Source: Flavobacterium wongokense (GTDB lineage: Bacteria; Bacteroidota; Bacteroidia; Flavobacteriales; Flavobacteriaceae). From it: DNA of 64,000 nt. Position 1 is the stretch's first letter. Every line of letters starts with the position of its first letter. A program made the position numbers and the translations under genes. The stretch is from NCBI RefSeq assembly GCF_021608265.1, contig NZ_JAKIHP010000001.1, positions 1 through 64,000 on the forward strand, written 5' to 3'. The notes under the pieces were generated by a model. The model was not told where the DNA came from. It did not search any database and was given only the letters and a program-made list of their open reading frames with translations. Below, piece after piece: positions 1 through 64,000 of this stretch.

Positions 1-31
1 CAGCAATGAACAATCCCTCTCTTGCGGGGTG

Positions 32-64
32 CAAATATAAAAACTAATATCTTCTACATCCAAA
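32..64 (-). promoter_or_regulatory. Bacteroidota-type promoter reading out of the window's left edge
   Basis: On the minus strand a TTTG (61-64) is followed after exactly 21 nt by TATATTTG (32-39), a close match to the Bacteroidota sigma-A promoter TTTG-N19-21-TAnnTTTG. The transcript would start near position 26 and run left out of the window, so the gene it serves is not visible. Confidence 0.6.
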
Positions 65-186
65 TCTTTTTGAATGGTTTTAGAGAAGATTTTTTTAAAG
101 CCTTGAATTCAAAGCATATTGCTTAATAACTTTAACAATATCTTAGCAAAAATGATGGCTTTGTAGCCCTGACTGAAATGAAAATC

Positions 187-215
187 CTCGCTTGTTTTAG
201 AATTAAACAAGCGAG
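187..215 (-). terminator. Perfect 11-bp hairpin downstream of the DUF4294 gene
   Basis: The arms CTCGCTTGTTT (187-197) and AAACAAGCGAG (205-215) pair perfectly around a 7-nt loop. It lies about 70 nt beyond the stop of the minus-strand gene ending at 283, and the bases that follow on that strand are moderately T-rich, so it may act as its terminator. The rest of 65-282 shows no open reading frame that looks real. The flanks resemble structured intergenic elements I recall from other flavobacteria. Confidence 0.45.
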
Positions 216-282
216 ATTGTAATGAAGGGCAGGAAAATGGATTGCTAAAATGCCCCAACCTTTCGCTCCTAATTGGTAGAAT

Positions 283-948
283 TTACTTTTTGAGTGCCTG
301 TGCTTTCTTTTCCCAAAAGTCGTATAGTTGGTCTATATCTACTGGGTTGGCTGGTTTTTGTGGATACAGTCTGCCTCTTATGAATGCCCTATCGAGGATT
401 GTTTCTATTAGGAAATCTTCGTTGACTTCATAAGGCGCGTATTTTGTTTTGAGATTGATATCAAATAGTCTAGCGGTATTGTTGGACCAAAAAGCTTTCC
501 ATCCGCTTTTGTAATCTTTGATTAATTCGAAAGTAGTATACCCTGTCTGGCGATGGATAAGTTTGACTAATATCTGGCCTTGCTTTCGGGAGAGTTTTTT
601 TAATTGGCCTGTAAATTCATTCTCCATATAATCCTCTACTATTTTAAAGTATTTCTTTTTCTCCCTGTTGGTTTTCATTTTGTCCATATTCTTATTGAGC
701 ATTGTCAATCTTTCGGCCGCAATTTTTGCTATGGGATAAACTTTGTAAACCCTGTTTTGAAGTAAAAGAAATTCCTTTTTTTCTGCTGCATTCCATTTAT
801 GCCTATATACAACAACTTCTTCCAACGGAACGATAGTGTCGTTTTCATCTTCTACAACCTCTTTTTTAATGATGGAATCGTTTGTGATTTGAGCATTGGA
901 AATAAAAGAAACTGTAAACAATAAAAAGAAATAAAGTAGCTTGTTCAT
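283..948 (-). CDS. DUF4294 domain-containing secreted protein
   Basis: This 221-residue protein begins with a signal peptide (hydrophobic residues 4-17, likely cleavage after Ala19 before Gln20). The remainder matches my recollection of the DUF4294 family, which is restricted to Bacteroidota and has no known function: a basic, Lys/Arg-rich central helical region (about 50-150) and a conserved aromatic C-terminal part. It is divergent from the M42 peptidase gene with 83 nt between starts, an arrangement I recall from other flavobacterial genomes. The product is probably periplasmic. There is no lipobox or sorting domain. The family assignment is fairly secure; the function is unknown. Confidence 0.8.
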   Translation of the reverse strand: MNKLLYFFLLFTVSFISNAQITNDSIIKKEVVEDENDTIVPLEEVVVYRHKWNAAEKKEFLLLQNRVYKVYPIAKIAAERLTMLNKNMDKMKTNREKKKYFKIVEDYMENEFTGQLKKLSRKQGQILVKLIHRQTGYTTFELIKDYKSGWKAFWSNNTARLFDINLKTKYAPYEVNEDFLIETILDRAFIRGRLYPQKPANPVDIDQLYDFWEKKAQALKK

Positions 949-1031
949 TGATTTGAATTATTAGGGTAAAAATATAGAATATCCTTAACAACTCTAATGC
1001 CAAATTTATATTTTAGCAAAAAAAATATTTT

Positions 1032-2120
1032 ATGGCAGCTAAATCCATCCTTAACAAATCATCGCTTACTTTTTTAGAAACCTATTTAAATAATGCTTCA
1101 CCTACGGGTTATGAATCGAATGGTCAAAAGATTTGGATGGAATATTTGAAACCATACGTAGATACTTTTATTACCGACACTTATGGAAGCGCTGTTGGTG
1201 TAATCAATCCCGATGCAAAATATAGAGTGGTCATCGAAGGACATTCTGATGAGATTTCGTGGTATGTAAATTATATTACCGATAATGGACTTATATATGT
1301 AATTCGAAATGGTGGCTCTGACCATCAGATTGCTCCATCAAAAAGGGTTAACATCCACACCAAAAAAGGAATAGTGAAAGGAGTTTTTGGCTGGCCCGCA
1401 ATTCATACCCGTAACCGTGGCAAGGAAGAATCGGCTTCGTTACATAATATATTTATTGATTGTGGCTGTTCCACTAAAGCGGAAGTTGAAAAATTGGGAG
1501 TTCATGTTGGTTGTGTCATTACGTATCCTGACGAATTCATGATCTTGAATGGCAACAAGTTTGTTTGCCGTGCGATTGACAACAGAATGGGTGGTTTTAT
1601 GATTGCAGAAGTTGCCAGGCTTTTAAAGGAAAACAAAAAGAAACTGCCTTTCGGTTTATATATTACCAATTCCGTTCAGGAAGAAATTGGGCTTCGCGGT
1701 GCCGAAATGATTACCAATACCATCAAACCAAATGTAGCAATCATAACTGATGTCACTCATGACTCTTCTACTCCAATGATTGAGAAGAAGATTGAAGGCG
1801 ATCTGCAAATAGGCAAAGGACCAGTCATTGCTTATGCTCCAGCGATTCATAATACATTGCGCGATTTAATCATTGATGCTGCTGAAGCCAATAAGATTCC
1901 GTTTCAGCGCAGTGCCATTTCAAGGGCAACAGGAACAGATACTGATGCATTTGCCTATAGTAATGGCGGAGTTCCATCGGCATTGATCTCATTACCTTTA
2001 AGGTATATGCACACAACAGTTGAAATGGTTCATCGTGAAGATGTTGAAAATGTCATCAAATTGATTTATGAAAGTTTGCTGAAAATTGAAAACAACGACA
2101 CTTTTTCGTATTTCAAATAA
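1032..2120 (+). CDS. M42 family metallopeptidase (glutamyl aminopeptidase/deblocking aminopeptidase type)
   Basis: A 362-residue cytoplasmic protein of the size usual for M42 aminopeptidases (FrvX/YsdC/TET type), enzymes that remove N-terminal residues from peptides using two metal ions. The metal ligands and catalytic base are visible in order: His71 in GHSDE, Asp183 in IDNRMGG, the Glu pair 217-218 in QEEIG, Asp240 in ITDVTHD, and His327 in RYMHT. There is no signal peptide, consistent with a role in intracellular peptide turnover. The gene is followed within 5 nt by a strong terminator, so it is likely monocistronic. Members are often misnamed endoglucanase; the peptidase residues argue against that. 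Confidence 0.92.
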   Translation: MAAKSILNKSSLTFLETYLNNASPTGYESNGQKIWMEYLKPYVDTFITDTYGSAVGVINPDAKYRVVIEGHSDEISWYVNYITDNGLIYVIRNGGSDHQIAPSKRVNIHTKKGIVKGVFGWPAIHTRNRGKEESASLHNIFIDCGCSTKAEVEKLGVHVGCVITYPDEFMILNGNKFVCRAIDNRMGGFMIAEVARLLKENKKKLPFGLYITNSVQEEIGLRGAEMITNTIKPNVAIITDVTHDSSTPMIEKKIEGDLQIGKGPVIAYAPAIHNTLRDLIIDAAEANKIPFQRSAISRATGTDTDAFAYSNGGVPSALISLPLRYMHTTVEMVHREDVENVIKLIYESLLKIENNDTFSYFK

Positions 2121-2124
2121 TATC

Positions 2125-2152
2125 AAAAGCCTCCCGATTGGGAGGCTTTTTT
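2125..2152 (+). terminator. Rho-independent terminator of the M42 peptidase gene
   Basis: The arms AAAAGCCTCCC (2125-2135) and GGGAGGCTTTT (2140-2150) pair perfectly around a GATT loop, and a T-run follows. It starts 4 nt after the stop codon. Confidence 0.9.
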
Positions 2153-2189
2153 AAACCTTCGCATTCCTGCGAAAGCAATCAACCTAAAC

Positions 2190-2666
2190 TTATAATTTTA
2201 ACTCTGCAGCTTTTATCGCGTTATTGTGGACTTTAACGCTTTTAACTGTATGATTGATTCTCTCAAAATCCAAAGGGAATGTTTCGTCAGAAAGATTGCT
2301 TTCAATGATTTGATTTTGTTCTGCAATCCTGTCTTCAACAGTGTAACCTAAAGAAAGTGGCTGAGCTGCTTCTTCTTTACTTTCTGTAACCAATTTGTTT
2401 TCGGCAATAACATCTTCAACTGTTTTTACATAAGTTGATTTGATGACTGTGTTGGGGTCAAAAATTGCAGGATCATTTCCGGCATTTAGATTTGAATTTG
2501 AGAATTCCTGATTAACAAAAGTCAATTGACTTTCGCTTTGTGTGTTAACTACATTGAATGTAGTAAATTCTTGTTGGTCTAAATCTTGAGATTTAAACTC
2601 GTTAGCTGCTTTTGCAGTTGTGAAAGTTAAAGCAATTAGTCCTAAAAAAATGATTGATGATTTCAT
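2190..2666 (-). CDS. Small secreted protein with two internal repeats, unknown function
   Basis: 158 residues with a clear signal peptide (residues 1-20, cleavage after Ala20). The mature part is acidic, Asn/Gln-rich and lacks cysteines. It carries two copies of a 15-residue unit, residues 82-96 and 109-123, sharing the pattern TVEDxIAExxxxxES. I do not recognise a Pfam domain; similar short secreted proteins with this motif occur, as I recall, in other flavobacteria. The gene is followed on the same strand by nothing but the M42 terminator region, and lies downstream of the ankyrin gene, whose own terminator separates them, so it is probably transcribed alone from a TAnnTTTG element at 2720-2727. 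Confidence 0.7.
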   Translation of the reverse strand: MKSSIIFLGLIALTFTTAKAANEFKSQDLDQQEFTTFNVVNTQSESQLTFVNQEFSNSNLNAGNDPAIFDPNTVIKSTYVKTVEDVIAENKLVTESKEEAAQPLSLGYTVEDRIAEQNQIIESNLSDETFPLDFERINHTVKSVKVHNNAIKAAELKL

Positions 2667-2719
2667 GATGATTTGATTTTTGTGATTGATGATTTATTTG
2701 TTTGGATTAATATCCTATG

Positions 2720-2727
2720 CAAATATA
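2720..2727 (-). promoter_or_regulatory. -7 element for the 158-residue secreted protein gene
   Basis: The minus strand reads TATATTTG here, 54 nt upstream of the start codon at 2666. No convincing -33 TTTG was found, so confidence is moderate. Confidence 0.4.
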
Positions 2728-2833
2728 TGGCTAAAAACAGGTATCTTGTTTTACATAGTACTTAAATTTAACAAAATTTTAACTTTTTAAACGGTTTTAT
2801 TGAGGTTGGGATATAGTTATTGGAAATTAAAAA

Positions 2834-2869
2834 TGAAAAAGCACCGTCTATGAACACAAACGGTGCTTT
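2834..2869 (-). terminator. Terminator of the ankyrin-repeat gene
   Basis: AAAGCACCGT (2838-2847) and ACGGTGCTTT (2860-2869) form a 10-bp stem with a 12-nt loop, followed on the minus strand by a T-rich tract, 12 nt after the stop codon of the gene ending at 2882. Confidence 0.8.
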
Positions 2870-2881
2870 CCTCCTTGATAA

Positions 2882-3256
2882 TTAAGCTTGTTTCAAAAAT
2901 TCTAAAGCTTCCATTGATTTTGAGTTCTCAGCATATTGCATTGCTGTATTCCCTCTTTCATCTTTAAGTTTTTTGTCTGCACCTTTTTCCAATAAGTATT
3001 TGATGATTTCTACTTTGTTGTAACGAGCTGCAAACATTAGTGGTGTTAAACCGTTTACCATTTCGTTTACATCGGCGCCATATTCGACGAATTTTTTAAC
3101 TGTCGCCAAGTCTCCTTTTAGAATAGCGTTGCACAATGGGGAATTTCCGTAATTCACAATTTCAGTAGAAGTTGTAACAGTTGAAACAGTGCTTGCTCCG
3201 GCTACATTTGTAAAAGCTACCAGAGCTAATCCTAGGATAATGATTGTTTTTTTCAT
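2882..3256 (-). CDS. Secreted ankyrin-repeat protein
   Basis: 124 residues: a signal peptide (1-21) and then three short ankyrin units at about 37-66, 67-98 and 99-124. The canonical motifs are visible, such as GxTPLMFAA at 69-77 and a following helix ending in LLEKGAD (88-94), so the protein would form a small protein-binding solenoid in the periplasm. Its partner is not evident. The start region shares an ATC-repeat leader (ATCATCATCATG) with the neighbouring 158-residue secreted protein, and the two signal peptides look alike, which suggests related origins or regulation. It has its own terminator. Confidence 0.85.
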   Translation of the reverse strand: MKKTIIILGLALVAFTNVAGASTVSTVTTSTEIVNYGNSPLCNAILKGDLATVKKFVEYGADVNEMVNGLTPLMFAARYNKVEIIKYLLEKGADKKLKDERGNTAMQYAENSKSMEALEFLKQA

Positions 3257-3375
3257 GATGATGATGATTTAAAATTGTTAATGATTAGAAGTAAGACTAT
3301 ATAGTTTAAAATTCGTTACAGCGTAAATAAAAATTATAACATATTTTTAACAAATAGCCTGATTACTAACACATC

Positions 3376-3408
3376 ACAAAGAAAAACCATCCGTGTTGAG
3401 GGATGGTT
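3376..3408 (-). terminator. Terminator of the purC operon
   Basis: AACCATCC (3385-3392) and GGATGGTT (3401-3408) form an 8-bp stem with an 8-nt loop, with a T-rich stretch following on the minus strand, 35 nt beyond the stop at 3443. Confidence 0.75.
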
Positions 3409-3442
3409 AGTTTATCTTTATTTGTATGTTATATCATTAGCT

Positions 3443-4234
3443 TCAATAAAGTTTTACTATTTTGTTGTTTTTCAAAATTCCCTTAAATTTCAAGGTGTCA
3501 CCCTTTCTTAGATTATACACCATCATTGCGAATCCATATTTCCACTGTGGCTCACCCTGACTATAATAACCCTTCCTATCTTTCCAATACAAATCATAAC
3601 CTTTCATTTCGGGAAACTTATCAAGCATTCCAGTTAGTATTTTATGCTTCCTAAAATATTCTCTCTGCTCAGGTGTCATTTTAGGATTGTCTGAAAATTT
3701 ATAGTGAACTAATAGTGTGGTATTAATATTGTAATCGGTTTTAAACTCTACTTCTTCAACTCCCAATTTGTCTTTTTCTATCGCGTCATCAGGTAGAGTC
3801 GTAACAAATAAGTCATTTAGAGAAAGCTTATACGCTAAATTATTGACCGTAACATTAATCGAATCCCTCCCATATCCCTGGTAATCTCTATTGTAAATTA
3901 TTTCATAGACATAGCCCGGCCTACCCGAAACACGAGGTAAGCTACGCTTAAAGCGACTATATTTGTACGAGTTGATAGTTCCGATTTTTATAAGTGAAAC
4001 AGCGACAGGTTTATGATTAAAAGGTGAGAAACTTAAATTATCATCTGTGATTACCGCCTTGATTTCAGGAAGATTTTTGATTCTATCCAACTCTTTCTGC
4101 CTTACTTTTTGAATGCTGTCAGTGTTAACCGTTTTCTCGTCTTTAATAGCCATAAACATCCCGAAAAAAGCAACTAAGGCAATGATAGCAATCACGGCAC
4201 AACCGCCAACAAAAAAAAGGAGTATCCTTTTCAT
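3443..4234 (-). CDS. Membrane-anchored protein of unknown function, coupled to purC
   Basis: 263 residues with one N-terminal hydrophobic segment (about 5-30) and a soluble remainder, so probably an inner-membrane protein facing the periplasm. I recognise no domain. The soluble part is rich in Tyr, Lys and Asp and predicted by eye to be mixed alpha/beta. Its start codon overlaps the purC stop by one base (TAATG on the minus strand), implying translational coupling. Nothing in the sequence links it to purine synthesis, so the coupling may simply reflect shared transcription. No lipobox cysteine follows the hydrophobic segment. Confidence 0.75.
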   Translation of the reverse strand: MKRILLFFVGGCAVIAIIALVAFFGMFMAIKDEKTVNTDSIQKVRQKELDRIKNLPEIKAVITDDNLSFSPFNHKPVAVSLIKIGTINSYKYSRFKRSLPRVSGRPGYVYEIIYNRDYQGYGRDSINVTVNNLAYKLSLNDLFVTTLPDDAIEKDKLGVEEVEFKTDYNINTTLLVHYKFSDNPKMTPEQREYFRKHKILTGMLDKFPEMKGYDLYWKDRKGYYSQGEPQWKYGFAMMVYNLRKGDTLKFKGILKNNKIVKLY

Positions 4235-5181
4235 TATTGTCTCAGAAAGGCCAGCACGTTTTTCTCGATGCGTTCATTGATATTGGAAATATCAGCCTTA
4301 ATGAATTTTTCACCAATGATATTCTCATACAATTCGATATAGCGTTCTGAAACGGTTTCTATATACTCATCAGTCATATTTGGAATTTGTTGACCTTCTT
4401 TTCCTTGAAAGCCATTTTCTATTAACCAACGACGCACAAATTCCTTTGACAATTGCTTTTGTTCTTCACCATTATCCTGTCTTTGCTGGTAACCGTCGGC
4501 GTAAAAATAGCGCGAAGAATCCGGCGTGTGGATTTCGTCAATAAGAACAATTGTCCCGTCTTTGGTTTTGCCAAATTCGTATTTGGTATCAACCAAAATA
4601 AGCCCACGCTCCAAGGCAATTTCTGTACCGCGCTTGTATAAAGCATGTGTATATTGTTCAAGAATCAAATAATCTTCTTCTGATACAATAGTGTTTGCCA
4701 AAATTGCTTCCCGCGAAATGTCTTCGTCATGTGAACCGTTATCAGCCTTGGTAGTTGGAGTAATTATAGGTATTGGGAATTTGTCGTTTTCCTTTAATCC
4801 TTCAGGCATTGACACGCCACAAATCGTTCTTTTGCCAAGAGCATATTCCCGTGCGGCATGTCCTGAAAGATAACCCCGGATTACCATTTCAACCTTAAAA
4901 GGTTCGCAAAGATGTCCAACCGCAACATTTGGATCTGGAGTTGCAATAAGCCAATTGGGAACGATGTCCTTTGTAAGATGCATGAATTTTGTCGCAATCT
5001 GATTTAATATTTGCCCCTTGTAGGGAATTCCTTTTGGCATTACGACATCAAAGGCCGACAATCTATCAGTGGCAATCATCACCAATAATTCGTCATTGAT
5101 GTTATAGACTTCGCGGACTTTACCACGATAAACAGATTTTTGTCCAGGAAACTGGAAATGGGTTGTAGTTATAGTATTCAT
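4234..5181 (-). CDS. purC: Phosphoribosylaminoimidazole-succinocarboxamide synthase (SAICAR synthetase)
   Basis: PurC joins CAIR and aspartate with ATP to give SAICAR in purine synthesis. The 315-residue product shows the family signatures: GKVREVY (20-26), ATDRLSAFD (37-45), [20 protein letters not shown] and the [11 protein letters not shown] motif. I place the start at 5181 rather than at the upstream in-frame ATG at 5205, because a TAnnTTTG promoter element (TATTTTTG, 5203-5210 on the minus strand) covers that upstream codon and transcription should begin after it. The longer eukaryote-like family form (about 310 residues) is usual in Bacteroidota. The unknown membrane gene follows with a one-base overlap. 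Confidence 0.96.
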
Positions 5182-5202
5182 TATGTTGTGTTGTTGTGGG
5201 TG

Positions 5203-5210
5203 CAAAAATA
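5203..5210 (-). promoter_or_regulatory. -7 element of the purC promoter
   Basis: TATTTTTG on the minus strand fits TAnnTTTG and lies 22 nt upstream of the chosen purC start at 5181. It overlaps the alternative upstream ATG and so decides the start. A -33 element was not obvious. Confidence 0.5.
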
Positions 5211-5249
5211 GAAATTTGGTACAACATTTCAGCCATCAACTTAAATTAA

Positions 5250-5279
5250 AAAAAGAACCCTGTCAAAATTGACAGGGTT
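5250..5279 (-). terminator. Terminator of phoH
   Basis: AACCCTGTC (5256-5264) and GACAGGGTT (5271-5279) form a 9-bp stem around AAAATT, followed on the minus strand by seven T. It lies 7 nt after the phoH stop codon. Confidence 0.88.
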
Positions 5280-5285
5280 TGTTTT

Positions 5286-6239
5286 TTAATAATCATTGTT
5301 CTCAATGCTCTTATAGGCATCGATGACTTTTTTCACCAATCGGTGACGTACAATGTCTTTGTCATCCAGGTAAATAATTCCAATACCTTCCACATCTTTC
5401 AGCACAAGTATAGCTTCTTTCAATCCTGAAATGGTTCGGCGTGGTAAATCAACCTGTCCGGGATCACCGGTAATGATGAACTTGGCATTTTTTCCCATAC
5501 GCGTCAGGAACATTTTCATTTGCGAGTGTGTAGTATTCTGTGCCTCATCCAAAATCACAAAAGCATTATCAAGCGTACGCCCACGCATAAAGGCTAAAGG
5601 CGCAATCTGAATGATTCCTTTTAAGATATAATCCTCCAAAGTTTGTGGCGGAATCATATCGCGTAAAGCATCATATAAAGGCTGCATGTAGGGATCGAGT
5701 TTTTCTTTCATATCGCCAGGAAGGAAACCAAGGTTTTCACCAGCTTCTACTGCAGGACGCGTCAAAATGATACGCTTAACCTGTTTTTCCTTTAAGGCTT
5801 TTACTGCCAAGGCAACTCCGGTATAGGTTTTACCGGTTCCAGCAGGACCTACGGCAAAAACCATATCGTTTTTGTTTACATAGTCAACAAGTTTTTGTTG
5901 GTTAGGGGTCATTGCCTTAATAAGCTTGCCTCCTATTCCGTGTACCAGGATTTTATCGCTGTCGGGCATGCGCTGCTCTTCCTGCGAATTACTTTGTATG
6001 ACCCGGTCGATAACGTTATCATCAATATTGTTGTAGCGTGTAAAATGCAGCATTAGTCGGTTAAAGCGGTTTTCGAACTCATCTAACTCTTCTTTCTCTC
6101 CGAATGCTTTAAGGGTAGTGCCTCGGGCTACGATTTTGAGTTTAGGGTAATATCTTTTAATGGTTTCAAGATGAGCATCTTGAGCACCCCAAAATTCTTT
6201 GGGTGCGATGTCGTGTAATTCAATGATACGTTCGTTCAA
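5286..6239 (-). CDS. phoH: PhoH family ATPase
   Basis: 317 residues, the normal length for bacterial PhoH-like (YbeZ-type) P-loop ATPases linked to RNA metabolism and ribosome maturation. Walker A is GPAGTGKT at 131-138 and Walker B is FVILDEAQ at 227-234, with the family motif TGDPGQVDLP at 257-266. Residues 1-100 resemble the N-terminal KH-like part of the family. It has its own terminator and is divergent from the SAM hydrolase gene. The gene ybeY, its frequent partner, is not adjacent here. Confidence 0.94.
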   Translation of the reverse strand: MNERIIELHDIAPKEFWGAQDAHLETIKRYYPKLKIVARGTTLKAFGEKEELDEFENRFNRLMLHFTRYNNIDDNVIDRVIQSNSQEEQRMPDSDKILVHGIGGKLIKAMTPNQQKLVDYVNKNDMVFAVGPAGTGKTYTGVALAVKALKEKQVKRIILTRPAVEAGENLGFLPGDMKEKLDPYMQPLYDALRDMIPPQTLEDYILKGIIQIAPLAFMRGRTLDNAFVILDEAQNTTHSQMKMFLTRMGKNAKFIITGDPGQVDLPRRTISGLKEAILVLKDVEGIGIIYLDDKDIVRHRLVKKVIDAYKSIENNDY

Positions 6240-6323
6240 ATGCAGTAGTATTAAATTAAAATAATTCGCTATATATTGTTAGCTTTGTATCCAAATTTAA
6301 TCAAATAAAAGAATAGCTTTTAC

Positions 6324-6331
6324 TATTTTTG
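6324..6331 (+). promoter_or_regulatory. -7 element upstream of the SAM hydrolase/gldFG operon
   Basis: TATTTTTG fits TAnnTTTG and lies 31 nt before the start codon at 6363. No clear -33 partner was seen. Confidence 0.4.
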
Positions 6332-6362
6332 AAACCGATTTCCATCAAGTTATAAACAATTT

Positions 6363-7190
6363 ATGTCAATAATTACCTTAACCACCGATTACGGATTAAA
6401 AGATCACTTTGTTGGTTCATTAAAAGGTAAAATATTATCCGAGTTCCGTGAAGCCTCGATTATTGACATTTCCCACAATATAGATGCCTTTAATGTTGCC
6501 GAAGCAGCTTATATTATTGGCGCAGCCTACGGAAGCTTTCCTAAAGGAACCGTACATTTGATAGGTGTTGACATCGAATTGAACAAAGAAAACCAGCATA
6601 TTGCCATGCAATGGAACGATCAGTACTTTGTTTGCGCCGACAATGGCATTCTCAGCATGCTGATACAAAAGATTGTGCCGCAGAAATTGGTTGCCATCAA
6701 CATCCATGACCGTTTGCCAAATGACGCTACCGATTTGGACGTTTTTGTAAAGGTGGCCTGTCATTTAGCCAAAGGCGGCCTGCCAAATGTTATTGGCAAG
6801 GAAATAAAAGCCATAAAAGAAGTAACCGAACTTCAGGCGGTGGTTCAGGAAAGCCAAATTAAGGGTTATGTAATCTACATTGACCATTTGGGGAATGCGG
6901 TGACCAATATTTCGAAAAAAATGTTTTTGGAAACCGGAAAAGCAAGGCCGTATACTATTCAGTTTAAAAACCAGACCATAAAAACCATATTACCTAAATA
7001 TTCAGACATTGGGATTTCCGAAAAATATCCTTTAAAGTATTATGAAGGTGAAAAACTGGCGATATTCAATGAAGCCGGTTTCCTGGAGATTGCCATCTTC
7101 AGGAGCAATCCTGAAACAGTTGGTTCTGCAACTAGTTTATTAGGCTTGGGTTATAGGGATGTAGTTAGCATTGAATTTAAAAATCAATAA
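6363..7190 (+). CDS. SAM hydroxide adenosyltransferase (DUF62, S-adenosyl-L-methionine hydrolase)
   Basis: 275 residues of the chlorinase/fluorinase-like DUF62 family, whose bacterial housekeeping members hydrolyse SAM to adenosine and methionine. The N-terminal LTTDYGLKDHFVG motif (6-18), the DNGIL motif (about 93-97), the YIDHLGNAVTNI segment opening the C-terminal beta-barrel domain, and a final NPETVGSATSLLGLG stretch are all visible. It is probably first in an operon with the monooxygenase-like gene, gldF and gldG (gaps of 48, 28 and -1 nt). Why this enzyme travels with gld genes is not known; I recall the same order in other flavobacteria. Confidence 0.9.
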   Translation: MSIITLTTDYGLKDHFVGSLKGKILSEFREASIIDISHNIDAFNVAEAAYIIGAAYGSFPKGTVHLIGVDIELNKENQHIAMQWNDQYFVCADNGILSMLIQKIVPQKLVAINIHDRLPNDATDLDVFVKVACHLAKGGLPNVIGKEIKAIKEVTELQAVVQESQIKGYVIYIDHLGNAVTNISKKMFLETGKARPYTIQFKNQTIKTILPKYSDIGISEKYPLKYYEGEKLAIFNEAGFLEIAIFRSNPETVGSATSLLGLGYRDVVSIEFKNQ

Positions 7191-7238
7191 ATACTAATTT
7201 GAATAAAATTTCGTTTAAGTAATATCCAAACAAAAAAA

Positions 7239-7535
7239 ATGTTTATCAGAATAGTAAAAATGAGTTTCCACGAAGAGCATATTCCCAAATTTTTGGAGAA
7301 TTTTGACGTGATGAAAGAAAAAATACGCGGTGCAAATGGGAATCGATTCCTGGAGTTATACCAGGACAAATACAATCCCTGCATCTTTTTCACCTATAGC
7401 TTTTGGGAAACCGAAGATGATTTGGAAAACTACCGTCGTTCAGAGCTGTTTTATGATGTTTGGACTTTTACCAAAAAATTATTCAACGAAAAGCCCGAAG
7501 CATGGAGTGTGGACAAGGTAGTTTCGTTACCTTAA
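7239..7535 (+). CDS. Antibiotic-biosynthesis-monooxygenase-like (ABM) small protein
   Basis: 98 residues, the length of a single ABM/YgiN-type ferredoxin-like barrel. Visible are the first beta strand (MFIRIVKMSF), the helix ending FLENFDVMKEKI (about 18-29), the strand FLELYQDKYNPCIFFTYSFWETEDDLENY (about 37-65) and a final helix that matches the family's RxSELFYDVW region. These proteins act as quinol monooxygenases or haem-degrading enzymes; the substrate cannot be told from sequence. It sits between the SAM hydrolase gene and gldF in the same direction. Confidence 0.8.
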   Translation: MFIRIVKMSFHEEHIPKFLENFDVMKEKIRGANGNRFLELYQDKYNPCIFFTYSFWETEDDLENYRRSELFYDVWTFTKKLFNEKPEAWSVDKVVSLP

Positions 7536-7563
7536 AATTAAAAATTACGAATAAAAGAATTAT

Positions 7564-8289
7564 ATGAAATCAATAGCGTTACGCGAAATAAAATCCTTCT
7601 TTGGTTCCCCAATAGGCTACCTCGTGATTGGATTGTTTCTACTACTCAACGGCTTGTTCCTTTGGGTTTTTGATGGCGAATACAACATACTGCAAAGCGG
7701 TTTTGCCGATTTGAGTCCATTTTTCACTTTGGCACCATGGATTTTCATTTTCCTGATTCCGGCCGTGACCATGCGAAGCTTTTCAGATGAGAAAAAGCAG
7801 GGAACGATCGAATTATTATTGACCAAACCTTTATCGCTTTGGCAGATTGTGAACGGAAAATTTTTAGGTTCATTCCTATTGATTGTAATCGCATTGATTC
7901 CGACTTTGGTTTATGTTTATGTCATTTCGAGTTTGGGACTTCAGGAAGGCAATATCGATATGGGAAGAACCATGGGTTCTTACTTTGGGTTGCTGTTTTT
8001 GGTTGCGGCCTATACTTCAATTGGTATTTTCACTTCAACGCTTTCTGAAAATCAGATTGTGGCTTTTTTGCTTGCCGTGTTTTTGTGTTTCCTTTTTTAT
8101 TTTGGATTCGAGGGTATTTCAAGTTATGCTAAAGGTTTTCAGGATGCAGTTGCGCGCATCGGAATGGATTACCATTTCAAAAGCATGTCGCGTGGTGTTT
8201 TGGATACAAGGGATATTTTATACTTTTTGAGTGTGGCATTTTTGTTCCTGTCATTTACTGTTTTTAAACTTAAATCCTTGAAATCGTAA
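7564..8289 (+). CDS. gldF: Gliding motility ABC transporter permease GldF
   Basis: 241 residues with six hydrophobic segments, the ABC-2 permease pattern. The opening KSIALREIKSFFGSPIGY and the SFSDEKKQGTIELLLTKPLS segment (about 77-96) are typical of GldF. With GldG and the ATPase GldA it forms an ABC transporter needed for gliding in Flavobacterium johnsoniae. gldA is not in this window, which is normal since it is usually unlinked. The gldF stop overlaps the gldG start by one base (TAATG), so the two are translationally coupled. Confidence 0.95.
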   Translation: MKSIALREIKSFFGSPIGYLVIGLFLLLNGLFLWVFDGEYNILQSGFADLSPFFTLAPWIFIFLIPAVTMRSFSDEKKQGTIELLLTKPLSLWQIVNGKFLGSFLLIVIALIPTLVYVYVISSLGLQEGNIDMGRTMGSYFGLLFLVAAYTSIGIFTSTLSENQIVAFLLAVFLCFLFYFGFEGISSYAKGFQDAVARIGMDYHFKSMSRGVLDTRDILYFLSVAFLFLSFTVFKLKSLKS

Positions 8290-9971
8290 TGAGCGCAGCC
8301 AAAAATAACTTCAAGAAAATTGGTGTTACTATTGGGATAATAGTACTGCTAAACCTGGTTGGGCATTTTGTTTTCAAACGATTTGACCTTACAGCCGACA
8401 AACGGTATACGCTTTCGCAGACTTCATTGAATATCATCGACGAAGTCAAGGAACCCTTATATATTGATGTATTCCTCGAAGGTGATTTTCCGGGTGAATT
8501 CAAGAAACTCCAAACCGAAACCCAGCAGTTATTAGAAGAGTTTAAAGCACAGAATTCGAATATCATTTTCCAATTTGTCAATCCGCTGGAAGACGAAGAC
8601 AACAAGGAAAAAACCATGCAGTCGTTTCTTGAACGTGGCCTGACTCCGGTAAACGTTACGGTAAACGACAAAGGACAGCAAACTCAGGAAGTGGTTTTTC
8701 CGTGGGCTGTAGCTACCTGTGGAAACCGTTCGGTGAAAGTGCCTTTACTGAAAAATATGATGGGCGCTTCAACAGCTGAAAAAGTGGTGAGTTCAGTGCA
8801 GCATTTGGAATACGCTTTCGCGAATGCCATTAATACAGTTGCAAAGGCCAAGCAGAAAAAAGTAGCCGTAATCCAAGGGAATGGCGAGCTGCACGATATT
8901 TTGATTGCCGATTTTGTAAAGTCGGTTAAGGATAATTATTATATAGGTCCGTTTACTTTGGATTCGGTGGCTAAAAGTCCGGTCGAGAGTCTGAAATACC
9001 TAAAAAAATACGATTTGGCCGTTATTGCCAAACCAACGGAAGCTTTCTCTGACGAGGAAAAGCAAGTTCTGGATCAGTTTATCATCAATGGCGGAAAAGC
9101 GATTTGGCTTGTGGATCAGGTGAATATGGAAATGGACAGCCTTTACAATCAATCGGGAACCAATTTGGCCTTTCCAAGGGATTTGAATCTGAACGATATG
9201 TTCTTCAAATATGGCATCCGAATCCAACCCGATTTGATTTTTGATTTGCAGAATACACCTATTGCTTTGGCAACCGGAGATGCGGGAAGTTCTACACAAT
9301 ACACCCAATATCCGTGGTTTTATTCGCCAATGATTTATCCAACATTGAAAAACCCAATTGTGAGCAATCTGGACGGAATTAAGTTTGAATTTGCAAGTCC
9401 GATTGAACCTTTGAAAAATGATATCAAAAAAACCGTTTTATTGCAATCGTCCAAATATTCAAGATTAATTGGAACGCCTGCAGAAGTAAGCCTGAAAATC
9501 GTTTCGGAAAGACCCGAACAAAAAGATTTTGTGGGCAAAGGAAATTATCCGGTTGCGGTTTTATTGGAAGGACAATTCCATTCGGTTTATGAAAACAGGG
9601 TCTTACCATTCAAGGATGCTACTTTCAAAAACGCCGGAAAAGACAGCAAAATGATTGTGATTTCGGATGGTGATGTCATCAAAAACCAATTAGACAAAAA
9701 CTTCCAGCCAATGGAATTGGGTTATGATAAATGGACGAATAACTTGTATGCCAATAAGGAATTCATGCTGAATTGCGTCAATTATTTACTGGACGATAAC
9801 GGACTTATTAACATTAGAAGCAAGGAAGTGGATTTGCCTATTTTGGATAAGGAAAAAGTCTATGCCAACTACACCCAATCACAAGTCATAACTGTTGCAG
9901 TTCCAATCGTTATTTTGTTGCTGTTTGGAGTTGTATTTACCATTTTGCGCAAGCGGAAATACAGTAAATAA
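8289..9971 (+). CDS. gldG: Gliding motility-associated ABC transporter substrate-binding protein GldG
   Basis: 560 residues with a membrane helix near each end (about 10-29 and 531-553) and a large periplasmic portion, as in the GldG family and related intraflagellar-transport/ABC-associated proteins. The KRFDLTADKRYTLS segment just after the first helix is the family hallmark. It works with GldF and GldA. The start overlaps the gldF stop by one base. dnaN follows after 64 nt with its own promoter. Confidence 0.95.
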   Translation: MSAAKNNFKKIGVTIGIIVLLNLVGHFVFKRFDLTADKRYTLSQTSLNIIDEVKEPLYIDVFLEGDFPGEFKKLQTETQQLLEEFKAQNSNIIFQFVNPLEDEDNKEKTMQSFLERGLTPVNVTVNDKGQQTQEVVFPWAVATCGNRSVKVPLLKNMMGASTAEKVVSSVQHLEYAFANAINTVAKAKQKKVAVIQGNGELHDILIADFVKSVKDNYYIGPFTLDSVAKSPVESLKYLKKYDLAVIAKPTEAFSDEEKQVLDQFIINGGKAIWLVDQVNMEMDSLYNQSGTNLAFPRDLNLNDMFFKYGIRIQPDLIFDLQNTPIALATGDAGSSTQYTQYPWFYSPMIYPTLKNPIVSNLDGIKFEFASPIEPLKNDIKKTVLLQSSKYSRLIGTPAEVSLKIVSERPEQKDFVGKGNYPVAVLLEGQFHSVYENRVLPFKDATFKNAGKDSKMIVISDGDVIKNQLDKNFQPMELGYDKWTNNLYANKEFMLNCVNYLLDDNGLINIRSKEVDLPILDKEKVYANYTQSQVITVAVPIVILLLFGVVFTILRKRKYSK

Positions 9972-9988
9972 GTGTTAATAAAAAACTT

Positions 9989-10018
9989 TTTGAAATCACC
10001 TACTTTAAGATATATTTG
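9989..10018 (+). promoter_or_regulatory. dnaN promoter
   Basis: TTTG (9989-9992) and TATATTTG (10011-10018) are 18 nt apart, close to the Bacteroidota consensus. The dnaN start codon is 17 nt beyond the -7 element, so the leader is very short (about 10 nt). Confidence 0.65.
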
Positions 10019-10035
10019 TAAAAATTAAATTCACT

Positions 10036-11154
10036 ATGAAATTTATAGTATCGAGTTCATACTTACTAAAACAATTACAAGTACTGGGAAGTGTTATTAA
10101 TAGCAGCAACACTTTACCCATTTTAGATAACTTCCTATTTGAGTTAGACCACAAAAATTTAAGTGTTTCAGCTTCCGATTTAGAGACAACCATGTCGGCT
10201 ACTTTAGAAATTGACTCAACCAGTAAAGGAAGCGTTGCAGTTCCTGCAAAATTGCTATTGGACATCCTGAAAACATTTCCAGAGCAGCCTTTGACCTTTA
10301 CTGTTGAAGAAAACAGCACAATTGAAATCAGCTCAAACTCAGGTAAATATGCGATTGCTTATGCTCCGGGAGAAGAATTCCCAAAATCGGTAAACCTTGA
10401 TAACCCATCATCAACTGTAGTTCCGTCAGAAGTATTGGCGACAGCAATCAGCAAAACCATCTTTGCTGCCGGAAACGACGATTTGCGTCCGGTAATGAGT
10501 GGTGTGTTTTTCCAGTTTTCTCCGGAAGGTTTGATTTTCGTAGCAACCGATGCACACAAATTAGTGAAATATGCACGTGCCGATGTAAAAGCGTCTCAGG
10601 TTGCGGATTTTATCATGCCAAAGAAACCTTTGAATATTTTGAAAAGCATTTTAGGAACTTCTGATTCGGATGTGACTATTGAATACAATGATTCAAATGC
10701 AACCTTCTCTTTTGACAGTTATATTTTGACCTGTCGTTTAATCGACGGAAAATATCCAAATTATGAAGCGGTTATTCCAAAGGAAAATCCAAATAAGTTA
10801 ATGATCAACAGAGTATTGTTATTGAATTCGGTTCGTCGTGTTGCGATTTTCTCTAACAAAACCACGCACCAGATTCGTTTGAAAATTGCCGGTGCCGAAT
10901 TGAATATTTCTGCAGAAGATATTGATTACTCAAACAAAGCTGAAGAAAGATTGACCTGTGATTACCAAGGTGATGACATGCAGATCGGATTTAACTCGCG
11001 TTTCCTTTCTGAAATGTTGACCAACCTGACTTCTGATGAGATTATGTTGGAAATGTCGATGCCAAACCGCGCCGGAATCTTAACACCAATTGATGGCCTT
11101 GATGAAGGCGAAACCGTTACCATGCTTGTAATGCCGGTAATGCTGAACAATTAA
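10036..11154 (+). CDS. dnaN: DNA polymerase III beta subunit (sliding clamp)
   Basis: 372 residues, matching the length of bacterial beta clamps, which form a ring dimer of three-domain subunits and tether polymerase to DNA. The N-terminal MKFIVSSSYLLKQLQVLGSV, the ASDLETTM stretch, the second-domain RPVMSGVFFQ motif, the DIDYSNKAEE region and the typical C-terminal VMPVMLNN are visible. dnaN is not beside dnaA here, as is common in Bacteroidota. It has its own promoter and terminator. Confidence 0.98.
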   Translation: MKFIVSSSYLLKQLQVLGSVINSSNTLPILDNFLFELDHKNLSVSASDLETTMSATLEIDSTSKGSVAVPAKLLLDILKTFPEQPLTFTVEENSTIEISSNSGKYAIAYAPGEEFPKSVNLDNPSSTVVPSEVLATAISKTIFAAGNDDLRPVMSGVFFQFSPEGLIFVATDAHKLVKYARADVKASQVADFIMPKKPLNILKSILGTSDSDVTIEYNDSNATFSFDSYILTCRLIDGKYPNYEAVIPKENPNKLMINRVLLLNSVRRVAIFSNKTTHQIRLKIAGAELNISAEDIDYSNKAEERLTCDYQGDDMQIGFNSRFLSEMLTNLTSDEIMLEMSMPNRAGILTPIDGLDEGETVTMLVMPVMLNN

Positions 11155-11177
11155 ATATAAACTAACCTTTATACCAG

Positions 11178-11213
11178 AGAACCGTAATTTCGAAAGATGT
11201 TACGGTTCTTTCA
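11178..11213 (+). terminator. dnaN terminator
   Basis: AGAACCGTAA (11178-11187) and TTACGGTTCT (11200-11209) form a 10-bp stem with a 12-nt loop and a short T-tract. It starts 24 nt after the dnaN stop. The rest of 11214-11306 shows nothing recognisable. Confidence 0.8.
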
Positions 11214-11306
11214 TTTTCAACGCTTGTTAACCCATTGCCAGCGTTTGTTCATCCAACGCCGTCACTTATTCATTTCTACAAACTGCTGATTTAAATCTTC
11301 ATTTCT

Positions 11307-11657
11307 TTGGGAATGATTTTAAGAGAAAGCATGAAGAATAAATATTCTTTTGCCGTTGGCATTTCAACTTTTATACTTGCATCGTTAATTATAGTGCATT
11401 GGGCTTTCATTTGTTCTTTTGATGAATTCTTCCATTTGTACAAACGCGGGTTCAGTCCACAGACCATAAAAGCTTTGCCTCTTTTTTTAAAACCATTATA
11501 TAAAGGCGTTCCCAATTTAATAACACTGATTAGTTATGTGCTATTTACCTTTTCGGCTTTCTTTCTTGTAGGGCAAAAAAGGAAAACTTATTTTTATATG
11601 GGAATCAGTTCTTTTTTAATGATTGCGTACCTATTTTTATTTTTAGTTAATGCATAA
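11307..11657 (+). CDS. Small membrane protein, unknown function
   Basis: 116 residues with three hydrophobic segments (about 14-35, 66-88 and 95-114) separated by a basic loop. I recognise no domain. The start is uncertain: an alternative ATG at 11331 (MKNKYSF) would remove eight residues and is preceded by a purine-rich tract. Codon use resembles the neighbours. An open frame exists on the opposite strand, but its product is an unremarkable basic polypeptide, so I prefer the plus-strand frame. Orphan gene between dnaN and the LipL32 homologue. Confidence 0.55.
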   Translation: MGMILRESMKNKYSFAVGISTFILASLIIVHWAFICSFDEFFHLYKRGFSPQTIKALPLFLKPLYKGVPNLITLISYVLFTFSAFFLVGQKRKTYFYMGISSFLMIAYLFLFLVNA

Positions 11658-11722
11658 CTGTTTCATCATTAACAATGTTAAAAAAATAACATTAATCTTA
11701 AATAGTTGCATCTATTTTTTAA

Positions 11723-11730
11723 TATATTTG
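11723..11730 (+). promoter_or_regulatory. -7 element upstream of the LipL32-like gene
   Basis: TATATTTG matches TAnnTTTG exactly and lies 31 nt before the start codon at 11762. A TTG at 11706-11708 is only 14 nt away, so the -33 element is unclear. Confidence 0.5.
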
Positions 11731-11761
11731 GCAACCTAACAATTAAAAACCAATTAATAAA

Positions 11762-12451
11762 ATGAAAAAAAATGTACTTGCAGGCTTAGTATGTCTTGCT
11801 ATCGGAATGAGTGCTTCTGCACAGAAATTAGGAAGTTTTGGCGCTGATTTGGCAAAAAAATCAGTAATGGGAAAAGAAATCAGGGTTCCTTATACAGATA
11901 TGATAAGCTACTACGGTTTTATCAAGCCAGGTTCTAAACCAGACGAAGTTAAAGGCGGAAAAAAAATGTATTACATCTATGTTTGGGTTCCTGTTGCAGC
12001 TCCTGAAATTGGAGTAAGAATGATTTCTCCAGTACCAGACAGCATGAAGCCTTCAGATAAGGATTATGTTTCTGCAGATTATACTGCAAATGCATCAAAC
12101 ACAACAAGTTTCTTCGATACTTGGATAACTTTGGAAAGAGCTGACGGAATTTTTAAAGTGGAAGATGTTGCTGGAAAAGCAAAATCTGCATCTTGGACAA
12201 AAATTGAAGTAAATGATGATTCAAGTGAAATGCCTGCAAATCCAAAAGGGAGCAAGTATAACTCTTTGATGAGAATCACAAGCGAGGTTTCAAACCCAAC
12301 AAAATCTTTGGTTATGGGGTTATACAGAATTGGGTTCACCACTTACAAAACAGGTGAAGTTGAAGGAAGCTTCTTAGCTCAATTGGGTGCTCCGGTTAAA
12401 CTTCCTGGAGTTCAGGTAGCGGTAAATCCGGCTGACATCAAGAAAATGTAA
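11762..12451 (+). CDS. Secreted LipL32-family protein
   Basis: 229 residues that I recognise as a homologue of LipL32, the dominant surface lipoprotein of pathogenic Leptospira. Shared blocks in order include ISYYGFIKPG (48-57), YYIYVWVP (70-77), EIGVRMISP (82-90), FFDTWITLER (117-126), KYNSLMRI (165-172) and LYRIGFTTYKTGEVEGSF (187-204). LipL32 binds calcium and host matrix; the residues equivalent to its calcium ligands are present (Asp119-Thr120, Asp152-Asp153, Tyr166), although the Asp-rich tract is much shorter. Unlike LipL32 there is no lipobox cysteine: residues 1-20 form an ordinary signal peptide cleaved before Gln21, so the protein is periplasmic or secreted rather than lipidated. 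It is a single gene with a terminator. Family call strong from memory of LipL32; role in this organism unknown. Confidence 0.85.
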   Translation: MKKNVLAGLVCLAIGMSASAQKLGSFGADLAKKSVMGKEIRVPYTDMISYYGFIKPGSKPDEVKGGKKMYYIYVWVPVAAPEIGVRMISPVPDSMKPSDKDYVSADYTANASNTTSFFDTWITLERADGIFKVEDVAGKAKSASWTKIEVNDDSSEMPANPKGSKYNSLMRITSEVSNPTKSLVMGLYRIGFTTYKTGEVEGSFLAQLGAPVKLPGVQVAVNPADIKKM

Positions 12452-12470
12452 TTCTTAACATCAATAAAAA

Positions 12471-12505
12471 CAAAAAGCCTCTCGTTTTGAACGAGAGGCT
12501 TTTTG
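12471..12505. terminator. Bidirectional terminator between the LipL32-like and universal-stress genes
   Basis: A perfect 16-bp stem, CAAAAAGCCTCTCGTT (12471-12486) with its complement at 12490-12505, closes a 3-nt loop. A-tract and T-tract flank it, so it can end transcription from both converging genes. The minus-strand stop codon at 12507 abuts it. Confidence 0.92.
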
Positions 12506-12506
12506 T

Positions 12507-13340
12507 TTATTCGTGTATTGCCAAAATCGGAGTTTTGGAATGCAATGCCATTTTCTGTGTAGTCGATGTGGTAAAAAGTCGCGTGAAAAAGTTCTTTTTG
12601 TGCATCACCATTGCTAATAAATCAATGCTTTGGTTGATCATAAAATCCTCAATCGTTGCCTCGATATCATCACTTGGAATTATAAAGAATTCCAGATTAT
12701 CTTCATTTTCAAATACGGATTCCCAATATTGGATTTTTTCTCCCTTGAAATCGGAATCCGGAGTTTTTACATAAAGGCATTTTACTTTCGCATCCAGTTT
12801 TTTGGCCAAGGATAAAATTTCGTTTAATGCATAAATTTCATCTTCTTTGTAACGGGTCCTAAATCCAATGGTTTTGATTTGATGGAATTTGGTATCATGC
12901 GCCACGCTCAAAACCGGAACATCAATATCTGAAATTACGCTGCTGGTATTGGTGCCTATAAAGGAATCAAACCAACCGGAAGCGCCGTTGGTTCCCATTA
13001 CCACAAAATCAATGTTTTCCTGTCGAACCACTTCCTTGATACAGTAAACTAAATCGCCATTCATCATAATATGGTTCAGTTCTATGGAACCTGCATTATG
13101 TTCCGTGGCAATTTCATTCAGCGTGTTCAATTCTTCTTCAAAATGATTGGAGTTGGTAACTTCCAGAGTGTCGTAAATTTCAGCATAATTGACAGGCACA
13201 ACCTGACTGTCTACAATTGGCAGCTCAAAAGTATGGAGCAAAACCAAGTCGGCATTGTACAATTTCGCCATTTCAAGCGCATATACAAAAGCATTTTCAG
13301 AAGTCTCTGAAAAATCTATCGGGACAAGTATCTTTCTCAT
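12507..13340 (-). CDS. Tandem universal stress protein (UspA family)
   Basis: 277 residues from the chosen start at 13340 (MRKILVPIDFSE, the canonical Usp opening); a further in-frame ATG lies at 13364 but would add an atypical N-terminus. Two Usp domains occupy about 1-145 and 150-277. The first keeps the nucleotide-binding pattern (MGTNGASG, then GTNTSSV). The second lacks these glycines, having MHKKNFFTRLF and TTSTTQK instead, so only the first domain is likely to bind ATP. Usp proteins respond to starvation and stress. Transcribed alone, converging on the LipL32-like gene. Confidence 0.9.
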   Translation of the reverse strand: MRKILVPIDFSETSENAFVYALEMAKLYNADLVLLHTFELPIVDSQVVPVNYAEIYDTLEVTNSNHFEEELNTLNEIATEHNAGSIELNHIMMNGDLVYCIKEVVRQENIDFVVMGTNGASGWFDSFIGTNTSSVISDIDVPVLSVAHDTKFHQIKTIGFRTRYKEDEIYALNEILSLAKKLDAKVKCLYVKTPDSDFKGEKIQYWESVFENEDNLEFFIIPSDDIEATIEDFMINQSIDLLAMVMHKKNFFTRLFTTSTTQKMALHSKTPILAIHE

Positions 13341-13477
13341 GGCAGTTGATTTTAAATTCAGCATAAAATTACAACCCGTTCATACAAATAAAACATTAAT
13401 TATAAGCACGTTAACATTTTAGTTTTTATATATAATTTATGCTGAAAATCATATAAACATCGCGTCTTAAGTTTTAT

Positions 13478-13485
13478 TACCTTTG
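13478..13485 (+). promoter_or_regulatory. -7 element upstream of mnmE
   Basis: TACCTTTG fits TAnnTTTG and lies 19 nt before the mnmE start codon. No clear -33 element. Confidence 0.45.
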
Positions 13486-13504
13486 CGCTTCCAACTTTGT
13501 TAAA

Positions 13505-14893
13505 ATGATTTCACAAGAAACTATTGTTGCCTTAGCCTCGCCTTCAGGCGCTGGCGCCATTGCTGTCATCAGGCTTTCAGGTAAAGACGCATTGACCATT
13601 GCAGAGCAGGTTTTCCAATCGGTTTCAGGAAAAAGCATTTCCAAACAAAAAACGCATACCATTCATCTTGGTCATATTGTAGATAATGGAAAAATCTATG
13701 ACCAGGTATTGGTTTCGATATTTAAAAATCCGAATTCCTATACCGGTGAAGATGTGGTCGAGATTTCCTGTCATGGTTCGACTTATATCCAGCAACAAAT
13801 CATTCAATTATTATTGCGAAAAGGCTGCCGAATGGCACAAGCCGGTGAATTTACCTTGCGCGCTTTTTTAAACGGCAAACTCGATTTATCACAAGCCGAA
13901 GCAGTTGCCGATTTGATTTCATCAGACAACGAAGCCAGCCATCAGATTGCGATGCAGCAAATGCGTGGCGGTTTCTCGAACGAAATTGCCAAGTTAAGGG
14001 AAGAACTGTTGAATTTTGCTTCGCTTATCGAACTTGAATTGGATTTTGCCGAGGAAGATGTAGAATTCGCAGACCGAACCCAGTTCAGCGATTTATTGAA
14101 CCGAATCGAGTTTGTCCTAAAACGACTGATTGATTCCTTTGCAGTTGGAAATGTCATTAAAAATGGAATTCCTGTAGCCATTGTGGGTGAACCCAATGTT
14201 GGAAAATCAACTTTACTGAATGCTTTGCTAAACGAAGAAAGAGCTATTGTTTCGGATATTGCCGGAACAACGCGTGATACCATTGAGGACGAATTGGTCA
14301 TTGAAGGCATTGGTTTCCGCTTTATTGATACAGCCGGAATCCGTGAAACAAAAGATGTAGTTGAAAGCATTGGTATCAAAAAAACATTTGAAAAGATTGA
14401 ACAGGCGCAGGTAATCGTCTATTTATTAGATAGTTTAGAATATCAGGTTTCAAGTTCCAAATTCCAGGTTGAGCTGGAAAAAATCAAAAACCAGTTTCCA
14501 TTAAAACCTTTAATTATCATTGGAAACAAGGTTGACAGGCTTTCTGCCGAAGAAGTTTCAAATTTAAAGTCGCAAATCGAGAATATTTTACTACTTTCGG
14601 CGAAGGAAAAACAAGGAATTGAGAATTTAAAAGCCCAACTACTTTCTTTCGTTAATACCGGTGCTTTGCGCAACAACGAAACTATAGTAACCAACACCCG
14701 TCATTACGATTCGCTTTTGAAGGCATTGGAGGAAATCCAGAAAGTGAAATTTGGAATGCAGAGCAATTTGTCTTCCGATTTGATGGCAATTGACATTAAG
14801 CAGGCATTGTATTACTTTGGCGAAATAACAGGCGAAGTTACCAATGATGAACTTTTAGGAAATATTTTCGCGAATTTCTGCATCGGAAAATAA
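13505..14893 (+). CDS. mnmE: tRNA uridine-5-carboxymethylaminomethyl(34) synthesis GTPase MnmE
   Basis: 462 residues, full length. With MnmG, this GTPase modifies the wobble uridine of several tRNAs. The N-terminal folate-binding domain (about 1-120), a helical domain and an inserted G domain are present. G-domain motifs: GEPNVGKST (G1), GTTRDT (G2), DTAGIRETKD (G3) and GNKVD (G4). The protein ends with the obligatory C-terminal motif FCIGK, containing the catalytic cysteine. Standard core gene. Confidence 0.97.
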   Translation: MISQETIVALASPSGAGAIAVIRLSGKDALTIAEQVFQSVSGKSISKQKTHTIHLGHIVDNGKIYDQVLVSIFKNPNSYTGEDVVEISCHGSTYIQQQIIQLLLRKGCRMAQAGEFTLRAFLNGKLDLSQAEAVADLISSDNEASHQIAMQQMRGGFSNEIAKLREELLNFASLIELELDFAEEDVEFADRTQFSDLLNRIEFVLKRLIDSFAVGNVIKNGIPVAIVGEPNVGKSTLLNALLNEERAIVSDIAGTTRDTIEDELVIEGIGFRFIDTAGIRETKDVVESIGIKKTFEKIEQAQVIVYLLDSLEYQVSSSKFQVELEKIKNQFPLKPLIIIGNKVDRLSAEEVSNLKSQIENILLLSAKEKQGIENLKAQLLSFVNTGALRNNETIVTNTRHYDSLLKALEEIQKVKFGMQSNLSSDLMAIDIKQALYYFGEITGEVTNDELLGNIFANFCIGK

Positions 14894-14966
14894 AATTTCA
14901 AGACTTATCGGTTGGGATTTTCTGTAAATTTATACATCTTTTCATCCTTTAAAAAATGACAATTAA

Positions 14967-16934
14967 ATGAGTTTCAAGAGAAATTGGACAAAGCTCTCAA
15001 AATGGTTTTTGACAAGGCCCAACACTTCCGGAACTTTGGTTTTCCTTTTGTTGCTTTTGTTTGTGTTCTTTTTAGTGAAATTCAGGTATAATGTTGCCAA
15101 AGAAAATCAGCATCGTGAAATGTCGAACATCATTAATGTTGTTCAGCAAAACTTTGAACAAGTCCTAAAGAATAGTTATGTAACAACATTAACGCTTGCC
15201 ATGACGGTCAATGACGAAGGCAAGCCTGAGAATTTTGACAGGATTGCGGCCCAACTTGTAAATTCAAATCCTTCCATTGATGCGGTGCAGCTTGTCCCAA
15301 ATGGTGTGATTCAATATGTTTATCCGTTTGAAGCAAACGAAGCGGCGATTGGTTATGACATCCTGAACAGTCCGAAAGTAAAACAGGAAGCGCTGAAATC
15401 GATAGAAACCAAACTGATTTATTTTGCCGGGCCTTTGAAATTAAAGCAAGGCGGAATGGGCGTTGTCGGAAGGCTGCCCGTTTTTATGGAAAATAAATTC
15501 TGGGGATTTTCGGCAGTGATCATTCGTCTGGAAACTTTGATAAAAGTCTCCGGTATTGAATCCATTGATGATTCGAAATATTATTTCCAGTTTTCAAAAG
15601 TAAATCCGACTACCAGAAAAGAGGAATTTTTCCTTTCCAATAAAACTGATTTTTCCGATCATTATTTTCAAACCGTTACAATTCCTGACGGTGACTGGAA
15701 ATTGTATTTAATTGCCAGGGAAAAAAATGCACTCATTTATCAGGTCTTCATTTTCTTCTTTTTTGGGTTTTTATTATCGCTGTTGTTTGCGCTTTGGGTA
15801 GTTTCGATTATGAAAAAACCGGCTCAGCTGCAAAAAAAGGTGTTCCAGCAGGCACAAAAAATACACGAAAGTGAAACAGAATTCAAAACCTTGTTTGAAC
15901 AGGCACCTGTTGGGATTGCCAAAGTTGACAGTGACAATGGTGATTTTATTACAGTTAATAGTGAGTTTTGCAGGATTGTTGGTTATCCTGAAGAAGAGCT
16001 GACCAATTCCAATTTTCAAAAAATTACACATCCTGATGATCTTGAAAATAATATAAACTGCCTTCACAAACTGAAGGACGGAAGCCTGCATGAATTTGCC
16101 ATGGAGAAACGTTACCTGCACAAATCTGGAAGAACGGTTTGGGTAAATGTGATTGTTTCCAAATTATGGAAATCGGATGGAAATGTGAAATGCAATATTG
16201 CCATCGTTGAAGACATTACCGATAAAAAACGCGCTGAAGAAGAACTAAAACAATCCTTTCAATTGGTTTCAGACCAGAATAAAAGGCTCCTGAATTTCTC
16301 GTATATCGTTTCTCACAACTTAAGGTCACACACCAGCAACATCCAGACTATTTCTGATTTTTTGGAATCAGCCGAAACCAAAGAGGAACGTGACGAAATG
16401 ATTGATTTATTGAAAAGGGTTTCGGATTCCCTTAATGAAACGATGTCCAACCTGAATGAAGTGGTTAGCATCCGAACCAATATTAATTTAAGCATTGAGC
16501 ATCTGAACCTCAATGAATATATCGAAAAGGCCAAACTGATTTTAGGACAGCAAATCCTTAAGAAGGAAGCCCTGGTCCAAAATTTGGTTTCCAAAACCAT
16601 CGTCATCGATTATAACGCTGCTTATCTTGAAAGCATCCTTTTCAATATGATTTCGAATGCAATTCGGTATAGCCACAATGACCGAAAACCGGAAATTATC
16701 CTTTCCTTTGATGAAGAAACAAAATCGCTTAAGATTCAGGATAACGGAATTGGAATCGATTTAAAGAAAAATGGGGATAAACTTTTTGGCATGTACAAGA
16801 CGTTCAACAACAATCCTGATTCAAAAGGAATTGGATTGTTCCTTGTAAAAAACCAGGTTGACGCCATGGGTGGAAAAATTAGGGCAGAAAGCAAACTGAA
16901 TGAAGGCACAACATTTACAATCTATTTCAAATGA
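14967..16934 (+). CDS. CHASE-PAS sensor histidine kinase
   Basis: 655 residues. Membrane helices at about 22-38 and 258-280 enclose an extracytoplasmic CHASE sensor domain (about 75-195, with IDAVQLVPNGVIQYVYP and the GPLKLKQGGMG stretch). A coiled linker leads to a PAS domain (about 303-425), then a HisKA-like phosphoacceptor helix with His450 in SYIVSHNLRSH and an HATPase_c domain (Asn564 in SNAIRYS, DNGIGID at 592-598, GIGL at 621-624). The stop overlaps the start of the response-regulator gene by four bases (ATGA), so they form a two-component pair. CHASE ligands are small molecules; this one is unknown. Confidence 0.92.
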   Translation: MSFKRNWTKLSKWFLTRPNTSGTLVFLLLLLFVFFLVKFRYNVAKENQHREMSNIINVVQQNFEQVLKNSYVTTLTLAMTVNDEGKPENFDRIAAQLVNSNPSIDAVQLVPNGVIQYVYPFEANEAAIGYDILNSPKVKQEALKSIETKLIYFAGPLKLKQGGMGVVGRLPVFMENKFWGFSAVIIRLETLIKVSGIESIDDSKYYFQFSKVNPTTRKEEFFLSNKTDFSDHYFQTVTIPDGDWKLYLIAREKNALIYQVFIFFFFGFLLSLLFALWVVSIMKKPAQLQKKVFQQAQKIHESETEFKTLFEQAPVGIAKVDSDNGDFITVNSEFCRIVGYPEEELTNSNFQKITHPDDLENNINCLHKLKDGSLHEFAMEKRYLHKSGRTVWVNVIVSKLWKSDGNVKCNIAIVEDITDKKRAEEELKQSFQLVSDQNKRLLNFSYIVSHNLRSHTSNIQTISDFLESAETKEERDEMIDLLKRVSDSLNETMSNLNEVVSIRTNINLSIEHLNLNEYIEKAKLILGQQILKKEALVQNLVSKTIVIDYNAAYLESILFNMISNAIRYSHNDRKPEIILSFDEETKSLKIQDNGIGIDLKKNGDKLFGMYKTFNNNPDSKGIGLFLVKNQVDAMGGKIRAESKLNEGTTFTIYFK

Positions 16935-17311
16935 GTAAAGTGATATGCATCATAGACGACGATCCTATTTATCAGTTCCTGATTAATAAGATTATTGATA
17001 ATTCCAAAGGCAATCATGAGGTTATGTTCTTTAAAAATGGAAAGGAGGCCTTGGATTATTTTACATTGGATATTGCTAAAAATCTGCCCGACATCATCCT
17101 TCTCGATTTGGAAATGCCTGTGATGGATGGATGGGATTTTTTGAAGGAAATAGACAAACTCCACATCGACGATACCGCAATTTACATAGTAAGCTCTTCC
17201 ATTTCAGACGAAGATAAAAGGCGTGCTAAAAAATTCCCGAAAATAAAAGGGCACTTTTCAAAACCAATCAATTCCAATAAAATACAGGAAATCACCAAAA
17301 AAATCGAATAA
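16931..17311 (+). CDS. Single-domain response regulator
   Basis: 126 residues comprising only a receiver domain. The acidic pocket (Asp9-Asp11), phosphoacceptor Asp59 in LLDLEMPVMDGW, a Ser at 88-90 and Lys111 in FSKPI are all present. There is no output domain, so it probably relays by protein contact or passes phosphate onward, like the small receivers that follow many flavobacterial PAS kinases. It overlaps the kinase gene by four bases. It converges on the endonuclease gene with a 7-nt gap and no evident terminator. Confidence 0.93.
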   Translation: MSKVICIIDDDPIYQFLINKIIDNSKGNHEVMFFKNGKEALDYFTLDIAKNLPDIILLDLEMPVMDGWDFLKEIDKLHIDDTAIYIVSSSISDEDKRRAKKFPKIKGHFSKPINSNKIQEITKKIE

Positions 17312-17318
17312 GCTTAAA

Positions 17319-19274
17319 TTAATCGATTACCAATTTTTTGGTTACCACTTTAGCATCTGCCGTTATTTTTGCCATGTAAACTCCCGAAGCCAAATCAAGG
17401 TGCACATTGCTTTCACCAGTAAAATTTTGTTCGAAAACCTTTTGTCCAAGAGCTGAATAAATTTCAATTTTCCCTTCATTGGCAATACCTGCAATAACAA
17501 TGTTGTCTTTAGCCGGGTTTGGATATACTACAACTTTTGTAGTATCGAATTCAGAATTTGCCAGGGAAGCAAACCATGGCTGCCCTACATTTGGACCGAA
17601 TACGTAATCAGCTAAAAGCGGATAATCAATAAACGGATTTCGGTTAACCTGCCAGGTATAGATATAATTGTTTCTATTCATTTCAAAATCATCCCTTGGG
17701 TCAGTATGGTTCCATTGCAACAGCAACGCCAAATCACCTATTTGCCCCACAGTTGTATTAGCTGGATTTCCATTGACAACACTCAAACCATTATAACGGC
17801 AGGCCATGTAAAACAATGCTCTTGCCACGTCACCGCGCCAGCTTCCCTGAGTACCAACCGGACCCATATATTCGCCATAATCCTTATTGTTTCGGATGCT
17901 GTTTTCGGGTCCGTCTTCTGCCCTGATATGGTGTGCATCGCCATGGCCGGCCATGATATCGTTGGCACTTGTTGGCAGCCAGTTGTTTATTCCATCTGCA
18001 TCAGGAGAAGTTCCGTCAGTAAATCCGCCTCTGGATTGCGGATAAATGTGTTCCCTGTTCCATTTTCCTGTGTTCACACCGGTTTCCTGTAAATCGAGTT
18101 TGGAACGTGGCTGCTCTACATACATCAGCCAAACCTGATTGCTGTTCAGTGGATTTTGGTCACAGGCTTTTAATATTGTTTCAATGTCGCCATAATTGTG
18201 TGCATGGACAACGGCAGGATTCGCAATGATATCCTGGATAGCCTGTTTTAAAACCGCACCCGATTTGCCTTCAAGCGAATTATAATAACCTGCAGGTGTT
18301 GTTGGTGCAACGATTCCGTAAGTTGGGTTTAACGGCGTTCCCCATGGTGAAACGGTAAAATCGTTATCGATTACCCTAAACTGAACCTGATCGTTAAGTC
18401 GGTTATACCCACTTGGAAGTGTTCCAAATTTGACAATCGCAACTTCATCTCCTTCATCCAAAACATCATCCACAAAAGTGATTGTTGTTGTAAATGTTGA
18501 AGAACCTGTTGGGATAAGTACACTGGTGTTACCTGTAAAATCTGGATTATTAATTGAACCACTATTTAGGGTAAAGGTAAAATTCAAATTAGAAGTTACC
18601 GGAGTTTGTGTAGTAAAGGTAATGTTGATGGTGTTTCCTTCTGTTACCTGAGAGGCCGGAACTGAAATTGTAATTCCATTGAAAATAACACCCGTTCCAT
18701 CATTATTGGCACCCGGAGTCGGAGCCTTTGTTTCGTAAGTCCCGTCATTTTTCCTTTGGATTGACTGTGTGGTTTGTGCCGCATTGGCATTTTCGTCAAT
18801 TTGCGAAGTCACATTCAAAGCCGTCATTAACGCCGTTGCATCTGCATCGCTGGTATCATAAACCAGGGCATTTATTAAATTAGTTGTCGTAGCTGCAGTT
18901 CCTGCCGGAAAATCGGTGGCATTCCCTAAATACAATCCAACGCCGTCAGGACCATTTTGGAAAATGTTATCAGGTAATATTTTTGATGGGACCGGAGAAA
19001 CCAATAAGTCTCCAATGCTTACAATTCCGTTGGCATCGGTTGTCAAACCATCCAAATCGATGGCATAATAACTCAATGTGGCCTGGCTGCCTGTTCCGTT
19101 GAAGAAAACAAGGACATATCCGGTAAGGGAAAAGTTAGGCGTAGTCGATTTTAACTCAATAAACTCCTTGTCATCCGTACTTGGAGTATCTGAATCCAAT
19201 TCATTGATAACAACCTGAGCATTAGCTGAAAAAGAAATCAGCGCTATAAGGAATAGTAATTTTTTTAGCATCAT
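17319..19274 (-). CDS. T9SS-secreted endonuclease I family protein
   Basis: 651 residues. A signal peptide (1-19, cleavage before Gln20) is followed by a lamin-tail-like domain (about 20-160, beginning VVINELDSD), a Calx-beta/all-beta region (about 200-310), an endonuclease I (EndA/NucM-like) domain (about 325-560) with the active-site stretch NREHIYPQS and the ND/HH residues further on, and a C-terminal type A T9SS sorting domain (VVYPNPAKDNIVI to the end, with GVYMAKI and KKLVID). It is therefore exported across the outer membrane, probably to degrade extracellular DNA for nutrients. Transcribed alone. Confidence 0.93.
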   Translation of the reverse strand: MMLKKLLFLIALISFSANAQVVINELDSDTPSTDDKEFIELKSTTPNFSLTGYVLVFFNGTGSQATLSYYAIDLDGLTTDANGIVSIGDLLVSPVPSKILPDNIFQNGPDGVGLYLGNATDFPAGTAATTTNLINALVYDTSDADATALMTALNVTSQIDENANAAQTTQSIQRKNDGTYETKAPTPGANNDGTGVIFNGITISVPASQVTEGNTINITFTTQTPVTSNLNFTFTLNSGSINNPDFTGNTSVLIPTGSSTFTTTITFVDDVLDEGDEVAIVKFGTLPSGYNRLNDQVQFRVIDNDFTVSPWGTPLNPTYGIVAPTTPAGYYNSLEGKSGAVLKQAIQDIIANPAVVHAHNYGDIETILKACDQNPLNSNQVWLMYVEQPRSKLDLQETGVNTGKWNREHIYPQSRGGFTDGTSPDADGINNWLPTSANDIMAGHGDAHHIRAEDGPENSIRNNKDYGEYMGPVGTQGSWRGDVARALFYMACRYNGLSVVNGNPANTTVGQIGDLALLLQWNHTDPRDDFEMNRNNYIYTWQVNRNPFIDYPLLADYVFGPNVGQPWFASLANSEFDTTKVVVYPNPAKDNIVIAGIANEGKIEIYSALGQKVFEQNFTGESNVHLDLASGVYMAKITADAKVVTKKLVID

Positions 19275-19433
19275 TCATAAAATTGTGGACGACAAATATA
19301 TTTATAAGAATGAGTTAAATCACATTTATGTTCAGGAATTAACTATAATATCACATCTCCAGTACCTTAATAGGGAAAAACTTTAAAATCAGTAAGATAT
19401 TTTTTCACTATTTTTACAACATCAATCTTTAGG

Positions 19434-20225
19434 ATGCTTGAATTATTAGGTTATATCGGCGCAATATTCATTGGCTTAGTGTTGGGAATCACTGGCGGTG
19501 GCGGCTCTATACTTACCGTTCCTATATTGGTTTACATCCTAAACTACAATCCGGTGATTGCAACCGCCTATTCCCTATTTATTGTAGGTACGACTTCGGG
19601 ATTTGGTACCATTCAAAACTTCAAAAAAGGACTTGTCATTCCGAAAACCGCATTTCAGTTTGCCATACCATCGCTGATTGGTGTTTACCTGACGCGTAAA
19701 TTCATTGTTCCGAGAATACCGGAAACTATCTTATATTTTGGTTCTGCCCAATTATCAAAAGAAACTTTTCTTATGATCCTTTTTGCGGTCATGATGTTTA
19801 TGGCTTCGTTTTCAATGCTTAAAAATAAAAAGGAAGACGACATTATTCAAATTGGCAACAAATCATTGGTTGTTGTTGTGATTCAGCTCTTTTTTGTTGG
19901 GATTCTTATTGGGTTGATTGGTGCCGGTGGCGGATTTCTAATCATTCCGGCTTTATTGAAATTTGCCAAACTGCCCATGAAGAAAGCCATTGGAACTTCA
20001 CTTCTGATTATTACAATAAACTCTTTGATTGGTTTTACCGGTGATATCCAGAATATGGAGATGGATTGGATATTCCTGATTTCATTTACCACTTTCTCGG
20101 TAATTGGAATCTTCATCGGGCTTTACATACAGCAGTATGTCAATGAAAAGCATTTGAAAAAAATATTTGGTTTTTTTGTTTTGATAATGTCTTTTGTGAT
20201 TCTCTACAAAGAAATTTTATCATAA
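19434..20225 (+). CDS. TauE/SafE family sulfite/anion exporter
   Basis: 263 residues with about eight hydrophobic segments in two homologous halves, each starting with a glycine-rich motif (GLVLGITGGGGSILTVP near 16-32 and IGLIGAGGGFLIIPALL near 161-177). This is the TauE/SafE (DUF81) signature. The family exports sulfite, sulfonates or sulfoacetate, or acts on related sulfur anions. The next gene, 64 nt downstream on the same strand, is a metallo-beta-lactamase/rhodanese enzyme, which supports a sulfur-related substrate. Confidence 0.9.
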   Translation: MLELLGYIGAIFIGLVLGITGGGGSILTVPILVYILNYNPVIATAYSLFIVGTTSGFGTIQNFKKGLVIPKTAFQFAIPSLIGVYLTRKFIVPRIPETILYFGSAQLSKETFLMILFAVMMFMASFSMLKNKKEDDIIQIGNKSLVVVVIQLFFVGILIGLIGAGGGFLIIPALLKFAKLPMKKAIGTSLLIITINSLIGFTGDIQNMEMDWIFLISFTTFSVIGIFIGLYIQQYVNEKHLKKIFGFFVLIMSFVILYKEILS

Positions 20226-20264
20226 ATATTACCAAAATCCACTCCTAACTTTATGCTTATTCTT

Positions 20265-20272
20265 TAATTTTG
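20265..20272 (+). promoter_or_regulatory. -7 element upstream of the MBL/rhodanese gene
   Basis: TAATTTTG fits TAnnTTTG and ends 17 nt before the start codon, so this gene may have its own start site besides read-through from the TauE gene. Confidence 0.4.
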
Positions 20273-20289
20273 TCAAAACTTTTTTTCTA

Positions 20290-21702
20290 ATGAAAATCGA
20301 ACAAATTTATACCGGATGCATTGCCCAGGCTGCTTATTATTTGGAAAGCAATGGCGAAGCAGCAATTTTTGACCCTTTGCGTGAAGTACAGCCTTACCTC
20401 GACAGGGCTAAAAAGGATAATGCAACAATAAAATATATTTTTGAAACGCATTTCCATGCGGATTTTGTTTCGGGACATTTGGATCTGGCTAAGAAAAGTG
20501 GCGGGAATATTGTTTATGGCCCAACAGCCAATCCCGAATTTGATGCCATAATTGCAACCGACAACCAGGAGTTTAAGGTTGGGAATTATACTGTAAAAGC
20601 AATCCATACGCCGGGACATACTTTAGAAAGCACCTGTTACCTTCTTATAGATGAAAACGGAAAACAACACGGAATCATAACGGGTGATACCTTGTTTATC
20701 GGTGATGTTGGCCGTCCAGATTTGGCTCAGGCGATGACCGATGATTTGACACAGGAAAAACTGGCTTCCTATCTTTTTGATTCCTTGCGAAACAAAATAA
20801 TGCCTTTGGCGGACGACCTGACTGTATATCCAAGCCATGGCGCCGGAAGTGCCTGCGGTAAAAACATGAGCAAGGAAACTACCGATACTTTAGGCAATCA
20901 AAAGCGTACCAATTATGCGTTAAGAGCCGATATGACCAAAGCCGAATTCATTAAAGAACTGTTGGACGGTTTGGGAGCTCCACCGGCTTATTTCCCTCAG
21001 AATGTGATGATGAACATCAAAGGATATGACAGTTTGGACAGCATCATTGAAAAAAGCAATATTGGTTTGTCACCAAGGGAATTCGAAGCCGTTGCCAATC
21101 AGGGTGATGTTGTGGTTTTGGATGTAAGGCATGAAAATGACTTTGTAAAAGCACACATTCCGAATTCGATATTTATTGGAATCCAGGGGAATTTTGCGCC
21201 ATGGGTTGGTTCGATGTTGAGGGATGTTAACCAAAAATTGCTTTTGGTCATTCCGGAAGGAAGAGAAGAAGAAACCATTACAAGATTGTCACGCGTTGGG
21301 TTTGACCATGTTTTAGGATATTTAAAAGGAGGAATTCCAGCCTGGACAGAAGCAGGTTTTGAAACCGATTCGATCCATTCCATTTCTCCTGAAGAGTTTG
21401 CCAATCAATTGAATTCAGACAGCATCGTAATTGATTCCAGAAAGCCCGGAGAATACGAAGCAGAGCATGTGGAAAATGCCATTAACCTTCCGTTGGACAA
21501 CGTCAATGAAAACTTTCAAAGTGTTCCGAAAGGGCAAAATTTCTTTTTGCATTGTGCCGGTGGTTATCGTTCGGTAATCATGGCATCGATTTTAAAATCG
21601 AGAGCCATCCACAACATGATTAATGTTGAAAAAGGAATGAGTGGGATTAAGCAAACCAGCGTGCGTTGCACCCAGTTTGAATGCCCATCAGGCAAAAAAT
21701 AA
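20290..21702 (+). CDS. MBL-fold hydrolase with two rhodanese domains (persulfide dioxygenase-like)
   Basis: 470 residues. The N-terminal metallo-beta-lactamase domain (about 1-240) has THFHADF (53-59), His110 in TPGHT and Asp133 in TGDTLF, the ligands expected of the ETHE1-like persulfide dioxygenase branch with a mononuclear iron site. Two rhodanese domains follow. The first (about 265-365) lacks a cysteine in its active loop; the second has Cys422 in HCAGGYRS and should be active. Enzymes of this layout oxidise persulfide sulfur to sulfite and move sulfane sulfur to acceptors; the adjacent TauE/SafE protein could export the sulfite. Substrate is inferred. Confidence 0.9.
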   Translation: MKIEQIYTGCIAQAAYYLESNGEAAIFDPLREVQPYLDRAKKDNATIKYIFETHFHADFVSGHLDLAKKSGGNIVYGPTANPEFDAIIATDNQEFKVGNYTVKAIHTPGHTLESTCYLLIDENGKQHGIITGDTLFIGDVGRPDLAQAMTDDLTQEKLASYLFDSLRNKIMPLADDLTVYPSHGAGSACGKNMSKETTDTLGNQKRTNYALRADMTKAEFIKELLDGLGAPPAYFPQNVMMNIKGYDSLDSIIEKSNIGLSPREFEAVANQGDVVVLDVRHENDFVKAHIPNSIFIGIQGNFAPWVGSMLRDVNQKLLLVIPEGREEETITRLSRVGFDHVLGYLKGGIPAWTEAGFETDSIHSISPEEFANQLNSDSIVIDSRKPGEYEAEHVENAINLPLDNVNENFQSVPKGQNFFLHCAGGYRSVIMASILKSRAIHNMINVEKGMSGIKQTSVRCTQFECPSGKK

Positions 21703-21748
21703 ATTGTAAAAAAAGTAAAATTACTACATAATCAATTCGCAAATTAAA

Positions 21749-21756
21749 TACATTTG
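21749..21756 (+). promoter_or_regulatory. -7 element upstream of the DUF4369-TlpA gene
   Basis: TACATTTG fits TAnnTTTG and lies 28 nt before the start codon at 21784. Confidence 0.45.
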
Positions 21757-21783
21757 CATTCGTTAAAAATTTAAAACAAAAAA

Positions 21784-22512
21784 ATGAAAAAAATAATTCT
21801 TTTAGTAGCCGTTGCCGTAGGTCTTTATTCATGTAAGAACTTAGGAGAAGGTGAATATGAAATTACAGGAACTGTAAAAGGAATGAAAACTGGTTTGGTT
21901 TACCTTGAAAAACAAAGTCAAATGGGAATGGGAAGTCAGGCGATTGACACTGTGAAAATTGTTGATGGAAAATTCGAAATCAAAGGAAAAACCAATGAGC
22001 CGGAAATTTCTTTTCTTCAGATTGATAAAGTAAATGGTAAAGTTCCTTTCATCCTTGAAGGAGGAGAAATTGAAATCACTGTTGACAAGGACAGCCTTTT
22101 CAAATCAAAATTGGCAGGAACATACAGCAATGAAGAGTTCAGTAAATTCAATGAAGAGTCTAATAAAATCCAAAAGAAATTACAGAAACAGGTAATGGCT
22201 TTTCAAATGAAGAATATGGCGGTAATGAATGAAGCTCAACAAAAGGGTGACACGGTTACGATGAACAAGTTGAGAAAAGAATACGATGTACTTCAAAAAC
22301 CAATAACAGATTACACTTTTGGTTACCCAAAAACACATCCAAAATCTTTTATCAGCGTTTTGATTCTTCAAATGATGGCAAACAACCCAAAATACCAACC
22401 GGAACTTGAAGGCCTTTACAACTCACTTGACGAGTCTTTGAAAAAAACAAAGCCAGCCAAATCGGTTAAATTAACTGTTGACAGCCTAAAAAAAAAACCG
22501 GCAGTAAAGTAG
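21784..22512 (+). CDS. N-terminal part (lipoprotein, DUF4369) of a frameshifted DUF4369-TlpA thiol-disulfide protein
   Basis: Read alone this frame gives 242 residues: a lipoprotein signal peptide with Cys17 (LYSC), then a DUF4369 beta domain (about 25-135) and a helical linker. It stops at 22510 just after a run of ten A (22488-22497). If one extra A is read, translation passes into the next frame without a stop and continues as a TlpA-like thioredoxin domain, giving one 385-residue protein of the length and layout usual for this Bacteroidota family. So this is the first half of a single gene that is interrupted in this sequence, either truly, by recoding at the homopolymer, or by a sequencing error. 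Confidence 0.85.
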   Translation: MKKIILLVAVAVGLYSCKNLGEGEYEITGTVKGMKTGLVYLEKQSQMGMGSQAIDTVKIVDGKFEIKGKTNEPEISFLQIDKVNGKVPFILEGGEIEITVDKDSLFKSKLAGTYSNEEFSKFNEESNKIQKKLQKQVMAFQMKNMAVMNEAQQKGDTVTMNKLRKEYDVLQKPITDYTFGYPKTHPKSFISVLILQMMANNPKYQPELEGLYNSLDESLKKTKPAKSVKLTVDSLKKKPAVK

Positions 22513-22940
22513 TCGCTGCAGTCGGTCAGTTAGCTCCCGATTTTAAAGCTCCAAATCCTGAAGGCAAAACCATTTCCCTGAAGGAGAGTTTAGGTAAAGT
22601 TACTTTGATTGATTTTTGGGCATCCTGGTGCGCACCGTGTAGAGAGGAAAATCCAAAAGTTGTTGCGCTTTATGCAGAACTGCATAGCAAAGGATTAAAC
22701 ATCATCAGCGTTGGATTGGAGACGGATGCTGTAAAATGGAAAGAAGCCATTGCGAAAGACAAGCTTAGCTGGGCACAGGTTTCCAACTTACAGGAAATGA
22801 ATGATCCAATTGCTTTAAAATATGGTGTGACACAAATTCCAACCACATTTTTGTTGGATTCAGACGGAAAGATTGTGGCCACTGAAATATATGGCGACGA
22901 TTTGAAAAACAAGATTAAAGAGCTTTTAGGAATAAAATAA
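22497..22940 (+). CDS. C-terminal TlpA/thioredoxin-like part of the frameshifted DUF4369-TlpA protein
   Basis: From 22497 this frame (minus one relative to the upstream half) reads TGSKVVAAVGQLAPDFKAPN and then a full AhpC/TSA-type thioredoxin fold with the redox motif WCAPC, and the cis-proline segment IPTTFLLD. The first ATG in the frame, at 22605, lies inside the fold just before the CxxC motif, so it is not a credible independent start. Anchored by the upstream lipobox, the joined protein would be a membrane-bound thiol-disulfide reductase acting in the periplasm. A TTCG-looped terminator follows. Confidence 0.85.
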   Translation, partial: TGSKVVAAVGQLAPDFKAPNPEGKTISLKESLGKVTLIDFWASWCAPCREENPKVVALYAELHSKGLNIISVGLETDAVKWKEAIAKDKLSWAQVSNLQEMNDPIALKYGVTQIPTTFLLDSDGKIVATEIYGDDLKNKIKELLGIK

Positions 22941-22954
22941 CTCCTGAACATAAT

Positions 22955-22980
22955 AAAAAATCTCCTTCGGGAGATTTTTT
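22955..22980 (+). terminator. Terminator of the DUF4369-TlpA gene
   Basis: AAAAAATCTCC (22955-22965) and GGAGATTTTTT (22970-22980) pair around a TTCG tetraloop, a very stable hairpin with a T-run, 14 nt after the stop. Confidence 0.9.
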
Positions 22981-23035
22981 ATTTTACTTAAAACCAAAGG
23001 ATTAAAAAAAGGTTTACGAATTAGTCATTTTTTTG

Positions 23036-23066
23036 TTTGTGAAGCTGGAAAGTGTTTTTATATTTG
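23036..23066 (+). promoter_or_regulatory. tRNA-Tyr promoter
   Basis: TTTG (23036-23039), 19 nt, TATATTTG (23059-23066): a full match to the Bacteroidota promoter. Transcription would start about 10 nt before the tRNA. Confidence 0.75.
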
Positions 23067-23082
23067 CAACCGCATAAGCAAT

Positions 23083-23163
23083 GGGGAGATACTCAAGCGG
23101 CCAACGAGGGCAGACTGTAAATCTGCTGTGAGAACTTCGCAGGTTCGAATCCTGCTCTCCCCA
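23083..23163 (+). tRNA. tRNA-Tyr (anticodon GTA)
   Basis: The cloverleaf folds completely: acceptor GGGGAGA (23083-23089) with TCTCCCC (23156-23162) and discriminator A23163; D stem CTC/GAG; anticodon stem GCAGA/TCTGC with loop CTGTAAA and anticodon GTA at 23117-23119; a 12-nt class II variable region; T stem GCAGG/CCTGC with loop TTCGAAT. The CCA end is not encoded. It is a single tRNA with its own promoter and terminator. Confidence 0.97.
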
Positions 23164-23180
23164 CACAATGTTTAAATAAG

Positions 23181-23212
23181 AAAAAACCACAAGCTCGCTT
23201 GATGGTTTTTTT
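23181..23212 (+). terminator. tRNA-Tyr terminator
   Basis: AAAAAACCA (23181-23189) pairs with TGGTTTTTT, and an inner CAAGC/GCTTG pair extends the stem with one bulged A. The T-run follows directly. It starts 18 nt after the tRNA. Confidence 0.8.
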
Positions 23213-23227
23213 GCTTTAAATATTGTG

Positions 23228-23247
23228 CGTAAGGGTTCACCCTTACG
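23228..23247 (+). other. Small perfect hairpin opening a repeat tract
   Basis: CGTAAGGG (23228-23235) and CCCTTACG (23240-23247) pair around TTCA. It sits at the left end of the direct-repeat region downstream of tRNA-Tyr. There is no T-run, so it is not a typical terminator. Confidence 0.6.
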
Positions 23248-23289
23248 GAACACGAAGTAATCCTGTAAATAATTCAGCGCAGCTTTGAA
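23240..23289. repeat. Intergenic direct repeat, copy 1 of 2
   Basis: This 50-nt unit recurs at 23347-23396 with six mismatches, 107 nt away. The shared core starts ACGAAGTAATCCTG and ends with the pattern AAATAATTCAGCG. After each copy an AATCCTG word recurs at similar spacing (near 23306 and 23419), so the true period may be the whole 107 nt. The interval 23164-23503 holds no gene; besides these repeats and the two hairpins listed, I see nothing in it. Confidence 0.8.
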
Positions 23290-23346
23290 GGATGTTGAGA
23301 AGCAAAATCCTGTTCACTTATTACAATTGCAGCTCATAAAAGTTTG

Positions 23347-23396
23347 CCCTTATCGATCACGAAGTAATCCTGCAAATAATTCAGCGTAGCTTTTAA
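23347..23396. repeat. Intergenic direct repeat, copy 2 of 2
   Basis: Second copy of the 50-nt unit at 23240-23289, 44 of 50 positions identical by eye. Most differences lie in the first eleven bases. It ends about 80 nt before the promoter of the next gene. Confidence 0.8.
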
Positions 23397-23474
23397 ACAA
23401 TCGAAATACAATCCTGCCCATTATCCTTCCCAAAACTTTAACATTCCATCAGTTAAAGCTAAAATCAAAAAAAG

Positions 23475-23482
23475 TATCTTTG
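23475..23482 (+). promoter_or_regulatory. -7 element of the duplicated-motif lipoprotein gene
   Basis: TATCTTTG fits TAnnTTTG. It contains the in-frame TTG at 23480 that could otherwise be taken as the start codon, and so places the real start downstream, at the ATG at 23504. Confidence 0.55.
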
Positions 23483-23503
23483 GTATTCATCAAACAGAGA
23501 TAT

Positions 23504-24043
23504 ATGAAATCACATTTACTATTCAATCCACTTTTATCACTCTCTCTTCTGTTTATCGCTTGCAAAAAGGAAGAAGAAGCCGCAGTAACTTCAAGTGAAA
23601 CGCCAAAAGAAATCATAGTACCAAGAGTTCAGCCCATTCCGGATCAAACTTACGTACAACCAATGGCTCAAAATACAGCTGTTCCCCAAAATCAAATGGG
23701 TGCACCTGTTGCTATAAACCAACCGCAGGCTGTAACTAAACCCGGAATGAATCCTCCTCACGGACAAGCCGGACATCGTTGTGATATTCCTGTTGGGGCT
23801 TCGTTAAGTTCTCCGGTAAAAGCCCTACCAAAAGCTGGAGCAACAATTACTCAGCAAACGATTCCTACGCCAACAACGACTTCCATATCACAACCCGCTG
23901 GTGCACCGGCACTTCTAAAAGGAGATACACAGGTTACTGCTCCGGGTATGAACCCACCACACGGACAGCCAGGCCATGTATGCGGAACTCCTGTTGGATC
24001 TCCATTGCCAAAAACAACTGAAACAGAAACAAAAGCACAATAA
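23504..24043 (+). CDS. Lipoprotein with two copies of a GMNPPHGQ-GH-C motif, unknown function
   Basis: 179 residues from the ATG at 23504. A lipoprotein signal peptide ends in the lipobox LFIAC (Cys20), followed by an acidic KKEEEA stretch. The rest is a low-complexity Pro/Gln/Thr/Ala-rich linker holding two copies of an 18-residue motif, about residues 80-97 and 146-163, with the shared pattern GMNPPHGQxGHxCxxPVG. Each copy keeps two His and one Cys, so a metal-binding or thiol role is possible but not shown. I recall this motif at the ends of other Bacteroidota proteins but know no function. The product should be anchored in a membrane with the motifs on flexible arms. Confidence 0.75.
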   Translation: MKSHLLFNPLLSLSLLFIACKKEEEAAVTSSETPKEIIVPRVQPIPDQTYVQPMAQNTAVPQNQMGAPVAINQPQAVTKPGMNPPHGQAGHRCDIPVGASLSSPVKALPKAGATITQQTIPTPTTTSISQPAGAPALLKGDTQVTAPGMNPPHGQPGHVCGTPVGSPLPKTTETETKAQ

Positions 24044-24074
24044 AAAAAGCCTCGAAAAATTTCGAGGCTTTTTT
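24043..24074. terminator. Bidirectional terminator between the lipoprotein and SIMPL genes
   Basis: AAAAAAGCCTCGAA (24043-24056) and TTCGAGGCTTTTTT (24061-24074) form a perfect 14-bp stem with a 4-nt loop. It serves the converging genes on both sides and overlaps the last base of the lipoprotein stop codon. Confidence 0.9.
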
Positions 24075-24092
24075 GTTATGGTTTTATATTTT

Positions 24093-24788
24093 TTATTCCA
24101 GTGCGAAAGTTACACTTACATTGGTGTTGATTTCAAGTTCACCAACAGCTAATGTTTCTCTTTGTGCTCCATCAGCTGCCATAGCAACCATATTTGATTT
24201 GTACATAGGTATTGGAATATTGCTTTGCGTATTATCTGTAATCAATAACGCCTTTCCTATTTTTTGCCCTAATACCGAAACATAATCCTGAGCTTTTTGT
24301 TTGGCATCTAACACAGCTTTCTTTCTGGCTTCCTTTTCATAATCTTCCATTTTAGACGATTTGAATTCTACTCCGCTAATCGAGTTTACACCTGCATCAT
24401 TCAATCCCATCATTACTTCATCGTATTTTGATAAATCCTTTAAGGTAACTGTCAAGGATTGGCTTGCCTGAAAATTGTATTTCTTTTTTTCATAGTCGTA
24501 ATTTTTATACAGGCTCACATTTGTCGTTTTATAATCGGTTGATGGAATTCCGGTTTTTTTCAGGAACCTGATTACCTTATCAACTACTTCATCATTGAGG
24601 GTTTTTACTTCTTTGGAATCTTTTCCGGTATTTTGGAATCCGATGCTTATTACCGCCTGGTCTGGAACTATTTTTATTTTTCCTTCCCCTGTAACCGAAA
24701 TTTGTGGCACCTGAGGTCTTTGATCTTGTGATTGTGCCTGAGCGGTCAATCCAAATACTGTTGCTAAAATTAATACTGTAGTCTTCAT
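24093..24788 (-). CDS. SIMPL domain-containing (DUF541) periplasmic protein
   Basis: 231 residues. A signal peptide (1-18, cleavage after AQA) precedes a SIMPL/DUF541 domain spanning nearly the whole mature protein, beginning with ISVTGEGKIKIVPDQAVISIGF. The ALDAKQKAQDY-like helix (here AVLDAKQKAQDYVSVLG) and the C-terminal VTFALE strand are typical. The family includes the oxidative-stress protein YggE; its activity is unresolved. Transcribed alone, with a shared terminator. Confidence 0.9.
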   Translation of the reverse strand: MKTTVLILATVFGLTAQAQSQDQRPQVPQISVTGEGKIKIVPDQAVISIGFQNTGKDSKEVKTLNDEVVDKVIRFLKKTGIPSTDYKTTNVSLYKNYDYEKKKYNFQASQSLTVTLKDLSKYDEVMMGLNDAGVNSISGVEFKSSKMEDYEKEARKKAVLDAKQKAQDYVSVLGQKIGKALLITDNTQSNIPIPMYKSNMVAMAADGAQRETLAVGELEINTNVSVTFALE

Positions 24789-24838
24789 AGGTTTTTTATT
24801 TAATGTTTGTGTTGTGCGTTTTTCAAAAGTTATGCCAA

Positions 24839-25480
24839 TTATAATTTCCCCAGCTTCGCCATAACAAAAAGAATAATGATGGGAATGGCTAAAAGAATGA
24901 CCATCAATGTGTTTTGTTCCAAAAGTGCCGGATCTTTAATTAATGTAATGGCGTAGCCACCAATGGCACCACCAAAGTGCGCGGTATGCCCGATGTTATC
25001 GTTCTTGGCTTTCATTCCGTAAATCGAATACAACAGATAGGCAATCCCAAAAATATAAGCCGGCATCGGAATAATCCCGAAAATCCCAATCGTCATGTCG
25101 GGATAAATCAGTATTGCCGAATAGATAATTCCTGTAACCGCTCCGGAAGCCCCAACAGCCCTATAGCTGTAATCGTTTCCATGGAAAACCATAGTCAGCA
25201 GGCTTCCAAAAATCAAACTTCCTGCATAGATTAACAGGAACGTCCAATTGCCTAACGTTTCTGTCACAACCGGCGCAAAAGAATATAGGGCAATCATGTT
25301 GAAAGCCAGATGCACAAAATCGGCGTGAAGGAAGGCTGAGGAAAACATCCTGATTTGTTCTCCGGCTCTTATGGCTCCAATATGAAACTGGTATTTCCTA
25401 AAAAAATATTCGTCGTTAAATCCTTTAATACTGATTATAACATTGGCTACGATGATTGCCAATACAAAAATATTATCCAT
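24839..25480 (-). CDS. Rhomboid family intramembrane serine protease
   Basis: 213 residues with six membrane helices, the minimal bacterial rhomboid. The catalytic dyad is visible as Ser112 in GASGAVTG and His168 in HTAHFGG, with the family's helix-2 motif HADFVHLAFNMIALY at about 52-66. It cleaves membrane proteins within or near the bilayer. The substrate is unknown. It is followed 50 nt later by the SIMPL gene on the same strand and may share its transcript. Confidence 0.93.
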   Translation of the reverse strand: MDNIFVLAIIVANVIISIKGFNDEYFFRKYQFHIGAIRAGEQIRMFSSAFLHADFVHLAFNMIALYSFAPVVTETLGNWTFLLIYAGSLIFGSLLTMVFHGNDYSYRAVGASGAVTGIIYSAILIYPDMTIGIFGIIPMPAYIFGIAYLLYSIYGMKAKNDNIGHTAHFGGAIGGYAITLIKDPALLEQNTLMVILLAIPIIILFVMAKLGKL

Positions 25481-25592
25481 TGTTTAAAATGTTTTACTTG
25501 CTAAAGTTCTCCGCTATGACGGATTGAGTGTAAAAATAATAATACTTATTTAGCAATTGTTAAATGGAATGCGTTAAAATAACTTTAAACTT

Positions 25593-25600
25593 TATATTTG
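25593..25600 (+). promoter_or_regulatory. -7 element upstream of the acyltransferase gene
   Basis: TATATTTG matches the consensus exactly and ends 16 nt before the start codon at 25617. Confidence 0.5.
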
Positions 25601-25616
25601 CATAAAATTACAGTAC

Positions 25617-26498
25617 ATGCAATTACTTCTTTTCATTATTGTTTACCCAATCATCTGGCTGATTTCCATACTTCCGTTTCGGTTGCTTTATATATTTTCT
25701 GATTGTGTCTGTTTTTTGGTGTACAATGTTTTTGGTTACCGAAAAAAAGTCGTGCGCCAAAATCTTGCTATGGCATTGCCTCATTTATCGGAAAAGGAAC
25801 GCTTGAACATCGAAAAGAAGTTTTACCACCACATGTGCGATATGTTCCTTGAAATGATCAAAACGATGTCTATTTCCCAAAAGGAAATGGAAAAGCGATT
25901 TAAATTCACCAATCTGGATTTATATCTTGATCTGGAAAAAAAAGGAAAAAGCATCGCTTTGCTTTGTGCACATTATGCTTCCTATGAATGGGCAGTTTCA
26001 ATGAATTACCATATCACTTTTACCGGTTATGGCGTTTATAAAAAGATAAACAACAAGTATTTTGACAATCTGATAAAAAAAATCCGTGGCAGGTTTAGAG
26101 CTCCTTTGATTACAACCAGGGAAACGATTCCAACTATCGATAAAAATAACAAGAGCGGTAATTTATCTGTTTATGGTTTGGCGAGTGACCAATCTCCTCA
26201 GGCTAGCAAAGCCTATCATTGGGCACCATTCATGGGAATTGAAACTCCGGTGCATACTGGTGCTGAAATGCTTGCCAAACGTTTTGACATGAATGTGATT
26301 TTTCTTAAAAATAAGAAAGTAAAACGAGGCTATTACGAGGCTACGTTTGAACTTATGGCAGAAAACCCAAAAGAGGTTCCTAACTATGAAATCTCAGACG
26401 ACTTTTTGAGAAGGGTTGAAAAACAAATCCATGAAGCTCCGGAATTTTATTTGTGGACACACAAACGCTGGAAACACAAACGGACAGCGAACAATTAG
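25617..26498 (+). CDS. Lysophospholipid/lipid A acyltransferase (LpxL/HtrB family)
   Basis: 293 residues with an N-terminal membrane helix (about 3-27) and the acyltransferase core. The catalytic HX4E motif is His119-Glu124 (AHYASYE), and a SDQSPQ stretch follows near 190. The family adds late acyl chains to lipid A on the cytoplasmic face of the inner membrane; some members act on ornithine lipids or other lysolipids, and the exact acceptor cannot be read here. It converges on the aminotransferase gene and the two stop codons overlap by four bases (26495-26498). Confidence 0.92.
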   Translation: MQLLLFIIVYPIIWLISILPFRLLYIFSDCVCFLVYNVFGYRKKVVRQNLAMALPHLSEKERLNIEKKFYHHMCDMFLEMIKTMSISQKEMEKRFKFTNLDLYLDLEKKGKSIALLCAHYASYEWAVSMNYHITFTGYGVYKKINNKYFDNLIKKIRGRFRAPLITTRETIPTIDKNNKSGNLSVYGLASDQSPQASKAYHWAPFMGIETPVHTGAEMLAKRFDMNVIFLKNKKVKRGYYEATFELMAENPKEVPNYEISDDFLRRVEKQIHEAPEFYLWTHKRWKHKRTANN

Positions 26499-27979
26499 AA
26501 TTTAAACCAATTTTTTACCATTGCCTTTTCCTGGGACAGTGAATTTTTGTGTGCGAATTCGTTTGTAGCCGCATCATATTCGTAATCTTTTGACCATTCC
26601 TGATGATTTTGTGCCAAAGCCTTAATGCTGTCGCAAACCATTTTAATTTCTTCGGAAGTTGTTGTTGGATGAATGGACATCCTGATCCATCCCGGTTTTT
26701 TGATTAAATCTCCCGAAGTAATCAGGCAGACCAAATCATGTGAAGTCTGCTGGTCAACGTGCAGTAGATAGTGCCCGTAAGTTCCGGCGCAACTACAGCC
26801 TCCGCGTGTCTGGATTCCAAATTTATCATTGAGTAATTTCACGCCAAGATTAAAATGCAGGTTTTCAATATAAAAAGAAATCACGCCCAACCGCTCCTGA
26901 TGCTGATTGGCTAAGATTTTAAGGTTATCGATATTGTTCAGTTCCGAAAAAACGTACTCCACGATTTCGTGTTCTCTTTCAAGGATGTTCTGAACACCCA
27001 TCTGTTCCTTCAGCTGAATTGCCAAAGCTGTTTTTATCACCTGAAGAAAACCCGGAGTTCCGCCATCTTCCCTATCTTCAATATTGTCGATGTATTTGTG
27101 TTCGCCCCAAGGATTGGTCCATGAAACCGTTCCTCCTCCAGGGCAATCAGGCACATTATTGTGGTATAGGTTTTTATTGAAAATCAAAACGCCCGAAGTT
27201 CCCGGTCCGCCCAAAAATTTATGCGGCGAAAAGAAAATAGCGTCCAAATAACTTTCGTCATCCGGATGCATATCAATGTCAACATAAGGTCCGGAACAGG
27301 CAAAATCCACAAAACAGACACCATTATTCTGGTGCATGATTTTGGCCACTTCGTGGTAAGGCGTACGAATTCCGGTAACGTTGGAACACGACGTAATCGA
27401 TGCAATCTTAAAACTCCTGTCTTGGTATTTTTTAAGCATTTCCTTGAATTCCCCGAGGCAGAACAATCCTTCTTCATCAGCCGGAATTACAACCACATCG
27501 GCAATGGTTTCTATCCAGGAAGTCTGGTTCGAATGATGCTCCATGTGCGAAATAAAAACAACCGGTTTTATCTCTTTTGGAATTTCGATAAAGTCTTTAA
27601 GGTTTTCAGGAATTTTGAGTCCGAGTATGCGCTGGAATTTATTGACCACTCCAGTCATTCCGGTTCCTGTATTGATTAAAACATCATTATCATTGGCATT
27701 TACATGGCGCTTTATGATGTGTTTTGCTTCGTGGTAAGCCATTGTCATCGCAGTTCCCGAAATGGTTGTTTCCGTATGCGTATTGGCCACAAACGGACCG
27801 AAATCATTCATCAGCTTTTCCTCAATTGGACGGTATAATCTTCCACTGGCAGTCCAATCGGTATACACTATTTTCTTTTTGCCGAAAGGCGTTTCAAATT
27901 CCTGGTCAATGCCAATGATGTTGTTTCGGAATTGCCTGAAGTAGTGCTCTAATTTAGTTTCGGTTGCTGTGGTAATCAT
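26495..27979 (-). CDS. Class V PLP-dependent aminotransferase (cysteine desulfurase-like)
   Basis: 494 residues from the start at 27979. An in-frame ATG at 28045 exists, but a TAnnTTTG promoter element at 27998-28005 lies between the two, so transcription probably begins after the upstream codon. The protein has the fold-type I layout: a glycine-rich GTGMTG stretch, HMEHHSNQTSW, DFACSGPYVDIDM with the PLP-contacting Asp, and the PLP lysine in SPHKFLGGPGTSG. A later GGCSCAG stretch contains two Cys and resembles cysteine desulfurase/selenocysteine lyase proteins. It is longer than IscS/SufS, and no fes-assembly genes are near, so the substrate is unknown. Confidence 0.88.
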   Translation of the reverse strand: MITTATETKLEHYFRQFRNNIIGIDQEFETPFGKKKIVYTDWTASGRLYRPIEEKLMNDFGPFVANTHTETTISGTAMTMAYHEAKHIIKRHVNANDNDVLINTGTGMTGVVNKFQRILGLKIPENLKDFIEIPKEIKPVVFISHMEHHSNQTSWIETIADVVVIPADEEGLFCLGEFKEMLKKYQDRSFKIASITSCSNVTGIRTPYHEVAKIMHQNNGVCFVDFACSGPYVDIDMHPDDESYLDAIFFSPHKFLGGPGTSGVLIFNKNLYHNNVPDCPGGGTVSWTNPWGEHKYIDNIEDREDGGTPGFLQVIKTALAIQLKEQMGVQNILEREHEIVEYVFSELNNIDNLKILANQHQERLGVISFYIENLHFNLGVKLLNDKFGIQTRGGCSCAGTYGHYLLHVDQQTSHDLVCLITSGDLIKKPGWIRMSIHPTTTSEEIKMVCDSIKALAQNHQEWSKDYEYDAATNEFAHKNSLSQEKAMVKNWFKF

Positions 27980-27997
27980 GCTGTAACAATTTGAGCT

Positions 27998-28005
27998 CAA
28001 AGATA
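27998..28005 (-). promoter_or_regulatory. -7 element of the aminotransferase gene
   Basis: The minus strand reads TATCTTTG, 18 nt upstream of the ATG at 27979 and inside the open frame that extends to 28045; this supports the shorter start. Confidence 0.5.
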
Positions 28006-28029
28006 CATTATTTTTAATTTTGGGTAAAT

Positions 28030-28063
28030 AAAAAAGGGTTGTCAAATTGACAACCCTTTTTTT
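28030..28063 (-). terminator. secDF terminator
   Basis: AAAAAGGGTTGTC (28031-28043) and GACAACCCTTTTT (28049-28061) form a 13-bp stem around a 5-nt loop, 20 nt after the secDF stop codon, with T-tracts on either strand. Confidence 0.88.
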
Positions 28064-28081
28064 ATATTGAAACTAAACGGA

Positions 28082-31042
28082 TTAGTTACCGTGTCTTTTT
28101 TCGATATCCTCAACGTCTTTTTTACCCATTGTATCCACCAATACCGGAGTTGCAATGAATAATGAAGAGTAAGTTCCGATAATGATACCAATCAACATCG
28201 CGAAGATAAATCCACGGATGGATTCACCACCAAAGATGAACATGATCAATAATACCAAAATCATCGTTAATGACGTATTCAATGTTCTAGATAATGTTGT
28301 ATTAATAGAAGCATTTACGACATCCTTAAAGTGTCCTTTTCTGTCACCAGCCAGGAACTCCCTGATCCTGTCAAATACGATTACCGTATCGTTCATTGAG
28401 TATCCAATTACCGTAAGGATTGCCGCGATAAAGTGCTGATCCATTTCCATGTGGAATGGCATGTATTTGTATAATAAAGAGTAAACTCCCAATACGAAAA
28501 TAACGTCGTGAACAACTGCAGCCAAAGCTCCAAGTGAATACTGCCATTTACGGAATGAAATTACAAGGTATAAACAAACTACCAACATCGCACCTAAAAC
28601 TGCCCAGAATGAGTTTGTTTTGATATCTGCAGAAATTGCAGCACCTACTTTAGAAGATTGCAATACTCCGACTTTTTTACCATCATACGAATTGATGAAT
28701 TTGTCGTAAGTGACAGCTGGACCATAATACTTTTTCAAAGCATTGTAAAGCTTCTCATTTACTTCCTTGTCAACTTCAACACCTTCTTCCTTGATTTTGT
28801 ATTTGGTAGTCAATTTCAATTGGTCATCGCTACCAAAAACTTTTGCTTCAACGGTTGTACCAAATGCTTTAGACAATTCTTCAGAAACAGTAGTAGACTC
28901 AACCGGTTTTTCAAATTTCACCTGGAATGTTCTTCCTCCAACAAAATCAACACCTTCGTCCAATCCGTTAAAGTAGAAAGAAATGCAGCTTACAATTACA
29001 ACTACTGATGAGAATAAGTATGACCATTTTTTGATTCCGATAAAATCGAAATGGAAACCTGTAAACCAGTTTTTAGTGATTCCTGTAGTGAATGTTAAAT
29101 TTTTATTGTGTGCGATATCCCTGTCGATAAAGATTCTTGCAATAAAGATTGAAGTAAACAACGAAGTGAAGATACCAATCAATAAGGTTAATGCGAAACC
29201 TTGGATCAATCCTGTTCCGAATACGAATAAGATGGTTCCGGTTAAAACGTGTGTTACGTTTGCATCAATGATCGAACGCATAGCACCTTTCCATCCGTAA
29301 GAAGTGATTACTGCATCTCCTAATGATTTGCCTTCACGCAATTCCTCTTTCGCCCTTTCGTAGATGATGATGTTCGCATCTACCGCAGTTCCTAATGTTA
29401 AAACGATACCGGCGATTCCAGGCAATGTCAATACAAAACCGAAACTTGCCATTACACCAAACAAGAACAATAAGTTCAATACCAATGCAGCATTAGCATA
29501 CCAACCTGCTCTTCCGTAATAGAATATCATCCATAAACATACGATAAGGAAACCAACGATTGAAGAAATTAATCCGGCGTGGATTGCGATTTCTCCCAAT
29601 GATGGCCCAACAACTTCTGACTGAATGATTTCAGCAGCAGCAGGTAATTTACCAGCTCTTAAAACGTTGGCTAAATCTTTTGTTTCAGCAACTTCAAAGC
29701 TTCCGGTAATTTCAGAACGTCCTCCGGAAATTGGTCCAGAAGTTACACCAGGAGCAGAATAAACTACATCATCCAATGCAATAGCGATAAAGCTTTTTTG
29801 TGTAAATGCTCTTCCTGTCAATTCTTCCCAGGTTCTTGCACCAGCACCGTTCATTTGCATAGAAACGGCTGGTTTACCCATTTGGTCGAAAGTATCTCTT
29901 GCGTCAACAATTACACCACCGCTCATTGGAGCAACGTTATCCCTGTTTCCTTTTAAAACGTATAATTCAACTGTTTCCGATTCCTTTTTGGTTTTCTCGT
30001 CAACTTTTACATCTGGTTTACCCCAGACAAACTTTGCATAACGCTTGTCTGCAGGCAACATATTGCGGATTTCAGGTCTTTTGAAATAACCGTTGATTGC
30101 TGCTGTATCTTTTGGAGAGGCAACAAACAGGATTGGTCCACCACCTTGAGATAACATTTTGTCAAACAAAGGGTTGTTTCCTTTTTTAGCTGCAGTTGAA
30201 TCTTTGTCTTTATCAGTCAATAATTTGGTAAGTGAATCTGCCGGTTTAGCAGTTTCAGCTTTTACATCAGCTTTAACAGTAGCTTTCAAAGCCTCGTTAG
30301 CCGACTGTAGGAAAGGATAAAATTCTTCAGCCTTATATGTTTCCCAGAACTCTAATTCTGCTTTGCTTGAAACTAATTTTTTGATACGGTCCACATCTTT
30401 TGCGCCTGGCAACTCGATAAGGATTCTTCCTGTCTGACCTAATTTAGCAATGTTTGGCTGTGTTACACCGAATTTATCGATACGGCTTCTCAATACACCA
30501 AATGCAGATTCTACAGACTCGTCTACTTTTTTAACCAAGACTTTTTTCACCTGGTCATCAGACATATTGAAATCAATCTGTCCTTGTAGGTTCCTGTTAG
30601 CAAAAATATCAGGAGAAGCTAATCTTGTTCCTCCACCATTTGCAGCAAATGCTTCGAAAAAGGCATCAAGATAGGATTGATTTCCTCTTTGATTTCTGGT
30701 TGCATCTTCTAACGCCTTGTTGAATGCAGGATTTTTGGAATTGTTTGACAACTGCTTCAAAACATCCTTTACAGAGATTTGAAGGATTACGTTGATTCCT
30801 CCTTCAAGGTCAAGACCTTTGTTGATTTGTTTGTCTTTTACTTCATTGTACGTGAAAAAATCAAGGAAGACTTTCTCTTTTCCAATCGAGTCAAGATATT
30901 TAATTTCTTTTTCAGGATTTCCTCCTGCAAAGTTTTTGGCATCATCTTTTACTTTATTGGCCACGAATGTGAAAGAAAGTTGGTAGATACTTACCAATGC
31001 AAATAGAATTGCGAAAAATTTAACTAGTCCTTTATTCTGCAT
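28082..31042 (-). CDS. secDF: Fused protein translocase subunit SecDF
   Basis: 986 residues joining SecD and SecF in one chain, the usual Bacteroidota form. It uses the proton gradient to help pull proteins across the inner membrane after SecA. The SecD half has the first helix (about 7-27), DLEGGINVILQI, the large periplasmic P1 region and SGPISGGRSEITGSF, then five more helices with GTAVDANIIIYER. The SecF half begins near residue 650 with another helix, FVGGRTFQVKF and a final helix set including NDTVIVFDRIRE. An unusually long insertion rich in Lys, Asp and Ala lies at about 240-300. Its promoter is 130 nt upstream. Confidence 0.97.
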   Translation of the reverse strand: MQNKGLVKFFAILFALVSIYQLSFTFVANKVKDDAKNFAGGNPEKEIKYLDSIGKEKVFLDFFTYNEVKDKQINKGLDLEGGINVILQISVKDVLKQLSNNSKNPAFNKALEDATRNQRGNQSYLDAFFEAFAANGGGTRLASPDIFANRNLQGQIDFNMSDDQVKKVLVKKVDESVESAFGVLRSRIDKFGVTQPNIAKLGQTGRILIELPGAKDVDRIKKLVSSKAELEFWETYKAEEFYPFLQSANEALKATVKADVKAETAKPADSLTKLLTDKDKDSTAAKKGNNPLFDKMLSQGGGPILFVASPKDTAAINGYFKRPEIRNMLPADKRYAKFVWGKPDVKVDEKTKKESETVELYVLKGNRDNVAPMSGGVIVDARDTFDQMGKPAVSMQMNGAGARTWEELTGRAFTQKSFIAIALDDVVYSAPGVTSGPISGGRSEITGSFEVAETKDLANVLRAGKLPAAAEIIQSEVVGPSLGEIAIHAGLISSIVGFLIVCLWMIFYYGRAGWYANAALVLNLLFLFGVMASFGFVLTLPGIAGIVLTLGTAVDANIIIYERAKEELREGKSLGDAVITSYGWKGAMRSIIDANVTHVLTGTILFVFGTGLIQGFALTLLIGIFTSLFTSIFIARIFIDRDIAHNKNLTFTTGITKNWFTGFHFDFIGIKKWSYLFSSVVVIVSCISFYFNGLDEGVDFVGGRTFQVKFEKPVESTTVSEELSKAFGTTVEAKVFGSDDQLKLTTKYKIKEEGVEVDKEVNEKLYNALKKYYGPAVTYDKFINSYDGKKVGVLQSSKVGAAISADIKTNSFWAVLGAMLVVCLYLVISFRKWQYSLGALAAVVHDVIFVLGVYSLLYKYMPFHMEMDQHFIAAILTVIGYSMNDTVIVFDRIREFLAGDRKGHFKDVVNASINTTLSRTLNTSLTMILVLLIMFIFGGESIRGFIFAMLIGIIIGTYSSLFIATPVLVDTMGKKDVEDIEKRHGN

Positions 31043-31171
31043 TATTACTAAAAATTAATTAATTCTTTGGTTTAATATTATTGGTGTTAAAAAAGCAAGA
31101 AACACCTGAAACACAACGGCTTACATGATAATCCTTTGTATTCACAAGGTTTCGGCTTTTTTTGAAACGTG

Positions 31172-31202
31172 CAAATATATAATTCTAGGAATGATTAACC
31201 AA
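31172..31202 (-). promoter_or_regulatory. secDF promoter with a long leader
   Basis: On the minus strand TTG (31200-31202) and TATATTTG (31172-31179) are 20 nt apart. The predicted start is about 120 nt upstream of the secDF ATG at 31042, far longer than most leaders in this window. The leader contains an imperfect hairpin (CCTTGT with ACAAAGG) and an isolated ATG-TAA pair. Confidence 0.65.
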
Positions 31203-31221
31203 TATTTTATCGATTAATATC

Positions 31222-31246
31222 AAAAAAAAACTGCGAATAACGCAGT
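31222..31246 (-). terminator. Terminator of the T9SS beta-propeller-like gene
   Basis: ACTGCG (31230-31235) and CGCAGT (31241-31246) close a 5-nt loop, followed on the minus strand by eight or more T. It lies 60 nt after the stop codon at 31306. Confidence 0.75.
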
Positions 31247-31305
31247 CTTTTAAAATAGGTCTATAAATACTATCCAAAAACGGATTTTAAAAAGCAAATC
31301 AGCAC

Positions 31306-32937
31306 TTATTCCTTTACAAATTTTAGCGCCATGCTGCCTAACTCAGAGCGGCATTGAATCAAATAAATCCCGCCTGCCAATCCGCCTACTTCTATAGTTG
31401 CATAATCTCCTGAAACTGTTTGCTTGCGGACTAATTTACCTTCAACAGAATAAATTCCGAGTTGCTTATCTCCCTCATCATCAAAAGACAAATACAACAT
31501 ATCGCCAACCGGATTGTTGAGCAGTTTTATACTACCTCTTTCAAATTCAGAATTTGACAAAAGAGCTGTATCGAATTTTGAAATATAAATACTTTGCGGA
31601 CCCATTGCGGTAGCGTAATCATGACTCCCTCTCGGATTAAAGTCTGCATTGCCCTTATAAACACATGTTAAATATAAATTTGAACCATATAAACCCATAC
31701 GTGCCCAAACGTTGGAACTGCCATTGTTTTTCTGATTAGTTCCCCAATAATAATCACCTTGCGGATTTAAACTTATTGCATACTGTGCTTGATAAGAAAC
31801 AGAAAAACAGAGGATTTGGGTTAGGGTATCCGGATAGTAATAAAAATTCCAGTTTAAATCTCCCGTGACATAGATATAATTATTCTCATCTATCTTTAAA
31901 TCTTCACAAGTATACCCTTGTATTCCTTTAACCCACATAAAATTCCCTGCAGCATCAAATTTCACAATGAATTGCCAGGCATTGGAATTTATAGTATTTA
32001 TCTGGGATGAAGGATTAAAATCTATTCCTGATGTAGCTTCACCACAGGCAATTAAATTATCGTTATGATCTACTTCTATTCCATGAATCCAATCGGTTGA
32101 TGAACCTGTAAGTTCGTAGTTCCAGATTTCATCACCCTGAGGGTTTAGTTTTTTGATGAAGGTGTCATAAATATTCGACATCCATCCGGTTATATATATA
32201 TTGCCTTGACTATCAATAGCAGAATCCCTGGTATCGGATGCAACTATCTGCTTAACCCAGATAAAGTCTCCATTCGCAGCCAGTTTAAGGCAAAAACCAC
32301 GATAGGCACCATTAGTATCCAGGGTTTGACTAACCCCTCCGGGGTTAAAATTAACCGCGCTTCGAAACACTCCTGAAACGATTACATTATTGTTTGCATC
32401 AGATTTAATAGACGAACCAGATACATCATGCACACTTGTATAGGACTTTGCCCATATAAATTCGGCATCGGCGGTCAATTTTGCTGCAAATCCGCTACCA
32501 AGGCCAGTTGGATATAACAAATATTGACCTGGGCCAAAGTCAAAATCCTGCGTTGCATGTAAGCCACCAGTTAGCAGCAAATTTCCGTTTTGATCAAATT
32601 CCAAGCAAGCAATACTGGTAGAAGTTGACAACGTCTTAACCCAAAGGAAATTCCCGTTGCTGTCATATTTAAGTATATAAGTAGAATCCGTTACATTGTA
32701 AACAGCCGCAGAAGGGTCAACATCAGCAGTCCCTATGATTTGACCATAACTAAAGACATTTCCCTGCGAATCCGTTTTGATTCCTCCCGAATAACAATAA
32801 GAGTTAGTATCCAAGGTCCTGGTCCATTGGTATTGCTGTCCGAATGAAACAAAGGAATCGAACAAAAAAAACAGGCCTAAAAAATATTTAAACACTGTGG
32901 TTTTTGAGTCGACAGGATTGCTGTAAAAATGTGCCAT
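31306..32937 (-). CDS. T9SS type A sorting-domain protein with SBBP-like repeats
   Basis: 543 residues. A hydrophobic signal segment (about 18-33) ends before a repetitive all-beta region of blades with the recurring pattern DSQGNV/DxxGNFxWxK, typical of SBBP/beta-propeller repeats (about 35-450). A C-terminal T9SS type A sorting domain follows (LLNNPVGDMLYLSF to GIYLIQC and KFVKE). The protein is therefore probably displayed or released at the cell surface; ligand unknown. The ATG at 32937 sits directly behind the mdh terminator T-run; an in-frame GTG at 32895 would give a neater 20-residue signal peptide (MFKYFLGLFFLF...), so the true start is uncertain. Confidence 0.85.
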   Translation of the reverse strand: MAHFYSNPVDSKTTVFKYFLGLFFLFDSFVSFGQQYQWTRTLDTNSYCYSGGIKTDSQGNVFSYGQIIGTADVDPSAAVYNVTDSTYILKYDSNGNFLWVKTLSTSTSIACLEFDQNGNLLLTGGLHATQDFDFGPGQYLLYPTGLGSGFAAKLTADAEFIWAKSYTSVHDVSGSSIKSDANNNVIVSGVFRSAVNFNPGGVSQTLDTNGAYRGFCLKLAANGDFIWVKQIVASDTRDSAIDSQGNIYITGWMSNIYDTFIKKLNPQGDEIWNYELTGSSTDWIHGIEVDHNDNLIACGEATSGIDFNPSSQINTINSNAWQFIVKFDAAGNFMWVKGIQGYTCEDLKIDENNYIYVTGDLNWNFYYYPDTLTQILCFSVSYQAQYAISLNPQGDYYWGTNQKNNGSSNVWARMGLYGSNLYLTCVYKGNADFNPRGSHDYATAMGPQSIYISKFDTALLSNSEFERGSIKLLNNPVGDMLYLSFDDEGDKQLGIYSVEGKLVRKQTVSGDYATIEVGGLAGGIYLIQCRSELGSMALKFVKE

Positions 32938-32975
32938 AAAAAAAAAGATTGTACACTAAAGTACAATCTTTTTTT
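32937..32975 (-). terminator. mdh terminator
   Basis: AAAAAAGATTGTAC (32941-32954) and GTACAATCTTTTTT (32961-32974) form a 14-bp stem around a 6-nt loop. The T-run on the minus strand ends exactly at the ATG of the next gene. It starts 25 nt after the mdh stop. Confidence 0.9.
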
Positions 32976-33000
32976 AATATTTATTCAATGCGGAATTTTA

Positions 33001-33936
33001 TTATCCTAAAATCGATTTTAAATCGCCATTCATGGCTCTGACAGCATCGGCACTTTTTGCGAATTTTGACTTTTCGTCATCATTTAAAGTGATGTCTACG
33101 ATTTTTTCAACTCCATTTTTACCGATGATACATGGAACACCAATACAGATATCGCTTTGACCATACTCTCCTTCAAGGTAAACCGAACACGGAATCATTT
33201 TCTTTTGGTCGTTCAAAATGCTGTCAACCAAAAATGCTACAGAAGCTCCTGGCGCATACCAAGCCGAAGTTCCCAACAAGGCTGTTAACGTTGCTCCTCC
33301 AACCATAGTGTCGGCTGAAACTTTTTCCAATTCTGCAGCCGATAAAAACTCAGAAACCGGAACTCCATTGTAAGACGCCAATCTGGTCAACGGAATCATA
33401 GTCGTATCTCCGTGGCCACCAATCACCATTCCCTGGATATCATTTGCCGGTTTGCCCAAGGCCAATGACAAATAGGTTTTGAAACGAGAGCTGTCAAGCG
33501 TACCACCCATTCCGATAATCCTGTTTTTTGGCAGGCCTAATGATTTGAAAGTCAAATACGTCATCGTATCCATTGGGTTGGAAACAATCACAAAAATTGC
33601 ATTTGGGGAAGCTTTCAGCAAACTTTCAGCCACACCTTTTACAATCCCTGCATTGATTCCAATCAGTTCTTCACGTGTCATTCCCGGTTTTCTCGGAATT
33701 CCCGATGTAATAACCACCACATCACTTCCTGCGGTTTTAGTATAATCGTTGGTACTTCCCGAAACTTTGGTATCAAATCCCAAAGTAGTCTGGGTCTGCG
33801 TAATGTCTAATGCTTTTCCTTCTGCAAAACCTTCTCTGATATCCAGCAATACAATTTCACTGGCAATTCTTCTGTAAGCAATAGCGTCTGCACAAGTTGC
33901 GCCAACGTTTCCTGCTCCTACAATCGTAACTTTCAT
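33001..33936 (-). CDS. mdh: Malate dehydrogenase
   Basis: 311 residues from the ATG at 33936 (MKVTIVGAGNVGA). A longer open frame runs to 34023, but its extra 29 residues are not part of the family and cover a structured intergenic element. The enzyme oxidises malate to oxaloacetate with NAD in the TCA cycle. Visible residues: NAD-binding GAGNVG (7-12), substrate arginines 82, 88 and 151, Asn120 in SNPMD, and the catalytic His175 in GGHGDT. It belongs to the LDH-like MDH type. gyrB lies 138 nt upstream on the same strand. Confidence 0.96.
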   Translation of the reverse strand: MKVTIVGAGNVGATCADAIAYRRIASEIVLLDIREGFAEGKALDITQTQTTLGFDTKVSGSTNDYTKTAGSDVVVITSGIPRKPGMTREELIGINAGIVKGVAESLLKASPNAIFVIVSNPMDTMTYLTFKSLGLPKNRIIGMGGTLDSSRFKTYLSLALGKPANDIQGMVIGGHGDTTMIPLTRLASYNGVPVSEFLSAAELEKVSADTMVGGATLTALLGTSAWYAPGASVAFLVDSILNDQKKMIPCSVYLEGEYGQSDICIGVPCIIGKNGVEKIVDITLNDDEKSKFAKSADAVRAMNGDLKSILG

Positions 33937-33950
33937 TTGTATATTAATTT

Positions 33951-34062
33951 GTTGTTGTTTTAATTTTTTGAAGCTAATCGGGCTATCCGCGCTACATGGT
34001 AGCTTGCTCCAAATGCGAAGCATTCACCGAACACTTATTCACAAATAAGAACTTGGTGAGGT
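33951..34062 (-). other. Structured intergenic element between gyrB and mdh
   Basis: Within 138 non-coding bases are several short inverted repeats: CTTATT/AATAAG (34034-34049) around CACA, enclosed by CACCGA (34025-34030) with TTGGTG (34053-34058), and a looser outer pairing of AGCTAATCGGG with the CCCGGCTAG near 34066-34074. The GGGCTATCCGC word at its left side recalls degenerate elements I have seen between flavobacterial genes. No T-run follows, so a terminator role is doubtful; a processing or mobile-remnant role is possible. Confidence 0.45.
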
Positions 34063-34074
34063 AATCCCGGCTAG

Positions 34075-36021
<1,947 letters not shown>

Positions 36022-36054
36022 TTATCGTAAAAAATCCATTTTTTATGTAACGAG

Positions 36055-36062
36055 CAAATATA
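36055..36062 (-). promoter_or_regulatory. -7 element of the gyrB promoter
   Basis: The minus strand reads TATATTTG, 39 nt upstream of the gyrB start. No clear -33 element was found. Confidence 0.45.
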
Positions 36063-36140
36063 CAAAAGCGCATAGGATTTCCTATTGAAATTAACTTAGA
36101 ATAGCCTTAAGTTATTAACATTTTTGGCATTATTTCAACA

Positions 36141-36173
36141 AAAAAACGCCCATCAAAAATGACAGGCGTTTTT
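36141..36173 (-). terminator. asnB terminator
   Basis: AAAAACGCC (36142-36150) and GGCGTTTTT (36165-36173) form a 9-bp stem with a 14-nt loop that can itself pair (TCA/TGA). It lies 76 nt after the asnB stop codon at 36249. Confidence 0.75.
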
Positions 36174-36248
36174 AACAAACAAACTAAACTTCAATCCCAA
36201 CTCAGGCCAACAAAACCTGAGCTTTATTTTTAAGGCGGACCTTTCTTT

Positions 36249-37934
36249 TTAAACTTTTACTTCGGGCTTTACATAGGCATCTTCATGCACTGCCGCCACC
36301 GCTCTTCCAGACGGATCATTCAGGTTTTTGAATGCTTCATCCCACTCCAAAGCAACTTTTGTACTACAGGCAACGCTGGCTTCCTGAGGCACGCTTAAAG
36401 CTGCTGCATCGCTTGGGAAATGTTCGTGGAAAATAGAGCGATAATAATACTCTTCCTTGGACGTTGGCGTCTGTATTGGGAATTTGTATTTTGCATTCGC
36501 TAATTGTTCGTCAGAAACTGCCTCTGCAACCATTTCCTTTAGCGTATCAATCCAACTGTAACCAACACCATCGCTAAACTGTTCCTTCTGCCTCCAGGCA
36601 ACACTTGCCGGAAGCATATCTTCAAAAGCTTTTCTGATCACCCATTTTTCCATTCGTTCGCCATTGATCATTTTGTCCTGTGGATTGATGCGCATCGCAA
36701 CATCCATGAATTCCTTGTCCAAAAACGGTACACGTCCTTCAATTCCCCATGCAGCCAGACTCTTGTTGGCACGAAGGCAGTCATACATGTGGAGCTTGCT
36801 CAGCTTGCGAACCGTTTCTTCATGGAATTCCCTTGCATTTGGCGCTTTATGGAAATACAGATAACCTCCAAATAATTCATCGGAACCTTCTCCTGACAAT
36901 ACCATTTTGATTCCCATCGATTTGATGACGCGTGCCATCAGATACATTGGTGTGGAAGCCCTTATAGTAGTCACATCATAAGTTTCGATATTGTAAATTA
37001 CGTCGCGTACAGCATCCAATCCTTCCTGTATTGTAAATTTGATTTCGTGGTGGATTGTTCCTAAATGATCGGCAACTTTTTGGGCTGCAGCCAAATCGGG
37101 CGAACCTTCCAAGCCAACTGCAAATGAGTGCAGTTGTGGATACCAGGCATCAACCGTATCACCGGATTCAATGCGTTTTTGCGCATATTTTTTGGCTATA
37201 GCCGAAGTAATTGAAGAATCCAATCCGCCTGAAAGCAAAACCCCATAAGGGACATCACTCATTAACTGCCTGTGAACCGCAGCTTCCAATGCTTTTTTGA
37301 TTTCTGCTATGCTGGTTTCATTTTCCTTTACAGCATCAAATTCGGTCCATTCCCTTTTGTACCATTGTACAAATTCACCATCAGTACTCGACATATAATG
37401 TCCCGGAGGAAACAATTGGATTTTGGTACAATAACCTTCCAGAGCTTTTAATTCGGAAGCGACATAGAATGTACCATTTTCGTCCCAGCCAATATAAAGT
37501 GGTATGATTCCCATATGGTCACGGGCAATGAAATATTCGTCCTTTTCAACATCATATAGGGCAAATCCAAAGATTCCATTCATTTCATCAATAAAACGCA
37601 CCCCTTTTTCTTTGTACAAAGCCAAAATAACTTCGCAGTCACTTTCTGTTTGGAACTTATATTTTCCTTCAAACTGTTTGCGTAAATCCCGATGGTTGTA
37701 TATTTCGCCATTGGCAGCCAAAACCAGGCTTTTATCTTCACTAAACAAAGGCTGTTTCCCTGAAGCCGGATCAACAATCGCCAAACGCTCATGAGATAAA
37801 ATCGCTTTATCATTGCTAAAAATCCCACTCCAGTCCGGGCCACGGTGGCGAATGATTTTAGACATTTCCAACACTTTCGGTCTTAAGGTTTCTGCTTTTT
37901 GTTTAAGGTCAAAGGCGCATACAATTCCGCACAT
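36249..37934 (-). CDS. asnB: Asparagine synthase (glutamine-hydrolysing), AsnB type
   Basis: 561 residues, close to E. coli AsnB. The protein starts MCGIV, so after Met removal Cys2 becomes the catalytic N-terminal nucleophile of the glutaminase domain (about 2-190; RHRGPD, NGEIYNH and ESDCE are visible). The synthetase domain carries the PP-loop LSGGLDSS (near 232-239) and the SGEGSDELFGGY motif. It makes asparagine from aspartate, glutamine and ATP. Transcribed alone. Confidence 0.97.
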   Translation of the reverse strand: MCGIVCAFDLKQKAETLRPKVLEMSKIIRHRGPDWSGIFSNDKAILSHERLAIVDPASGKQPLFSEDKSLVLAANGEIYNHRDLRKQFEGKYKFQTESDCEVILALYKEKGVRFIDEMNGIFGFALYDVEKDEYFIARDHMGIIPLYIGWDENGTFYVASELKALEGYCTKIQLFPPGHYMSSTDGEFVQWYKREWTEFDAVKENETSIAEIKKALEAAVHRQLMSDVPYGVLLSGGLDSSITSAIAKKYAQKRIESGDTVDAWYPQLHSFAVGLEGSPDLAAAQKVADHLGTIHHEIKFTIQEGLDAVRDVIYNIETYDVTTIRASTPMYLMARVIKSMGIKMVLSGEGSDELFGGYLYFHKAPNAREFHEETVRKLSKLHMYDCLRANKSLAAWGIEGRVPFLDKEFMDVAMRINPQDKMINGERMEKWVIRKAFEDMLPASVAWRQKEQFSDGVGYSWIDTLKEMVAEAVSDEQLANAKYKFPIQTPTSKEEYYYRSIFHEHFPSDAAALSVPQEASVACSTKVALEWDEAFKNLNDPSGRAVAAVHEDAYVKPEVKV

Positions 37935-38089
37935 ATTCTTTCATTTTATTTTGATAGGGCAAAGATGTAATAATAGTTATAAATGAAAAACATTATTAAC
38001 TATTTAATTACAAATTATAACTAAAAAATAAAATACTATTAACTTATGAAAGTTAAAAAATCTAAAAGAGTGATTTGACTTTAAATTTG

Positions 38090-38539
38090 TTATGATACGC
38101 TTTCAATCGAGTAGGGTTTTCCATTCATATCAAATAAAAATCCGGTTTCGTTTCCCATTAATTTGCTCCCGAGTGGCGATTGTGGTGAAAGTGCAAAAAT
38201 ATTTTTGCCGTCAATAGTTAATTTTGGCAAAGCAGCACTGATGAACAGCAGCATTCCGTTTGCCTGGACCATACTTCCCAATGCGACTTTTTTGTGGATT
38301 TGTGATGCGTCAATTTTATCAAGTATGTTTTTTTGCTCAAGGATTTCCCTGAGTTTGTGATTGAGTTTTTCCTGTTCGAGATGCATCATGGACAAGGCGG
38401 TTTCATGTTTGTCGCCGGCCGAACCTTTGGCATCATTTTGGGCGTCTTCGGTAAGCCCCGAAATCATATCCTGAAAGACATCAATCCGGTCCTGAAGCAT
38501 TTCTTTATAGCGAAGTAGAATTTGTTGTTTTAAAGTCAT
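38090..38539 (-). CDS. GreA/GreB-like protein
   Basis: 149 residues: an N-terminal helical hairpin (about 1-75) followed by a small C-terminal domain with SPQSPLGSKLMGNETG, which matches the FKBP-like domain of GreA/GreB (there SPxSPLGxALLGxxxGD). Gre proteins insert a coiled coil into the RNA polymerase channel to rescue stalled complexes. The acidic tip of the coil is weak here (TEDAQNDAKGSAGDKHETA), so it may regulate polymerase rather than stimulate cleavage. Some databases label such proteins 3-oxoacyl-ACP synthase, which the sequence does not support. Confidence 0.75.
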   Translation of the reverse strand: MTLKQQILLRYKEMLQDRIDVFQDMISGLTEDAQNDAKGSAGDKHETALSMMHLEQEKLNHKLREILEQKNILDKIDASQIHKKVALGSMVQANGMLLFISAALPKLTIDGKNIFALSPQSPLGSKLMGNETGFLFDMNGKPYSIESVS

Positions 38540-38550
38540 AGTTACCGGAA

Positions 38551-38589
38551 ATAAAAAATCCTGTAAAGCAAAGATACTCTACAGGATTC
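38551..38589 (-). terminator. Terminator of the TPR/outer-membrane barrel operon
   Basis: AATCCTGTA (38558-38566) and TACAGGATT (38581-38589) form a 9-bp stem with a 14-nt loop, followed on the minus strand by a T-rich run, 19 nt after the barrel gene stop. Confidence 0.8.
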
Positions 38590-38607
38590 ATTTTGGAATT
38601 ATTTCTG

Positions 38608-40335
38608 TTAAAAATCAAATTTATAACTCGCACCACCCAAAACCTGAATTCCCTGCACAGGATAATTCAGCCATTTTTGGTAATCCTGATTTGCCAGGTT
38701 GTTTCCTTTTAGGAAAAAGGTCATGCGCTCACTGAATTTGTATCCAACATGGAGATTCAAATCGAAATAGCTTTTTAAGGTCACCTCCTCAATTGGGAAC
38801 GGAGTAATCAACGAACTTGTAATGAATTGGTCTTTTCTTTCGCCAACAAAGAACAGGCTTGAACCTGCATACCATTTTGGCGTAATGGTTACGTCTAAAG
38901 TCGTAGCTAATTTTATCGAAGGCAGGTTCCAGGCTTCTTTTTCTACATCGGTTGAAAAGCTGCTGAAGGTTCCGTTGATTCCGAAAGAAACGTTTTTAGA
39001 AAAATCGGCTTTCAGTTCACCAAAGAAACTGATTGTTTTTACCTTGTCATAAACTACGTTAAACGAGTTTCCATAAGTATATCCTTCAGTATTGGCGTTG
39101 CTGTCATCATAGCCATTACTTTTGAATAAAGCCTTTCCTTCTTCGGCTTTGTATGAACCACGGATATTATAACTCACGCTACTTGCCAGTTTTCCTTTCA
39201 ATCCGGCAAAGACATCATATTTTTGGTCTGTTGGTGCTACGCCCAATGTTGGCGAAACAAAGAAATTTTCCTGTACAAAATCGTGATACGAATTTTGCTG
39301 CAATGTTCCTTCGATACCGGCATAAAACACCATCAAATCGCCCACAACCTTGAACGAACCTGTAACCTGCGGATAAATGAAGAATTTGCTTTCTCCGCCT
39401 TCCTGCGCAGCGCTGTAAAAGAATCCGACGCCGGCATTCATCGACAAATCACCTTTATTGATTTTGATGCTTGGCTGGAAACCGAAATTGGTAAATCCAT
39501 ATTTATAAGAACCACCGCCATTGTAAGTTTGGTCAAATGAACCGCTGATGTAATCCAATACAAAATCGGCTTTGATTTTTTGCTCTACAATGTCAAATTC
39601 CAGGGATGGTTTTGCTACAAAACGATTTTCCGCCGAGCCAAAAGCATCCCAAAAACGGGTAAACCTCAAGCTGCTTTCCTTTAAGACATTGTCCAATCCC
39701 AGCCTTCCGCCAAGGTATAAAGTATGATAGGTTTGACGCTCATCAATGTTCTCAATTGTCGCATCATCAAAAATTCCGGGATGCAATCCGTACCAATTGT
39801 AAATTTGGTGTTGGTAACCCAAATCGGCATTCCAGGATAAACCTTTGGCCCTGCTTCCATAAGTCAGATCCAACGAAGTATTGAACATCTTGTCGTCCAA
39901 AACGATTTCGTCTATTCCGCCCTGAGTAGAATTATGGCGGAGCATCCCACCGAAATAATCGGTGTTGCTTACATTTTCGGTAACAAAAAGTTCGGCATTC
40001 ACTGTGCCGTAATTTCCTGCTCCAAGCGTCATATAATTACTGTATATTTTTTCTTCGGCACTTTTATCAACACTCGCAGCCCTTCCTTTTGCCGGAGCAA
40101 AAGTGGAAGCCACCGGAAATGAAAAAATATTGTACTGAATGTTCTCTTTTTTCGAAGTTTCCTCATCATCAAGAGTTGGCGTTTCCTTTATCTTAAATGC
40201 ATCCGAAATTGACGGCGTGTAAGGCTTCACTACATTTACTACTTCGGTTCCGATGTTGTCATCCTTCTTTTGGGCAAAAGAAACCTGAGTCAAACCTAAT
40301 AGTGCAATTACTGATATATATTTTAACTGTTTCAT
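38608..40335 (-). CDS. TonB-dependent receptor-like outer-membrane beta-barrel without a plug
   Basis: 575 residues. A signal peptide (1-21, cleavage after SFA before QKK) leads to a short N-terminal segment containing VVNVVKPYTPSISDAFKIKETP, then a long series of alternating amphipathic strands ending in aromatic residues (final GGASYKFDF), the mark of an outer-membrane barrel. No plug domain or TonB box is evident. It lies 19 nt downstream of the large TPR lipoprotein-like gene and is surely cotranscribed with it. The pair probably forms an envelope complex; function unknown to me. Confidence 0.85.
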   Translation of the reverse strand: MKQLKYISVIALLGLTQVSFAQKKDDNIGTEVVNVVKPYTPSISDAFKIKETPTLDDEETSKKENIQYNIFSFPVASTFAPAKGRAASVDKSAEEKIYSNYMTLGAGNYGTVNAELFVTENVSNTDYFGGMLRHNSTQGGIDEIVLDDKMFNTSLDLTYGSRAKGLSWNADLGYQHQIYNWYGLHPGIFDDATIENIDERQTYHTLYLGGRLGLDNVLKESSLRFTRFWDAFGSAENRFVAKPSLEFDIVEQKIKADFVLDYISGSFDQTYNGGGSYKYGFTNFGFQPSIKINKGDLSMNAGVGFFYSAAQEGGESKFFIYPQVTGSFKVVGDLMVFYAGIEGTLQQNSYHDFVQENFFVSPTLGVAPTDQKYDVFAGLKGKLASSVSYNIRGSYKAEEGKALFKSNGYDDSNANTEGYTYGNSFNVVYDKVKTISFFGELKADFSKNVSFGINGTFSSFSTDVEKEAWNLPSIKLATTLDVTITPKWYAGSSLFFVGERKDQFITSSLITPFPIEEVTLKSYFDLNLHVGYKFSERMTFFLKGNNLANQDYQKWLNYPVQGIQVLGGASYKFDF

Positions 40336-40354
40336 ATTCTTAGATTCTTTGGGC

Positions 40355-43300
40355 TTATTCTGTTAATGATGAATTCGTTTTGGCAGCTTCGCCTTTAATG
40401 ATTTTAAGTTCGGCCTGAGCTTCTGCAGTTACATCATCAAATTCCTTGAAGTTTTTAATCACACTGTCCAGGATTGATGTCGCGCTGAAATTGTCCTTCA
40501 ACTGATAATAGTTTTTAGCCATTACAATCAATCCTTTGGCACCAAAATATTTATAACCTGAATAATCTTTGGCCAGTTTCTGAACCGTTTTATTCGAATC
40601 CTCATATTTGCCATCCTTATTTTTAAAATACGCATCATAATACAACGCTTCTGCCGCCAATTCTCCTTTGGCGATGGTCAGTAATTTGGCATAAGCCGTT
40701 CTTGCTTTGGCTTCATCATTTGCTTTTATTGCCGAACGTGCCACGATTATTTGCGCATCACTTTTGATTTTGTTATCAGTTTTTGGATTTGCCAAAACCT
40801 TATCAGCATAAACTACGGCTTTAGGATAATCTTTCTGGTCGTAATAAGCACGCATCAAATTCGCCTGCGCGAAGGTTACGTTCTGCGGAAAATCGGCTTC
40901 GGTTTCCAAGCGTTCCAAAACAGGAACCGCTTTAGTATAATCGTCTTTTTTCAAATGGATTTCTGCCAAACGCGCCAAGGACTGTTCGGTAAATTCATTC
41001 CTCGATTTTCCAATTACGAATTCATAATTTGGGACAGCGCTGACTTCCTTTCCGTCAGCGTAAAGTGATTGTGCCAGATAGAAATTGGCTTTTAATGCAT
41101 GGATTCCGTTTGGAAATTGTGAAACATAGCCACTCAAACTAGTGATGGCTTGTTTGGTATTGTTCTGAAGGTATTGCTTTTCAGCGGCTTCGTAGGTATC
41201 ATTATCCAAATCGGCATCGGTAACTTCAACAAAGTCGAGTGTTCTTACCCAAGCTGCATAATCTCCGACTTTGCCCATATCCATATAAACCAATCTTGCG
41301 GTTGCAACGGCTTCCGAAGCTTCCGGTGTTCTTGGATATTTGGCAGCCACTTCCTTGAATTTGGTAATTGCCTGCTCATTTCTCTGGCTATTGTAATACA
41401 CCAATCCCTGGCGTAAAATCGCTTTTGACGCAAAGGAACCATTTTTGAATTCGCTCAACAATTGGTCATAAGTCCTAATCGCCATATCGCCTTTGTTTTC
41501 GGTAACGTAAGTATTTGCCAATTCAAACAAGGCGTCATCACGGTATTGTGAGGTTTTAAATTTGGCCAAAAACGAATTAAAATCATCGATTTTCTTGTCA
41601 TTCTTTCCAACAAAACCATAGCTCAATGCTTTCTGGAATGCGGCATAATCAGCATCAATTCCTTTCATGTCAATCGCTTTGTTATAAGCATCCATTGCCG
41701 GCCAGTATTTGGAAGTTACGAAACGGCTGTCACCCAATCTAAGGTAAGCGTCGTTCAAGCGTGCCTTGTCGTCTTTTGGTCCGTCAACGTATTTCTGGAA
41801 ATAATTCCCAGCCTGGTCGTATTCTTTTTGTTTGAAATAGGCGTAAGCGATATTGTAGTTGATGTTCTTGAATTCAGGGCTGTTTTTGGCTTCCGATGAA
41901 GCTTCAAATTGTTTGAAACTCGCTTCAGCATCGCTGAAATTATCCAGGACATATTCGGTTTCCCCTTTCCAGAAAGAAGCACGAGCGGTAATTTTTTCAT
42001 TCCTTGGATTGGCAATTGATTTTTTAAACATGCTCAATGCATCTTTGTAACCACCATCGGTGTATAATTCGATTCCTCTATAGAACAATACTTTTTGATA
42101 AGCTGCTTTATTTTCAGGAGAATTGTTTTTTTCCAATAAGGTCAGCGCTGCTTTGTAATTTTTAGAAGTAATGTACGAGTTGATCAATAAATTCTCAATC
42201 TCACTTTTAGCCGGCGAATTTGGATACTTTTCTAAAAAAGCTGACAAAACATCTGGCACACTTTGGTAGGAATTTCCAATTTCATAGCTCAGTTTGGCAT
42301 AATTCAGATTCGCATCTTCCTGGATTTTTTTGTCGAAATCCATTTCGGAAGCACTTTTGAAGGCATTCAATGCCTGTTGTTTTTTATCGGTTTTGAAATA
42401 ACATTCACCCAAATGGTAATACCCATTTTGCGCTACAGAATCCTTCCCGTCTATGATTTTATTGAATTGTAGGATTGCATTTTCGTAGTCTTTTTGTTGG
42501 TAATAGGTGTAACCCAATTGATAGAAATCGGTGTTGCTCCATTTTCCTTTTTTGCCTTTATATTCCTTTAGATAGGGCAGCGCTTTGTCGTATTGTTTCA
42601 GGTTGAAATAACTCTCACCAATGATTTTGTTCAATTCCGATTTTTCCATCGCATTCGACTTCGGCATCGCTGTCATTCCGGCATCAATGGCCTTTTGGAA
42701 ATTCCCTTCCTTAAACGCCATATCAGCCTTGAAATACGATAATTTCTCTGCGTATTTATCTTCGGTTTCAACCTGTTCAAAATACTTGTTGGCTTCCTTG
42801 TAATTATTGCCTTCATATTGCATGAAACCTAAGTAATACTTCGCCTGCGTTCCGTACTCCTTAGAGTTTTCAGATTTTGACAAATAAGCCTGGGCCTGTT
42901 TTTTATCGCCAGCAGTGAAATAGGCGTAACCTTTTTGGAACGTAAATTTCTCTTCCTGTTCGTAAGACAGCGAATTTTCATCCACTTTCTCAAAATACTG
43001 CAACGCCTGTGGGAATTTGCCTTGCTCAAAGTAGTATTGTGCCACTTCAATGTAAGCCTGGTTTTGCTTTGAACTCGTTGGATAATCCGCGATGAATTTT
43101 TCAATCAGTTCATCGGCATTATTCTGGTTCAGGTGAATGGCGCAGATGCCGATATAATACGCGCAATCAGCCTGTACATCCTGGGAGTCATTGGCCTGCT
43201 TTACTTTTTCGAAAATAATTTGGGCCGATTGGTATTGCTTGTCCTTAAACAATTTAACCGCATTGTCAAATTCAGAAAGATTGTTGGTGTAAATGGCAGA

Positions 43301-43369
43301 TTGTTGTCCTGAAACCGTAGAAACCCCAGCCAAAAGGAACATAAAAAATAACATTAAAACGTTGCGCAT
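40355..43369 (-). CDS. Large periplasmic TPR-repeat protein
   Basis: 1004 residues with a signal peptide (1-21, cleavage after VSG before QQ) and then almost continuous tetratricopeptide repeats to the C-terminus, with many copies of patterns such as AxxYFEQGKFxxALxYFEKV and YxLGYTYYQQKDYxxAI. Such solenoids act as scaffolds. Similar very large TPR proteins paired with a barrel protein occur in Bacteroidota envelopes. The following gene encodes the barrel protein, 19 nt away, and ftsE is divergent upstream. No lipobox is present, so it is soluble in the periplasm or held by partners. Confidence 0.88.
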   Translation of the reverse strand: MRNVLMLFFMFLLAGVSTVSGQQSAIYTNNLSEFDNAVKLFKDKQYQSAQIIFEKVKQANDSQDVQADCAYYIGICAIHLNQNNADELIEKFIADYPTSSKQNQAYIEVAQYYFEQGKFPQALQYFEKVDENSLSYEQEEKFTFQKGYAYFTAGDKKQAQAYLSKSENSKEYGTQAKYYLGFMQYEGNNYKEANKYFEQVETEDKYAEKLSYFKADMAFKEGNFQKAIDAGMTAMPKSNAMEKSELNKIIGESYFNLKQYDKALPYLKEYKGKKGKWSNTDFYQLGYTYYQQKDYENAILQFNKIIDGKDSVAQNGYYHLGECYFKTDKKQQALNAFKSASEMDFDKKIQEDANLNYAKLSYEIGNSYQSVPDVLSAFLEKYPNSPAKSEIENLLINSYITSKNYKAALTLLEKNNSPENKAAYQKVLFYRGIELYTDGGYKDALSMFKKSIANPRNEKITARASFWKGETEYVLDNFSDAEASFKQFEASSEAKNSPEFKNINYNIAYAYFKQKEYDQAGNYFQKYVDGPKDDKARLNDAYLRLGDSRFVTSKYWPAMDAYNKAIDMKGIDADYAAFQKALSYGFVGKNDKKIDDFNSFLAKFKTSQYRDDALFELANTYVTENKGDMAIRTYDQLLSEFKNGSFASKAILRQGLVYYNSQRNEQAITKFKEVAAKYPRTPEASEAVATARLVYMDMGKVGDYAAWVRTLDFVEVTDADLDNDTYEAAEKQYLQNNTKQAITSLSGYVSQFPNGIHALKANFYLAQSLYADGKEVSAVPNYEFVIGKSRNEFTEQSLARLAEIHLKKDDYTKAVPVLERLETEADFPQNVTFAQANLMRAYYDQKDYPKAVVYADKVLANPKTDNKIKSDAQIIVARSAIKANDEAKARTAYAKLLTIAKGELAAEALYYDAYFKNKDGKYEDSNKTVQKLAKDYSGYKYFGAKGLIVMAKNYYQLKDNFSATSILDSVIKNFKEFDDVTAEAQAELKIIKGEAAKTNSSLTE

Positions 43370-43389
43370 GATTTTTATTTTAATTTATC

Positions 43390-43397
43390 CAAAAATA
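43390..43397 (-). promoter_or_regulatory. -7 element of the TPR/barrel operon
   Basis: TATTTTTG on the minus strand, 20 nt upstream of the TPR gene start at 43369. Confidence 0.45.
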
Positions 43398-43534
43398 TTA
43401 CTCTATTACCTATAACGTAAAAACTACATGATTTATTATAAACATTCTTGTAAACAATTTTAACAAATTGGGTTTTACAAAGTTGGAAGTGGAAGTTGTT
43501 TTACGAAAAGCATGCCAATAAGTATTTTGGAAAA

Positions 43535-43542
43535 TAATTTTG
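43535..43542 (+). promoter_or_regulatory. -7 element upstream of ftsE
   Basis: TAATTTTG fits TAnnTTTG and lies 47 nt before the ftsE start. The -33 element is not evident. Confidence 0.4.
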
Positions 43543-43589
43543 AATACAAACGGTAATCTTATTACTTTTACCCAATAAACAAATTATAC

Positions 43590-44273
43590 ATGTCAGCAGC
43601 AGTTTTATCCCTAAAAAATGTAACGATTTATCAGGAAAACAAAGTGATTTTGTCACAAATAAATCTTGAGGTTAAGGAAGGCGAATTCCTTTATATCATT
43701 GGTAAAACCGGAACCGGGAAAAGTAGTTTCATGAAGACGCTTTACGGTGATTTGCAACTGACAGTTGGTGAAGGGAATATTGTAGGCTATGATTTGGCGA
43801 AGCTGAGAGAAGATGACATTCCGTTCCTAAGAAGGAAAATCGGAATCGTATTCCAGGATTTCCAATTGCTTCCCGACCGAAACGTAAATGAAAACATGCT
43901 GTTTGTTTTAAAGGCGACCGGCTGGACTGACAAGACGTCAATGCAGGTTAAGATTGACGACGTTCTGACGCTTGTTGGCTTACGCAGCATTGCCAATAAA
44001 ATGCCGCATCAGCTTTCGGGCGGAGAACAACAAAGGGTTGCCATTGCAAGAGCCTTACTGAATGACCCCGAATTAATCCTGGCAGACGAACCAACGGGAA
44101 ATCTTGATCCACAAACCAGTGCTGAAATTTTAGGTGTTTTGAAAAAAATCAATGACAACGGAAAAACGGTAATCATGGCAACACACGATTATGCTGTGAT
44201 TATGAAATTCCCTGCCAAAACCTTGAAATGCGAAGACAATACTATTTTTGAAGTGGTTCAAAAAACGGTTTAA
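43590..44273 (+). CDS. ftsE: Cell-division ABC transporter ATP-binding protein FtsE
   Basis: 227 residues, the length of FtsE. The Walker A is GKTGTGKS (38-45), the ABC signature is LSGGEQQR, Walker B is [13 protein letters not shown], and the [22 protein letters not shown] end of the domain is typical. FtsE with FtsX activates cell-wall hydrolases at the septum. No ftsX is adjacent; in Bacteroidota it is often unlinked, so the name rests on similarity (a MacB/LolD-like ATPase is the alternative). The last 32 bases overlap the converging membrane-protein gene on the other strand. Confidence 0.85.
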
Positions 44274-45498
44274 ATCGTTTGGTTTCCGATAAATATTTTG
44301 CCAAAAGCAGGAACATAAAAGGGAAAACCATCAAATGAAACCGGTCGCCCTGGCCACAGGAAATTCCGGATGTCCCCACAACATACAGCATAAACAAACT
44401 GATGAATGTCAATGGATTTGGCCTTCTAAAGGTTTTAAGCAAAAACAAAAAGGCAAGACATAAGGAAAAGAGCGTGTAAAAACGGTTCTGCCATTTACTG
44501 ACATCAAAAAGGAATGTTTTGACAAAATCGAATCCCTGTCGTTTTTTAAAATTCCTGATTTCCGAAAGGCAGCTGTTACCACTTACCGTGTTTTCCTTTA
44601 CATCCAAAGCATAGGCTTTTAGCAGATTCGATTTATTATAATGAAGTTGGTTTTTCAAATCTGCGCCGGCAATCCTCAATTTATCCTCAGGTTCATTACT
44701 CGCTAAAAAATCGGCTCGCGGATTATTCCTTTGGGTATATTCTTTCCCAAACTTCAGGCACATAGCCTTGCTTCCGATATAATCGTAATAGGTCACCGAA
44801 TCGATATAACTAATGGTAAAGCTCCCAAACTGGTACTTCATTCCACCACATTGAATTGCTATCATCAAAAGGCTGCCATAAATCAAAAACATGCTTTTCG
44901 ATTTATAATTTTTGATGATTTCCTTAATGAAATAAAGCGTTATGACGATTGCCAAAAACTTGGAACCAGGTTTTATCAGCATGCTCGCCAGGAAAATGGA
45001 AACCGAAAAAGACAAATACCAAAACGTTTTCGTTTTATAATATCGAACCAATAAATAAAAGGCGGAAACGATAAAAAATTGATAAATCGTTTCGGTAAGC
45101 AGGTGAAAAACATGCACCGTATTCCCTATGATTAAAATTGCCAAAAGAGTAAAAACGAAAGCTGCCTTTGGTTTTACGTACGATTTCAGGATTTCGAAAA
45201 AAAGCAGGAATGAAGCCAGCCAGCAAAACAGATTAACATAAAAGCTAAAGCTGAAAATACTCTCATCAGAACCTCCAAACAAATAGGGAATTCCTGTAAT
45301 TGCCGACATTAAGATCGGCCTGTAAATATGACCTTTATAAAAAACGTAAAGGTTTTTTGCTGCTTCCTGATAGTTAAACGAATCCGAGTGCATCACACCC
45401 TGAATGCTCATTTGGGTTACAAAATCGAATACTGAAATCCAGCTTATCGCAATAAAGAGTATAAAAATGTGGTATTTATATTTTTTCAAAAAATCCAT
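44242..45498 (-). CDS. Polytopic membrane protein, GT-C (ArnT/PMT-like) glycosyltransferase candidate
   Basis: 418 residues with about nine hydrophobic segments and a soluble loop at about 240-330. An early acidic pair, MHSDSFNYQEAAKNL at about 35-50, and the overall plan resemble dolichyl-phosphate-sugar-dependent GT-C transferases, in which an Asp in the first loop is catalytic. The match is not strong enough for certainty; an O-antigen polymerase-like role is possible. It opens the surface-polysaccharide cluster and is divergent from the first GT2 gene. Its 3' end overlaps ftsE by 32 nt in the opposite direction. Confidence 0.7.
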   Translation of the reverse strand: MDFLKKYKYHIFILFIAISWISVFDFVTQMSIQGVMHSDSFNYQEAAKNLYVFYKGHIYRPILMSAITGIPYLFGGSDESIFSFSFYVNLFCWLASFLLFFEILKSYVKPKAAFVFTLLAILIIGNTVHVFHLLTETIYQFFIVSAFYLLVRYYKTKTFWYLSFSVSIFLASMLIKPGSKFLAIVITLYFIKEIIKNYKSKSMFLIYGSLLMIAIQCGGMKYQFGSFTISYIDSVTYYDYIGSKAMCLKFGKEYTQRNNPRADFLASNEPEDKLRIAGADLKNQLHYNKSNLLKAYALDVKENTVSGNSCLSEIRNFKKRQGFDFVKTFLFDVSKWQNRFYTLFSLCLAFLFLLKTFRRPNPLTFISLFMLYVVGTSGISCGQGDRFHLMVFPFMFLLLAKYLSETKRFKPFFEPLQK

Positions 45499-45553
45499 AC
45501 TTGCCGAAAAATATATTTTCTTTGTAAATATATTATTTAATTCCGCTTCCTGA

Positions 45554-46450
45554 ATGATTTCAATTCTAATTCCAAGCTATAACTACAATACCCTGCCATT
45601 GGCTAAGGAATTGCACAGCCAGGCAGTTTTGGAAAACATTGAATTCGAAATCATTGTGCAGGATGACGCTTCTCCTGTCAATGAAAATACTTCGCAAAAT
45701 TCAGGGATCAATCAGATTCCGAATTGCCGTTTTGAACGCAATGAAATTACACTTGGTCGTGGACAAAACAGGAATTCATTGGTAATGAAAGCCCAATATC
45801 CATGGCATTTGTTTTTGGATTGCGATATGCTTCCACAGCATTCCGACTTCATCAGAAAATATGTCGAAAGCATCAAAAATGATTCACTGCAGGCAGTTTA
45901 TGGTGGAATTGCCTATCGCAAGGAACAACCTAAAACCGACGAAATGCTTCGTTGGGTTTATGGAAAAAAAAGGGAAGAAATCCCTTTGGAAAAAAGAATC
46001 AGGTTTCCCTACAGGCATTCGCTGATGTCCAATTTCCTGGTAAAAAAGGAAATCATCCAAAAGTTCCCCTTTGATGAAAAACTAGTCCAATATGGCTATG
46101 AAGACATCGTGCTGATCAATGATTTTCAGCAAAATAACATTACGATTACCCAAATAGAAAATGCCGCTTACCATCTGCAATTGGAAAATTCGGCCGTATT
46201 CCTCGAAAAGACAAAAGAATCGCTCTCCAATTTAAAGCTGCTGCTTGACCGGAAAGTTTTCAGCGATGACCATACTTCGTTAGTCAAAACCTATCAGCAG
46301 GTTTCGAATTTGGGTTTGCGGAAAACGGTAGCTTTCCTTTTTAAAAAATTTGAAGGTGTTTTAACCAAAAACCTGCTTTCCAAAAGTCCGTCACTAAACT
46401 TATTCCTGCTTTATAAATTAGGTTACTTTTGTCAATTAAATTCACGCTGA
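45554..46450 (+). CDS. Glycosyltransferase family 2 protein
   Basis: 298 residues with the GT-A fold opening SILIPSYNYNTLPL, a nucleotide-binding QDDASP stretch at about 36-41, the conserved DCDML motif near 91-95 and YEDIVLINDF in the C-terminal half. It would transfer a sugar from a nucleotide donor to a growing glycan on the cytoplasmic side. The stop overlaps the start of the next GT2 gene by one base (TGATG). Confidence 0.9.
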   Translation: MISILIPSYNYNTLPLAKELHSQAVLENIEFEIIVQDDASPVNENTSQNSGINQIPNCRFERNEITLGRGQNRNSLVMKAQYPWHLFLDCDMLPQHSDFIRKYVESIKNDSLQAVYGGIAYRKEQPKTDEMLRWVYGKKREEIPLEKRIRFPYRHSLMSNFLVKKEIIQKFPFDEKLVQYGYEDIVLINDFQQNNITITQIENAAYHLQLENSAVFLEKTKESLSNLKLLLDRKVFSDDHTSLVKTYQQVSNLGLRKTVAFLFKKFEGVLTKNLLSKSPSLNLFLLYKLGYFCQLNSR

Positions 46451-47361
46451 TGCCTTATTTTTCAATAGTCATACCGGTATTTAACAAAGAAAAATTTGTT
46501 GCCAAAACATTGCAAAGTGTTTTAGCGCAACCCTTTTCCGACTTCGAGGTTATTGTAGTAAATGACGGTTCAACAGATGGAAGTGAAGTAGAAATTTTAG
46601 CAATACAGGATGACAGGATTCGTTATTTCCATAAAAAAAATGAAGGCGTTGCCATTGCCCGAAACTTTGGGATTGAAAAAGCAACGGCAGATTTTATCTG
46701 TTTTCTTGATGCCGATGATTATTGGTATCCCGATTTTTTGAAAACGATGCATCGGTTTATTGCTGAACTTCCAGAGCAGAAAGTATTTGCTGCAGCCATT
46801 GAAATTGAAACGTCCAACAAACTCCTCAAAGCGCATTATTCCATTCCGAAAAAATCTGATTTTGAAATTGTCGATTTTTTTGAAGCCAGTCAAAAGGAAT
46901 GTGTTTTATGGACTTCCAGCGTCTGCATCCACAAAAACGTTTTTGAAAAAGTGGGTGTTTTTGACACCAAAATAAAGCATGGTGAAGACACCGAATTGTG
47001 GATTAGGATTGGGCTGCAGTTTCAGATTGTTTTTATAAACGAAATCTTGGCGCGCTATGTTTATGATGCCTCAAGTATTTCCCGAAATCAAAACTATTTT
47101 TTTGAAAAATATACTTTTGAAAAATACGCTTTGGAAGAAAAGAAAAACCCTGCCTTGAAAAAATACATGGATTTGAACCGGTTTTCGGCAGTAATAAAAT
47201 GCAGACTCAGCGGTGATTCAGCCACAGCGCGCGAAATCTATTCCGGAATTGATTTGAAAAATCTAAGCCAAAAGAAAAGAATCCTGCTTCAACTGCCTGC
47301 TTTCGCAATAAGGATGCTTCTTGCTTCTCAGCAATTGTTAGGGAATTCTGTTTTTAGATAA
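46450..47361 (+). CDS. Glycosyltransferase family 2 protein
   Basis: 303 residues from the ATG at 46450, which overlaps the preceding gene's stop by one base (TGATG); a further upstream ATG at 46429 lies inside that gene and is less likely. The GT-A core shows FSIVIPVFNKEKFVAKTLQSV, VVNDGSTDGS, the DADDYW donor-binding motif near 88-93 and HGEDTELWIR. It adds another sugar in the surface-polysaccharide pathway. The last 24 bases overlap the converging ketoisomerase gene. Confidence 0.92.
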   Translation: MPYFSIVIPVFNKEKFVAKTLQSVLAQPFSDFEVIVVNDGSTDGSEVEILAIQDDRIRYFHKKNEGVAIARNFGIEKATADFICFLDADDYWYPDFLKTMHRFIAELPEQKVFAAAIEIETSNKLLKAHYSIPKKSDFEIVDFFEASQKECVLWTSSVCIHKNVFEKVGVFDTKIKHGEDTELWIRIGLQFQIVFINEILARYVYDASSISRNQNYFFEKYTFEKYALEEKKNPALKKYMDLNRFSAVIKCRLSGDSATAREIYSGIDLKNLSQKKRILLQLPAFAIRMLLASQQLLGNSVFR

Positions 47362-47751
47362 CTTGTAATCGTCAAAATTGCGGATATAATCTTCCTCTTC
47401 AAAAATTGCCGAAGCCAATACCAGGCAGACTGAACCCGAAGAAAAATTTTCCAATTCACGCCAAAGGCCATTCGGAATCAACAATCCAATATTGGGTTTA
47501 TTGAGTGTGACCGTTTTTTGTTCGCTGCCGTCATTGATAATCACATCAAAACTTCCGCTCAACGCCACTAAAAGTTCCTGGCATTCCTTGTGCGAATGCC
47601 CGCCACGCCTTCCTCCACTCGGAATATCATAAAGATAATAAACGCGTTTCATTTCAAACGGAAGTGCATCTCCCTGAATTACGGAGAGATTACCACGTGT
47701 ATCGTGGACTTTGGCAATATCAAGAACAATGGAGTCGTGTATGGTTGTCAT
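47338..47751 (-). CDS. FdtA/QdtA-type cupin, dTDP-sugar 3,4-ketoisomerase
   Basis: 137 residues from the ATG at 47751, which overlaps the preceding gene's stop by one base (TAATG). The single cupin domain matches the FdtA/QdtA/WxcM family, with paired catalytic histidines His52 and His54 in RGGHSHKECQ and the sequence SGSFDVIINDG. These enzymes isomerise dTDP-4-keto-6-deoxyglucose on the way to 3-acetamido-dideoxy sugars. The other enzymes of that pathway (RmlA, RmlB, an FdtB-like aminotransferase, an acetyltransferase) are not in this window. Substrate inferred from family. Confidence 0.88.
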   Translation of the reverse strand: MTTIHDSIVLDIAKVHDTRGNLSVIQGDALPFEMKRVYYLYDIPSGGRRGGHSHKECQELLVALSGSFDVIINDGSEQKTVTLNKPNIGLLIPNGLWRELENFSSGSVCLVLASAIFEEEDYIRNFDDYKLSKNRIP

Positions 47752-48836
47752 TAATTTTGGGCTAATAAATGTTCCCATTGCTTTGCAATGTTTGTCAAAG
47801 ATAAATGTTCTACGCTTTTTTGCGCATTATTTTTACAGGTTTGATGCAAATCTTCATCAAAAACCATATTGGAAATAGCTTGTGCCAAGGCTGCCTCATT
47901 ATAATTTGGAACCAATAATCCGTTATGATTATTCCTGATGATTTCCTGTGGACCACTCTCGCAATCAACTGAAATCACAGGCGTTCCGGCTGCCAGCGAC
48001 TCTACAATGCTCATTGGGAAACCTTCAAAATGACTGGTAAGGATGGTGCTTTTTGCATTTTGTACAAAAGCCGTTATGTTTTTTTGGAAAGGCAGCACCA
48101 ACACAAAAGATTCCAATTGCAATTCCTTTATTTTGGCCTGAATCCAATCCTTGTCTGAGCCATCGCCTATCAACAACAACATTGTCCCTTTGCTATAAAC
48201 CTTAGAAAGCTTAAACGAATTGAGCATGAGCGTAAAGTTTTTGATTTCTTCCTCAAACCTGCCAAAAAATAGGATATAATTTTTCGGGATTAGATTCGGC
48301 AATTGATAAGTTGTTTCAGGAAACGCGACCGGATTATGGATGGTTGTGGTATTATCCAGATTGTATTTTGCCTGAATCCTGTTTTCAATATCTTTTGAAA
48401 CGCAAACCAATTTGGCTGCTTCCTTATACAAATAACCTGCGCCAAGTGAAAATTTTGAAAAGTACATTTCAAGATTGTAACTGTGGATCATGAAATACGT
48501 TTTGCGGTTTCCATAAATCCATTTGGTGAAAACCTCACGGATAAAAACAGGTCTTGAACGGTTGTCAATTACTGTCTGTATCTCATTTTCTGATAAATAT
48601 TTCGCTATATATTTTCCTTTTTTCAAAGCACGGAAAACACCCTTCTCATTGGCAAACAATTTTCCAAGATTGACCAAAGTTCCTTTATACTCATAATCAA
48701 CATGATCTAAAATGATGATATGGTGCACTTCATAACCCAAGTCCTGCAACATCAAACTCAACAAACCTGCAAACCGCTCAGCGCCACCAATACCAAGTGA
48801 TGCGGAAACTATGGCAATTTTGTTGTTGTTTTTCAT
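47751..48836 (-). CDS. Glycosyltransferase family 4 protein
   Basis: 361 residues with the GT-B layout: an N-terminal SASLGIGGAERFAGLLS (glycine-rich loop at about 11-27), a central linker, and a C-terminal domain with LFFGRFEEEIKNF and the donor-binding signature EGFPMSIVESLAAGTPVISVDCESGPQEII. It should use a retaining mechanism with a nucleotide sugar. It is followed by the ketoisomerase with a one-base overlap. A TATATTTG element (48865-48872) drives it. Confidence 0.93.
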   Translation of the reverse strand: MKNNNKIAIVSASLGIGGAERFAGLLSLMLQDLGYEVHHIIILDHVDYEYKGTLVNLGKLFANEKGVFRALKKGKYIAKYLSENEIQTVIDNRSRPVFIREVFTKWIYGNRKTYFMIHSYNLEMYFSKFSLGAGYLYKEAAKLVCVSKDIENRIQAKYNLDNTTTIHNPVAFPETTYQLPNLIPKNYILFFGRFEEEIKNFTLMLNSFKLSKVYSKGTMLLLIGDGSDKDWIQAKIKELQLESFVLVLPFQKNITAFVQNAKSTILTSHFEGFPMSIVESLAAGTPVISVDCESGPQEIIRNNHNGLLVPNYNEAALAQAISNMVFDEDLHQTCKNNAQKSVEHLSLTNIAKQWEHLLAQN

Positions 48837-48864
48837 TTGTTACTTATATTGCAGTTCTATTTGC

Positions 48865-48872
48865 CAAATATA
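48865..48872 (-). promoter_or_regulatory. -7 element of the GT4/ketoisomerase operon
   Basis: TATATTTG on the minus strand, 28 nt upstream of the GT4 start at 48836, in the short gap between divergent genes. Confidence 0.45.
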
Positions 48873-48879
48873 GAAAGAA

Positions 48880-50010
48880 ATGAAGATTTTACTCATTGGA
48901 GAATACAGCAGATTGCACAATTCCTTAAAAGAAGGACTGCAAAAGCTTGGAAATGACGTTACCATTTTGGGTTTCAAAGATGGTTTCAAGGATTTCCAGG
49001 TCGATTTTCCATTAGAGAAAAAATGGGATTCGGGCTGGCTTAAAAAGATCAAACTGATTGTTTTGGTTGTCACAGGTTTTGATATCTCTTCGTATCTCAC
49101 CTATCGTCAATTCCGGAAAAAGCGCGAACATTTTAAAAATTTTGATGTCGTTCAGTTGATTAATGAAAATAGTTTTTTCTGTAATCTGAAGTATGAGAAA
49201 AAGATTCTGGAGTTCATTTTTGCCCACAATAAAAAAGTGTTTTTGCTTTCGAGTGGCGACGATTATATGTATGTGAATTACAATTTTGAACACCCCGAAA
49301 ATCCTTCGATTGTACAGCCTTACCTTGCGGGAAAGATTGCGGATAAAAACTTCTCGAATGTACTTAAATTCAGGACGAAGCCTTTTGAAAAACTGCATCA
49401 TTACATTTATCAAAACATACAGGGCGTAATTGCGACTGATGTGGATTACCATCTTCCGCTGCAAAATCATCCACAGTATTTGGGGCTGATTCCAAGTCCG
49501 ATGAACCTCGAAAAGTTTCCTAAAAGAGAAATGGAAATAAGTGACCGGATTATCATTTTCCACGGCATTAACCGCGAAAGTTATTTCAAGAAAGGAAATG
49601 ATTTTTTTGAAAAAGCCCTCGAAATCATCAAACAAAAATATGGTTCGAAAGTTGAAATCCTGACTTCTGAAAACCTGCCTTATAACCAATTCATAAACCT
49701 GTACGACAGGGCGCATATTTTACTCGATCAATTGTACGGACACGATCAGGGAAGCAATGGTTTGGAAGGCATGACCAAAGGAAAAGCCGTTTTTACCAAT
49801 GCCAGTGAATTGTTTGAAAAACAATATAAGCTAACTGAAAAAGTTGCCATAAATGGTTTGCCCGATGTGGACTATCTCGTAGCTGAATTGTCTTCTTTAA
49901 TTGAAAATCCGGATGAAATAAAAGCCATTGGAAAACGTGCCAGGTCTTTTATAGAAAAGGAACATGATTATATAAAAACAGCGCAGAAATACCTTGATGC
50001 CTGGAGTTAA
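48880..50010 (+). CDS. Glycosyltransferase, GT-B (GT4-like) fold
   Basis: 376 residues with a Rossmann-type start KILLIGEYSRLHNSLKEGL. The C-terminal half resembles GT4 donor-binding domains (IIFHGINRESYFKKGNDFF, ILLDQLYGHDQGSNGLEGMTKGKAVF) but the conserved E-x7-E signature is modified (QGSNGLEGMTKGKA). The acceptor and donor are unknown. It is divergent from the GT4 gene, and the stop overlaps the converging acyltransferase stop by four bases. Confidence 0.8.
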   Translation: MKILLIGEYSRLHNSLKEGLQKLGNDVTILGFKDGFKDFQVDFPLEKKWDSGWLKKIKLIVLVVTGFDISSYLTYRQFRKKREHFKNFDVVQLINENSFFCNLKYEKKILEFIFAHNKKVFLLSSGDDYMYVNYNFEHPENPSIVQPYLAGKIADKNFSNVLKFRTKPFEKLHHYIYQNIQGVIATDVDYHLPLQNHPQYLGLIPSPMNLEKFPKREMEISDRIIIFHGINRESYFKKGNDFFEKALEIIKQKYGSKVEILTSENLPYNQFINLYDRAHILLDQLYGHDQGSNGLEGMTKGKAVFTNASELFEKQYKLTEKVAINGLPDVDYLVAELSSLIENPDEIKAIGKRARSFIEKEHDYIKTAQKYLDAWS

Positions 50011-50729
50011 ACAATCAGCCATTTTTCAAGCTGCTTCATCTCTCCTTCCCAATCCCGTGAAATATTTGTTTTTAAAAGTTCGACCGGAATTCCTCCCAAA
50101 AGGATATTATTCCCAAGCGAGGTATAATCTTTTGCGCATACACTGTTGGAAGCTACCGTACAAAAATCGGGAGTATTGGTGTTGGCCAAAATGGTAACCC
50201 TGTTGCTGATATAATTGTAATTGCCAATATTTATTGGTCCGGTCATCGGATATTTTTCATTGGTAATGGTATTAATCATCTGATGCACCGTTGTATCGGC
50301 AAGCTGTGATTCATAACCAATCCGGGCGTAATTGCCAAAAGTGATTTTGTGGTAACAAATGATTTTTCCGCTGTGACCCAAAGAAGCCATATTCCCCATT
50401 TCAAGCTGTGCTCCCGGAGCGATATGAACGAGATAATCTTTTCCAAATTGTACATGGCCGTTAAAAGTAATCTTCCCTTCCAAGTTGAATTCAGCTATTC
50501 CTTTTGAGCGTGAGATAATTTCGTAAGGTTGCCCAAAACCAATCATTCCGGTTTTTATTGGAGCATTAATCTGTATTTCGCCTGAAATATCCTTGAACTT
50601 TACACTTCCATAAAAATAAACCGGAAGCTTTTGTGCGGTATCAAATGGGAATTTACTGAAATTGAAATACAGCGTTTTGATCCAGTTGATGGAATAATAG
50701 AATTTCAATTTTTGATAAAAGCCTCCCAT
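50007..50729 (-). CDS. Hexapeptide-repeat (left-handed beta-helix) acyltransferase-like protein
   Basis: 240 residues. From about residue 60 on the sequence has hexapeptide-like beta-helix repeats (for example INIGNYNYISNRVTILANTNTPDFCTVASNSVC and YTSLGNNILLGGIP), as in O-acetyl- and N-acyltransferases of the LbetaH superfamily. The usual catalytic histidine environment (GYESQLADTTVHQM at about 140-153) is present but not certain. In a polysaccharide cluster it probably acetylates a sugar. The next gene downstream on the strand is none; the flippase gene ends 1 nt upstream of its start. Confidence 0.75.
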   Translation of the reverse strand: MGGFYQKLKFYYSINWIKTLYFNFSKFPFDTAQKLPVYFYGSVKFKDISGEIQINAPIKTGMIGFGQPYEIISRSKGIAEFNLEGKITFNGHVQFGKDYLVHIAPGAQLEMGNMASLGHSGKIICYHKITFGNYARIGYESQLADTTVHQMINTITNEKYPMTGPINIGNYNYISNRVTILANTNTPDFCTVASNSVCAKDYTSLGNNILLGGIPVELLKTNISRDWEGEMKQLEKWLIV

Positions 50730-50730
50730 A

Positions 50731-52203
50731 CTAGTTATTTTTTCCTGAAATGAAATCCTTGAAATGCAATCGTTTGTTCAATTGAATCCATGAAAAACAT
50801 AGCGAAATTAAGATTAAAATTGACAACAGCGAATATTTTAGGAAAACTAAGTCGATTGACAAACACAAAAAAGCCGCAGCACAAATGCATAGGCAATACA
50901 AAAACAGCCTGTAAAATCCGGCATCAAAAGAGAAATCGTATCGTTTGGAAACTATCATTTTCAGCACAATGAAATGGATCAGATAGTTCACTAAAAATGT
51001 AATTCCCAAGCCTTCAAGCCCGTAATAATAAAAGCCCAGAATATTGATAATCAGGAAAACCGTGTTGAAACCAATCGATGTTTTGACAAAAATCCGGGAA
51101 TGCCCTTTTGCAATCAGAATATAACCCATTGACCACGAAACAGCCTTAATCACCATTCCAAGGATTCCCCAACAGACAAGCGGCACAATCGGTAAAAATT
51201 CATCCGAATAAAGTACTTTAATCACTGTTGGCGCAAAAACCAAAAATAGTACAACAATCGGCGTTAAGAGCAAAATGGCTATTTCTGATTGTTCTTTAAC
51301 CAGTTTCTTCACGAGCGAATTGTCATTGCAGATTTTGGCGAGCCTTGGATAATAATCGGTTGCCATTGCGGTGAAAATCACACCAACATAAGTATTCAGA
51401 ATCGTAAATCCTGCAGTGTAAAAACCAACTTCGGTGACATTTTTGAAATTGCTGATGAAAACCTGAAGCAGATACGAAGACAAAGTGGTCAGCAAACCAA
51501 TAAAACTCAGTGAAAACCCAAGTATGATCAAATGCCTGCCTTCGCTAAAGACTTCTTTATTGCTCAGCGCGACACTTCCAATCCTGATTTTCTGCCTAAA
51601 AATCAGGGCGATGAGCATTGCAATCAATGAAGAACCAACAATCGAAGGAATGATTCCGTCAATTTTCAGATAATAATACAAAGGTACTGAAATCAGCAGG
51701 CCGAATAAATTCCCATAAAAATTGGCCTGCGCCAGATACTTTATTTTACTCAATCCCTGCAAAACCAACAAGTTACCACTGGTCAACTGCTTAAACAACA
51801 AGGTTATTGCTATTAGGATAAATGATAGGGTTTTGTCGGTTGAACCAAAGGTGACCTGGCTCAACAAAGGCGATAAAACCACAACGGTGACCGAACCTAA
51901 AATACCGGTGATCCAAATGAGCCTGTTTAGGATGGACACTTCCTTTGCCAATAATTTCACATCATGGCTGACCGTCGAAACAGCCTTGACACCACTGGTT
52001 TCAATTCCGGCATTTGTAAAACTTGCAATGAGGTTTAGTGCCGAATTCAACAGGCCGATAAGCCCAATTCCTGCTGGGCCAATTAGTATTGCAATGATTT
52101 TTGACCTAATCAATGAGATAATCATATTGAACACCTGAACGCCTCCAAAAATTGAAGTTGATTTTATGATTTGGCGGTAAGATGATTTTGAATCGGTCAT
52201 CAA
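50731..52203 (-). CDS. O-antigen/polysaccharide flippase (Wzx-like, PST family)
   Basis: 490 residues with about twelve to fourteen membrane helices and the N-terminal family stretch SSYRQIIKSTSIFGGVQVFNMIISLIRSKIIAILIGPAGIGLIGLL in pieces, typical of O-antigen translocases that move lipid-linked repeat units to the periplasmic leaflet. It lies 2 nt downstream of the FemAB-like gene and directly upstream of the acyltransferase gene, so the three are one transcription unit. No Wzy polymerase is clearly identified nearby. Confidence 0.9.
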   Translation of the reverse strand: MMTDSKSSYRQIIKSTSIFGGVQVFNMIISLIRSKIIAILIGPAGIGLIGLLNSALNLIASFTNAGIETSGVKAVSTVSHDVKLLAKEVSILNRLIWITGILGSVTVVVLSPLLSQVTFGSTDKTLSFILIAITLLFKQLTSGNLLVLQGLSKIKYLAQANFYGNLFGLLISVPLYYYLKIDGIIPSIVGSSLIAMLIALIFRQKIRIGSVALSNKEVFSEGRHLIILGFSLSFIGLLTTLSSYLLQVFISNFKNVTEVGFYTAGFTILNTYVGVIFTAMATDYYPRLAKICNDNSLVKKLVKEQSEIAILLLTPIVVLFLVFAPTVIKVLYSDEFLPIVPLVCWGILGMVIKAVSWSMGYILIAKGHSRIFVKTSIGFNTVFLIINILGFYYYGLEGLGITFLVNYLIHFIVLKMIVSKRYDFSFDAGFYRLFLYCLCICAAAFLCLSIDLVFLKYSLLSILILISLCFSWIQLNKRLHFKDFISGKNN

Positions 52204-52205
52204 TA

Positions 52206-53186
52206 TTATTTTATCAAAACGTTTTCTAACAATGGAAAATTTTCGGTTGCAACCTGGTAATAATCCTGAACGGTGGTTTTGGCTCCAAATGTTTCCTTCC
52301 AGAACAGTATTCCTTCATTGATTTTCTTTCCGTTTTCTTCATGTGACGGTCCAAAATCAAAGAAGTTTTTATCCTTGAAAATATCAGTTATCAGATGATT
52401 ATAAAGATAATCGAGGCTGCCCAATTCATTCTTCTGCGGATTCCCTGAAATATACTGTGGATGCGCCACTTTATCGGTTATGAAAATGGTTGTCCCAGCT
52501 ACAATTTTACCTTGATGGTACACATTGAAATGACGGATGTTTTTTGGGAATTTTTGTTGCAGCCTTATAATTTCGGCCGCTGTATGAACCGGTTTTGCGC
52601 TGTGCTTTTTATCGAGGTTCGGGATTAGGATTTCGTTCCAGAACAAATCAAATTCCAATTCCTCCTTAATTTCCAAATGGTTCTTTTCCCCACGACGAAT
52701 GCTTTCCTTTCTTGTTTTGGTAAACGAAAAAGGTTTCGTCATATCGATAACCGAAAGGCAATCCCTACGAACCAGTTTGGCTTCGGTCAAAAAAAGGGCA
52801 TATTCAATAGCTTCGGCAAAATAGTGGTTGTAAATGGACGGAACCAATTTCAATTGGAAAGTGCTGATTCCGTTTTGATTCAAAAACTGCAAAACGTTTT
52901 TAGCAATGTCAAGCACTGCTCCAAGCCTGATTTTGGCATCAAAAACAAAACCTCCATAAGTCAGTCCCTGATGTGAATAAACAGCAACTCCAGCCCTATT
53001 TGCCGGTATTACGGAAACAAGGTTTTCCTCATCGAAAACCATCAGTGAAAAATCTTCAAAACGGTCTTTATGATACTCCATAAAATCGCGGTGAAAAAGA
53101 AAAGTTGCATTGTTGGCTGTGCTTATAAAGGCATTCCAAACCGCAAAATCTTCCGAAGCATAACGTCTGACTGTATAGTTTTTCAC
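52206..53186 (-). CDS. GNAT/FemAB-like acyl transfer protein
   Basis: 326 residues with the two-lobed GNAT layout of FemAB-type proteins: FLFHRDFMEYHKDRFEDFSLMVFDE near 30-55, an Ile-rich middle and the GSLDYLYNHLITDIFKDKNFFDFGPSHEENG segment at about 250-282, which is typical of this group in polysaccharide clusters. FemAB proteins move amino acids from aminoacyl-tRNA onto peptidoglycan; those in capsule clusters may modify sugars. It is the first gene of a unit with the flippase and acyltransferase. Confidence 0.8.
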   Translation of the reverse strand: MKNYTVRRYASEDFAVWNAFISTANNATFLFHRDFMEYHKDRFEDFSLMVFDEENLVSVIPANRAGVAVYSHQGLTYGGFVFDAKIRLGAVLDIAKNVLQFLNQNGISTFQLKLVPSIYNHYFAEAIEYALFLTEAKLVRRDCLSVIDMTKPFSFTKTRKESIRRGEKNHLEIKEELEFDLFWNEILIPNLDKKHSAKPVHTAAEIIRLQQKFPKNIRHFNVYHQGKIVAGTTIFITDKVAHPQYISGNPQKNELGSLDYLYNHLITDIFKDKNFFDFGPSHEENGKKINEGILFWKETFGAKTTVQDYYQVATENFPLLENVLIK

Positions 53187-53299
53187 ATGAGATTTTTAGA
53201 CATTGGAAAATTAATCATTTATTTTTAAAAAAGTAGCCCTTATCAAAAATTCCATTTTCGGAAATAATTGTTTAATTTTAGCTCTTTAACCCATTTGCT

Positions 53300-55135
53300 T
53301 TGAGATTAGAACGTTACTCTTTGCTTTTTATTTTGCTGTTTTGCTTCATTTTTAAAACAAATGGACAGAATGTTTCTTTATACAATCAGTTCAATGGGCG
53401 TTTTGATTTTACCTTTATCGGTAACACTTTAAATGAATTCCCCAATGGTACCGGAGCGCCGTGTGTGACCTTGCCTAGTTCAGATGCGACGCTAAATTTA
53501 GGGCCGAACGATGTTATTGAAAGGGCATATTTATATTGGGCTGGCTCAGGAACCGGAGATTTTGATGTGAAACTGAACGGAGTCGACATTACTTCTGAAC
53601 GCAGTTTTTCAGCAATACAAACCATTACTTTCCCCGAATTCTTTACACGTCCGTTCTTTAGTGCTTTTGCAGATGTAACGGCACAACTCCAGGCAACAGG
53701 TAACGGTTTGTATACTTTGACAGAGCTTGACGTAAATCCTTTTTTTGACGACACACATTATTGTAATAATGCAACCAATTTTGCAGGATGGGCAATCGTA
53801 ATTGTATATAAGAATCCTTCATTACCTCTTAATCAACTGAATGTTTATGACGGATTGGAAGCTTTATCAAGCCCAAATCCTGATGTTGTGGTGGATCATT
53901 TGACCATTAATCTGGGGAATTTGAATGTTTTGGATAATTCAGGTGCCAAATTGGGCTTTATTGCCTGGGAAGGCGATGCCAATATTTTTAGCCAGGAATC
54001 CTTGCTGATCAACAATCATGCTTTGAGCGATGCGCTGAATCCTGTTGGCAATCCTTTTAATGGCACGAACAATATTACCGGAAACAGCCAGTTGAATAAT
54101 ATGGATTTGGATATTTATCCGATACAGAATTTTATAACCATTGGCAACACCTCTGCCACGATAGACATGACCACTGCACGTGATTATGTGTTAATCAACG
54201 CCATTGTGACCAAATTAAACAGCCAGTTACCCGATGCCACAGTTGTTGTAGATTCCGTTGAACAGGAATGTGATTCGAGGACTATCACGTTGAATTATAC
54301 GGTTTCCAATTTGAATGCTACCAATCCATTGCCAGCCGGAACGCCTATTGCCATTTATGTTGATGGCGTATTCACCGCTTTTGATGAAACCACACTTCCT
54401 ATCGATATTGACGACAGTATGAGTTTTCATTTAACAATGGTTATTCCCGATACTGTTCCGCTGGATTTTGAAATAACCGTAGTTGTTGATGATACCGGTA
54501 ACGGAACCGGAATTGTCGCCGAGCTCAATGAAACGAATAATAACAGCGCAATAATTCCTGTCTCGCTTTGGGTTTCCCCAACATTCAACACTTTGGAGCC
54601 TTTGGTTTCCTGCAACGAAAGCTTTACTCGTGGTACTTTCGACTTTACATCTTATGAAAATTTAGTCAAAACAAATCCCGAAGACCATGTGAGTTTTCAT
54701 GAAACTTACGATGATGCTGCTATAGGTGCAAACGCGATATCCGACCCAAATAATTATATCGCAGCCACAACACCAAAAGAAATTTTTGTGCGCATTTACA
54801 ATGACAATTGTTTTAGTATTACTTCATTTTTACTTACTACCCGGAATTGCCCACCAACGGTTTACAATTATATTTCAGCCAACAACGACAGCTATAACGA
54901 AACTTTTTTTATAGCAGGATTACGCAACATTTTTATGGATTTCAAGTTGGAAGTTTATAATCGTTGGGGAAGATTAGTCTGGACAGGAAACAACAATACA
55001 GAAGACTGGGATGGCCATATCAAGGATGGTTTTAGCGGCAAGAATGCTACCGATGGCACTTATTTCTACCTGCTATTTTTAAACGATGTTGATTACCCCG
55101 AACCGCTTAAAGGATTTTTATATATAAACCATTAA
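53300..55135 (+). CDS. T9SS type B sorting-domain cell-surface protein
   Basis: 611 residues. A signal peptide (1-22, cleavage before Gln23) leads to a beta-rich N-terminal region (about 25-315) with DTHYCNNATNFAGWAIVIVYKNPSLP, then a CARDB-like domain (about 315-430) and a C-terminal type B (CHU_C) T9SS sorting domain that begins near 555 and contains LEVYNRWGRLVW, DWDGHIKDG and GTYFYLLFL. It should be exported by T9SS to the surface, perhaps for adhesion or gliding. The start is a TTG; no ATG lies in frame before the mature protein, so an unusual start is likely. Its promoter is not clear. Confidence 0.9.
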   Translation: MRLERYSLLFILLFCFIFKTNGQNVSLYNQFNGRFDFTFIGNTLNEFPNGTGAPCVTLPSSDATLNLGPNDVIERAYLYWAGSGTGDFDVKLNGVDITSERSFSAIQTITFPEFFTRPFFSAFADVTAQLQATGNGLYTLTELDVNPFFDDTHYCNNATNFAGWAIVIVYKNPSLPLNQLNVYDGLEALSSPNPDVVVDHLTINLGNLNVLDNSGAKLGFIAWEGDANIFSQESLLINNHALSDALNPVGNPFNGTNNITGNSQLNNMDLDIYPIQNFITIGNTSATIDMTTARDYVLINAIVTKLNSQLPDATVVVDSVEQECDSRTITLNYTVSNLNATNPLPAGTPIAIYVDGVFTAFDETTLPIDIDDSMSFHLTMVIPDTVPLDFEITVVVDDTGNGTGIVAELNETNNNSAIIPVSLWVSPTFNTLEPLVSCNESFTRGTFDFTSYENLVKTNPEDHVSFHETYDDAAIGANAISDPNNYIAATTPKEIFVRIYNDNCFSITSFLLTTRNCPPTVYNYISANNDSYNETFFIAGLRNIFMDFKLEVYNRWGRLVWTGNNNTEDWDGHIKDGFSGKNATDGTYFYLLFLNDVDYPEPLKGFLYINH

Positions 55136-55145
55136 AAAAAGAGTG

Positions 55146-55162
55146 TATATTTGACATGTCAA
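55146..55162 (+). promoter_or_regulatory. Promoter element overlapped by a perfect 12-bp palindrome
   Basis: TATATTTG (55146-55153) fits the -7 consensus. The palindrome TTGACATGTCAA (55151-55162) begins inside it and covers the predicted start of transcription, 29 nt before the methyltransferase ATG. This position would suit a repressor, but no regulator is identified. Confidence 0.5.
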
Positions 55163-55190
55163 TTAGTGCGTTAAAAGTGGCTTCACCTTT

Positions 55191-55976
55191 ATGAAACAAA
55201 TTTCTTCTTCGCAAAATCCGTTTGTAAAATCACTGATGCAGCTTCAGGAAAAAGCCAAAGCCAGAAAACAATCAGGCACTTTCCTGATTGAGGGAATGCG
55301 CGAAATTGAACTTGCCATCAAAGGGAAATACGAAATCGAAACAATCCTTTTCCTTCCTGAATTGGTTTCCGAAACACAAATCAAAAAGCTCAGTAACAAT
55401 TCGGAAGTGATTGAAATTTCAAAAGAAGTCTATCAAAAACTGGCTTATCGCGATACAACTGAAGGCATTTTGGCTGTAGCCAAAACCAAAGCACTGCAGC
55501 TATCCGATTTAAAACTTCCCGAAAACCCGTTGATTTTAGTAATGGAAGCCATCGAAAAACCGGGAAACATTGGCGCTGTCCTGCGTACCTGTGATGCTGC
55601 GAATGTTGATGCCGTAATCATTGCCAATCCAAAAACCGATTTATACAATCCGAATATTGTGCGCTCCAGCGTTGGCTGTCTGTTTACCAATCAGATTGCA
55701 ACCGGAACAACTGAAGAAGTCATCGATTTTTTACTCAAAAACAATATCAATTTCTATAGCGCTACGCTACAGAATTCTACCTCATACCACACCCAAAACT
55801 ACACCTTACCTACAGCATTGGCCGTTGGCACAGAAGCCACGGGATTAACCCAGCTTTGGCGCGAAAAAGCTACCCAGAACATCATTATCCCGATGCAGGG
55901 CGAAATTGACAGCATGAATGTTTCTGTCGCTGCAGCAATTTTGATTTTTGAAGCAAGACGCCAGAGAGGATTTTAA
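55191..55976 (+). CDS. TrmH/SpoU family RNA 2'-O-methyltransferase
   Basis: 261 residues. An N-terminal SpoU substrate-binding domain (about 1-95, FLIEGMREIELAI) is followed by a SPOUT knot domain with the three family motifs: EKPGNIGAVLRTCDAA, VGTEATGLTQLW and IIPMQGEIDSMNVSVAAAILIFEARRQR. It uses SAM to methylate ribose in rRNA or tRNA; the target nucleotide cannot be deduced. It is probably cotranscribed with nothing on its left, and the serine hydrolase follows after 18 nt. Confidence 0.93.
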   Translation: MKQISSSQNPFVKSLMQLQEKAKARKQSGTFLIEGMREIELAIKGKYEIETILFLPELVSETQIKKLSNNSEVIEISKEVYQKLAYRDTTEGILAVAKTKALQLSDLKLPENPLILVMEAIEKPGNIGAVLRTCDAANVDAVIIANPKTDLYNPNIVRSSVGCLFTNQIATGTTEEVIDFLLKNNINFYSATLQNSTSYHTQNYTLPTALAVGTEATGLTQLWREKATQNIIIPMQGEIDSMNVSVAAAILIFEARRQRGF

Positions 55977-55994
55977 TTTATTAAAATTTAAACA

Positions 55995-57524
55995 ATGAGA
56001 TTTAAATTAGTGCTGCTGCTTGTATTGGCAAACTTTGTTGTTTCTGCCCAGATTTCTGAATCCGAAGTTGATGCCTTGGTTGAGAAAACCCTGAAAACCT
56101 TTAATGTTCCCGGAATTGCCGTCGGAATTGTAAAGGATGGAAAAATTGTTTTGGCAAAAGGATATGGTGTTACCAACATCAAGACCGGTCAAAAGGTTGA
56201 TGCCAATACGCTTTTTGGCGTAGCTTCCAACAGCAAATCGTTTACCTCGGCAGCTTTGGCAATCCTCGTTGACGAAGGAAAAATCAATTGGGATGACAAG
56301 GTTATCAAATACCTTCCGGAATTCAAAATGTACAATGACTATGTGACCAATGAATTTACCATTCGTGATTTACTGACACACCGCAGTGGTTTGGGTTTAG
56401 GCGCAGGTGATTTAATGATTTGGCCCGACGGACATGATTTTACACCCAAAGATATTGTAAAAAATATTCAATATTTAAAACCTGTTTCTGCGTTCCGGAC
56501 CAAATATGACTATGATAATCTGTTGTATGTCATTGCTGGCGAAGTCATCGAAAAGGTTTCCGGTAAATCGTGGTGCGAATTTGTAGAAACCCGAATTATG
56601 AACCCAATCGGAATGGATAAAAGTGCCTGTTCCTGGTCGCGTTTGAAAGACACCACCAATACCATAGTTCCGCATGTTCCAACCAATGGAAAACTCGAGG
56701 TCATTCCGCGTTATACCAATCACATTTTTGATGCTGCAGCCGGAATTTATTCCTCGGTGAATGATTTGAGCAAATGGCTGATTGTTCAGTTAAATGACGG
56801 GAAGTACAACAACCAACAGTTATTCAGCAAAAAACAGCACGATGAAATGTGGAAACCACAAACCATCATGCCGCTCAGCAATACCAAACCTTATAAAACC
56901 TTATTCAGGAATTACGCTTTGGGATGGCGTGTAGAAGACATTAATGGCTATTTACAGGTTTCACATTCCGGCGCTTTGGACGGAATTGTTACACAAACAC
57001 TGATGATCCCTGAACTTCAGTTAGGGATAATTGTACTAACCAACCAGCAATCCGGCGCTTCGTTTACCGCGATTTCGAATACAATAAAAGACCGTTATTT
57101 GGGCATTACAAATCCGGATCACGTACTGACTTTAAGTGCCGACAGAAGGCAGAAAGAAGACGATGCGGATAAGATTACCGACGAAGTTTGGGAAACTGCA
57201 GCGAAGAACCTAAAGGATAAAACCCTAAAAACCGACTTCAAAAAATACGTTGGAACCTTTAAGGATAATTGGTTTGGAGACGTTTCGCTTTTTGAGAAAA
57301 AAGGCAGGTTATATTTCGCTTCGAAACGTTCTTCAAGATTGATGGGAGAAATTTTTTATTACAAAGACAATACTTTTGCAGTAAAATGGAATGTGAGAAG
57401 TTTCCATGCCGACAGCTTTATTTTCTTTGATCCGGATGCTAACCATTTCAAAATGAAAGCCATCTCGCCACTGACCGATTTTAGCTATGATTTCCATGAT
57501 CTGGATTTTAATCGGGTAAACTAA
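55995..57524 (+). CDS. Serine hydrolase, class C beta-lactamase-like with C-terminal DUF3471
   Basis: 509 residues with a signal peptide (1-18, cleavage after VSA before Gln19). The beta-lactamase/penicillin-binding domain has the SxxK nucleophile motif Ser78-Lys81 (SNSK), the YxN motif Tyr173-Asn175 and a later HSGALDG, in place of KTG, with a C-terminal DUF3471 domain (about 400-509). Proteins of this layout are usually periplasmic D-aminopeptidases, esterases or peptidases rather than resistance enzymes. It lies 18 nt after the methyltransferase gene. Confidence 0.9.
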   Translation: MRFKLVLLLVLANFVVSAQISESEVDALVEKTLKTFNVPGIAVGIVKDGKIVLAKGYGVTNIKTGQKVDANTLFGVASNSKSFTSAALAILVDEGKINWDDKVIKYLPEFKMYNDYVTNEFTIRDLLTHRSGLGLGAGDLMIWPDGHDFTPKDIVKNIQYLKPVSAFRTKYDYDNLLYVIAGEVIEKVSGKSWCEFVETRIMNPIGMDKSACSWSRLKDTTNTIVPHVPTNGKLEVIPRYTNHIFDAAAGIYSSVNDLSKWLIVQLNDGKYNNQQLFSKKQHDEMWKPQTIMPLSNTKPYKTLFRNYALGWRVEDINGYLQVSHSGALDGIVTQTLMIPELQLGIIVLTNQQSGASFTAISNTIKDRYLGITNPDHVLTLSADRRQKEDDADKITDEVWETAAKNLKDKTLKTDFKKYVGTFKDNWFGDVSLFEKKGRLYFASKRSSRLMGEIFYYKDNTFAVKWNVRSFHADSFIFFDPDANHFKMKAISPLTDFSYDFHDLDFNRVN

Positions 57525-57603
57525 ACCGCAAAACCGATAGCCTGCAAATCATTTGCACAGTTCAATTGTAATGCTTATTTTTAGCTAATAGATTGAACAT
57601 GCT

Positions 57604-59823
57604 ATGATTGAAATAGATTTAGAAGAAGAAAAAAAAGCAATTGCCCGAGAATACAAAGAATTACTTCGCATAAGTTATCAAACACTTACCGATTCTGATA
57701 AAAAACTCATACGAAAAGCCTTTGATGTTGCCGTTGAAGCCCATAAGGACCAACGACGAAAATCAGGTGAGGCTTATATTTTCCATCCAATTGGCGTTGC
57801 CAAAATTGTAGCTGCAGACATTGGTCTTGGAGCCACAAGTATTGCGGCCGCTTTAATGCATGATGTTGTTGAAGATACTGATGTTACGATTGAAGAAATC
57901 GAGAAGATGTTCAATCCCAAAATTGCGCATTTGGTTGAAGGACTGACCAAGATTTCACAGGTTAAAAAAGACATGAACATTTCAATGCAGGCGGAAAACT
58001 TCCGAAAAATGCTATTGACACTCAATGATGATGTTCGTGTAATTTTGATAAAAATTGCTGACCGTTTGCACAATATGCAGACGATGGATTCAATGCCCGA
58101 TTACAAGCAGGTGAAGATTGCTTCTGAAACGCTTTACATTTATGCTCCTTTGGCGCACAGGCTGGGACTTTACAATATAAAAACAAAGCTGGAAGACCTT
58201 GGCCTAAAATATACTGAGCCCGAAGTTTACAAGGATATTGTCAGCAAGATTAAGGAAACCAAGGAAGAACAGGATGCCTACATCAAAACCATTTCTGATG
58301 TTTTAAAAAAATCGCTTGACGAGGAAGGTGTTGAATATACTATGAAAGGCCGACCAAAATCCATTTATTCCATTCGCAGGAAAATGGCGGCGCAGAATGT
58401 GACTTTTGATGAAGTCTATGACAAGTTTGCCCTTCGCATCATTTACAAATCCAACCTGCACGATGAGAAGTTCCTTGCCTGGAAAATCTATTCTATCGTC
58501 ACCGACCATTATCGTCCGAGCCCGAGTCGTCTGCGCGATTGGATTTCATCTCCAAAATCTACAGGATATGAAGCTTTGCACATTACCGTTATGGGGCCTA
58601 AAGGACGCTGGGTCGAGATTCAGGTGCGAAGTGAACGTATGGATGAAATTGCCGAAAAAGGTTATGCCGCGCATTACAAATACAAAAACGGCGCAACCGA
58701 AGAAACCGGTTTGGATACCTGGCTGAATCTTTTGAAGGAAGCTTTGGAAAGCTCAGAAACCAACGCGGTGGACTTTGTAGAAGACTTTAAAATGAATCTT
58801 TACGCCAAGGAAATCTTTGTCTTTACGCCAAAAGGGGAAATAAAATCATTGCCAAAAGGCGCGACTTCACTCGATTTTGCCTTCAGCATCCATTCCGAAA
58901 TCGGAATCAAAACGAGAGGAACACGGGTTAACGGAAAATTGGTTCCATTAAATCACGAGCTCAAAAGTGGTGATCAAATCGAAATCATCACTTCAATACA
59001 TCAAAAACCAACCATCAACTGGCTTGATTATGTCACTACCTCACGTGCCAAAAATAAAATCAGGAATGTCCTTAACGAAAATACCAAGAAAATTGCCGAA
59101 GATGGAAGGGAATTACTGACCCGAAAATTGAAGCATTTAAAAATTACTCTGAGTGAAAGCGTCATTAACGAATTGGTCAATTTCTTTGGGTTAAAAACCA
59201 GCCTTGACTTGTTTTACCGCGTCGGGATTGGATCGATTGAAAATCAGCAGCTCAAGGATTTTGCCGCGCAGAAAAGTAATACGCTGATGAATTTTTTCAA
59301 AAGTAAAATTAAGCGTTCACCTAGCTCAAACCCTGATGACATCCACAAACCGGTACTGAACAGCAATTATGACATGCTGGTTTTTGGCCCGGAACAGGAT
59401 AAACTCGATTATAAATTGTCTTCCTGCTGCAACCCAATTCCAGGTGATGAAGTATTTGGTTTTATTACCATTAACGAAGGGATAAAAGTCCATAAAAAAG
59501 ATTGCCCAAATGCGATTACGCTGCAATCCAATTACGCCTACCGAATCATGCAGGCAAAGTGGATCGATTCATCCCAACAGGAATTCAAAGCCATCCTTAA
59601 AATTACAGGTATGGATAGTTTGGGATTAACCAATGAGCTGACCAAAGTAATTTCGAACAATATGCACGTAAACATCCAAAGCATTTCGCTGAGTGGTGAA
59701 GCAGGGATTTTCAATGGCCAGGTTGCAGTAATTGTACAGAACAATGCCATCCTGAAAAAACTTATTGAAAACATCAAGAAGATTGACGGAATTGATAAAG
59801 TAACCAGAGTGTATACGAATTAA
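57604..59823 (+). CDS. Bifunctional (p)ppGpp synthetase/hydrolase (RelA/SpoT)
   Basis: 739 residues, full length. The HD hydrolase domain has the His86-Asp87 metal pair in LMHDVVEDT; the RelA_SpoT synthetase domain follows at about 240-360 (GRPKSIYSIRRKM, YDKFALRI, DWISSPKSTGYEALHITV); then TGS (about 405-465), a helical region and a C-terminal ACT domain (about 660-739). Both active sites look intact, so it can both make and destroy ppGpp. It probably heads an operon with the YdeI-like gene, which starts 3 nt after its stop. Confidence 0.96.
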   Translation: MIEIDLEEEKKAIAREYKELLRISYQTLTDSDKKLIRKAFDVAVEAHKDQRRKSGEAYIFHPIGVAKIVAADIGLGATSIAAALMHDVVEDTDVTIEEIEKMFNPKIAHLVEGLTKISQVKKDMNISMQAENFRKMLLTLNDDVRVILIKIADRLHNMQTMDSMPDYKQVKIASETLYIYAPLAHRLGLYNIKTKLEDLGLKYTEPEVYKDIVSKIKETKEEQDAYIKTISDVLKKSLDEEGVEYTMKGRPKSIYSIRRKMAAQNVTFDEVYDKFALRIIYKSNLHDEKFLAWKIYSIVTDHYRPSPSRLRDWISSPKSTGYEALHITVMGPKGRWVEIQVRSERMDEIAEKGYAAHYKYKNGATEETGLDTWLNLLKEALESSETNAVDFVEDFKMNLYAKEIFVFTPKGEIKSLPKGATSLDFAFSIHSEIGIKTRGTRVNGKLVPLNHELKSGDQIEIITSIHQKPTINWLDYVTTSRAKNKIRNVLNENTKKIAEDGRELLTRKLKHLKITLSESVINELVNFFGLKTSLDLFYRVGIGSIENQQLKDFAAQKSNTLMNFFKSKIKRSPSSNPDDIHKPVLNSNYDMLVFGPEQDKLDYKLSSCCNPIPGDEVFGFITINEGIKVHKKDCPNAITLQSNYAYRIMQAKWIDSSQQEFKAILKITGMDSLGLTNELTKVISNNMHVNIQSISLSGEAGIFNGQVAVIVQNNAILKKLIENIKKIDGIDKVTRVYTN

Positions 59824-59826
59824 AAA

Positions 59827-60297
59827 ATGGAACAACCCATCTTTGATGATTATTGCCTTCTGGAAAAACCGGAAATCAAGGGAAGCTGGACTTTCATCAG
59901 GATGCCGGTCATGACACATCTTCCCAAAAAAAAGAACAGCACGGTTCGCGTTCGCGGTTTTATTGACAGCTACGAACTCAAGGATTTTCATATTTGGGCA
60001 ATGAAGAAAGGTACTTTCCTTGCGGTTAAAGCGGAAATCAGGAAAGCCATCAAAAAAGAACAGGGCGATACCGTAAAACTAGTCTTATTCCTCGACGAAC
60101 CACAAATGGTAATTCCCGAAGATTTTTTGGCCTGCCTTCGCGAAGAACCAAAACTGTTACAGCTTTTTGAAAGTTATCCCGAACAGCAGAAAAAGGAAAT
60201 AACCGAATGGATTTTTTCGGCCAAAACCGATGATGAAAAAATTATCCGCATTGCCAAAACCTTGGAAAAACTAGAAAACGACTCAAGCAAAGCCTAA
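59827..60297 (+). CDS. YdeI/OmdA-like protein (DUF1905 domain)
   Basis: 156 residues. An N-terminal DUF1905 domain (about 15-95, with GSWTFIRMP and VRGFIDSYE) is joined to a C-terminal OmdA-type helical region (about 105-156, with KKEITEWIFSAKTDDEKIIRIAKTLEKL), as in E. coli YdeI, a protein linked to stress and outer-membrane protein interaction. The gene begins 3 nt after relA/spoT, so they are almost surely cotranscribed. The function in this genus is unknown. Confidence 0.85.
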   Translation: MEQPIFDDYCLLEKPEIKGSWTFIRMPVMTHLPKKKNSTVRVRGFIDSYELKDFHIWAMKKGTFLAVKAEIRKAIKKEQGDTVKLVLFLDEPQMVIPEDFLACLREEPKLLQLFESYPEQQKKEITEWIFSAKTDDEKIIRIAKTLEKLENDSSKA

Positions 60298-60311
60298 TTA
60301 TCAATTATCTA

Positions 60312-60341
60312 TTGTCAATTATTAATTATAGATTATCTTTG
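60312..60341 (+). promoter_or_regulatory. fur promoter (leaderless)
   Basis: TTG (60312-60314), 19 nt, TATCTTTG (60334-60341): a full Bacteroidota promoter. The fur ATG at 60346 is only 5 nt beyond the -7 element, so the transcript should start at or within a few bases of the start codon. TCAATTAT occurs at 60301-60308 and 60315-60322, a possible repeated operator half-site. Confidence 0.7.
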
Positions 60342-60345
60342 TCCC

Positions 60346-60798
60346 ATGACACTAATTTCATCAGATAACATCAAAAATCAAGAGACGGTAAAGAATGTTT
60401 TTACCCTGTATCTTGAAAACAAAGGACACCGCAAAACGCCTGAGCGCTATGCTATTCTTCAGGAAATTTATGATAGCGAGGAACATTTTGATATCGAGAA
60501 CCTGTATATCAAGATGAAGAACAAAAACTACCGCGTGTCGCGTGCTACCTTATACAATACGATTGAACTTTTACTGGATTGCGGCCTAGTGCGCAAACAT
60601 CAGTTCGGGCAAAATCAGGCGCATTATGAAAAGTCCTATTTTGACAAACAGCACGACCATATCATCATGACCGATACCGGTGAAGTAATCGAATTCTGTG
60701 ACCCAAGGATACAAACCATCAAGCAGACTATTGAAGAGATATTTGGCATCGAAATCCACAACCACTCCTTGTATTTTTACGCAAACAAAAAAGAGTAA
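60346..60798 (+). CDS. fur: Fur family transcriptional regulator
   Basis: 150 residues: a winged-helix DNA-binding part (about 15-90, with [16 protein letters not shown] and [18 protein letters not shown]) and a dimerisation/metal part with the conserved HDH at 103-105 and His140. The CxxC pairs that hold structural zinc in many Fur proteins are absent: where HDHLICxxC is usual this protein has HDHIIMTDT. The only cysteines are Cys79 and Cys118. It is therefore a Cys-poor Fur, a form I recall from other flavobacteria. Iron regulation is inferred; a peroxide- or zinc-sensing member cannot be excluded. Confidence 0.9.
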
Positions 60799-60808
60799 TT
60801 TCAAATAT

Positions 60809-61039
60809 ATGCAGCCTAAACACTATTTTCAAAAAACGTTTGTCTACACATTCATGTTCTATATAGTGTACAAGGCAGCTTTCCAAATGATGGACGATTT
60901 TTCAGGGTTTAATTTTCTCTTTATGTTTAAAACCCTAATCTCCGGACTGATCGTAGCAGCGATACTGGGCGGTATTAATTATTTCGCAAAAGTGGATTTT
61001 CCTCCACAGAAAAAACAACGCAAATCCAAAAACAACTAA
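60809..61039 (+). CDS. Small two-helix membrane protein between fur and purA
   Basis: 76 residues from the ATG at 60809, 10 nt after the fur stop. Two hydrophobic segments (about 9-27 and 33-57) enclose a short acidic loop (DDFSG), and a basic tail (PPQKKQRKSKNN) ends the protein. It is too short for firm family assignment. A longer open frame starts at 60698 but lies inside fur, so the short start is preferred. purA follows after 28 nt; the three genes are probably cotranscribed. Confidence 0.75.
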   Translation: MQPKHYFQKTFVYTFMFYIVYKAAFQMMDDFSGFNFLFMFKTLISGLIVAAILGGINYFAKVDFPPQKKQRKSKNN

Positions 61040-61067
61040 TTACAATAAACACACAACAACACACAAA

Positions 61068-62339
61068 ATGACTGTAGACTTACTACTCGGATTACAATGG
61101 GGAGACGAAGGAAAAGGAAAAATCGTTGACGTACTAACTTCTAAATACGACATTATTGCCCGTTTCCAGGGCGGACCAAACGCGGGTCACACTTTAGAGT
61201 TTGACGGAATCAAACACGTTTTGAGAACAATCCCTTCAGGGATTTTCCATAAAAACAACATCAATATTATTGGAAATGGTGTAGTGATTGATCCTGTGGT
61301 TTTCAAAAGTGAGATTGACGGCCTGGCCAAATTCAATCTTGACCTGAAGTCAAAACTGATTATTTCGCGCAAGGCACATTTAATCCTTCCAACGCACCGC
61401 TTGCTTGATGCAGCTTCTGAAACGGCAAAAGGGAAAGCCAAAATTGGTTCTACCTTAAAGGGAATCAGCCCAACCTACATGGATAAAACCGGCAGGAACG
61501 GAATTCGTGTGGGAGATATTGAATTAGCCGATTTTAAGGATAAATACCGCGCTTTAGCCAATAAGCACGAAGAAATGATTGCTTTTTATGATGTCGCAAT
61601 CCAATACAATTTACCAGAATTGGAAAAAGAATTTTTTGAAGCCATTGAGGACTTACGAAAATTAGACTTCATCGACAGCGAGGAGTATCTGGCAAAAGCC
61701 CAAAAAGAAGGAAAATCAATCCTTTGCGAAGGAGCGCAGGGTTCATTGCTTGATGTGGATTTCGGGACTTATCCATTTGTGACTTCTTCAAACACCACTG
61801 CAGCCGGAGCCTGTACAGGTTTGGGAATTGCACCCAATAAAATCAAGGAAGTCTTTGGGATTTTTAAGGCATATACTACACGTGTAGGTTCAGGACCGTT
61901 CCCAACTGAAGATTTTGGCGATGATGGTGATGTAATGGCAAAAGTGGGTAACGAATTTGGTTCGGTTACCGGACGCAAAAGACGTTGCGGCTGGCTTGAT
62001 TTGGTAGCGCTGAAATATGCCATCCAGATTAACGGCGTAACCCAATTGATGATGATGAAAGGCGATGTGCTTTCGGGCTTTGAGACCTTGAAAGTTTGTA
62101 CCGGCTATAATTACAAAGGCGAGGTAATCCACCATCTGCCATTCAATATAGAGGAAGAGAATGTTACTCCAATCTATACTGAATTTAAAGGCTGGGCACA
62201 GGATTTAACCGGATTGACGACTTTTGAAAGTTTGCCAAAAGAGCTAAAGGACTATATCGAATTTATTGAAAAAGAAGTTGAAGTCCCAATAAAAATCATC
62301 TCTGTTGGACCAGACCGGAAACAGACGATAATGAAATAA
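61068..62339 (+). CDS. purA: Adenylosuccinate synthase
   Basis: 423 residues, the usual length. It converts IMP and aspartate to adenylosuccinate using GTP. Visible motifs: the GTP-binding WGDEGKGK (about 10-17), QGGPNAGHT, PTHRLLDAA, STLKGISPTYMDKTGRNGIR and the active-site loop TRVGSGPFPTE. In E. coli this enzyme is inhibited by ppGpp, whose synthetase gene lies 1.2 kb upstream. A terminator follows directly. Confidence 0.97.
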   Translation: MTVDLLLGLQWGDEGKGKIVDVLTSKYDIIARFQGGPNAGHTLEFDGIKHVLRTIPSGIFHKNNINIIGNGVVIDPVVFKSEIDGLAKFNLDLKSKLIISRKAHLILPTHRLLDAASETAKGKAKIGSTLKGISPTYMDKTGRNGIRVGDIELADFKDKYRALANKHEEMIAFYDVAIQYNLPELEKEFFEAIEDLRKLDFIDSEEYLAKAQKEGKSILCEGAQGSLLDVDFGTYPFVTSSNTTAAGACTGLGIAPNKIKEVFGIFKAYTTRVGSGPFPTEDFGDDGDVMAKVGNEFGSVTGRKRRCGWLDLVALKYAIQINGVTQLMMMKGDVLSGFETLKVCTGYNYKGEVIHHLPFNIEEENVTPIYTEFKGWAQDLTGLTTFESLPKELKDYIEFIEKEVEVPIKIISVGPDRKQTIMK

Positions 62340-62344
62340 ATGTA

Positions 62345-62378
62345 AAACCCTTTCAGCAATGAGAGGGTTTATTTTTTG
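62345..62378 (+). terminator. purA terminator
   Basis: AAACCCTTTCA (62345-62355) and TGAGAGGGTTT (62360-62370) pair over 11 positions (one G-U) around a GCAA loop, with a run of six T at 62372-62377. It begins 5 nt after the purA stop. Confidence 0.9.
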
Positions 62379-62414
62379 TAACTTGCTGTTGCTAAACCAG
62401 TAAAAGCAAAACCG

Positions 62415-62792
62415 ATGAATGATTACGAAAAAACAACCGCGCTGACTTTGGCTGTAGTTGAAAATTTCAACGAAGCTTTCAACCGTCACGATGTAGATGG
62501 CGTTATGCGTTTTATGACTGAAGACTGCCTGTTTGAAAATACCAGCCCAATGCCCGATGGAACCCGTTTTGAAGGCGCTGTTGCTATTAGGGCGTTTTGG
62601 GAAAAATTCTTTGCTTCCAATCCCGATGCCTTTTTTGAAGCCGAAGACATTTTTGCTGCCGGTGACCGCTGTACCGTAAGGTGGATTTACCGCAAAACCA
62701 AAGAAGGAAAACCATGGCACATTCGAGGTGTAGACGTTTTTAAGGTTGTTGACGGCAAAGTTTCGGAGAAACTGGCGTATGTTAAAGGCTAA
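62415..62792 (+). CDS. Nuclear transport factor 2-like (SnoaL) family protein
   Basis: 125 residues with the NTF2-like cone fold: an opening helix (VVENFNEAFNRHDVDGVMRFMTEDC), central strands with RFEGAVAIRAFWEKFFASNPDAFFEAEDIFAAGDRCTVRW and a last strand (FKVVDGKVSEKLAYV). Such small proteins act as isomerases, hydrolases or ligand binders; nothing shows which. No signal peptide, so it is cytoplasmic. It stands alone between the purA terminator and a repeat-like element. Confidence 0.85.
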   Translation: MNDYEKTTALTLAVVENFNEAFNRHDVDGVMRFMTEDCLFENTSPMPDGTRFEGAVAIRAFWEKFFASNPDAFFEAEDIFAAGDRCTVRWIYRKTKEGKPWHIRGVDVFKVVDGKVSEKLAYVKG

Positions 62793-62853
62793 ATTCCTAT
62801 CGTATCTTTTCTAAATGAGAGTGTCATGGCCTTAGAATCTGGCAGGCGAGTGT

Positions 62854-62946
62854 CAAATATTCGAAGAATTCGTAAAAATGAAAAGCTGTCTGAACTCGTT
62901 GTCAAACGAGTGAGTTCTTTTCATTTAGAATTCGAGAATGGATTTG
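62854..62946. repeat. Long imperfect inverted repeat (hairpin element)
   Basis: The two halves of this 93-nt stretch match as inverted repeats with small gaps: the words CAAAT, ATTC, GAATTC, AAATGAAAAG, GAACTC and ACTCGTT occur in order on the left and their complements in reverse order on the right, closing on the tight hairpin ACTCGTT-GTCA-AACGAGT (62894-62911). It is palindromic but has no T-run. It may be a small non-autonomous element or a structured RNA. An open frame crosses it (62826-63041) but is judged not to be a gene. Confidence 0.6.
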
Positions 62947-62977
62947 ACCGCCAAAGATTCAAAGCCTTGATTTTTTG

Positions 62978-63003
62978 TTTCTTTTGCATCAAGGCAAAAG
63001 AAA
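62978..63003. repeat. Second perfect hairpin next to the inverted repeat
   Basis: TTTCTTTTGC (62978-62987) and GCAAAAGAAA (62994-63003) pair perfectly around ATCAAG. A longer-range pairing GCCTTGAT/ATCAAGGC (62964-62971 with 62988-62995) competes with it. I recall similar wording between genes in other Flavobacterium genomes. Confidence 0.6.
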
Positions 63004-63048
63004 ATAAAATTCTTATCTTGCTGTCACTAACCAATAAATAAACATAAT

Positions 63049-63615
63049 ATGAAAAAAGTAATCCTCGGCGGCTTTATTGGCGCCCTCATTTTTTTTGTCT
63101 ATCAAACCATTACGTGGATGGGTGGATTCCACAATGATTTCAGCAAATACACACCTAACCAGGCTCCCATTATGCAGGCTCTCAACAGCAATCTTTCTGA
63201 AAACGGTGCTTATATGATGCCTTCCGCCGACCTAAATGCTCCCGATGCCGAGGCCCAAAATGAAAAACTTATGAAGGAAGGCATGGGTAAACCCTGGGCT
63301 ATGGTTTTTTACCATACCCAAATGACGGGAATGGATCCTTCCTACATGCTCAAAGGCTTTCTATATTCTTTGCTTGCCTGCCTACTTGTTGCTTTCGTAA
63401 TATTCTCAGGTGGCTTCAATTCGTTTGGAAAACGGTTTGGCGTTTCCATGGCATTTTCATTATTTGCCTTGCTCGAATGCACCCTTACCGAAATGAACTG
63501 GTGGGATTTCCCATGGCATTACGTAAAATCAACCGTATTCGACATGATATTGGGCTGGGCAATAGTATCCTTGTGGTTTGCCTGGTATGTAAAGGAAAAA
63601 GGCGCTAAGGAATAA
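63049..63615 (+). CDS. Membrane protein of unknown function
   Basis: 188 residues with four hydrophobic segments (about 4-22, 101-120, 130-148 and 162-181) and a long loop between the first and second (residues 25-98) rich in Met, Asn and Pro that probably faces the periplasm. I recognise no family; it could belong to a small bacterial conserved-hypothetical group. The VOC-family gene begins 14 nt after its stop, so the two are likely cotranscribed. Confidence 0.75.
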   Translation: MKKVILGGFIGALIFFVYQTITWMGGFHNDFSKYTPNQAPIMQALNSNLSENGAYMMPSADLNAPDAEAQNEKLMKEGMGKPWAMVFYHTQMTGMDPSYMLKGFLYSLLACLLVAFVIFSGGFNSFGKRFGVSMAFSLFALLECTLTEMNWWDFPWHYVKSTVFDMILGWAIVSLWFAWYVKEKGAKE

Positions 63616-63629
63616 ATGATTTTAAAACA

Positions 63630-64000
63630 ATGGCAAAAAATAAATTAGTCCGTATGGACAATGTCGGCATCGTCGTGGAATCCCTTGATGAAGCCATCGC
63701 TTTTTTTGAAGAGCTTGGCATGACGCTCGAAGGGCGTGCCAATGTTGCCGGAGAATGGGCAGGAAGCGTTACCGGATTGGGCAATCAAAATGTTGAAGTC
63801 GCGATGATGATTACTCCCGACGGAAACAGCAGGTTAGAGCTTTCCCGTTTCATAAGTCCAGATGTAATTGCCGACCACCGCAATGCTCCTGTAAATGCAC
63901 TGGGCTATTTGCGCGTAATGTTTGCAGTAACCAACCTCGACGAGCTACTGGAAAGGCTTTATAAGAAAGGCGCCGAACTAGTGGGCGAAGTGGTTAATTA
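63630..64000 (+). CDS. VOC (glyoxalase/bleomycin-resistance-like) family protein, cut by the window end
   Basis: The frame opens with an ATG at 63630 and stays open to the window edge (123 codons). Its translation starts MAKNKLVRMDNVGIVVESLD, followed by AIAFFEELGMTLEGRANV, the opening beta-alpha-beta of a vicinal-oxygen-chelate domain, and a later ALGYLRVMFAV strand that carries the metal-pair equivalent. Family functions range from glyoxalase to dioxygenase; this one is unassigned. The 3' end is outside the window. Confidence 0.85.
   Translation, partial: MAKNKLVRMDNVGIVVESLDEAIAFFEELGMTLEGRANVAGEWAGSVTGLGNQNVEVAMMITPDGNSRLELSRFISPDVIADHRNAPVNALGYLRVMFAVTNLDELLERLYKKGAELVGEVVN

Follow-up and report, generated by a model that had tools for sequence, protein, structure and literature searches.

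In pathogenic Leptospira, LipL32 is reported to be the most abundant protein, and what it primarily does is considered largely unknown (PMC3544172). The protein is lipidated at Cys20, and its calcium cluster is formed by D132, T133, D164, D165 and Y178 (PMC8951592). LipL32 has been found mostly subsurface, its surface exposure is disputed, and a LipL32 transposon mutant was reported to be equally adherent to matrix (PMC3544172).

Orthologs outside Leptospira were listed in 2014 by Gardiner and colleagues, whose table includes two Cellulophaga species, a Formosa and an Ulvibacter; the distribution was termed patchy and horizontal transfer was proposed (PMC4080168). Transfer is repeated as likely for Pseudoalteromonas tunicata (PMC5240218). 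Deletion of ptlL32 in P. tunicata reduced extracellular matrix binding tenfold and lowered alga binding, and complementation restored the matrix phenotype (PMC4080168). The presence of LipL32 in the Bacteroidota lineage is already known and no surprise. The original prediction, which named relatives in few genera beyond Leptospira, Pseudoalteromonas among them, is outdated on this point, given the 2014 table and the number of carriers within Flavobacterium itself (see below). A search of titles and opening abstracts returned no literature on LipL32 in Flavobacterium or on the missing lipid, and passages of PMC3493377 are likewise silent.

The window analyzed here, a stretch of 64,000 nucleotides from Flavobacterium wongokense, carries a gene of this family, lipL32, between dnaN and mnmE (Table 1).

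Table 1. Features of the lipL32 locus, in window positions.
Feature	Position	Strand	Basis
dnaN, upstream neighbor, marker of the common locus	10036..11154	+	Pfam; gene order
Small hydrophobic, probably membrane, protein upstream of lipL32; sometimes present	11307..11657	+	ORF; no Pfam or NCBIfam match
lipL32, LipL32-family protein gene (229 aa; ATG start, TAA stop)	11762..12451	+	PF12103, PDB, fold match
Leader (residues 1-20) with A-S-A ahead of Gln21; Q-rule, type I signal peptidase type, lipobox absent	11762..11821	+	Read by eye; predicted cleavage
LipL32 domain, residues 38-218	11873..12415	+	PF12103 match
Calcium-ligand equivalents Asp119-Thr120 (LipL32 D132, T133)	12116..12121	+	Alignment; identical in 44/44
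Calcium-ligand equivalents Asp152-Asp153 (LipL32 D164, D165)	12215..12220	+	Alignment; identical in 44/44
Calcium-ligand equivalent Tyr166 (LipL32 Y178)	12257..12259	+	Alignment; identical in 44/44
Stem-loop terminator-like site between convergent lipL32 and usp	12468..12508	.	19 pairs, minus-strand listing
Universal stress protein (usp), frequent downstream neighbor	12507..13364	-	PF00582, E 5.3e-31; gene order
mnmE, downstream neighbor, marker of the common locus	13505..14893	+	Pfam; gene order

The gene product is confirmed as a member of the LipL32 family by its PF12103 domain, the LipL32 jelly-roll fold and the ligand residues, far beyond chance. This bears out the family assignment of the original prediction, and all the motifs quoted in it are present in the translation. 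The Pfam match (E 3.7e-81, 271.5 bits against a cut-off of 25) covers profile positions 1-178 of 179, and a phmmer search of PDB chain sequences (E up to 1) returned three distinct sequences, all LipL32 (E 8.6e-39 to 1.2e-38). An AlphaFold2 model of the protein from 21 sequences reached a mean pLDDT of 74.2 and a pTM of 0.69, with the first 40 residues poorly predicted. In a Foldseek search with this model, the top matches were eight LipL32 chains (E 2e-16 to 1.4e-14), followed by the next match at 1.4e-2. Structural alignment with calcium-bound 2wfk gave a Z of 19.1 over 190 residues (rmsd 3.2), and the best unrelated chain gave a Z of 8.9; neither the missing profile match nor the different fold that had been named as possible counter-evidence was seen. 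The description of the genome as flavobacterium-like also stands, with LipL32 identities of up to 90% and a gene order common to named Flavobacterium records. Named carriers of the gene include Flavobacterium paronense CECT 8460 (L023), F. noncentrifugens (L019) and F. terrisoli (L010).

The window protein shares with Leptospira LipL32 (PDB 2zz8, 3frl, 2wfk) the Pfam domain, the fold (Z 16.5-19.1), the five calcium-ligand residues and 47% identity over aligned residues; high expression is predicted for it as well. The equivalence of the ligands had been proposed beforehand and is upheld by the alignment, in which all five residues are invariant in the 44 full-length Bacteroidota sequences, the window's among them; 43 alignment positions are invariant across these 44 and Leptospira. 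By this conservation, the window protein is predicted to bind calcium. It differs from Leptospira LipL32 in having no lipidated cysteine and in its N-D-D-S loop, present in 43 of the 44 sequences, in place of the five-Asp run of LipL32. Its score with NCBIfam NF038394 (equivalog, LipL32 major lipoprotein) is also below the cut-off (152.1 bits against 300). With neither the equivalog score nor the lipid cysteine, it is a protein of the LipL32 family but not a LipL32 lipoprotein. PtlL32, set beside it by description only, is likewise an environmental LipL32 ortholog and is called a lipoprotein (PMC4080168). The Cellulophaga, Formosa and Ulvibacter orthologs, likened by their listing rather than by sequence, belong to the same family and to Bacteroidetes (PMC4080168).

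The lipidation cysteine was correctly described as absent, since the protein has neither a cysteine after the leader nor a lipobox. The leader is instead of type I, with Ala-Ser-Ala directly before Gln21 (pattern and eye), in keeping with the Q-rule. In Bacteroidetes, most type I signal peptidase substrates are reported to expose a Gln that is converted to pyroglutamate (PMC5837995, PMC10653852). By pattern and eye, a hydrophobic leader directly precedes Gln-Lys-Leu/Met in 44 of 44 full-length homologues, which are drawn from the window's genus, from further genera in the same family and from two genomes belonging to other orders. None of these 44 Bacteroidota sequences has a cysteine in its mature part or a lipobox within the first 45 residues of the open frame, the scope of the lipobox pattern. 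Because this holds for all 44, the missing cysteine is a lineage-wide rule rather than a local loss, and the cysteine-less form is no peculiarity of one genome.

A strict cleavage-site pattern matched 40 of 45 ORFs, the 45th ORF being the weak paralogue L138; the four family members that failed it differ at position -3 and still have Ala before QKL. In L009, L018 and some others, whose frame stays open upstream, the lipobox pattern partly missed the leader, which was read by eye. Leaders were taken from the open frame in L006, whose usual ATG is out of frame with the rest, and in L020/L048, whose start codon is cut by the contig edge. The 44 exclude fragments and decayed copies (L004, L005, L024, L047, L049, L050) as well as L138 (G1360:C34:3933-4319; 25% identity), which has a leader ending in Ala-Gln and occurs in a genome that also holds a true homologue.

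The gene order is widely shared among carriers of the genus. In 20 of the 25 carrier genomes, dnaN and lipL32 share a strand and are no more than 1.5 kb apart; for 16 of those 20, mnmE was detected on this strand too, up to 4.5 kb away. One more carrier has dnaN 87 bases away on the opposite strand, and another has mnmE 147 bases away. Half of the 30 non-carriers (15/30), picked mainly for few contigs and with dnaN-mnmE distances taken by hand, have the two marker genes on the same strand no more than 8 kb apart, two of them with gaps below 0.5 kb. Second lipL32 copies away from the dnaN locus occur in two Flavobacterium-type metagenome genomes (L016 and L021; L014 and L020).

The small hydrophobic protein encoded upstream of lipL32 has no Pfam or NCBIfam match and was found in 9 of 75 loci searched, several of them copies of one genome. 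These loci include the window, L015, L017, L021, L023, L028, L032 and L044, and the L021 copy, a second lipL32 off the dnaN locus, has it upstream as well. The small protein may travel with lipL32.

At the other end of the gene, a T run also follows the terminator-like stem on the plus strand; the terminator scan alone is not significant, because one site was found against 1.1 expected in shuffles. Upstream, the octamer TATATTTG at 11723..11730 (+) is a weak candidate for the -7 box of a Bacteroidetes-type promoter. It recurs 37-40 bases before the start in L006, L007, L008, L010 and L012 and is missing or at different distances in most remaining loci. The full pattern of such promoters is TTG-N(15-24)-TAnnTTTG; it occurs in 3 of 45 upstream regions and is absent in the window, and no promoter of this type is claimed for lipL32.

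Away from the dnaN locus, where only some neighbors were scanned, at least 4 of 12 contexts (L021; the L025 group; L126; L139) have histidine kinases, mostly with a response regulator, no more than three ORFs from lipL32. They are of the TPR or propeller type and lie in unrelated contexts (L025, L123, L125, L131; L126; L139; L021). The window's own genome has 47 HATPase_c hits in 3.3 Mb, and a hand estimate from kinase density gives about 0.1 per context. A sensor kinase as regulatory partner is borderline and post hoc by this estimate and is not claimed. The window itself encodes a sensor kinase downstream of mnmE (14967-17311; HATPase_c hit 16623-16934, PAS region by eye) that overlaps a small response regulator, also by eye; among the gene-order loci compared, it is matched only in L010 (68%) and L023 (25%).

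The codon usage of lipL32 is strongly biased and resembles that of ribosomal genes. Its codon adaptation index (CAI) of 0.704 ranks second among 56 window ORFs (median 0.489); for the ribosomal operon region, the median over 27 genes is 0.729. In other loci, lipL32 is first by plain CAI in 16 of 30 and among the top two in 24 of 30. A test that controlled for amino-acid make-up and local codon use, covering the window and 30 loci with longer flanks, placed lipL32 first in 21 of 31 loci (2.0 expected by chance) and first or second in 24 of them, although bias is weak in some, such as L128 (rank 6/14), L018 (5/19) and L010 (4/17). This suggests that the LipL32-family protein is abundant, codon bias being only a proxy. 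It counts as support for abundance rather than proof, because the codon weights for every locus came from the window's own genome and the 31 loci are themselves related, a few stemming from one genome.

The distribution of lipL32 is sparse at every level sampled, with the own genome counted throughout. The gene was found by Pfam search in 4 of 100 relatives. The genus sample has 25 carriers among 398 genomes, the family sample 10 among 249 (9 of 235 genera) and the class sample 3 among 295 (3 of 155 genera), two of these three being of other orders. In the order sample (1/296; 90 genera) and the phylum sample (1/296; 139 genera), only the own genome carries it, and a Pfam search of 14 well-known control genomes returned no PF12103 match. 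A tblastn search of 72,556 plasmid and 50,697 phage records, looking for carriage on mobile elements, gave no match.

Within the genus, a dnaN+mnmE tree of 15 carriers and 30 non-carriers requires five changes of carriage, compared with a shuffle mean of 12.8, and its well-supported branches force at least three. The carriers are the 15 of 22 loci examined that have both marker genes; the locus with a frameshifted lipL32 (L024) was included here and kept out of the lipL32 gene trees. One genome (G179) has a decayed lipL32 with stops, and the frameshifted copy, in another (G048), may be an assembly error. Since carriers mostly keep lipL32 at the dnaN locus and it is elsewhere absent or broken, we read it as probably an old gene of the genus that underwent repeated loss; repeated gain at the same place is conceivable.

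The gene trees agree only in part. Among 14 carriers, the lipL32 and dnaN+mnmE trees have 1 of 11 splits in common, and their distances correlate with an r of 0.57 that none of 5000 permutations reached. LipL32 of L009, L011 and L013 is placed among the window's relatives, in conflict with the dnaN+mnmE tree (AU p 0.0036 and 0.021, for groups defined from the latter tree and tested after the lipL32 tree had been inspected). This discordance counts against simple vertical descent. Third-position identity between L008 and L009 is 54% for lipL32, 54% for dnaN and 47% for mnmE. Because the lipL32 value equals that of dnaN, with no excess of silent-site identity, a recent transfer inside the genus is ruled out for this pair. 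For the displaced L009, L011 and L013, noise, selection or old exchange remain as explanations.

At greater depth, the 44 sequences fall into two types across a long branch (length 0.81, support 100/95). The window type brings together the genus, a further genus from the family (L057) and the two genomes of other orders (L136, L137), and the second type comprises 11 sequences of other Flavobacteriaceae, including Olleya and Winogradskyella. LipL32 identity to the window's copy is 62% for L136, 66% for L137 and on average 56% for the second type; DnaN identities to the window's DnaN are 55 and 60% for the L136/L137 genomes and 73-83% for eight second-type genomes. A single clade for the family is weakly rejected (AU p 0.025, tested after the tree was inspected), in a tree whose one outgroup, Leptospira, sits on a very long branch. 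An old duplication and an exchange between orders would both fit this pattern, and an older exchange of lipL32 between orders is thus possible.

Taken together, these features describe a candidate abundant, soluble, calcium-stabilized periplasmic protein of the LipL32 family, a reading to which we give an even chance. The non-lipidated protein would be exported by the Sec system, and type I signal peptidase would cut the leader before Gln21, which is then probably cyclized to pyroglutamate. The mature jelly-roll, presumably calcium-stabilized and made in large amounts, would be soluble and most likely remain periplasmic, possibly against the inner face of the outer membrane, because no lipid, second domain or outer-membrane export signal was found; Pfam and NCBIfam gave no other domain and no type IX signal in the window protein. 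There it may bind a ligand such as a peptide, a polysaccharide or an envelope component. The mostly subsurface position of LipL32 in Leptospira (PMC3544172) speaks for this reading. The main rival is a surface or released adhesin that binds matrix, algal or plant polymers as PtlL32 does, and it is a serious, if doubtful, possibility. The phenotype of the ptlL32 deletion (PMC4080168) favors a surface role for PtlL32 and counts against the periplasmic reading. A remote resemblance of the fold (Z about 6 to 7) to the collagen-binding domains of clostridial collagenases may reflect a common arrangement only. However, an adhesin would have to act with no lipid anchor, type IX signal or further domain found, and surface exposure is disputed even for LipL32 itself (PMC3544172). 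Export of the window protein would still be compatible with the absence of an export signal from the two libraries. The surface and secreted forms named in the original prediction are possibilities only.

Two further explanations question the role or the origin of the gene. A recent horizontal gain, with Leptospira or some other distant bacterium as donor and the cysteine lost upon entry, would account for the patchy distribution in genus and family, for the window type lying closer to the two genomes of other orders than to its own family's second type, and for the partial agreement of the trees; transfer has also been called likely for P. tunicata (PMC5240218). Yet dnaN is adjacent in 20 of 25 carriers, silent-site identity of lipL32 in L008/L009 matches that of dnaN, the cysteine is missing from all 44 Bacteroidota copies, and the gene has the same GC content as the window (0.386 for both). 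Such a gain is disfavored for the genus and highly improbable. That lipL32 is a dispensable relic with no present role is scarcely credible: most sampled genomes of the genus do lack it, and one copy is decayed and one frameshifted, but the ligand residues are invariant and the codon bias is strong in most carriers.

In a broader proposal, offered tentatively and rather unlikely to hold as a whole, the core function of the LipL32 family would be that of an abundant, calcium-stabilized ligand-binding protein of the periplasm, and Bacteroidota would retain the soluble form. If this were true, the lipidated branches would have added the anchor and the adhesion to matrix, and efforts to find a surface virulence role in Leptospira would have been directed at the wrong side of the membrane. 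In named Flavobacterium species, a uniformly non-lipidated and apparently highly expressed branch separates the folded domain from its anchor, and the Flavobacterium LipL32 may thus offer a simple laboratory system for the function of the domain.
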